A DNA stretch of 24,363 bases, from positions 1 through 24,363 of the IMG/VR virus record IMGVR_UViG_3300025070_000231. The stretch is one strand, 5' to 3'. How positions within the stretch are numbered: the first letter of the stretch is position 1; each line of letters begins with the position of its first letter. This document shows positions 1 to 24,363 of the stretch, piece by piece. The position numbers and the translations under genes were made by a program. The DNA comes from a virus. Below the pieces are notes generated by a model. That model searched no databases. It was not told the DNA's origin and was given only the letters and a program-made list of their open reading frames with translations.

Positions 1-165
1 TTTTCTTTATACCTTGGGAGCATCACGGCTTTTGGTATTAGCGCATCGATACACGCGCTGTTGATTGCTGGGGTATTTATAACATTGGGTGTGTTTGAAA
101 CAGCCAAGCGCAGGCCGAGCTATTTCGGTGGATTGGGTAGAGGTAACGGAGGTGAGCATGACTAA
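1..165 (+). CDS. C-terminal fragment of a small membrane protein
   Basis: The first reading frame is open from base 1 and ends at TAA 163-165, giving the last 54 residues of a protein whose start lies left of the window. A hydrophobic stretch (AFGISASIHALLIAGVFITL, residues 10-29 of the fragment) is long enough for one membrane helix. It is followed by a basic turn (KRR) and a Gly-rich polar tail ending in GEHD, so the C-terminus probably faces the cytoplasm by the positive-inside rule. Its stop overlaps the next start by 8 bases, a typical translationally coupled phage arrangement. I do not recognise the family. A holin-like role cannot be excluded, but the lysozyme of this phage is in the other operon. 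Confidence 0.6.
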   Translation, partial: FSLYLGSITAFGISASIHALLIAGVFITLGVFETAKRRPSYFGGLGRGNGGEHD

Positions 166-463
166 ACTAAAGACTTCGACTGCATACAAGTCAAAGGCGA
201 CGAACTACGAAGTAACTATCATTGCAGAATATACACGGGTATTGAACGTGGTTGCTGTCGATGAGGAAGAGGCGAAGGAAATAGCAGAGAACAGGACACG
301 CGTTAAGACTGCTGTCATGACTAGGCTTGGGTATAGTATTGGTGACGTTGAAGCTATCGATGCACAGGAAAAAGAATTTATAGGATTGAATTATGGATAC
401 AGAAGCAGAGCGCAAAAGCGAAAAGGCACAAGTCCTGATACAGGAGTTGATGATAGCCTTTGA
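158..463 (+). CDS. Hypothetical early phage protein, 101 aa
   Basis: The start at ATG 158 is chosen because GGAGGTGAG lies just upstream (149-157) and because it overlaps the preceding stop. An in-frame ATG at 89 would run through the end of the upstream gene and lacks a comparable ribosome site. The protein begins MTKLKTSTAYKS, then has a strand-like segment (YEVTIIAEYTRVLNVVAVD) and an acidic helix (EEEAKEIAENRTRVKTAVM). This order, a beta hairpin followed by a helix, is common in small phage accessory proteins. The C-terminus is basic, then acidic. No catalytic motif is visible. It sits in a run of small overlapping genes before the SNF2-like helicase. Function unknown. Confidence 0.65.
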   Translation: MTKLKTSTAYKSKATNYEVTIIAEYTRVLNVVAVDEEEAKEIAENRTRVKTAVMTRLGYSIGDVEAIDAQEKEFIGLNYGYRSRAQKRKGTSPDTGVDDSL

Positions 464-680
464 GAAGATGGAGTTGGACCCTGATTTCGCGGCTTATATA
501 CTGGTGTCCGCAGGTTGTGGGCTGGCTGTTTCTGCGAACAGAGACTCTTCGGTTGTTGCTACTCAGTTGATAGCATCAGCCATGATTATGGCTAACAAGC
601 AGGTTCTTATGACTGATGTTGAGGACCCAGAGGAAGAAGAAGAGGAGGACTACAACTATGACTGCAACACGAAACACTGA
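393..680 (+). CDS. Hypothetical acidic-tailed early protein, 95 aa
   Basis: ATG 393 has AGGA at 382-385 with a 7-base gap. This start overlaps the upstream gene by 71 bases; a later in-frame ATG at 450, next to AGGAG, would cut the overlap to 14 bases and is a real alternative. The N-terminal half looks helical (AERKSEKAQVLIQELMIAFEKM). The middle is a small-residue, mildly hydrophobic segment (AAYILVSAGCGLAVSA, then SVVATQLIASAMIMA), and the end is strongly acidic (VEDPEEEEEEDYNYD). No known motif is seen. The acidic run lies over the GA-rich ribosome site of the next gene, so part of that composition may be driven by the overlap. Confidence 0.55.
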   Translation: MDTEAERKSEKAQVLIQELMIAFEKMELDPDFAAYILVSAGCGLAVSANRDSSVVATQLIASAMIMANKQVLMTDVEDPEEEEEEDYNYDCNTKH

Positions 681-1035
681 TGTGGGGGACGGGTCTATGC
701 AAAAGCGGTTGGACGCAGGCCGTTGTCCTAGATGTGATTCCGTTCTTAACCTACACATGGCTGATGGCATGGTCAGGTGCGGTATCTGTAAATTACAAAT
801 AGTTGACGGTATCTCTCTTGCTGGTACTGTAGAAGATAAGGAGACTGACATGCATGAAACACATTTAATACCTGACGTAAAAGACATCTGCGATTCTGAC
901 CAGAAGATGGAGTGGTCCGAGGCTGTTAATATTGTGGAGCAAGTGATAGAACAATGGCTAATGGATCCAGAGCCTGTAGACGAGGCAAAGGAAAATGAAG
1001 TGAGGTCAGCATGGCAGAGAATTTTGGCGGGATGA
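658..1035 (+). CDS. Small zinc-ribbon protein, 125 aa
   Basis: The start is ATG 658, behind AAGAGGAGGA (638-649) and overlapping the previous stop by 23 bases. An upstream in-frame ATG at 616 would only add an extension lying over the acidic tail codons of the preceding gene. Residues 23-26 (CPRC) and about 42-45 (CGIC) form two CxxC knuckles about 16 residues apart, typical of a small zinc ribbon that binds nucleic acid or protein. The rest is acidic and helical, including a KMEWSEAVNIVEQVIEQW helix. No enzyme motif is visible. It could be a transcription or replication accessory factor, but nothing fixes its partner. Confidence 0.6.
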   Translation: MTATRNTDVGDGSMQKRLDAGRCPRCDSVLNLHMADGMVRCGICKLQIVDGISLAGTVEDKETDMHETHLIPDVKDICDSDQKMEWSEAVNIVEQVIEQWLMDPEPVDEAKENEVRSAWQRILAG

Positions 1036-1187
1036 ACAGACTGATTAGGGTTCTTGAAGAAGAACATGTAGAGCTAGAGTCAGCAGGTATGTTTGATGAG
1101 GCCGACCACCTAATGCAGAGAATTATAACTTATCGTGACATGAGAGCACGGGCACACAAGGTAGCGGCGGATCTAAATAATGACTGA
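1011..1187 (+). CDS. Small helical early protein, 58 aa
   Basis: ATG 1011 lies inside the end of the zinc-ribbon gene, with GTGAGGT (1000-1006) just upstream. The frame stays open to TGA 1185-1187 and its stop overlaps the next ATG (1180) by 8 bases. It fills what would otherwise be a 144-base gap in a gene-dense operon, which is the main support for it being real. The product starts MAENFGGMNRLI and is almost wholly predicted helix, rich in Glu, Arg and Leu (RVLEEEHVELESAGMFDEAD, then HLMQRIITYRDMRARAHK). That pattern suits a small coiled-coil or helical-hairpin protein. No recognised family. Confidence 0.55.
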   Translation: MAENFGGMNRLIRVLEEEHVELESAGMFDEADHLMQRIITYRDMRARAHKVAADLNND

Positions 1188-1410
1188 TGATAATGTAGTA
1201 TATCTAAACAACAAACTTAAACTATCCGTGGACCCAGTTCCGGCAGTCTGCGAGGTGGCAGGCAAGATACTGAGTGATGTTGTTATAGTTGGTGAGGCAG
1301 AGGATGGGACTATCAAGATGATAACTACCCAGCCTGATGCCGCTGAGATACTATACTATCTGGAGACTGCTAGGTATTCACTAATGTCTGGAGACATGGA
1401 CGAAGATTAA
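1180..1410 (+). CDS. Hypothetical acidic early protein, 76 aa
   Basis: It starts inside the preceding stop (ATGACTGA), so translation is probably coupled; the upstream ribosome site is weak. The product begins MTDDNVVYLNNKLKLSVDPV and contains two short beta-like stretches (SDVVIVGEAEDGTIKMITTQ) followed by a helix (AAEILYYLETARYSLMSG) and an acidic end (DMDED). This resembles the small early proteins found next to helicase genes in marine phages, but I cannot name a family. Its stop is 12 bases before the SNF2-like helicase start, so it belongs to the same transcript. Confidence 0.6.
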   Translation: MTDDNVVYLNNKLKLSVDPVPAVCEVAGKILSDVVIVGEAEDGTIKMITTQPDAAEILYYLETARYSLMSGDMDED

Positions 1411-1422
1411 GATGAGGGGCAA

Positions 1423-2877
1423 ATGTTTAAATACAAGACAAAGCCATACGCGCACCAAGAGGTTGCGTTACAGAAGTCGTATGATAAAAAAAATTACGGC
1501 TACTTTATGGAGATGGGGTGTGGAAAATCGAAGGTTCTTATCGATAATATCACTTGGCTCTATGAGAATAAGAAGATTGACACCGCTGTTGTTGTTGCAC
1601 CCAAAGGTGTGTACCGCAACTGGGAGGTATCAGAAATACCAACTCACCTTCCAGAGGACATTGAACACGAGGTCTATGTTTGGAATCCAAACCCAAAGAA
1701 GAATCAGCGGGAGCACTTATCCGCAGGGGTTAGTCAGCGTGACAAGCTCCGCATCTTGCTGGTCAATGTTGAAGGGTTCGCAACAGCCAAGGTTAAGAAA
1801 TACTTGGATTTATTTACACAAGGTTCGGCTTACCTACTTGCAGTTGATGAGAGCACAACTATTAAAAACCCGAAGGCCAAGCGGACTAAGGCTCTGGTTG
1901 GACTTGGTCAAACAGCCGCGTACAAGCGTATCCTTACCGGATCGCCCGTTACTAAATCGCCTATGGATCTCTACGCGCAATGCGGATTCATGGACAAGGA
2001 GTTGCTTGGCTTCGACAGCTACTACTCCTTCCAGGGGAGGTACGCTATCACACGCACTCAGCGCATGGGTTCGCACAGCTTTCAGCAGATTGTGGGGTAC
2101 AGAAACCTCGACGAACTATCAACAAGGCTAAACTACTTTTCATATCGAGTGACAAAAGAAGATGCATTAGACCTACCTGATAAGGTCTACACTATTAGAG
2201 AAGTAGGAGTTACTGATGAGCAGTACAAATACTATCAGTCATTGAAGAGTGCTGCGATTGCTTTGCTTGATGAAGGCCAGCTAGTGTCTGCCCCTGCCGT
2301 GATGACACAACTACTTCGACTGCAACAGGTACTATGTGGTCACATCATGACAGATGATGGTGAGCTAGTAGAGTTTCCGACTCGGCGTATCGATGCCCTT
2401 CTGGACACAGTGCAGGAGATGTCCGGCAAAGTAATCATCTGGTCACGGTTCCGCTATGACATCAAGAAGATTGAGGCTGAGTTAGCCAAGGTTCATGGTC
2501 CGAGTTCCGTGGTCACATATTATGGGGACACCAGTGATGATGACAGGCAGACAGCGGTCAGAAGATTTCAGTTCGAGGATGCTAGGTTTTTTGTAGCTAA
2601 CCCACAGACAGCAGGCTATGGCCTAACACTAACGGCGGCGACCAATGTAATCTACTATGCCAATGACTTTAATCTTGAGACGAGGGTTCAGTCTGAGGAT
2701 CGGGCGCATCGAATAGGCCAGAAGCATTCGGTGACCTATGTGGATTTGGTATCGAAGGGGACAGTTGATGTTCATATAGTGAAGTCTCTTCGGGATAAGA
2801 TCGACTTGTCCGCGAAGACCCTTGGAGAAGAAGCTCGTCAATGGTTGGAACTGGACCCCCGGAAAAGTGACGATTAG
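1423..2877 (+). CDS. SNF2-like superfamily 2 DNA helicase/translocase
   Basis: This 484-aa enzyme is expected to use ATP to move along or remodel DNA during phage replication or recombination. Visible motifs, in order, are: an N-terminal Q-like region (YAHQEVALQKS, 9-19), Walker A MGCGKSK (31-37), VVVAPKGVYRNW (57-68, motif Ia region), Walker B as VDEST (141-145), motif III LTGSPV (171-176), VIIWSRF (337-343, motif IV), ANPQTAGYGLTLT (392-404, motif V) and QSEDRAHRIGQ (423-433, motif VI). The GQ after the arginine finger is typical of the SNF2 branch. The length matches compact phage members with no accessory domain. Start ATG 1423 follows GAGGGG. The last 209 bases overlap the antisense end of the minus-strand nuclease gene. 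Confidence 0.93.
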   Translation: MFKYKTKPYAHQEVALQKSYDKKNYGYFMEMGCGKSKVLIDNITWLYENKKIDTAVVVAPKGVYRNWEVSEIPTHLPEDIEHEVYVWNPNPKKNQREHLSAGVSQRDKLRILLVNVEGFATAKVKKYLDLFTQGSAYLLAVDESTTIKNPKAKRTKALVGLGQTAAYKRILTGSPVTKSPMDLYAQCGFMDKELLGFDSYYSFQGRYAITRTQRMGSHSFQQIVGYRNLDELSTRLNYFSYRVTKEDALDLPDKVYTIREVGVTDEQYKYYQSLKSAAIALLDEGQLVSAPAVMTQLLRLQQVLCGHIMTDDGELVEFPTRRIDALLDTVQEMSGKVIIWSRFRYDIKKIEAELAKVHGPSSVVTYYGDTSDDDRQTAVRRFQFEDARFFVANPQTAGYGLTLTAATNVIYYANDFNLETRVQSEDRAHRIGQKHSVTYVDLVSKGTVDVHIVKSLRDKIDLSAKTLGEEARQWLELDPRKSDD

Positions 2878-3220
2878 ATGTCTGTTGTTCTGCATACTTG
2901 GCGGCATTATTATTTGGATTACGGGATAGCTGGTGTGGATACAAAGCACAGATGTTTTCTTCGAGGTCTACATATAACAGGCGAACGCCCAGCTTTAGCT
3001 GGTTGGGCTTTAACATTCGAGAGATTATAGACCCATTCTTTCTGCGGCCTACAGTCTTTACGTCAAACAAAAAAAGCTCCCCATTGGGAGCTAGTGCAAT
3101 CAAATCTATCGGGCCTTGCTCGATGAAAGGAGAGTAGACATAGCAGTCTTGGGACACCAACCAAGCGGCGGCTATAAGTTCAGATCTTTTTCCGTCACGA
3201 ATCTGATGAGCAGGTCTCAT
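2669..3220 (-). CDS. PD-(D/E)XK nuclease-like protein, opposite strand in the early region
   Basis: The first 95 residues carry the pattern of a small PD-(D/E)XK nuclease fold: Glu14 in RDGKRSELIAAAWL, Asp39 in GPIDLIAL, and Asp53-x-Lys55 in LFLFDVKT. This suits a metal-dependent DNA endonuclease of the Holliday-resolvase, restriction or homing type; which one cannot be told. ATG 3220 has AAAGG about 10 bases upstream on the minus strand. Residues from about 115 onward are read antisense to the end of the SNF2-like helicase gene, and are Ser/Pro-rich with no recognisable domain, so the true functional unit may be the first ~110 residues. It is the only minus-strand gene in the left 10 kb, diverges from the RHH gene, and shares its palindrome. 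An own promoter and possible acquisition as a cassette are inferred. Confidence 0.75.
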   Translation of the reverse strand: MRPAHQIRDGKRSELIAAAWLVSQDCYVYSPFIEQGPIDLIALAPNGELFLFDVKTVGRRKNGSIISRMLKPNQLKLGVRLLYVDLEENICALYPHQLSRNPNNNAAKYAEQQTSNRHFSGGPVPTIDELLLQGSSRTSRSYPEETSLYEHQLSPSIPNPHRSPNASGLFDAPDPQTEPSSQD

Positions 3221-3254
3221 ACTTAAAAGCCTTTCAGATAAAAAAGTTTATTCA

Positions 3255-3289
3255 CCTATATATTACTTGACTATCAAATAATATATAGG
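3255..3289. promoter_or_regulatory. 35-bp near-perfect palindromic operator between divergent genes
   Basis: Arms CCTATATATTA (3255-3265) and TAATATATAGG (3279-3289) are exact reverse complements. Inside the 13-base spacer, TTGA (3267-3270) and TCAA (3274-3277) pair as well, so 15 of 17 symmetric positions match around a centre at 3272. It lies between the start codons of the minus-strand nuclease (3220) and the plus-strand RHH protein (3333). The position over the plus -35 box, the symmetry and an adjacent RHH gene make an autoregulatory operator the simplest reading. The binding itself is inferred. Confidence 0.75.
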
Positions 3290-3296
3290 CTATTTT
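3267..3296 (+). promoter_or_regulatory. Candidate sigma-70-type promoter for the RHH gene
   Basis: TTGACT (3267-3272) matches five of six bases of a -35 box. TATTTT (3291-3296) is a weaker -10 (four of six) after an 18-base spacer. The start of transcription would be near 3303, leaving a short leader before ATG 3333. The -35 box lies at the centre of the palindrome. Immediately behind it, TTGATA on the minus strand (3277-3272) could be the -35 of the divergent nuclease promoter, with a poor -10 (AATAAA, 3252-3247). Confidence 0.5.
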
Positions 3297-3332
3297 AAAA
3301 ACCGTAACACATTAGTAATAAGGGAACAACTG

Positions 3333-3476
3333 ATGGACATGAAGAAATGGAAATCCATAGCTATCACTGTTGATGTGTATGAAATTATACGCCAGCAGGC
3401 TGAGAAGAATGACAGAAGTGTTAGTAAGCAGTTGGCGCACATAGTAAAACAAAGCGCTAAAGAAAAAGCTGCTTGA
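3333..3476 (+). CDS. Arc-like ribbon-helix-helix DNA-binding protein, 47 aa
   Basis: A short ORF behind AAGGGA (3321-3326). After a basic start (MDMKKWKS) comes a beta-strand IAITVDV (9-15), helix A VYEIIRQQAEKN (15-26), the turn DRSVSK (27-32) and helix B QLAHIVKQSAKEK (33-45). This is the ribbon-helix-helix layout of Arc/MetJ/CopG repressors. The segment RQQAEKNDRSVSKQ lines up closely, from memory, with the Arc segment RKVAEENGRSVNSE. Such proteins bind palindromes as dimers of dimers, with the strand in the major groove; here S8, A10 and T12 would be the base-reading positions (inference). The gene sits 44 bases after the 35-bp palindrome, and its own stop overlaps the -35 box of the replication-operon promoter, so it may control one or both sides. 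Confidence 0.85.
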   Translation: MDMKKWKSIAITVDVYEIIRQQAEKNDRSVSKQLAHIVKQSAKEKAA

Positions 3477-3503
3477 CATACCTCTGGGGAGTGGGTCTAT
3501 ACT
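3473..3503 (+). promoter_or_regulatory. Promoter of the replication operon
   Basis: A perfect -35 box TTGACA (3473-3478) overlaps the RHH stop codon. TATACT (3498-3503) is a five-of-six -10 box at a long 19-base spacing. An imperfect inverted repeat, GGGGAGT (3486-3492) with ACTCTCC (3501-3507, one G-U-type mismatch), flanks and overlaps the -10, and could be a second operator. No other promoter-like site as good is seen before 3552, and the next 7 kb of plus-strand genes follow with only one gap over 10 bases. Confidence 0.6.
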
Positions 3504-3512
3504 CTCCACCTG

Positions 3513-3535
3513 ACCCGAAGGGGTTAAACTTTAAC
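3513..3535 (+). promoter_or_regulatory. Small dyads in the leader of the replication operon
   Basis: Two small dyads lie in the expected 5' leader: the hairpin ACCC-GAAG-GGGT (3513-3524), and the palindrome GTTAAA-C-TTTAAC (3523-3535). They overlap by two bases. They end 5 bases before the AGGAG ribosome site of the first gene (start 3552), so they could stabilise the transcript end or be a protein-binding site. No function is proven by the sequence. Confidence 0.35.
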
Positions 3536-3551
3536 GTAACAGGAGTGTACG

Positions 3552-4118
3552 ATGAGCGATGTGTTTTCGCTATTTGATGAGGAAGTCGATGCCGATAAGT
3601 TCGACAAAGTAACTACTGATACAGGCTCCCGCCTGTCTCATTTGATCCGTGAGTCAAAGAAGATTGACGATGAGATTGCTCAAGCCGAGCAGTATCTCAA
3701 GGACTTAAAGTTTAAGAAAAGAAAAGTGAACGAGGATGACATCCCTAACCTGATGCAGGAAATGGGTATGGATTCTGTGACTGTCGATGGCAACAAGGTT
3801 GCTCTTCGCCAGTTCGTTCATGCGCGTATCCCAGATGAGAAGAGAGACGAGGCATACACATGGCTACGTTCTATCGGTGAGGGGGATATCATTAAGAACG
3901 ATGTAACCATCTCATTCAAGTCTGGAGAAGACAACATGGCAACTGCCGTGGTTGAGGATCTGCGTGGTCAGTATGGGCTGGAGCCAGCGCAGAAGACACA
4001 CATCCATGCACAGACTTTGAAGGCATGGGCCAAGGGCCGTATTGAAAGCGGCAAGGAAATTGACTTTGACACATTCGGTATCTTTGTGGGGACCGAAGCT
4101 AAAATTACAAGGAGCTAA
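3552..4118 (+). CDS. Coiled-coil protein of the replication operon, 188 aa
   Basis: First gene after the TTGACA promoter, with AGGAG six bases before ATG. Residues about 25-60 form a charged amphipathic helix (SHLIRESKKIDDEIAQAEQY), probably a coiled coil. A compact alpha/beta part follows (DSVTVDGNKVALRQF, then DEAYTWLRSIGEGDIIKND) and a C-terminal half ending FGIFVGTEAKITRS. Such proteins are commonly found directly before the ssDNA-binding gene in marine phages, and are usually just called coil-containing proteins. A role in ssDNA handling or as a partner of the next protein is a guess from position. The ribosome site AAGGAG of the next gene lies within its last codons (4111-4116), only 5 bases separate the two genes, and they are surely co-expressed. 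Confidence 0.75.
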   Translation: MSDVFSLFDEEVDADKFDKVTTDTGSRLSHLIRESKKIDDEIAQAEQYLKDLKFKKRKVNEDDIPNLMQEMGMDSVTVDGNKVALRQFVHARIPDEKRDEAYTWLRSIGEGDIIKNDVTISFKSGEDNMATAVVEDLRGQYGLEPAQKTHIHAQTLKAWAKGRIESGKEIDFDTFGIFVGTEAKITRS

Positions 4119-4123
4119 AGACT

Positions 4124-4924
4124 ATGGCTGAAACAGCAGTAGCAGAAAAGAATACAACAGCAATCGCAAACATCATGGATGATTTGTATGAATCAGCAGG
4201 CCAAGGTCGTGAGGCTATCGGTGCAGAGGATATGCAGATACCATTCTTGCGCATCCTTCAACCGCTATCACCACAGCTTTTGAAGACGGACCCTAAGTTT
4301 ATTAAGGGTGCGTCAGCAGGTGACCTGTTTAACACAGTGACAGGTGATTACTGGGAAGCAGACTCCGGCGTTAAAGTTTTAGTTTGCGCGTTCCAGACTA
4401 AGTTCCTTGAGTTCGGTCTCCGTGAAAGCGGTGGTGGGTTCATGGGTGAACTGGATCCAAACAGCCCAGACATTCGTCAGACCACACGCAATGGTGCTAA
4501 TGAAATGCTACCTAGTGGCAACGAGTTAGTACGCTCCGCTCAATATCTAGTGCTTGCATATGACGCTGATGGTATGACCAGCCAGCTAGTGTGCGACATG
4601 AAGAAGACACAGATGAAAGTGTCTAAGCAGTGGAACACCAGACGCAATGGCCTGAAGGTCATGCACCCAACCAAGGGGTTGTTCAATCCTCCAACATGGG
4701 CAACCCCCTGGACTCTTACTACTGTGCAGGAGTCTAACGACAAAGGTTCGTGGTTCAACTTCGCAGTCACCCAAGGTGAGATGACTGATGTACCAATGGA
4801 TGTGCTTCAAGAAGCGAAGCAGATGTACCAAGACTTCAAGGCGGGTGACATTAAAACGAGTGCCGCTACTTCAGATGAGATGCGTTCAGCCAATCCATCT
4901 GACGGGGACGACGTACCGTTTTAA
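4124..4924 (+). CDS. Predicted ssDNA-binding protein, 266 aa
   Basis: The body (about residues 35-225) has the look of a phage ssDNA-binding protein family: an opening IPFLRILQPLSPQL block (39-52), aromatic beta-strands (VKVLVCAFQTKFLEFGLRES), a lysine-rich stretch KKTQMKVSKQWNTRRNG suited to the DNA backbone, and WATPWTLTTVQESNDKGSW. The C-terminus is a Ser/Asp-rich disordered tail ending DGDDVPF, the same type of acidic-hydrophobic tip as the DDIPF of bacterial SSB, which recruits replication partners. The assignment rests on that tip, on position between a coil protein and the primase, and on the general family look; I cannot point to an OB-fold signature by eye. Protection of ssDNA and recruitment of primase and polymerase is the expected role. 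Confidence 0.65.
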   Translation: MAETAVAEKNTTAIANIMDDLYESAGQGREAIGAEDMQIPFLRILQPLSPQLLKTDPKFIKGASAGDLFNTVTGDYWEADSGVKVLVCAFQTKFLEFGLRESGGGFMGELDPNSPDIRQTTRNGANEMLPSGNELVRSAQYLVLAYDADGMTSQLVCDMKKTQMKVSKQWNTRRNGLKVMHPTKGLFNPPTWATPWTLTTVQESNDKGSWFNFAVTQGEMTDVPMDVLQEAKQMYQDFKAGDIKTSAATSDEMRSANPSDGDDVPF

Positions 4925-4931
4925 AAAAGTT

Positions 4932-4965
4932 GGAGCAGGGTCTAGGTATAAACTAACCCTGCTCC
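4932..4965 (-). terminator. Strong hairpin, terminator-like on the minus strand
   Basis: GGAGCAGGGT (4932-4941) and ACCCTGCTCC (4956-4965) form a perfect 10-bp GC-rich stem; TAG/CTA may extend it past a one-base bulge. Read on the minus strand the stem is followed by AACTTTTTT, a classic intrinsic terminator. Read on the plus strand it is followed by TCCCTTACC, without a U-run, so it is at best a partial terminator, an attenuator or an RNA-processing site between the SSB-like and primase genes. This is the only gap over 50 bases in the replication operon. Confidence 0.6.
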
Positions 4966-4991
4966 TCCCTTACCTGTTGGAGTAATAGTAG

Positions 4992-6524
4992 ATGAACCAA
5001 GCTACACGGTTCATGGCTGCATTTGAGGGGTTCAGTGCGGCACATGGACAGACACAAATATCAGAAGAGAGACGGGCCGGTAAGCAAAAGGCTAAGTCTT
5101 TTATCGTTCGTAAACCTCTCACTATAGAATTAATTGTATCTCACCTCGAAGGTAAAAGCGGGGTGGGTTCTATCCCAATTAACGAAGAGAATAAGTGTAG
5201 GTTCGGGGCACTGGACATAGACCAGTATCCGTTAGACCTTGTTGCTCTGGATAAGAAGCTACAAGACCTTGAGATACCTTGTGTGACCTGCCGCTCTAAG
5301 TCTGGTGGCGCGCACATATTCTTTTTCTTTACAGAGTATATGAGTGCAGGAGTCTTCCGTGACAAAGCATCTGAGGTTGCATCGTATCTGGGGTACGGTG
5401 GCTGTGAGATATTCCCAAAGCAAGAAGAGATTCTTGTCGAGCGTGGTGATGTTGGCAACTTTATTAACCTTCCGTACTTTGATTCGGAACAGACGATGCG
5501 CTATGCACTTCTTGCTAACGGCGAAGAAGCAGACTTAACAGAGTTTCTAGATCTAGTCGAAGAACGTAGGATAACTCCCAAAGCTTTTACAGACCTAACA
5601 TTCGGTGAGCCTGTCGATGAGTTTGCAGACTGGTCACCATGCCTGTCATGCATGTTCGCACAAGGTATACCCGAAGGCACCCGCAACACTGTAATGTTTG
5701 CGGCGGCGGTAGGCTGTAAGAAAGAACAACCAGAGAAGTGGAAAGAACGCCTTGAAGAAATCAACAACAAGTATGCTTCACCACCTTTGCCAGCTTCTGA
5801 GATCGTTGTCATACAGTCTCAGCACGAGAAGAAAGAGTATGGATTTCCGTGTGATCAGGAACCGCTAAAGTCTTTCTGCAACAAGAGCCTGTGTAAGACA
5901 AAGAAGTTTGGTATTGGTAGCCACGTTGCTCATGTAGACATAACGGGTTTGTGTGTTGTCAAGTCAGAGCCTCCCGTTTGGTTCTGTGATGTGGCTGGTC
6001 AACGGGTTGAACTTACAACTGATGACTTGCAAACACCGCAGAAGTTTCAAAAGGCTTGCATGGAACAGATACATGTGATGCCGCCACTGCAGAAGGTAGG
6101 CGACTGGCAAGAGCTTGTTGGCGTAATGATGCAGGACATGAGTGAGATAGAGGTGCCAGAAGAACTAACATACAAGGGTCAGTTCATGGACCTTCTTGAG
6201 TCTTACTGTGATGGCAGGGTGCAGGCTCAGTCAGCCGAAGAGATATCTATTGGCAAGCCGTTTACTGACGAAGAAGAGGGTCTTACATACTTTAAGCTTG
6301 AGTCTTTGATTAAGTTCCTGCGAGGTCATAAGTTTGACAGCTATAGCCGAGGTCAGATACAGGAGCGGTTGAAAGAACTTAATGGCAGTAATGTAGCTAA
6401 CGGTCAAAAGAGATTTGATACAACAGCAGGGGGCACCAAACCTTTACGAGTTTGGTGGGTGCCTTCCTTCAGTTCCGAGGTCCAAGTTCCGGGGATCGAG
6501 ATTGAAAGTGAGGTGCCCTTCTAA
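4992..6524 (+). CDS. Archaeo-eukaryotic-type (TOTE-like AEP) DNA primase
   Basis: A 510-aa primase that should make primers for the family A polymerase. The AEP catalytic pattern is complete: DID metal ligands (Asp75, Asp77) in FGALDIDQYP, the SxH-type motif SKSGGAH (102-108), and the third motif around GDVGNFINLPYF (152-163), preceded by CEIFPKQEE. These resemble the AEP domain of the TOTE conflict systems and its marine-phage relatives. The C-terminal part has a PriCT-like segment (IPEGTRNTVMFAAAV, 226-240) and cysteines 217, 220, 287, 296 and 301, of which FCNKSLCKTKKFGIG looks like a metal or Fe-S site. It ends IESEVPF, an SSB-like acidic tip. GGAG precedes ATG 4992, and the stop overlaps the helicase start (TAATG). 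No helicase domain is fused. Confidence 0.88.
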   Translation: MNQATRFMAAFEGFSAAHGQTQISEERRAGKQKAKSFIVRKPLTIELIVSHLEGKSGVGSIPINEENKCRFGALDIDQYPLDLVALDKKLQDLEIPCVTCRSKSGGAHIFFFFTEYMSAGVFRDKASEVASYLGYGGCEIFPKQEEILVERGDVGNFINLPYFDSEQTMRYALLANGEEADLTEFLDLVEERRITPKAFTDLTFGEPVDEFADWSPCLSCMFAQGIPEGTRNTVMFAAAVGCKKEQPEKWKERLEEINNKYASPPLPASEIVVIQSQHEKKEYGFPCDQEPLKSFCNKSLCKTKKFGIGSHVAHVDITGLCVVKSEPPVWFCDVAGQRVELTTDDLQTPQKFQKACMEQIHVMPPLQKVGDWQELVGVMMQDMSEIEVPEELTYKGQFMDLLESYCDGRVQAQSAEEISIGKPFTDEEEGLTYFKLESLIKFLRGHKFDSYSRGQIQERLKELNGSNVANGQKRFDTTAGGTKPLRVWWVPSFSSEVQVPGIEIESEVPF

Positions 6525-8038
6525 TGCAGACAACTATCTTTGGTCCCCCAGGAACGGGCAAAACAACAACGCTTATTAATATTGTTAAGCAGGAGCTTGA
6601 TAATGGGACTAAGCCTGAGAACATTGCGTTCGTATCCTTCAGCCGTAAGGCGGCGGAGGAAGCGCGTGATCGTTCAGCGGCGGCTCTAAACATGGGCTCG
6701 GACCAGATGGTGTGGTTCCGCACTTTACATAGCTTCGCGTTTCAGAACATAGGTATTGGAAACAGGCAGGTTTTGAAGGGCTCTGACTATAACCAACTGG
6801 GTCGGCTGTTAGGCTTAGAGTTTGCTTCTAACTCTTCTCTCACTATGGCTGATGGTAATCTATTCAGCAGTGGTAAGGGAGGAGATGCTTACCTATCCTT
6901 GATACAGTTAGCACGGGTTCGAGGAGTCAGTCTTGAGCAGCAGTTTAATGATGCCAATGACAGAAGACTTTACTTTCAGCAGTTGAAGGTTGTTAATCAG
7001 GTGTTGCAAGATTACAAGCGCGACACAGGCAAGATAGATTTTGTAGATATGATTGAGAGGTTCATAGACGAGGGGGATTCTCCCCTGCTTGATGTGCTTA
7101 TTGTTGATGAGGCACAGGACCTAGCACCTATGCAGTGGAAGATGATACACGATGTGATGAAGCCACGGGCCAAGCGGGTTTACTTTGCTGGTGATGATGA
7201 CCAGTGTATCTATTCTTGGATGGGCGTAAACGTAAAAGACTTTCTTAACGCTTCAGATAATAAAACAATTCTCCATAAATCATATCGGCTTCCTGAAACT
7301 ATCCACGCTCTTGCAGAAGGTTTGGTAAGTCAACTAGGTACACGGCAGGAAAAGATATGGATGCCGAAAGAGGAGTCTGGAGTTGTAGTTTGGCACCATG
7401 ATATGCTTGGGTTAGACCTAACCAATGGCGAGTGGCTAATCCTTGCACGAACGAACTACATCGCAAACAAGATTGCAACAGATCTCAAAGAGCAGGGGTA
7501 CTTGTTCTGGCGTGAAGGTTCCGGTTGGTCTATCTCACCAAATGTATTAACTGGAATCGAGGTTTGGCTAAAGCTATGCAAAGGAACACATCTTTCTGCG
7601 ACGGAACTGAAGACGTTATCTACATTATTAAAATCGGATATCGTGACCAAAACTGGAAGACGGAAGCTTGCCACGCTCGACAGCGAACTAACTTACAATC
7701 TCGAAAGCATAAGAGAGAACTTTACTACGAACGTCTCCGTCGAGATGCCGTGGTACGATGTGCTGAAAGTTTCAGAGAGGGAGAGAATATATATTTCCTC
7801 AGTGAGACGGATGGGCGAGAAGATCCTAACGAACAAGCCGAGGATCAAGATATCGACGATCCACAAAGCAAAGGGTGGCGAAGCGGATAACGTCGCCCTA
7901 CTGCTAGACTCCTCCAAGCCATGTGCTGAAAGCCCTGATCAGGACTCCGAGATACGGACGTTCTACGTTGGGGCTACTCGTGCCAAGAAAGCACTGCACA
8001 TTATCGAATCACAATCAATGTATGGATTTAAACTATGA
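6524..8038 (+). CDS. UvrD/PcrA-like superfamily 1 DNA helicase
   Basis: A 504-aa SF1A helicase that should unwind DNA in the 3'-5' direction at the phage fork or in repair. Motifs seen: Walker A GPPGTGKTTT (7-16), motif Ia VSFSRKAAEEAR (37-48), FRTLHSFAF (65-73), Walker B DEAQD (195-199), motif III AGDDDQCIYSWMG (222-234), motif IV region SYRLPETIH (253-261), motif V STIHKAKGGEADNV (444-457) and motif VI GATRAKKALHI (483-493). It is shorter than cellular UvrD (about 720 aa) and seems to have reduced 1B/2B domains. It starts one base inside the primase stop (TAATG), so the two proteins are made in a fixed ratio, and ends overlapping the DUF6378 gene. No DnaB-type helicase is present in the window, which makes this the likely replicative helicase (inference). 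Confidence 0.92.
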   Translation: MQTTIFGPPGTGKTTTLINIVKQELDNGTKPENIAFVSFSRKAAEEARDRSAAALNMGSDQMVWFRTLHSFAFQNIGIGNRQVLKGSDYNQLGRLLGLEFASNSSLTMADGNLFSSGKGGDAYLSLIQLARVRGVSLEQQFNDANDRRLYFQQLKVVNQVLQDYKRDTGKIDFVDMIERFIDEGDSPLLDVLIVDEAQDLAPMQWKMIHDVMKPRAKRVYFAGDDDQCIYSWMGVNVKDFLNASDNKTILHKSYRLPETIHALAEGLVSQLGTRQEKIWMPKEESGVVVWHHDMLGLDLTNGEWLILARTNYIANKIATDLKEQGYLFWREGSGWSISPNVLTGIEVWLKLCKGTHLSATELKTLSTLLKSDIVTKTGRRKLATLDSELTYNLESIRENFTTNVSVEMPWYDVLKVSERERIYISSVRRMGEKILTNKPRIKISTIHKAKGGEADNVALLLDSSKPCAESPDQDSEIRTFYVGATRAKKALHIIESQSMYGFKL

Positions 8039-8307
8039 AAGACCGACAGCACTTTATCGACACCGCCGCAGAGTTAATCAATGGGCCGAGGGCCAAGGAT
8101 TACGGGCCGGCTAAGTTTAACCATGAGCGTATCGCTACTATATGGAGCGTCATACTTAACAGAGCGGTGACTGCAGAACAGGTAGCGGCTTGCATGATTG
8201 GTGTTAAGCTGGCTCGTCTGGCAGAGGATATTACCAAAGATGATTCATGGGTAGACATCATTGGATACGCGGCCTTGGGCGGTGAGATTGTAAACGACGA
8301 TGAGTGA
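8035..8307 (+). CDS. DUF6378-family protein, 90 aa
   Basis: The protein has the usual features of the small phage DUF6378 family: AAELINGPRAKDYG (11-24), the helix HERIATIWSVIL (30-41), VAACMIGVKLARLAED (50-65) and the closing DDSWVDIIGYAALG (69-82). It is all-helical, with conserved acidic and tyrosine residues. The family has no proven role that I know of. The helical fold and acidic clusters recall MazG-like nucleotide pyrophosphohydrolases, but this is only a suggestion. It overlaps the helicase by ATGA and its stop lies inside the polymerase start region. It is therefore locked into the replication operon, in line with a role in nucleotide supply or replication. Confidence 0.8.
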   Translation: MKDRQHFIDTAAELINGPRAKDYGPAKFNHERIATIWSVILNRAVTAEQVAACMIGVKLARLAEDITKDDSWVDIIGYAALGGEIVNDDE

Positions 8308-10216
8308 GGGTTATCAAATGGACATCCTAGACTTAGACATGCAAGATGCTGCTATCCAAGGAACGGAAAAGCAATGGGTTCCGCCGTCTTCTTTCCCAGA
8401 CTTAACCAGTCAAGAGCGTATCGCCATTGACCTTGAGACACGGGACCCGAACATCAAGACATTAGGGCCGGGCTGGTGTAGAGATGATGGCTACATCATT
8501 GGGGTAGCTATTGCGGCGGGAGATTTCCAAGGGTACTTTCCTATCCGGCATGAGAGCGGCGAGAACTTCTCACAGAAGAAAGTCTTTGCTTGGCTGAAGA
8601 AACAGATGGAGACACCTCATATTGAGAAGGTCATGCACAATGCGATGTATGACCTTGGCTGGTTGCGCTGGGCCGGGATCGAGGTTCAAGGTTCGATAGT
8701 CGATACCATGATAGCCGCTCCCCTGCTGAACGAGAACCGGATGTATTACAACCTAGACTCTTTGGCTCGTGAGTATCTGAGTGAGCGTAAGGATGAGAAG
8801 ATTCTGAAAGCTGCGGCCTCTGCCTTTGGTGTGGATCCAAAGGGCGGGATGTGGCGGCTACCGTCTCACTTAGTCGGGGCATATGCAGAACAGGATGCCG
8901 CTGTGACCCTGAGACTTTGGGACAGGTTACGCGCTGACATGATTAAGGATGAATGCACTGGTATATTCCAGCTTGAGTCAAGCCTGATGCCTGTGCTTCT
9001 GGACATGAAGACGAATGGTGTGCGGGTTGACATAGATAAAGCAGAGCAGGCGCGGACAGAATTACTGCGCAGAGAAAAAGAATTAACGGAGGATGTGCGG
9101 AAAGACACGGGCGTAACTATCGAACCGTGGGTCGCTACATCTATAGCAAAGGCGTTTGATGCCGTCGGGCTGTCGTATGATAGGACAGAAAAAACTGGGG
9201 TTCCCGCCTTTACAAAACAGTTTCTTGCGAACCATGAGAATCCTCTGGCACAGAAGATTGTAAAGATTAGAGAGTTTAACAAGGCCAACACAACCTTTAT
9301 CGAAACCATTCTTGAGCACTCTCATAAGGGGCGTATTCATTGTGACTTTAATCCTTTGCGTTCCGACGAGGGTGGCACTGTAACGGGTAGATTCTCTTCA
9401 AGTAACCCGAACCTACAGCAGATCCCGGCACGGGACCCTGAGATCAAAGCAATGATCCGAGGACTGTTCATACCAGAAGAGGGGTGCAAGTGGGGCTCAT
9501 TCGACTATGCGTCACAAGAACCACGCTGGCTTGCTCACTATTGTTCTACATTAAAAGGCGTACACCGTCACCCTCAGATTGATGAAGTAGTTCAGATGTA
9601 CCACGATGGCAATGCTGACTTTCACCAAATGGTTGCAGACATAGCAGGTATTTCTCGTAAGCAGGCTAAGACTGTTAACCTTGGTATCATGTACGGTATG
9701 GGCAGGGGTAAGCTGGCTGGCGTGATGGACATCACTGATGAAGAGGCAAAAGAACTTCTTGCTAAGTATCATGACCGGGTGCCGTTTGTTAAAGGTATGG
9801 CTGACATGACTATGCGTAGAGCAGAAGAGGTTGGGCATATCAGAACGTGGCTGGGACGGAAGTGTCGCTTCAATATGTGGCAACCTAAGTCATACGGCTA
9901 CAGCAAGCCTATGCCGCTAGAGGCGGCGGCAAAAGAATATGGCGGTAAGGCGGCAATCAAACGTGCCTTTACATACAAAGCTTTGAACAGACTAATCCAA
10001 GGTTCAAGTGCCGACCAAACAAAGAAGGCGATGGTGGACTGCTATGCAGAGGGATTAACTCCAATGCTGACAGTGCATGACGAATTGTGCTTTAATATAG
10101 AAAGCAAGGAACAGGCCGAACGGGTAGCTGAAATCATGACCACCTGTGTACCAAACCTAAATATACCGTTCGAGGTAGACACAGCGCTGGTTGATAACTG
10201 GGGGGAAGTAGAGTGA
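8300..10216 (+). CDS. polA: Family A DNA polymerase with 3'-5' exonuclease
   Basis: The phage replicative polymerase, 638 aa. The proofreading domain is intact: ExoI DLET (44-47), ExoII HNAMYDLGWL (113-122), ExoIII YAEQDAAVTL (195-204). Polymerase motif A is SFDYASQEPRWLAHY (400-414, Asp402), motif B is RKQAKTVNLGIMYG (453-466), and motif C is VHDE (592-595, Asp594). The template-grip TVTGRFSSSNPNLQQIP (360-376) is also present. There is no 5'-3' exonuclease domain. Motif B has Leu461 where E. coli Pol I has Phe762 and T7 has Tyr526. Start: ATG 8300 overlaps the previous stop; ATG 8318 has a better ribosome site (TGAGGG at 8305-8310) and may be the true start, giving 632 aa. No DnaJ-like insertion, as reported for some marine phage polymerases, is seen. 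Confidence 0.95.
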   Translation: MSEGYQMDILDLDMQDAAIQGTEKQWVPPSSFPDLTSQERIAIDLETRDPNIKTLGPGWCRDDGYIIGVAIAAGDFQGYFPIRHESGENFSQKKVFAWLKKQMETPHIEKVMHNAMYDLGWLRWAGIEVQGSIVDTMIAAPLLNENRMYYNLDSLAREYLSERKDEKILKAAASAFGVDPKGGMWRLPSHLVGAYAEQDAAVTLRLWDRLRADMIKDECTGIFQLESSLMPVLLDMKTNGVRVDIDKAEQARTELLRREKELTEDVRKDTGVTIEPWVATSIAKAFDAVGLSYDRTEKTGVPAFTKQFLANHENPLAQKIVKIREFNKANTTFIETILEHSHKGRIHCDFNPLRSDEGGTVTGRFSSSNPNLQQIPARDPEIKAMIRGLFIPEEGCKWGSFDYASQEPRWLAHYCSTLKGVHRHPQIDEVVQMYHDGNADFHQMVADIAGISRKQAKTVNLGIMYGMGRGKLAGVMDITDEEAKELLAKYHDRVPFVKGMADMTMRRAEEVGHIRTWLGRKCRFNMWQPKSYGYSKPMPLEAAAKEYGGKAAIKRAFTYKALNRLIQGSSADQTKKAMVDCYAEGLTPMLTVHDELCFNIESKEQAERVAEIMTTCVPNLNIPFEVDTALVDNWGEVE

Positions 10217-10371
10217 AGTGCTGGCATTGTGAACACGAACTTATCTGGGGCGGCGACCATGATCAGGAAGACGATGATGGCAAACAGTTCATCGAATCTA
10301 ATCTGTCCTGCCCTAACTGCGAAGCCTTCTACCTAGTCTACTTGCCCGTAGGAGGAGTGGAAGATGTTTGA
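10213..10371 (+). CDS. Small zinc-ribbon protein, 52 aa (GTG start)
   Basis: It starts at GTG 10213 inside the polymerase stop (GTGA), behind a purine-rich GGGGGAAG run. The 52-residue product begins MKCWHCEHELIWGG and contains CWHC (3-6) and CPNC (33-36), two CxxC knuckles 26 residues apart with an acidic loop (DHDQEDDDG) between. This is a minimal zinc ribbon. Its stop overlaps the next ATG (10364). Without it there would be a 147-base hole in an operon that otherwise has overlaps only. Small ribbons like this in phages can bind DNA, RNA polymerase or a nuclease; nothing here decides which. Confidence 0.65.
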   Translation: MKCWHCEHELIWGGDHDQEDDDGKQFIESNLSCPNCEAFYLVYLPVGGVEDV

Positions 10372-10570
10372 TGTATTTCTAACAGCCTGTCATTTAATAA
10401 TTACAACTGAGTGTATGACTATAGAGAACACTAGAGGTCCTTACGAAAAGAGGATTGACTGTCTGGCTCGAATGAATGAGATGTCTGATGACGCAAGAGC
10501 CATGTTTACCAGAATGAAACTGCCATATGTGATAGTAAAACGCGAATGTCGTGGACCTCAAGCTGCATAG
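10364..10570 (+). CDS. Small Cys-containing protein closing the replication operon, 68 aa
   Basis: ATG 10364 follows a strong AGGAGGAGTGG site and overlaps the previous stop. The product begins with a short hydrophobic stretch (MFDVFLTACHLIITTEC) and has four cysteines (9, 17, 33, 62), a basic middle and the ending VIVKRECRGPQAA. The early hydrophobic segment is too short and lacks the basic start of a clear signal peptide, yet the even cysteine number leaves open export with disulfides. No family recognised. It is the last plus-strand gene: the next gene on the right is on the minus strand. Confidence 0.6.
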   Translation: MFDVFLTACHLIITTECMTIENTRGPYEKRIDCLARMNEMSDDARAMFTRMKLPYVIVKRECRGPQAA

Positions 10571-10623
10571 GTACGTCTACCCGCAACGAGCGGCCTGAGA
10601 ATCGATGTTTTTATTTAAGTAAA
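10571..10623. other. Convergent junction between replication and structural operons
   Basis: Only 53 bases separate the last plus-strand stop from the last minus-strand stop. It holds a small hairpin CCGC-AACGA-GCGG (10581-10593) and an A/T-rich end with TGTTTTTATTTAAGTAAAT. For plus-strand transcription the T-run comes about 15 bases after the hairpin, so this is not a standard intrinsic terminator; for the minus strand no T-run follows the hairpin. Transcripts may read into each other here. Confidence 0.5.
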
Positions 10624-10779
10624 TCAGTCACTTGGAGAACAGGTCTCTCCTTGGCAACAGTCGTAAATTACCTGACCACAGGTGACACATTGCTCATGAC
10701 CATGCACGAATATAGTTCTTAGCTCCTCACCACAGCGGTCACACCTCTTGCAGTGGCGTTTCACCTCAGTCTTCTCCAT
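10624..10779 (-). CDS. Small Cys-rich zinc-ribbon protein closing the late operon, 51 aa
   Basis: A short minus-strand ORF that starts 14 bases inside the lysozyme gene, with GAGGG about 10 bases before ATG 10779. Its 51 residues contain eight cysteines: CKRCDRC (10-16), CVTC (31-34) and CC (41-42) plus C47, in the order basic start, knuckle, beta-hairpin (RTIFVHGHE), knuckle, Cys-rich tail. This fits a zinc ribbon with extra cysteines. It is the last gene of the late operon, facing another zinc-ribbon gene (10213) across the convergent junction. A regulatory role late in infection is possible, not shown. I consider it real because of the overlap, the ribosome site and the cysteine spacing. 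Confidence 0.6.
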   Translation of the reverse strand: MEKTEVKRHCKRCDRCGEELRTIFVHGHEQCVTCGQVIYDCCQGETCSPSD

Positions 10780-11233
10780 CTGCCAACGCCCTCATCCGTG
10801 ATACCAAACGTCTTGCGCGGTTCGGGACCTGAGTATACCAACGGCTGTCAACCATCTGGTCTGCCGCCTCATTCCAGTCACGCGCATCAACACCAGCCTT
10901 CATGCCTTTGAACTTTGATAGGCGGGGCCGACCCATGTTAAACATCATGTTGGCAATAATTTTCTGACACTCGTCTGGTAAATCGGCAAAGTCAGAGTAT
11001 AAGGTCATACAGTCATCAATCGTAACAGCCATATCTAGATTGAATACTTGCTGTACCCGCTCTTGCTCAATGACTGTGCCAACTTCTTTGCCGTACTCTT
11101 TGTCTTCTTTGGTAATGAGATGACCTATGCCGAATGTAGGTAGCCCCAGATGGTCCAAGTATATCTCGTACTTGCAACCCTCGTCTTCAGCAAGCTCCTG
11201 ACGAAGCTCGTTTAGCACTGTTGATTTCATCAT
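10766..11233 (-). CDS. T4-type lysozyme (glycoside hydrolase family 24 endolysin)
   Basis: It cuts the glycan strands of peptidoglycan (muramidase). The T4 lysozyme triad is complete with exact spacing: with ATG 11233 as start, Glu18 in AEDEGCKYEIYLDHLG, Asp27 nine residues later, and Thr33 in LPTFGIGHL. The rest follows the family: ANMMFNMGRPRLSKFKGM, then DQMVDSRWYTQVPNRARRL. Length 155 aa, against 164 for T4. An upstream TTG at 11248 would extend it by five residues, but it lies in the end of the preceding gene; ATG 11233 follows that gene's stop by one base. There is no signal peptide, so cytoplasmic storage and a holin are expected, though no holin is seen nearby. It lies directly after the giant internal virion gene, so a virion-borne role is possible too. 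Confidence 0.92.
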   Translation of the reverse strand: MMKSTVLNELRQELAEDEGCKYEIYLDHLGLPTFGIGHLITKEDKEYGKEVGTVIEQERVQQVFNLDMAVTIDDCMTLYSDFADLPDECQKIIANMMFNMGRPRLSKFKGMKAGVDARDWNEAADQMVDSRWYTQVPNRARRLVSRMRALADGED

Positions 11234-11234
11234 C

Positions 11235-14200
11235 TTAGTTGTTCCCAAATGTTTGCATGTTCTTCAAGGCAGAGAATGGGTCACCGCCCATAAGAGCAGG
11301 GTCTCGACTAACTTGAGGAGGGGATGCGGGAGCCGTCAGTGGGGCTGGTACGGCTCCCGCTTGCGCTGGCACTGATGGAGGGACAGTACCTGCAGCAACT
11401 GGTTGTGGTAGTTCTCTGGCTTCAGCCTGACTAATAAAAGCACTAGCATCCAGATTCAAAGACTGCCTGTCCGCTCCTAAAGGCTTGTCACCTTCAGCTA
11501 GCTTAGACGATAGTTGTTTATTGCTCAACTCTCTTTTTAATCCTCGAAGCTCTAGAAAAGGCACTCTATCCCCACCATAAAAACGAAGCTGTTGGCTGTT
11601 CACATCTTTAACCAAGTCCTGGCTAATGTTTAATGGAGTGAATACTCCTCGCATCAGGTTTTTATAGTCAGGTATTCTTTGAGTTTTTAGTTCAGTTTCA
11701 ATGGCAGAACGCTTCATACCAAGAGCTTCCATCTTTGTAATGAGACGGTACATCTTGCTTTGCTCTCTGAATGCAGTCTCGTTTTGATCTTGGTAAGCTT
11801 CTAAAAGATCTGATGCAACAAGAGGAGCGACAGAGCCAACTCGCATAGCTCTGTTGAACTGACTCTGAGGCTGTCTTTCGTTTCTTAAATACTCAAGGCT
11901 TCTGTACATCAAAGACTGCTTGGGGTTCACTCTCTGCTCCGCAAAGCCAGTAAATAATCTAAACACTTCTTCACCAAGCTGCCGAGTGTTACCGCGAGGG
12001 TCAGTGCCAACCCCAAGAGCCGTCGCTAGACGAGAGTTCATCGGAAGGTCCCCACCAAGAAGAGAACTAAACTCTAGGTTCTGAGTCCGAGGATTGACTG
12101 CAGAGAGGTCTCCAACAGCCTCTCTTACTATACCGGGATTAGCGGCATCGGCTATGTGCCCCAAAGATTTTCCGATTTTAGTTCCGGTAGCGTCTGTTTC
12201 GTTCCAGATTCTTGCTCCTGTTTTGGTGGTCCCACCTCTTGCAAAAACATCCAGCAGCTTTTCTGTAAAGATTGATTCTTCAGCAAAAGGACTAAACATT
12301 TCAGACAGCATAGTCATACCAGCATTGGCAGCAATGCTGGTGGCATCTAAGCCAAGCTCATTACCTTTGTTGACCTCATTTAAAATCCCTTTGATAGGAC
12401 GCTGTAGGTAGTCGTAAGGATTAAAGAAGCTGAAGTCTGTATAGCCTGAGATGTTGCCGTCATTATCAACGGAGGTTGGAACAAGGGTACTGTTCTGACT
12501 CCATGTAGGAACAACTTCTCTTAGCGCGTCGATAGCATCTCCACTTACACCTGTCATATACATAGCAAAATTTTGCAAAGCGGGGCCTGTGACTGATGCT
12601 GTTGTAGTGAAACCAAGAAGTCTTCTTCTTCCTATGTCTCTTAACTTACTTCCAAGAACAACTTCACCTGAGTCTATGAGACGGCGGCCCTCTTGAATCT
12701 CTTTAATAGATCTTTCGATAATGTTTGTTGAGGTGCGAACAATCTCAGCAGGGAAGGCTACGAAGTTACCAAGAGGCAGCGCTCTAATATCTTTAACAAA
12801 CTGAGGAACTCGATCATAGTTTGGAACTGTGTCCTTCACAATGCTTGCGGCGTACTCATTTAAGTCTTTAAACTTAATCCCGTTAACCTCTTGCGACCTA
12901 GCAAATGCTTCAGCCATTTCTGTGTCACCGTCGAAAGCATTAAGTATTTTTGACCGTTCAAAATCAAAGCTATATATTTTCCATATATCATCACCGCCTT
13001 GATACAAATCACGAGCACCTTTATCCAAGCTGGATAAGAACTGACCGCCCTTGCCTCTTGCTTTCTTTTGAGCAAGGTTTACACCGAGAGCGTCGAACTC
13101 ACTCTTAGTTGTTGTTTGCAACCCATCATCAATAATTCTATCTATCTCTCTAATCTGAGCCTGTGTCCCTATGATGCCGTTCTCTTGCAGCATTTGATAA
13201 TACCGCTGTCTCTGAACCGGTCCTGCTTTTCTTAGGTTCTCAAGAACCAAGGACGTAGATTCAAAAACATTAGCGCCGCGTCCCCAGTTACCATTGGCAG
13301 CAGCGAATAAAGCGGCGGAGGATACGTTACGAATTTGAGTAACAGGGCTGAACACAGTGGCAGCTTTCTGTGCCCACCCTTTGCCTAGCATATATGTACT
13401 ATAAACTTGTCTAATAACAGGAGCAGTTTCTTGCCAAGTGCTTCTGGTTAAATCTTTATACATTCCCGACTTAACATATGTCTGTCTCGAAACATCATCT
13501 GGTATCTTAGTTCCTGCTTCTGTGACTCCACCTTCTGCTGTTCTAGATTGAAGAACTCCTGTCCCGTCTTCATCTAATTCTACATACTTTGCTTTTTCTT
13601 CGGCAGATAGTCTCGCATATACATCTCCACCAACAATATCTGCGTCGTTCGCCAGCTTGCCTCCCTGCACTAACGCGGTGTCAGTTACTTTGGTTGAGTC
13701 TAGAAAAGAATAGAACCTTTCTTTAGCAACAAACTCTCCGAGGTCAGCCATAGTTGTGACAAAAGATTCAGCAGGGTTTTTTATTTCACCAAGTAATAGG
13801 CGCAGAGCGTCGTTGTCAACTCTCCGAGGACTAAGCAGGCTTGTTTTAAGCTTGTCTCTTATCACTCTGCCACTTGTTTTTTTATCGGGAGACTGAACAC
13901 CAGTTTTGTCTCTGTATTTATTCACAAGCTTTGTAACAATCTCGTCAACAAACTGAGGGGCCGCACCTCCGTTGGTTGTTATGCCAAGCTCTTCTCCGTC
14001 TCCTAAAGGTCTAACCACTTTTTGATACAAGTCTTTAGTTGTATTGTAGTTTGCTGGGTCAGATAATAAATTAGCCGCAGCTTTTCTATTATTTATGTAC
14101 TCTGTGGAAGGAGAGATACCTTTCTTTGGGTTTCCAAAATACGCATCGGGATCTTGAAAGACTCTATACTTCCTGCGCAAATAAGACCCAAGGTTAGACA

Positions 14201-15695
14201 CGATCTCTTCTTGCATGTCTTCGCCAATTTCTTGGTTGAAATACTTTGATTTGATAACCTGCTTAGATAAGTCATCAATTTCTTTTCGCATTCTTTTAGC
14301 TACCCGCTGGATAGGGGCAGGCAGTCCGCGAAGCAGGTCATCCGGGTTCGTGGCATCAAACGCTCTGCCTTCTCTTTGTGCGGCACGGGCAAGGCTGTCT
14401 ATATATCCTGGGTCCTTGGACAGGAAGCCGTAGATAGAGTTGAACACTTCTGTTCTTTCGAGATCGCTGGAGCCATTTAAGAAGCGGGTCATAACTGTAC
14501 CTGTCTTAAAAGCTTTATCTATTTCAGTCTCAAGTCTTTGCATTGTGATGCCTGCTTTAGTGGCAACAGAATCAAGGTAGCCTTGCATACCGGAGCGCAC
14601 TTCTGCTGCTTCCTGAGACATGTTACCACGGAATCTAAACCGAGCTTGAATCCCTTGAACAACATCTTTAACAGTGGAGTTAGGCCCCACCTTATTTGCA
14701 ATGCTCGGCACAGGAAGGTCCCCTATGCTTTTGGCAAGGGCAGAGTCCCCTAATGTTTCCGCTGCTAACTTCAATGCTTTGGCTGTAGGTAGAACAGTTG
14801 CTTCTAAACCTGCTCCGGCAACTCCTGCAACAGGTTTACCCATGATACCTAATGCTTTGAAAAGATACGGCGCGGCTGCGGTTAGAGTCCCTGCCTCTGC
14901 ACCAAGCTTTAATTTGTTTTCGAGAAGACGGATAGCTTCTTCCCTGCCCGACAAACCGACATTCTTATCTGTTAATGTAGGGCCACCTTCAACCCAGTCA
15001 CCAATTGTTGTCGTGCCATCACTAGCTACGATAGCATCAGCGCCAAACGCCGCCGCACTTTGCTGGGCAAGAACTGTTGCTCTATTACCTCTACTTAGTT
15101 TCGTGGTCTTAGGGCCGCCGATAGAGGCTCTACCTTTGCGAACAGCTTCTGCATAACGACCTGCTCTTGTACCACGTTCCGCGAACCCAAGACCTGGGAT
15201 CTTGGTTAGCCTAGAAGCGCTGAGTAATTTTGATCCTGATGTAACAGCTTTAGCCGCAAGGCCACCGGGCACAACGAACTGCACTGCAACTTCTGCTAAC
15301 TCAGCAGGTAGGCCAACGGGGTCAAGGCCCAAGAAGTCCTGAAGCTTTTCGCTGTTGTCTTGTATTCTGTTTGCATAGTCAGTGTCGAAGATTAAGTCTG
15401 AAGGTAGTACAGCTAACTCACCAATCCCCTGACCAGCTTTGATAAGACCGGACCCTATACCTTCTGCAATCTCTTGATAAAAACCCTCGGACTCTGTTTC
15501 TGGGTCCACGGATCTTTCTGGAGTGATTCGAGTTCTAGCAGATTTGTTTCTACCCGACCTAGAGCTAGTCTCGGCAGGTTGATTAAGCATTGACCTGACT
15601 GCGTCTCTTGCTTGGTCATCATCCATGTCTTTAGGTACGCCGTAGCGTTTTCCGTTATAGACGTAAACTCTATTGCCCTCTAATAACTTTGCCAT
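11235..15695 (-). CDS. Giant internal virion / DNA-ejection-type protein, 1486 aa
   Basis: Largest gene of the window, with AGGGGCC before ATG. The N-terminus (VYVYNGKRYGVPKDM, then DDQARDAVRSML) is a short module seen at the start of many phage virion proteins. A Ser/Arg/Thr-rich linker (42-62) and a long helical body with several Ala/Gly-rich amphipathic or hydrophobic stretches follow (AEVAVQFVVPGGLAAKAV 134-151; LTAAAPYLFKALGIMGKPVA 271-290; others near two thirds of the length). The last ~55 residues are a Pro/Ala-rich linker plus GGDPFSALKNMQTFGNN. Size and place match T7 gp16-like internal proteins that enter the cell envelope during DNA ejection. I see no transglycosylase Glu motif, and the separate lysozyme next door may supply that activity. 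The function is inferred from context and composition. Confidence 0.7.
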   Translation of the reverse strand: MAKLLEGNRVYVYNGKRYGVPKDMDDDQARDAVRSMLNQPAETSSRSGRNKSARTRITPERSVDPETESEGFYQEIAEGIGSGLIKAGQGIGELAVLPSDLIFDTDYANRIQDNSEKLQDFLGLDPVGLPAELAEVAVQFVVPGGLAAKAVTSGSKLLSASRLTKIPGLGFAERGTRAGRYAEAVRKGRASIGGPKTTKLSRGNRATVLAQQSAAAFGADAIVASDGTTTIGDWVEGGPTLTDKNVGLSGREEAIRLLENKLKLGAEAGTLTAAAPYLFKALGIMGKPVAGVAGAGLEATVLPTAKALKLAAETLGDSALAKSIGDLPVPSIANKVGPNSTVKDVVQGIQARFRFRGNMSQEAAEVRSGMQGYLDSVATKAGITMQRLETEIDKAFKTGTVMTRFLNGSSDLERTEVFNSIYGFLSKDPGYIDSLARAAQREGRAFDATNPDDLLRGLPAPIQRVAKRMRKEIDDLSKQVIKSKYFNQEIGEDMQEEIVSNLGSYLRRKYRVFQDPDAYFGNPKKGISPSTEYINNRKAAANLLSDPANYNTTKDLYQKVVRPLGDGEELGITTNGGAAPQFVDEIVTKLVNKYRDKTGVQSPDKKTSGRVIRDKLKTSLLSPRRVDNDALRLLLGEIKNPAESFVTTMADLGEFVAKERFYSFLDSTKVTDTALVQGGKLANDADIVGGDVYARLSAEEKAKYVELDEDGTGVLQSRTAEGGVTEAGTKIPDDVSRQTYVKSGMYKDLTRSTWQETAPVIRQVYSTYMLGKGWAQKAATVFSPVTQIRNVSSAALFAAANGNWGRGANVFESTSLVLENLRKAGPVQRQRYYQMLQENGIIGTQAQIREIDRIIDDGLQTTTKSEFDALGVNLAQKKARGKGGQFLSSLDKGARDLYQGGDDIWKIYSFDFERSKILNAFDGDTEMAEAFARSQEVNGIKFKDLNEYAASIVKDTVPNYDRVPQFVKDIRALPLGNFVAFPAEIVRTSTNIIERSIKEIQEGRRLIDSGEVVLGSKLRDIGRRRLLGFTTTASVTGPALQNFAMYMTGVSGDAIDALREVVPTWSQNSTLVPTSVDNDGNISGYTDFSFFNPYDYLQRPIKGILNEVNKGNELGLDATSIAANAGMTMLSEMFSPFAEESIFTEKLLDVFARGGTTKTGARIWNETDATGTKIGKSLGHIADAANPGIVREAVGDLSAVNPRTQNLEFSSLLGGDLPMNSRLATALGVGTDPRGNTRQLGEEVFRLFTGFAEQRVNPKQSLMYRSLEYLRNERQPQSQFNRAMRVGSVAPLVASDLLEAYQDQNETAFREQSKMYRLITKMEALGMKRSAIETELKTQRIPDYKNLMRGVFTPLNISQDLVKDVNSQQLRFYGGDRVPFLELRGLKRELSNKQLSSKLAEGDKPLGADRQSLNLDASAFISQAEARELPQPVAAGTVPPSVPAQAGAVPAPLTAPASPPQVSRDPALMGGDPFSALKNMQTFGNN

Positions 15696-15710
15696 TAGTG
15701 GCCCCTACTT

Positions 15711-16847
15711 TTATGTTTGACGAGAAGGTACAGGTTCACCGCGCAAAACTGCTGCTATTTGTTCCGCATCAAGACCTGCTGCATTTCCCAGATACCTTAT
15801 ATCCGTTTCGCTAAGAACATCTGTGCCTGCAAATCTTTGTAAAGCCCCCAGAGCCTGCGTCGGGTCAGTAAATAACTGGGAAGTTGATGGGGCGGCTAAA
15901 ATACCTGCAATTTGATCACTGAACCCAAGGTCTTTCATACCTTGATATGCAAGCATACTGACTTTGCCCTGATTTGGTTCAAAGACTACATCCTGTGCCT
16001 TCTTGGTAGCTTCAGTTAATGTTAGGTTAGGGTCACGGTCCATCATCTGTTTAGCCAAAGCGTTTATCTGCTTAATCTTTTCCGGCTGGTCTCCTTGAAT
16101 CTCAAGTATCTTGAGATTAAGAGCTTGATTTGCAGCGTCTTGAGCTTTCTTGTCTGTGATACCCATTGTAAGGGCGAGAAGGTTGCGCTCGTAATCGCTT
16201 TTTTCCTCTTCTTTTTTACCAGCAAGGTAGTCCTCAAAGTTTTTAGGAGCCTGCCCTGCTAGTGCGGGAACAATGTCCTGCCCTGCGGCTCCCGCCGCAG
16301 CAACGTCAAGAAAATACTTTGTAAGATAATCTTTAGAAAGTCTTTTTGCTTTAGGAATAGGAGCGTACTTCTCCAGCATAGCTTTGTTTTCGTCTATAAA
16401 CTGTGCTGCAGTTTTGTTTGTTTGAAGAGACTTTAAAATTTGCTCCATAGATTGAGTCTGAACTGCAGGAAGTGTTGTAGTTGTAGATGCAGTTGCAGAA
16501 ACAGCGGGTGGTATGCGACCAGATTCTGCATCCGCAGTAGTCCGATAGCCGGGGTCTTTAGATGGAGAAGCCGACGAGGTGATGTTTTCTTCTACTGTGT
16601 CAGTGCTAACTCTTGGAGAATTGCGCCCGCCTGCAAGTATCATTAAGCTTTCTGCAGTCATTCCGTCATCAAGGACTGCCGGCTGTTGAGCCATGTCACT
16701 TATATTAATCCCGCCCAAGTTTCTACGCTGAACAGCTTGCACAAGTTCAGGACTGGAAGCCATTAGGCCAACAGCATCTTTACGAGTGTATTGTTTAGGA
16801 GCAAACATCTTGCGGCGAAGTACATCACCAACTTTAGGACCGTTCAT
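15711..16847 (-). CDS. Probable internal virion protein, 378 aa
   Basis: It lies between a Gln-rich ejection-type protein and the giant internal protein, with 12- and 15-base gaps. Residues 1-78 are mixed (KVGDVLRRKMFAPKQYTRKD, then DDGMTAESLMILAGGRNS). Residues 80-132 form a Ser/Thr/Pro linker (SATASTTTTLPAVQTQ). The rest is helical and charged, with NLLALTMGITDKKAQDAANQ, LTLTEATKKAQDVVFEPNQG and a C-terminal AGLDAEQIAAVLRGEPVP. No enzyme motif and no membrane span are visible. Such linker-plus-helix proteins are typical of the ejection cluster of short-tailed phages. I do not recognise a named family; the role comes from neighbours only. Confidence 0.6.
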   Translation of the reverse strand: MNGPKVGDVLRRKMFAPKQYTRKDAVGLMASSPELVQAVQRRNLGGINISDMAQQPAVLDDGMTAESLMILAGGRNSPRVSTDTVEENITSSASPSKDPGYRTTADAESGRIPPAVSATASTTTTLPAVQTQSMEQILKSLQTNKTAAQFIDENKAMLEKYAPIPKAKRLSKDYLTKYFLDVAAAGAAGQDIVPALAGQAPKNFEDYLAGKKEEEKSDYERNLLALTMGITDKKAQDAANQALNLKILEIQGDQPEKIKQINALAKQMMDRDPNLTLTEATKKAQDVVFEPNQGKVSMLAYQGMKDLGFSDQIAGILAAPSTSQLFTDPTQALGALQRFAGTDVLSETDIRYLGNAAGLDAEQIAAVLRGEPVPSRQT

Positions 16848-16859
16848 AATATACCTCTG

Positions 16860-17645
16860 CTAGTTAAAGAACCCACCGGAAAGACCAGCACCTAGCAGGC
16901 CAATACCAGTAGTCATCATGTTAGGACTAGGAGCCTGCGATGTTTGCTGTTGCCCCATCAATTGAGGAACACCACGGAAGATGTCGGACATAAAGCCAAC
17001 TTGCTGGAATGGAAGAGCCTGCCGCGCTAGTGAGTTGGCCCTGGCTATATCAAGACCTCTTTGCTCTTGCTGCTGCTGTAGGCTACCAATACCCATTAAT
17101 GTATTAATGTCTTGAACACCCATGGCCTGTGAAGCTTGACCCAGTGCGCCTTGAAGCTGTGCTGCATTTTGCGCCGCCTGCTGTGCCTGACTAAACCCTG
17201 CCTGACGTAGCTGACCTGCAGAACGTGCCTGCTGTTCTAATGTTTTGCCTGCTAATCCTGCCTGCGCCACACCAAAGCGAGAACCACCGAAGGCACCAGA
17301 CGCAACACCTTGACCACCCAACTGACCTTGAGCAATTTGTCCCTGCTCACCAATATCTGAAAGGGTCTGCTGTACAACTTGGTTTTCATAAGGGTTGAAG
17401 AACTGAGACACACCTTCAGGAGAAGCATACTGCTGCGCTCTTTCCATGTAAGGCTGATATCCGCCAATGCCTGACATGGCTGTTTCAATAGCGGCCTGCT
17501 GCCCTCCTGATAAACCTGCTAGCTTCTGTTCAGCAAATGGCTGGGGTGTTTTACCTAAAGCTTTTGCCTGTGCAAAAATATCCTTCAGGTATTGTTCCTG
17601 AAAGGGCGCTAGTCTTGCTACTTGTTCTACTGTTTGTGTTGCCAT
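16860..17645 (-). CDS. Gln/Ala-rich internal virion (ejection-type) protein, 261 aa
   Basis: The central half is extremely rich in Gln, Ala and Gly (GQIAQGQLGGQGVASGAFGG, then QAGFSQAQQAAQNAAQLQGA), and the end is hydrophobic and Gly-rich (MMTTGIGLLGAGLSGGFFN). The N-terminus is helical (VEQVARLAPFQEQYLKDIFA) and is followed by FFNPYENQVVQQTL, a block I associate with marine podovirus virion proteins. The composition matches proteins expelled with the DNA to form a channel, like P22 gp7/gp20 by analogy only. The C-terminal Gly-rich helix may insert into membrane. Start ATG 17645 overlaps the previous stop by one base (TAATG); AGAGGT lies before the next gene, 12 bases on. Confidence 0.65.
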   Translation of the reverse strand: MATQTVEQVARLAPFQEQYLKDIFAQAKALGKTPQPFAEQKLAGLSGGQQAAIETAMSGIGGYQPYMERAQQYASPEGVSQFFNPYENQVVQQTLSDIGEQGQIAQGQLGGQGVASGAFGGSRFGVAQAGLAGKTLEQQARSAGQLRQAGFSQAQQAAQNAAQLQGALGQASQAMGVQDINTLMGIGSLQQQQEQRGLDIARANSLARQALPFQQVGFMSDIFRGVPQLMGQQQTSQAPSPNMMTTGIGLLGAGLSGGFFN

Positions 17646-18481
17646 TATGCTGTCGCCTCTAGGTCTGCCATCATATCGTATATACGAGCCGCTCCGATAT
17701 CTCTATCTCCGCCGCCTGCTCCTCTTACTGCTTTAGCTGTCAGGACAAACTCGCCATCTGACAATCTTGCAGGAACTGAATCTGATGTCCCTGTTCCTGG
17801 ACCGTCTACTTCACCACCGCCAATATGTTCACCGCCTGCGGCGTAACCTCTGATAGGGTCGTACTCTCTACTCGCAGCCCTTGTTCTTTTTTCGTACTTC
17901 TGAAGGTCGAGTATTTCTTGGTTATACTTATCCATGTCAGCAGGGCTGTTTATATTATACTCTTTATTAGATGTTGGGCCAACTACTTTACCTCTAGCCT
18001 GTCCTTCGTAGCTGTCATCGTAGAAAGAACCGCTAGATGTTTCTTCTTCTGTACCAAGACCACCAGCAAGGGCCAAGGCCCCAGCGCCTAGTGCCCCGTA
18101 CTTCAGCATATCAGAATCAAACAAAGATCCGAGGGCTGATTCCTTAACCATACTGGACATAGGAACTACGTCTGCATTACCTATACCGAAGTTCTTTGCC
18201 ACTGAAAGACCTGTTTCTCCCGCCGCCTGTGTTGCGCGCCCCGGTAAGAATTGTGAGAAACCTGAAGCGGTGGACGGTGCTGGTCTAAACCCTGCCGCCT
18301 GCCCCATACTACCTACGCCGTAACCCATAGCAGCATTTACTAATGCATCATTGACTGACTTACCTGCGGCAAGGGACCCAAGCCCTGAACCAATAGCCGC
18401 TCCCGTTGGGCCACCTATTGCGAACCCAGCTACTCCGGCAACAGCCGGCAGAGCCTCTTTAAATTTTTTAAATAATCCCAT
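17645..18481 (-). CDS. Virion protein with Gly-rich membrane-like N-terminus and DGEFV motif, 278 aa
   Basis: Residues 11-40 (LPAVAGVAGFAIGGPTGAAI, then GSGLGSLAAG) form a glycine-zipper-like hydrophobic helix able to enter a membrane. A second small-residue helix follows at 129-141 (GALGAGALALAGG). Residues 221-272 carry a motif widespread in phage virion proteins: GGGEVDGPGTGTSDSVPARL, then SDGEFVLTAKAVRG and a closing IYDMMADLE. That motif is known from many tail or ejection-cluster proteins but, as far as I know, has no proven role. With its neighbours it should be part of the tail or ejection set. Both ends are joined to neighbours through one-base TAATG overlaps. Confidence 0.7.
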   Translation of the reverse strand: MGLFKKFKEALPAVAGVAGFAIGGPTGAAIGSGLGSLAAGKSVNDALVNAAMGYGVGSMGQAAGFRPAPSTASGFSQFLPGRATQAAGETGLSVAKNFGIGNADVVPMSSMVKESALGSLFDSDMLKYGALGAGALALAGGLGTEEETSSGSFYDDSYEGQARGKVVGPTSNKEYNINSPADMDKYNQEILDLQKYEKRTRAASREYDPIRGYAAGGEHIGGGEVDGPGTGTSDSVPARLSDGEFVLTAKAVRGAGGGDRDIGAARIYDMMADLEATA

Positions 18482-18711
18482 TAGGTAACAACCTTTACAG
18501 TACCACTATCATTATACAGCGCCCCTGCCTCAAGTCCAGTCGCGGAAGTTGGCAGATTAGTTAGCGTAATTGTTGTGCCCCGAAGACCTCCGGGGTTTCT
18601 TTCCTGTGAAATAAACAACTCTAAAGAACGAAGTAAGTCAGCCATATATGACCTTGAATACTGGTCAGGAGCTTCCGGCAATCTTGGCGGGGCAATCTGA
18701 TTACTTGACAT
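18481..18711 (-). CDS. Small structural-operon protein, 76 aa
   Basis: The N-terminal half is a helix (PDQYSRSYMADLLRSLELFI) after a Pro-rich start. The C-terminal half is short beta-like segments (TTITLTNLPTSATGLEAGAL) ending in NDSGTVKVVT. The segment LPTSATGLEAGALYNDSGTV is a pattern that recurs in tail or fibre proteins of marine phages, where it forms a small beta module. It is linked on both sides by TAATG overlaps, between the 1064-aa tail protein and the 278-aa virion protein. It could be a small head-tail or tail-tip component; the sequence does not settle this. Confidence 0.6.
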   Translation of the reverse strand: MSSNQIAPPRLPEAPDQYSRSYMADLLRSLELFISQERNPGGLRGTTITLTNLPTSATGLEAGALYNDSGTVKVVT

Positions 18712-21700
18712 TAGCGCCTCCCATCCTGACGAAGGTCTATGCGAGGGCTACCAAGTTTCCATTTTGAACCCAGCGCCTCAGATTCTACACGAAGTGCGAA
18801 AGAACGTCCACGAACTCTCAGAAATAGTTGGTCTGTATACTCTTCAACAGGGCTTTCTTGTGTTCTAATTGCATCTGATGAGGAAGTATTATTGAAGTTA
18901 GCGCCCGGAAAGTTACGAGCTTTCAAAGTAAATGTAGCCTGCGGAGAGCTAAGTGCTGTAGAACCAGTGAAAGTTAAGTCCGGTACAAGCCTTCTTATAT
19001 AAGAGAAGTGGTCCCCGTCACCTATGTCCATTGAGGCAGACTCAATAAACGAGTTCATAGGAGCACCGTCATCATCATACCCAAGCTCATGGTTGTACAA
19101 ATAACCACCGCCTGTTGCGAGAGGGAAGGTCCGAGTACCACGGTCCAACCACGCAGTTCTTGCAATCGAACCAAAAGTCCACACTTTTTCAAGGTAGTTG
19201 TATGTAACGTACTTGTTGTTTTCTTCAGAGTCAGCAGACGGGTAGAACCATGTTACTTCGCTAAACTCAGAGTTTACACCAGAAGCAACCTTTTGTATCT
19301 GAGATAGATTGAAGTCGCCAAACACCTTGTCCTTTACAGTACATGGTAGTTGTGAAGTCTGACCGGCGTAGACGAAGAATGAATCAATGCCCATCCAAAA
19401 AACAAAATCTTCAGAAGCAATCGCCGCGTTAGCGCTGGCAATAGTAATACCAGAAGCAAGCTGTTGAATACCAAAGGTGAATGGAGGGCCAATAAATCGC
19501 ATGCTATGTAGTGCAGTATCTGTCCATACTAGTATCTCACGCTTTGTTTCCACAGCCTGTATGAAGGTAGACCCTGCACCAAGACGTAAATCACCCGCCG
19601 TGTTGGTTGCTAAAGGATACCACTGCAAAGGATCTTCTTGGTCAGCAAAACGGATTAGTAAAGGATCTTGCACACCAGTTCCATTTATATCATTGACCCC
19701 ACCAATAGGATCAGCACCAAATGCAATCACATGTCTATCTTGGTCTGACACCAAAACCTGTTTTGCAATTGTAGGTATGCTTGTCTTTGTACCAGCTTTA
19801 GTATTAAGAGCTACGGCTCGTGAACTTGTACCAGTGGTTCTGTCCCAATAAAACAAACCCGCATTACGAGGATTGATAATTAAGTCTTCACCAAAGTTAT
19901 CTTGTGAGTAGGTTCTAAGTTCTACTTCTGTAGTCAGGCCACCAGAAGCCGCTATGCCCCAACCGAAAAAGTCATTGTCAACTTCTTCGTTACCCACAGC
20001 TAATAATACAATAGAGCCACTGACATGCGCTTCCGCCACTGTTCCTGACTGAGCTCGTGTGCAACCTGTTAAAGTATTTGTTGATACACCGCCAACAAGG
20101 ATAAGCTCTTGGTCAATAAGTATTGTGTCACCTGCTACTATGCCTGTGGCGCTGGTAACATCAATATCTGTTTCAGAGTTATCAATTGCCTCGGCAGCAG
20201 TAGTGCTAAGAGCAGCATTCGTGGTTCCGCCCCAAAGACCAGCGCCCCAGCCGACACCGCCAACTGTTGTATCTAATCCAACATTTAATTGATAATCTGC
20301 TATTGTTGGGTGGCTAAGAGAAGCTACAGTTATCGTGCAGTTATTAGCAGGGGTGGTTCCGCCTAAACTGGCTCCTGGAATAGTTATCGTGTCATTTATA
20401 GCATAACCAAGACCGATTAAAACAACCGAGTCTACGATGTATACCCCTGAACCGTTCCTTGTAATATCAAAACTTGCGCCACTACCACTACCGCTTGTGG
20501 CAGATTGAGTTACGTTGGAGTATGTCACAGATGTAAGCCCGGTTACAGTGAGGACAATATCATTAGCAGGGCTTGTGCCATTCAAGCTGGTCCCTGCAAT
20601 AGTTACAGTGTCGTTAATAGCATAGCCACTACCAATTGTGGTAACAGCTACGGTATAGTTTCCTGACCCGTCAGCAATCACTGTGAACTTAGCCCCAGAA
20701 CCACTGCCGCTTGTAGCGCTTTGGTCTACGTCATTGTATAACTCTGCCGTAGTATCCGCCGAACTTCCTGAAAGTCTTACAACTGTAAGAACAAGATCGT
20801 TAGCAGGACTTGACCCACCAATGCCACTACCTGCAATAGTCACTGTGTCTCCAACAGCATAGCCTGAACCTACTGTTGTAATTAAAACAGAGTAGCCACC
20901 TTCTCCATCTGTTCCCACAGTAAATGCAGCGCCCGACCCACTTCCGCTTGTAGCAGTTTGCGCCTCACCTGTGTGGGAAGCTTCTCCCGCCGAAGAACCC
21001 TGAAGACCAGTAATTGTAAGTGTTAGGTCATTTGTTTCCTTAACCCCACCAATGTTCTGTCCCTCAATAAGAATTGTATCTCCGACAGCGTAGCCTGATC
21101 CAAGCGATGTTGCTGTTACTGTGTAGTCACCAGAGCTTGCCACAACTGTAAACTCAGCGCTTGTACCAGTGCCGCTTGAGCTTGTTTGAACAACAGCAGT
21201 TGTAGTATCACTTCCTGTGGATGCTCCTGAAATGGTAAATGTACCAATACCTGTGCCGCTAGGATTCAGGAAGGACACAAGGCCAAGTCCAGTGCCTATC
21301 GCTGCTTTAGATGCAGTACCAATACCAGTTGAAGCCACCGCTGTGCCGGCAGAAGTAACTGTACCAACACCGTCGCCGCCTGCACCTGTGTCGCTGCTGT
21401 TGGCAGTGGCACTAACAGTTATCTGGTAAGAGTTTGAATCTACTACACCTGTTATCTGGTGTTCTTTATTAAGGAGCGGAGCGGTGATATTTCCGCCCAG
21501 TCCTTGAGCATTACTGAATGTTACAAAGTCCCCTTGATTAGAACCATTGTTTGCATCAGTAACGGTTATTATTGAGGAACCATTTGTTGCCGCAAAAGTT
21601 ACCTCGCCTAAAGAAGTTGTAGACCGGATAGGAGTAATGTCGTTAAAAGACTGCCCCTCTTCAATATAGTATTTAAGATTAGTGCCGACTCCCAAATAGT

Positions 21701-21905
21701 TAGCGCCATCCAGCGCCACCCAGTTATGAAGAGAACGAGCAGAGCCAAGATATGTAGAGCTAGAATATTTCTCCCAGCCCCCAATCTTTTCAGGATACCC
21801 TAAACGGAATCTTACCTTGTCACAATCGCGCCACCCACCTTCATTAGTGTATGAGGTTAAGTCACGATTTATGCCCGGTCTAAACTGTAACTTAGTTAGC
21901 GGCAT
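18711..21905 (-). CDS. Large tail/stabilisation-type structural protein with inserted repeat domains, 1064 aa
   Basis: The two ends belong to a phage virion family found in short-tailed phages, often annotated as packaged-DNA stabilisation or tail structural protein: start LQFRPGINRDLTSYTNEGGW (6-25) with RFRLGYPEKIGGW, and finish FALRVESEALGSKWKLGSPR followed by IDLRQDGRR. The core is beta-rich, with blocks such as LQWYPLATNTAGDLRLGAGS and VLVSDQDRHVIAFGADPIGG, suggesting a beta-propeller. Between about residues 95 and 655 it carries inserted modules: a beta domain (95-230), four GSGYA-type repeats (237-530), and a module with DIDVTSATGIVAGDTILIDQ (580-599) and LTGCTRAQSGT. The family is normally near 500 aa, so roughly half of this protein is insertion. 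Assignment by end motifs is fairly firm, the exact virion position is not. Confidence 0.75.
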   Translation of the reverse strand: MPLTKLQFRPGINRDLTSYTNEGGWRDCDKVRFRLGYPEKIGGWEKYSSSTYLGSARSLHNWVALDGANYLGVGTNLKYYIEEGQSFNDITPIRSTTSLGEVTFAATNGSSIITVTDANNGSNQGDFVTFSNAQGLGGNITAPLLNKEHQITGVVDSNSYQITVSATANSSDTGAGGDGVGTVTSAGTAVASTGIGTASKAAIGTGLGLVSFLNPSGTGIGTFTISGASTGSDTTTAVVQTSSSGTGTSAEFTVVASSGDYTVTATSLGSGYAVGDTILIEGQNIGGVKETNDLTLTITGLQGSSAGEASHTGEAQTATSGSGSGAAFTVGTDGEGGYSVLITTVGSGYAVGDTVTIAGSGIGGSSPANDLVLTVVRLSGSSADTTAELYNDVDQSATSGSGSGAKFTVIADGSGNYTVAVTTIGSGYAINDTVTIAGTSLNGTSPANDIVLTVTGLTSVTYSNVTQSATSGSGSGASFDITRNGSGVYIVDSVVLIGLGYAINDTITIPGASLGGTTPANNCTITVASLSHPTIADYQLNVGLDTTVGGVGWGAGLWGGTTNAALSTTAAEAIDNSETDIDVTSATGIVAGDTILIDQELILVGGVSTNTLTGCTRAQSGTVAEAHVSGSIVLLAVGNEEVDNDFFGWGIAASGGLTTEVELRTYSQDNFGEDLIINPRNAGLFYWDRTTGTSSRAVALNTKAGTKTSIPTIAKQVLVSDQDRHVIAFGADPIGGVNDINGTGVQDPLLIRFADQEDPLQWYPLATNTAGDLRLGAGSTFIQAVETKREILVWTDTALHSMRFIGPPFTFGIQQLASGITIASANAAIASEDFVFWMGIDSFFVYAGQTSQLPCTVKDKVFGDFNLSQIQKVASGVNSEFSEVTWFYPSADSEENNKYVTYNYLEKVWTFGSIARTAWLDRGTRTFPLATGGGYLYNHELGYDDDGAPMNSFIESASMDIGDGDHFSYIRRLVPDLTFTGSTALSSPQATFTLKARNFPGANFNNTSSSDAIRTQESPVEEYTDQLFLRVRGRSFALRVESEALGSKWKLGSPRIDLRQDGRR
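20316..21197 (-). repeat. Four tandem 72-79-residue repeats in the tail protein
   Basis: Protein residues 237-530 contain four related units starting near 237, 315, 394 and 466. Each has a Ser/Gly start (SATSGSGSGAxF), a short beta stretch, GSGYAxxDTxTIxG and a closing TxPANDxxLTVxxL. Unit 1 is the most diverged; units 2-4 share SATSGSGSGA (TATSGSGSGA in unit 2). The same GYxxGDTxxIxG signature is known from fibres and tail proteins of marine phages, where it forms small beta modules. At DNA level the similarity is clear but not exact, so recombination between units is possible. Confidence 0.85.
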
Positions 21906-21907
21906 TT

Positions 21908-23236
21908 TTAGTAATACTCCTCGACTATAACAATGCCGGAACCGCCAGAACCACCTGTTCTCGCTGTGTCGAATCCTTCAGCATATGCTGGACCGCCACC
22001 AGCGCCAGTGTTTGCTACTCCATTTGTGCCGTTGCCTCTGCTTGCAGGACGGGACCTATTACCACCAAATATAGAAAACCCGCTAGTTCCAAGCCCACCT
22101 ATAGTTCCTCTTATGTTAATCTTGCCACCTGACCCATTTCCGCCGTTAGCACTTGGCTCTATCACAGTCGCACTGCCGCCACCAGTGCCAGCACCGCCAC
22201 TACCCCCTGACGCGCTACAGAAAGAACCAAATGATGAAGTCCCACCAGATGAGCCAGCAGTGCCAGGAAAATTGCCATTGCTGCCCACGCCGCCGCTTCC
22301 ACCAGCACCTCTTGTAACAGTAACAGAAGAAGTGCCTGTCACATCAATATACTCAATCGCTGCACCGCCGCCACCGCCGCCCTGTGTAGTGTAGTTACCA
22401 CCTGATGAATTAGCTCCGCCGGCACCGCCGCCGCCACCAACTACAGTTACTTTAACCGTTTTACAACCAGTCGGCCTGTTCCAGGTTCCAGAACTGGTAA
22501 ATTTTTGTATTGTAGGAGGAGATGATATTGAACTGGTATTTGTATAACTAAAGCTACCGTCTCCATCGCTAGTAACTAACTGACCAGCGGTGCCGTCTCC
22601 AGAAATATTTATTGCCGCAGCACCAACTGAATTATCTGCTATTGCATCCGCACCAACAGCATCATCAGCAATCAAATCTGCAGTAATGGCATCGTCTGCT
22701 ATGGATGCAGTTACAACAGCATCATCAGCAATAGCGGCGGTAACGACTGCATCATCAGCAATCTTGTCCGCAGTAACAGCATCATCAGCAATAGAGCTTG
22801 TGCCGATACTGCCAGCAGAAGCAATAGGTTTAATCTCTGCAACCGCTGCACCGGATCCTGCGCCGTTAGCATATATAATAGCTTGTGTTCCGTTTAATAC
22901 TGTCACACTAGCGCCGGAGCCTTGAGTAAAGACAGCGCTTTGACCAGAGCCATTTGATACAAAGTAAAGCTTCTCTTGGTCGTTAGGACTAATAGTAATT
23001 GTGTTTGTACCAGATGGAGAACCTGCCAGTACAAGAACCTTATTCATGCCGTCAGTTACTGTTCCATCGGTTGTGGTTAGTGTGTGTGTTGTACCCGACA
23101 ATGTAATTGTCACTACACCATTTAAAGCTGTGTCGATAATATCAAAGTTACGATTGGAGGTTGTCCCCCAAGTACCGGCTTGTTCGCCGGTTCCAATCTT
23201 TTCAATACCCGTATTTGATGTATATGTACTAGCCAT
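21908..23236 (-). CDS. Tail fibre with ADDAV repeats and Gly-rich C-terminal domain, 442 aa
   Basis: A fibre or adhesin in three parts. The N-terminus (MASTYTSNTGIEKIGTGEQA, then GTWGTTSNRNFDIID) is a familiar virion-attachment module of marine phage fibres, followed by a beta domain to about 140. Residues 148-208 are six decapeptide repeats of IADDAVxAxx type, expected to form a trimeric shaft. From 240 on, KFTSSGTWNRPTGCKTVKVT leads into a long Gly-rich domain (VVGGGGGAGG, YTTQGGGGGGAA and more) ending GGSGIVIVEEYY; such domains form polyglycine-II sandwiches at the receptor-binding tip in other phages (known of the family). Start ATG 23236 directly abuts the previous stop, behind AGAAGG. 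Host-range determinant by inference. Confidence 0.85.
   Translation of the reverse strand: MASTYTSNTGIEKIGTGEQAGTWGTTSNRNFDIIDTALNGVVTITLSGTTHTLTTTDGTVTDGMNKVLVLAGSPSGTNTITISPNDQEKLYFVSNGSGQSAVFTQGSGASVTVLNGTQAIIYANGAGSGAAVAEIKPIASAGSIGTSSIADDAVTADKIADDAVVTAAIADDAVVTASIADDAITADLIADDAVGADAIADNSVGAAAINISGDGTAGQLVTSDGDGSFSYTNTSSISSPPTIQKFTSSGTWNRPTGCKTVKVTVVGGGGGAGGANSSGGNYTTQGGGGGGAAIEYIDVTGTSSVTVTRGAGGSGGVGSNGNFPGTAGSSGGTSSFGSFCSASGGSGGAGTGGGSATVIEPSANGGNGSGGKINIRGTIGGLGTSGFSIFGGNRSRPASRGNGTNGVANTGAGGGPAYAEGFDTARTGGSGGSGIVIVEEYY
22613..22795 (-). repeat. Six decapeptide ADDAV repeats in the fibre shaft
   Basis: Residues 148-208 consist of six 10-residue units (for example SIADDAVTAD, KIADDAVVTA, LIADDAVGAD), a 30-base period. 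The plus-strand DNA shows GCATCATCAGCAAT four times. The last unit decays to AIADNSVGAA. Copy number is likely to vary among relatives by slippage or recombination. Confidence 0.9.
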
Positions 23237-24013
23237 TTAAACTACCTTCTCTGTCCACTGGTCTATTGTACCACCAGCATCTATTTGTGTCCATGTATCA
23301 CCCGTGTGAACTATCTGTGTCCAAGACTCTGGGTCGGCTCCTGCATTAATAGGCTCCCATAACAATCCGCCAGCGGATGTTTGTGTGAAGTTAAACGACA
23401 TACTGGCGGTGCCTAAGAAACGAAATCCACCAAGCGCTGACAAGGTGGAATCAGACAGCATGCTAGATACGGCAGATACAAGCAGGCCACCGTTTACTGT
23501 TTGCGTAAAGTCGCTTTTTACTTCAAAAAAAGAACTTCTTATTCTGGTCTCAGTCGTTGTCTGCGTGAAGTTAAAGTCTTGCGTGGATCCTGTTATCTGA
23601 ACCCTTGTTCCTACAGAGTCTTGCGTGAAGTTCGCATCCTGAGTAGAGGTGCCAACAAAAATACCATTAGCCGCCGCTGTTTCAGTGAAGCTAGATACTT
23701 GAGTAGATACCCCTTCAAAAATCTCAGTGCCCACAGTTGTCTGCGTGAAGTTCGCATCCATAGTTTGTGAGGCAGACGCTATGCGAATTGACGTAGCTGT
23801 TTCAGTGAAGCTGGAGATAATATCTGTAGTACCTGCAAGGATGCCTACACCGATAGAAGCCTTACTTGATGTTCCTATCATCTCGGCTTCGCCAGAAGCT
23901 ATGTAGGTAAGGTTAGACGACTGAGTAAAGCTTGCATCCATAGTCTGCTCGGCAGGAAGAACAATCCCCTGCGTGGCTATCGGCTGCTCAGATATGGACG
24001 AGACAGCAAACAT
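23237..24013 (-). CDS. Fibre-like virion protein made of 20-residue repeats, 258 aa
   Basis: After a 20-residue start (MFAVSSISEQPIATQGIVLP, itself perhaps a worn unit), residues 21-220 are ten 20-residue units in exact register, centred on NFTQT or SFTET. The C-terminus (WTQIVHTGDTWTQIDAGGT, then IDQWTEKVV) is a WTQI/WTEI module common at the ends of marine phage structural proteins. There is no enzyme motif and no cysteine. A strict 20-residue period rich in Thr, Ser, Asn and Phe suggests a beta-solenoid or triple-stranded fibre. It starts inside the preceding stop (TAATG) and its stop abuts the Gly-rich fibre gene, so both fibre-type proteins are made together. The family is not one I can name. 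Confidence 0.75.
   Translation of the reverse strand: MFAVSSISEQPIATQGIVLPAEQTMDASFTQSSNLTYIASGEAEMIGTSSKASIGVGILAGTTDIISSFTETATSIRIASASQTMDANFTQTTVGTEIFEGVSTQVSSFTETAAANGIFVGTSTQDANFTQDSVGTRVQITGSTQDFNFTQTTTETRIRSSFFEVKSDFTQTVNGGLLVSAVSSMLSDSTLSALGGFRFLGTASMSFNFTQTSAGGLLWEPINAGADPESWTQIVHTGDTWTQIDAGGTIDQWTEKVV
23354..23953 (-). repeat. Ten 60-base / 20-residue tandem repeats in exact register
   Basis: Position 10 of each unit falls at residues 30, 50, 70 and so on to 210 without any insertion or deletion. Seven of the ten carry the core FTQ or FTE followed by T, D or S. Units 2 and 9 have lost it (GTSSKASIG and LSDSTLSALG). Unit ends favour Gly at positions 15-16 and Ile/Leu at 17-18. The plus strand repeats TGCGTGAAGTT or TTCAGTGAAGCT at 60-base steps. 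Confidence 0.9.
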
Positions 24014-24183
24014 TAGTCAGCATCCGCAATGGTTAGTTCGCCAGCGTTTACTTGACGCATGATTTCTGCGTAGTGTCTGTTGGCTGGGTCTAGGGGTATA
24101 TGTAATTCATGCCCATCAACCGTTGCTTTGATTGTCAGCTTAATGCTATTTTCTGCAAAGTATTGTGCTGATGTAATATCCAT
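24013..24183 (-). CDS. Small virion-operon protein, 56 aa
   Basis: The start is ATG 24183, with GCGGAG eight bases upstream; the in-frame ATG at 24198 lies on that ribosome site and inside the preceding gene, so it is rejected. The product begins MDITSAQYFAENSIKLTIKA and ends with the block HIPLDPANRHYAEIMRQVNA, then GELTIADAD. The NRHYAEIMRQVxAGELTIADAD type of ending is one I associate with small proteins beside tail genes of marine phages. It has a beta hairpin followed by a helix and is acidic at the end. It is one base from the upstream stop and shares a base with the downstream start (TAATG). Role unknown, possibly a tail chaperone or small tail component. Confidence 0.65.
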   Translation of the reverse strand: MDITSAQYFAENSIKLTIKATVDGHELHIPLDPANRHYAEIMRQVNAGELTIADAD

Positions 24184-24184
24184 T

Positions 24185-24363
24185 TTATAACTCCGCATCT
24201 ACATATAAGATTGGGTCATCTGCCGAACCACCCTGTTTGTTCATATAACCAGCATGACCGACAGTAAGGTTGCCTGTGTCTTTCTGAAACTGCAATCTGG
24301 TGCTTTGATAAGGAAAATCAGTTTGTGTAGAAACATTAACCGTTCCATTACATTGCTGGTCCC
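24185..24363 (-). CDS. C-terminal fragment of a virion structural protein
   Basis: Open from the right edge to TAA (24187-24185 on the minus strand), giving the last 58 residues. It is mainly beta-like: DFPYQSTRLQFQKDTGNLTV, then GHAGYMNKQGGSADDPILYV and DAEL. The N-terminal part of the gene is outside the window. The polar, Gly/Thr-rich, cysteine-poor composition and the position upstream of two fibre-type genes in the same operon suggest a tail or other virion surface protein. The family cannot be named from this fragment. Confidence 0.65.
   Translation of the reverse strand, partial: DQQCNGTVNVSTQTDFPYQSTRLQFQKDTGNLTVGHAGYMNKQGGSADDPILYVDAEL

Follow-up and report, generated by a model that had tools for sequence, protein, structure and literature searches.

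A 35-bp palindrome between two divergent phage genes

Is a long palindrome between two divergent phage genes an operator common to both, or are the control signals of the pair found elsewhere? The question is raised by an IMG/VR virus contig of 24,363 bases (IMGVR_UViG_3300025070_000231; this whole stretch is referred to below as the window), in which a 35-bp dyad, CCTATATATTACTTGACTATCAAATAATATATAGG, occupies positions 3255-3289. Direct reading and shuffles confirmed the geometry that had been proposed for it: 15 of the 17 symmetric positions match around the centre base 3272, the outer arms are exact over 11 bp, and an inner TTGA/TCAA pair follows; both mismatches are C-A. TTGACT on the plus strand and TTGATA on the minus strand are present at the centre as described, as are a ribbon-helix-helix (RHH) gene and a divergent nuclease gene. 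The dyad search found no other 35-mer in the window with more than 13 of 17 matching positions, making this dyad the best of its size there, and dinucleotide shuffles of the whole window gave 0.01 such dyads per shuffle. When only the 112-bp intergenic region (26% GC, compared with 47% for the record) was shuffled, the dyad score was equalled once in 5000 trials.

The flanking genes form a conserved pair

The gene to the right of the dyad (3333-3476, plus strand) encodes a protein of 47 aa, which matched Pfam RHH_5 above the cut-off (4.8e-06), was also placed as Arc-like by PHROGs, and retrieved Arc and Mnt from the PDB in a profile search. Its modelled structure is similar to that of Arc (Foldseek E 0.04, TM 0.7-0.8), and a match to ParD_like fell below the cut-off. 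The agreement of Pfam, PHROGs, PDB sequences and the structure model upholds the assignment of this gene as Arc-like; the product combines the ribbon-helix-helix fold with the sequence characteristics of Arc/Mnt-type repressors.

The divergent gene (2669-3220, minus strand, with the start codon ending at 3220) encodes 183 aa, a length also found in close relatives, and more distant ones have 139-150 aa. The PD-(D/E)XK-type core lies in about the first 100 residues: G-P-x-D and F-D-V-K are invariant in the alignment, where 36 relatives all keep D39 and D53-V-K55, and the modelled core gave fold matches to I-Ssp6803I (E 4e-4) and Hjc. These two nucleases share the predicted fold and the core motif with the 183-aa protein, at 11-24% identity in the structural matches. 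The Pfam PDDEXK_5 match was below the cut-off, and a sequence search of the PDB returned no match. With both the core fold and the D...(D/E)xK motif present, the motif alignment and fold match bear out the divergent nuclease of the original prediction, and on this sequence and model evidence its product is of the PD-(D/E)XK type and a predicted nuclease.

Three further features were seen around this gene. Its last 209 bases (2669-2877) overlap the 3′ terminus of the SNF2 gene, which converges on it from the opposite strand; a hairpin and T run resembling a terminator lie within its coding sequence at 3075-3092 (minus strand); and an 18-nt inverted pair of 89% complementarity, possibly a chance match, links its coding sequence (3021-3038) to a promoter-like region of the gp33-like gene (3489-3506).

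That the two genes belong together is borne out by gene order, since 79 of 80 nuclease loci carry the divergent RHH gene. The exception is L144, in which a frameshift that could be a sequencing error breaks the RHH frame. An SNF2-type helicase gene (1423-2877, plus strand in the window; Pfam SNF2-rel_dom, 4.3e-20) is the convergent neighbour in the same orientation at 79 of the 80 loci, and a gp33-like gene comes next at 78. Judged from these loci, the RHH-nuclease pairing is real and conserved across related phages. A type II toxin-antitoxin pair was considered and rejected, as it needs one operon and the genes are divergent at 79 of 80 loci; the ParD_like match, moreover, is sub-threshold.

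The dyad is limited to one phage lineage

Occurrences of the dyad were sought with exact and relaxed patterns, and relatives were gathered with an RHH alignment and a nuclease alignment. The dyad is identical in four further contigs of the same phage species, which match the window at 99.9-100% identity across several kilobases. It is absent from every other relative examined, and about 50 distinct intergenic sequences hold no comparable dyad. The search for the same palindrome beside RHH homologues or elsewhere in the genome, which the original prediction had called for, thus found carriers in same-species contigs only, and a scan for palindromes at a fixed place in relatives gave only weak signals, from related sequences. 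Both arms occur in just one further contig, L016, which was dismissed as a dyad relative, being AT-rich, with a different spacer and no sign of relation. A search of GTDB genomes for a host or prophage found no relative, and described phages matched weakly at the protein level and not at all in DNA. Within the contigs compared, the dyad is limited to one phage lineage. These findings count against an operator and −35 pair common to both genes: by its own account, the original prediction would be undermined by homologues without a conserved dyad in the intergenic region.

Sequence divergence is concentrated at the same place. Relative to the closest relatives, identity is 47-48% in the intergenic region and 70-76% in the RHH gene, and the neighbours are mostly at 84-100%. 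Between L022 and the window, the nuclease gene is 96.5% identical, the intergenic region only 47% and the RHH gene 75%, a comparison that suggests recombination of a small block around 3211-3460. A lineage-specific stretch was delimited at 3221-3266 by intergenic comparison and direct reading; it makes the distance from the nuclease start codon to TTGAC about 39 bases longer than in relatives, and contains the left arm of the dyad as well as GAAAGG (3235-3230, minus strand), which is new here and a likely ribosome-binding site. We propose that the dyad arose when, in one lineage, the sequence from the nuclease start codon as far as the RHH −10 was replaced.

The dyad could be without function, left behind by the insertion or recombination event that exchanged this sequence. 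Its confinement to a single lineage, the extra bases and the retention of the surrounding promoter elements all fit such an origin, but a palindrome this good is improbable by chance, and it is unchanged in five contigs, which carries little weight as these are near-identical overall. We regard a functionless dyad as rather unlikely.

Opposed −10 elements are conserved in relatives

The consensus scan placed an RHH promoter at 3267-3296 on the plus strand, consisting of TTGACT (3267-3272), an 18-bp spacer and TATTTT (3291-3296), so that the dyad overlaps its −35 and spacer; transcription is predicted to start near 3303, on a sigma70 consensus that may not be the host's. Relatives share this layout. 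Among about 50 distinct intergenic sequences, most of them 66-87 bp long, TTGAC follows the nuclease start codon by 7 nt in nearly all, and TAnnnT occurs at an offset of 22-24 from TTGAC in 23 of 24 non-redundant regions (shuffles: mean 1.9, maximum 8). The proposed role of TTGACT as the RHH −35 is therefore supported by its conserved position.

The proposed role of TTGATA as the nuclease −35 fared differently. It is followed by no acceptable −10 (TGAATA at 17 bp), and the scan found a promoter on the plus strand only. Relatives place the nuclease promoter instead at an extended −10, TGTTACGGT (3309-3301, minus strand), which in the window would be paired with a weak −35, TTGTTC (3329-3324), across a 17-bp spacer, giving a likely nuclease promoter at 3301-3329 on the minus strand; the poor −35 weighs against this layout. 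The minus-strand pattern TGnTAnnnT was found 0-6 bp beyond the RHH −10 in 22 of the 24 non-redundant regions (shuffles: mean 1.8, maximum 7). Its fixed positions are those that define an extended −10, and its free positions are those that such elements tolerate. Upstream of RHH genes without a nuclease neighbour the pattern was found in 0 of 15 cases (Fisher p 5e-9, a value that ignores kinship among these related sequences and serves only as a guide). In L040-L043, where no nuclease gene was found, SNF2 directly precedes the RHH gene, and the region retains TTGAC without the reverse −10. Because the reverse element is missing where the nuclease is missing, the comparison points to the conserved GTAACA box, TGTTAC when read on the minus strand, as belonging to the nuclease promoter rather than to an RHH operator, and overlap of the two is possible. 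Common descent alone is an incomplete explanation of the shared elements, because the median ungapped identity among the 24 non-redundant intergenic sequences is 45%, even if these sequences are still not independent. A side observation concerns L098, L102, L103 and similar loci, where the box TTGACCCCC serves as the RHH −35 on one strand and reads GGGGG, a likely nuclease ribosome-binding site, on the other; this double use is lost in the window lineage.

The intergenic regions thus hold a −10 for each direction, the two separated by 0-6 bp (4 bp in the window), as in a bidirectional promoter. With the nuclease start of the window predicted near 3294 on the minus strand, from a consensus that the host sigma factor may not share, the divergent starts predicted from the −10 positions lie 9 bp apart in the window and 7-13 bp apart in relatives. 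Bidirectional promoters have been defined by start sites 7-25 bp apart (PMC10268837), a class that the predicted spacing would fit, and opposed polymerases at such promoters exclude each other sterically (PMC12825309). In one orientation, RNA polymerase would start the RHH gene via TTGACT-N18-TATTTT; in the other, it would start the nuclease gene via the extended −10, and the 4-bp separation of the −10 elements would make the two orientations mutually exclusive. The nuclease promoter is predicted to read leftwards through the dyad, which would lie about 5 to 40 nt into the nuclease mRNA. Our preferred reading is that a bidirectional promoter, conserved in the phage family, occupies the intergenic region and that the dyad is a lineage-specific hairpin in the nuclease leader RNA, a combination that we are about evenly inclined to accept and to doubt.

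Hairpin in the RNA or site in the DNA

Folding of the minus-strand RNA of the dyad gave −18.8 kcal/mol (z −6.0) with 17 continuous pairs and a 3-nt loop, compared with −13.5 kcal/mol and unpaired positions for the plus strand. Only the nuclease strand gives an uninterrupted stem, since each C-A mismatch turns into a G-U pair in its RNA; against the hairpin reading, two G-U-compatible mismatches are expected by chance very roughly once in 36 cases. It also counts against a hairpin that no comparable leader hairpin was found in relatives, and that covariation, with the dyad in a single lineage, can not be drawn on. Hairpins near the 5′ end can stabilise bacterial mRNA (PMC3997798). The 17-pair hairpin would form near the 5′ end of the nuclease mRNA and would most probably serve as a leader RNA element, for example by shielding the 5′ end from decay. 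A rho-independent terminator was discarded, the terminator scan having left the dyad unflagged, and the search for known RNA families returned a single sub-threshold match, which lies elsewhere and is probably chance.

The position of the dyad over the RHH −35 also suits an operator. Narrowed to one lineage, the original prediction would have the 47-aa protein bind a lineage-specific operator, block the RHH −35, repress its own gene and perhaps block passing nuclease transcription. Autorepressors such as Arc exist among RHH-fold proteins, within the RHH promoter it is exactly the −35 and spacer that the dyad covers, and divergence in the RHH gene and intergenic region far exceeds that of their flanks, as expected if a repressor-operator cassette had been exchanged. 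On the other hand, the N-terminal strand of the RHH protein, KWKSIA.T, is nearly invariant, including in relatives without the dyad; the RHH proteins of L108 and L118 differ at one residue, yet the spacer sequences at the dyad position are unrelated; and the pairing runs on until only a 3-nt loop is left, further than an operator requires. Such an operator seems unlikely to us. The protein probably regulates the promoter region, to which its binding is predicted, with the dyad not being the conserved operator of the family.

Two other explanations were weighed. The dyad could be bound by another protein, of host or phage, or could modulate the RHH promoter by forming a cruciform that responds to supercoiling, as long AT-rich perfect arms over a −35 would allow; but no candidate protein was identified, and a scan of the whole window found no second copy of the dyad arm beyond chance matches, leaving this improbable. 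The same 35 bp could also be used in both directions, in DNA as the RHH −35 and a regulatory site and in RNA as the 5′ hairpin of the nuclease mRNA, having entered a near-unchanged replication module together with a diverged RHH allele, the two forming an exchangeable specificity cassette; we consider this double role equally improbable. Between the leader hairpin and the RHH operator, we favour the lineage-specific hairpin with moderate confidence.

Discussion

The original prediction did not recognise the circuit from described phages, which put the matter too strongly. P22 arc is a comparable arrangement of regulator and divergent gene, and P22 Arc acts on its own and on the divergent promoter. 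The E. coli acrR/acrAB locus is likewise comparable (PMC12825309). The immI region of phage P22 comprises mnt and arc-ant (PMC8022706), so that there, as here, a small Arc-type RHH gene lies beside divergent promoters in a phage; the partner in our case is a nuclease instead of a second repressor and antirepressor, the sequence similarity is weak, and the role of the RHH protein is predicted. Bacterial bidirectional promoters (Warman et al.; PMC12825309, PMC10268837) such as PacrA/acrR share with this locus opposed sigma70 promoters of divergent genes, close −10 elements and a regulator gene on one side, and at PacrA/acrR, an example of regulator and target, the repressor acts on both genes (PMC12825309). 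The phage promoters differ in that the −10 elements lie side by side without sharing bases, the genes are phage genes and the close spacing of the starts is predicted. For the hairpin, the closest counterparts are the 5′-terminal stabilising stem-loops of ompA and papA (cited in PMC3997798), which likewise place a stable hairpin a few nucleotides from the 5′ end; the one described here is AU-rich and predicted from sequence, with the start site deduced from consensus.

A striking palindrome in a single genome should be checked against relatives before it is named an operator. Here, that comparison shifts the likely site of control over the two genes away from the dyad and onto a bidirectional promoter whose −10 elements oppose each other, which is conserved across many uncultured phage contigs and for which the RHH-only relatives, lacking the reverse −10 where the nuclease is missing, form a natural control. 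The DNA segment concerned is short and open to experiment, and may show how a phage could keep a small regulator and a nuclease in balance.

Follow-up and report, generated by a model that had tools for sequence, protein, structure and literature searches.

We describe an unnamed yet widespread family of repeat proteins, defined here in uncultivated marine phages, that follows a near-strict whole-unit length rule: relatives change length almost only by 20-residue repeats gained or dropped. The member considered here is encoded in the window, by which we mean the whole stretch of DNA that was analyzed, a 24,363-base source record that is probably a fragment because it is classed as linear. We consider it reasonably probable that this protein is a structural component of a marine phage whose tail hub is P22 gp10-like, that it belongs to the tail-fibre module, and that it forms a shaft of beta-structured units between docking ends. 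What is new is the repeat family; the kind of system is not, and repetitive phage fibres are common. The family makes it possible to ask whether fibre length follows unit number and whether the shaft is exchanged while the docking ends stay. In addition, many "hypothetical proteins" adjoining tail-fibre genes could receive names.

Ten units in one phase

ORF calling and the family alignment give the following organization of the repeat gene, in window positions.

23237..24013, minus strand: repeat-protein gene, 258 amino acids, stop codon at 23237-23239
23954..24013, minus strand: N-cap, residues 1-20, MFAVSSISEQPIATQGIVLP, identical in 6 of 6 close relatives
23894..23953, minus strand: unit 1, residues 21-40, FTQ core
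23834..23893, minus strand: unit 2, residues 41-60, special unit GEAEMIGTSSKASIGVGILA, in which Lys replaces the core Gln
23774..23833, minus strand: unit 3, residues 61-80, FTE core
23714..23773, minus strand: unit 4, residues 81-100, FTQ core
23654..23713, minus strand: unit 5, residues 101-120, FTE core
23594..23653, minus strand: unit 6, residues 121-140, FTQ core
23534..23593, minus strand: unit 7, residues 141-160, FTQ core
23474..23533, minus strand: unit 8, residues 161-180, FTQ core, the fastest changing against 5 of 6 close relatives
23414..23473, minus strand: unit 9, residues 181-200, core STL
23354..23413, minus strand: unit 10, residues 201-220, FTQ core, LLW at 217-219
23240..23353, minus strand: Trp-repeat C-tail, residues 221-258, with Trp at 231, 241 and 253 following that at 219 in unit 10

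All eight occurrences of FT[QE], at residues 29, 69, 89, 109, 129, 149, 169 and 209, fall in a single phase, at position 9 of the unit, and the in-register residues 49 and 189 read SSK and STL. Identity at a lag of 20 over residues 21-220 is 0.267, a value equaled in none of 10,000 shuffles. A previous sequence-only reading had described ten 20-residue units in one phase at 23354-23953, and this is borne out, the interval corresponding exactly to residues 21-220. At the DNA level, the units of the gene are at most 0.60 identical to one another and no array was reported at the repeat region by Tandem Repeats Finder, which indicates that the repeat is old and has been kept at the protein level by selection. 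The gene is under purifying selection, with a dN/dS of 0.22-0.31 against six relatives.

Among 192 units selected by F at position 9, the consensus is G-V-S-T-M/Q-D-A/F-N-F-T-Q-T-S-x-G-x-x-I/V-x-S, with Q11 in 150 units, G15 in 101 and I, V or L at position 18 in 168. Unit 2 departs from this pattern in a consistent manner. Its residues G47, T48 and K51 are invariant in the family alignment A2, a conservation that is partly selected, since the loci of A2 were chosen by the pattern MIGT[SA][ST]K. With other search seeds, a variant of unit 2 persists in eight proteins, in which the Lys is mostly kept (it is missing in locus L112). The sequence-only reading had called the unit at residue 49 degenerate, along with that at 189; both are in register as it stated, but judged by its sequence the residue-49 unit is a specific, kept unit with no decay.

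At the core of unit 9, the window protein and L002 have STL, and the remaining five close relatives have FTL or FSL. Unit 8 (23474-23533, minus strand) is a hot spot of change: its identity is 0.5, 0.5, 0.55, 0.5 and 0.2 against L003, L005, L006, L007 and L009, a range of 20-55%, compared to 0.95 against L002, and most other units are far closer. Replacement of the unit by recombination is one possible reading of this sequence divergence. In L048, the first units resemble recent duplicates (DNA identity 0.80 and 0.75).

A family that changes length by whole units

Viral contigs were scanned four times, with the window protein, an alignment, L021 and L062 as queries. The resulting family comprises 111 ORF occurrences, which reduce to 52 distinct proteins (48 complete) and to 28 representatives at 80% identity, two of which are the halves of one gene broken in L050. 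In that locus (L050:6001-6716), a frameshift or an assembly error divides the repeat gene into ORFs of 107 and 96 amino acids. The window protein has all of the features by which we define this FTQ family, namely 20-residue units, the N-cap, the special unit 2, the Trp tail and a downstream fibre gene.

The sequence-only reading had proposed, as a test of the repeat, to compare homologue lengths with multiples of 20 residues, and in the repeat region this test came out in its favor. Multiples of 20 account for 149 of 160 core-to-core spacings in the 28 representatives. This is the unbiased count, compared to 208 of 209 spacings in 26 proteins in a separate count whose scoring favored 20. Similarly, an independent landmark distance, measured between the MIGT motif and the last LW, amounts to 174 or 154 residues (a single class modulo 20) in 16 of the 17 proteins with both landmarks and to 155 in the other, the 11 of 28 representatives in which this distance is absent being left out. 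Equivalents of W219 lie at residues 219, 199 and 119, the last in L112, 100 residues short of the window protein. The 11 off-phase spacings are 21 in four cases and 8, 12, 22, 26, 41, 48 and 57 once each, and L074 contains an irregular stretch. The claim that the units contain no indels therefore holds for the window protein but not for the family as a whole.

Conserved ends and proposed architecture

The N-cap and the Trp C-tail stay nearly identical while the units between them diverge. The N-cap is unchanged across all six close relatives, one of them only 63% identical overall, and the Trp tail keeps 92-97% identity to the six, including L009, where the units drop to 20-85%. W219, W231, W241 and W253 are nearly invariant in the family alignment. 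The length of the tail varies by added 10-residue copies, as in L034, L102, L109 and L048.

In the architecture that we propose, the 20-residue N-cap and the Trp-rich C-tail are probable docking sites for partners, perhaps including the tail-fibre product of the adjacent gene, and a shaft of 20-residue beta-structured units would lie between these ends. Each unit would form an amphipathic strand with positions 5, 7, 9 and 11 facing inward and F9 and Q11 arranged as ladders, followed by a second short strand at I/V18, with G15 and G1 separating the strands. Because the units would be stacked in register, such a shaft could in practice gain or lose whole units only.

A tail-fibre gene neighborhood

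Three genes surround the repeat gene in the window.

21908..23236, minus strand: tail-fibre gene, next after the repeat gene, matching a PHROG tail family (8.9e-37) and Gly_rich_2 (2.5e-12)
18711..21905, minus strand: packaged-DNA stabilization / tail hub gene, matching a PHROG virion structural family (8.4e-65) and genes annotated as stabilization protein
24013..24198, minus strand: small upstream ORF, 61 amino acids, with a start-stop overlap with the repeat gene

From the stabilization annotation we take the hub protein (18711-21905) to be P22 gp10-like, and beyond its gene lie proteins matching tape-measure and DNA-ejection PHROGs. In most loci the fibre gene begins without a gap after the stop codon of the repeat gene. 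A GxWG-type fibre gene is found downstream in 24 of the 26 representatives with room for one, a count based on inspection of N-termini by eye (the motif script alone caught 16 of 28) from which L043, for lack of room, and the first of the two L050 halves were dropped; the two lacking it are L049 and L052. Of ten proteins scanned upstream of the repeat gene in L029, L034, L062 and L045, nine have hits among tail-fibre, tail-spike or virion-structural PHROGs; the tenth matches an unknown PHROG only. This context lends support to the earlier description of the protein as fibre-like and suggests that it is part of the virion.

Several other features of these genes were observed. The tail-fibre protein (21908-23236) has a MASTY...GTWG N-terminus, a short IADDAV(V)TA repeat in mid-protein and a glycine-rich C-terminal domain. 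The hub protein, of 1064 amino acids, contains at residues ~200-560 an insert of ~79-residue repeats of the GSGYAVGDT type, which also match cyanophage structural proteins, and its relative in L004 has 710 amino acids only. Elsewhere in the window, a 183-amino-acid ORF at 2669-3220 (minus strand), which by eye we presume to be nuclease-like, runs in the opposite direction to its helicase-like neighbor.

Database searches

The sequence-only reading did not recognize the repeat as a named family, and this stands against Pfam and PHROGs. Nothing convincing was found in either for the window protein (best Pfam E 0.3, best PHROG E 0.021) or for L062, L049 and L048, for which the best Pfam match (E 0.017) was under its cut-off. 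Against 50,697 phage records, tblastn found nothing with the window protein or L021 as query and weak matches only with L038, L049 and L062; a search for the Trp tail in phages was likewise weak (best E 0.02). Two queries against 84,980 species genomes brought up no confirmed relative, and alignment A2 found nothing in four named phage records with the same hub gene. PDB profile searches yielded no convincing family and no solved triple-spiral relative; sequence-profile matches to S-layer and IgA-protease entries (E 0.0096 to 0.032) were read as composition. Judged by listings and abstracts, no description of an FTQ 20-residue repeat was found in a full-text literature search that included parts of PMC9599517 and PMC10611076, with subscription titles mostly outside its range.

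Predicted fold and alternative explanations

Full-length AlphaFold2 (AF2) prediction from alignment A2 gave a pLDDT of 31.2, with most residues below 35. A first repeat alignment, A3, was staggered (240 columns) and was replaced by the in-register alignment A4, in which 24 of 117 five-unit stretches, taken by greedy choice, deliberately place non-equivalent units in one register, so that a 20-residue period is built in. A 100-residue AF2 model from A4 has three strands per unit, at positions 3-5, 8-14 and 17-20 (pLDDT 54.2, pTM 0.41), and the other four A4 models have a pLDDT of 28-44. On these models, the units are likely to have beta structure. Foldseek of the A4 model found nothing at E <= 0.001 in the PDB or the viral library; the best PDB probability among the matches listed was 0.25, and the best viral match, which carries no name, had a probability of 1.00 and an E of 0.0068. 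Most rows that VIA-align gave for the same model are beta-solenoids, Z reaching 7.8, where Z < 8 may mean only a common arrangement. The solenoid rows at 2.4-3.5 A rmsd cover ~80-100 residues, and the CBA120 tailspike, bactofilin and haemolysin A are among them. The suggestion that one unit makes one turn or rung is weakly supported: the full-length model is of very low confidence, and the regular solenoid appeared only when the register was forced.

Several points stand against the explanation that we favor, a beta-unit shaft between docking ends: the full-length prediction is poor; the regular model arises partly by construction, with four of five models below a pLDDT of 45; its Z values stay under 8; sequence of low complexity and rich in S and T may seem repetitive although no rigid fold underlies it; and a few relatives depart from the 20-residue rule. 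The shaft could take either of two finer forms. A single-chain beta-solenoid with one turn per 20-residue unit is a real possibility, somewhat short of even, and accounts for the strands of the in-register model, the prevalence of beta-solenoids in the VIA-align rows and the best viral-library match; the low pLDDT and pTM of that model, its weak PDB matches and the bias of its alignment argue against it. A trimeric beta-fibre of the triple beta-spiral or triple beta-helix type, in which one unit is one trimer repeat, is plausible at rather less than an even chance. The strand-Gly turn-strand unit with alternating hydrophobics fits such a shaft, and trimers are usual for tail fibres of the kind that the neighboring genes encode. 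The poor full-length monomer prediction is also consistent with a trimer, as monomer AF2 often fails on obligate trimers. Nevertheless, the sole regular model is a single-chain solenoid, and the profile searches brought up no solved triple-spiral structure.

Other explanations dispense with the shaft or place it elsewhere. A flexible S/T-rich spacer with no regular fold, in which the 20-residue phase merely records unit duplication, would explain the full-length prediction and the composition rich in S, T, A and G. We regard it as unlikely, since a flexible spacer would tolerate one-residue indels, yet exact length is kept among units at most 0.60 identical in DNA, the 149 of 160 spacings hold across 28 diverged proteins, and Q11, G15 and I/V18 are kept. 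Fibrous repeat proteins also occur on phage heads, so the protein could be a head fibre or capsid decoration protein; this is improbable given that its neighbors are tail-fibre, tail-spike and hub genes. The least credible alternative is a curli-like secreted amyloid. CsgA curlin repeats are beta units of ~20 residues with a Gln ladder, as is proposed for the FTQ unit. The curli genes CsgA/B, CsgF and CsgG are reported from HTVC023P-type pelagiphages in PMC9599517. A curli identity was rejected, as PF07012 matches neither the window protein nor the searched phages, and CsgG and the curlin repeat were each found in 0 of 14 records, most of them possibly incomplete, in searches whose positive controls were detected.

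Comparison with known systems

Two kinds of beta-structured viral protein resemble the window protein as modeled or proposed here. CBA120 TSP1, a beta-solenoid tailspike, superposes weakly on the in-register model, with a Z of 7.2 and an rmsd of 2.9 across 96 residues, and gives no sequence match; unlike it, the window protein has no visible enzyme domain and its caps are very short. The triple beta-spiral fibres of adenovirus and reovirus have, like the FTQ unit as proposed, a short beta repeat with a Gly turn and alternating hydrophobics. Their repeat is ~15 residues long, compared to 20 in the window protein, to which they have no profile match.

A strict 20-residue period is also present in Lactobacillus phage tail proteins (Bromius AYH92260.1 and SA-C12 ALY06833.1; L081 and L082), with lag-20 identities of 0.35 for Bromius and 0.41 for SA-C12, but their unit, KTQTASQIADRVSNSAFSTY, is of a different sequence type. 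These two proteins were considered as relatives of L062 (tblastn E 0.6 and 2) and rejected as another 20-residue repeat.

The closest parallels in gene position are hypothetical proteins with VTG repeats in HTVC023P (gp68, a Pelagibacter phage), 023Pt_psg01 (URG13121.1) and DSL-LC04 (WJZ48131.1), each adjoining a MAST...GTWG-type fibre gene, together with gp68 of HTVC027P, which has the same gene place and less regular repeats. Like the window protein, all four occupy the slot directly upstream of the fibre gene, and they end in what looks like a C-terminal Trp tail; the proteins of HTVC023P and 023Pt_psg01 also have an N-cap that resembles that of the FTQ family. In contrast, the unit of the first three has 22 residues, is of the VTG type and lacks FTQ cores, whereas the window protein has a period of 20 and no VTG unit, and the N-termini of the DSL-LC04 and HTVC027P proteins differ from the FTQ family N-cap. 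The slot adjoining the fibre gene thus holds Trp-tail repeat proteins, mostly of the 22-residue VTG type, in named phages (L056:2988-3668, L117:1150-2280, L118:2995-3444 and L120:618-1583), where they are annotated as hypothetical only.

Among 953 ORFs, 52 of them family-like, the top non-family ORFs for an N-cap HMM, with L043/L046 set aside, were those of 023Pt_psg01 (E 0.0019) and HTVC023P gp68 (E 0.18). A Trp-tail HMM gave no separation, with HTVC027P (E 0.27) and HTVC023P (E 0.46) among unrelated rows. A profile comparison of FTQ and VTG proteins aligned the N-cap alone, over 17 residues, with an E of 0.0063 and a probability of 6. By sequence comparison, common descent of the ends of the FTQ and VTG proteins appears likely. 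We speculate, as a tentative and rather doubtful extension, that hub-bearing phages of marine and freshwater environments share one fibre-adaptor slot, in which the docking ends are fixed and the shaft is swapped among length-quantized types, including the 22-residue VTG repeat and the 20-residue FTQ repeat; the latter would be a new repeat class with a Lys-bearing second unit and would act as a molecular ruler set by unit number.
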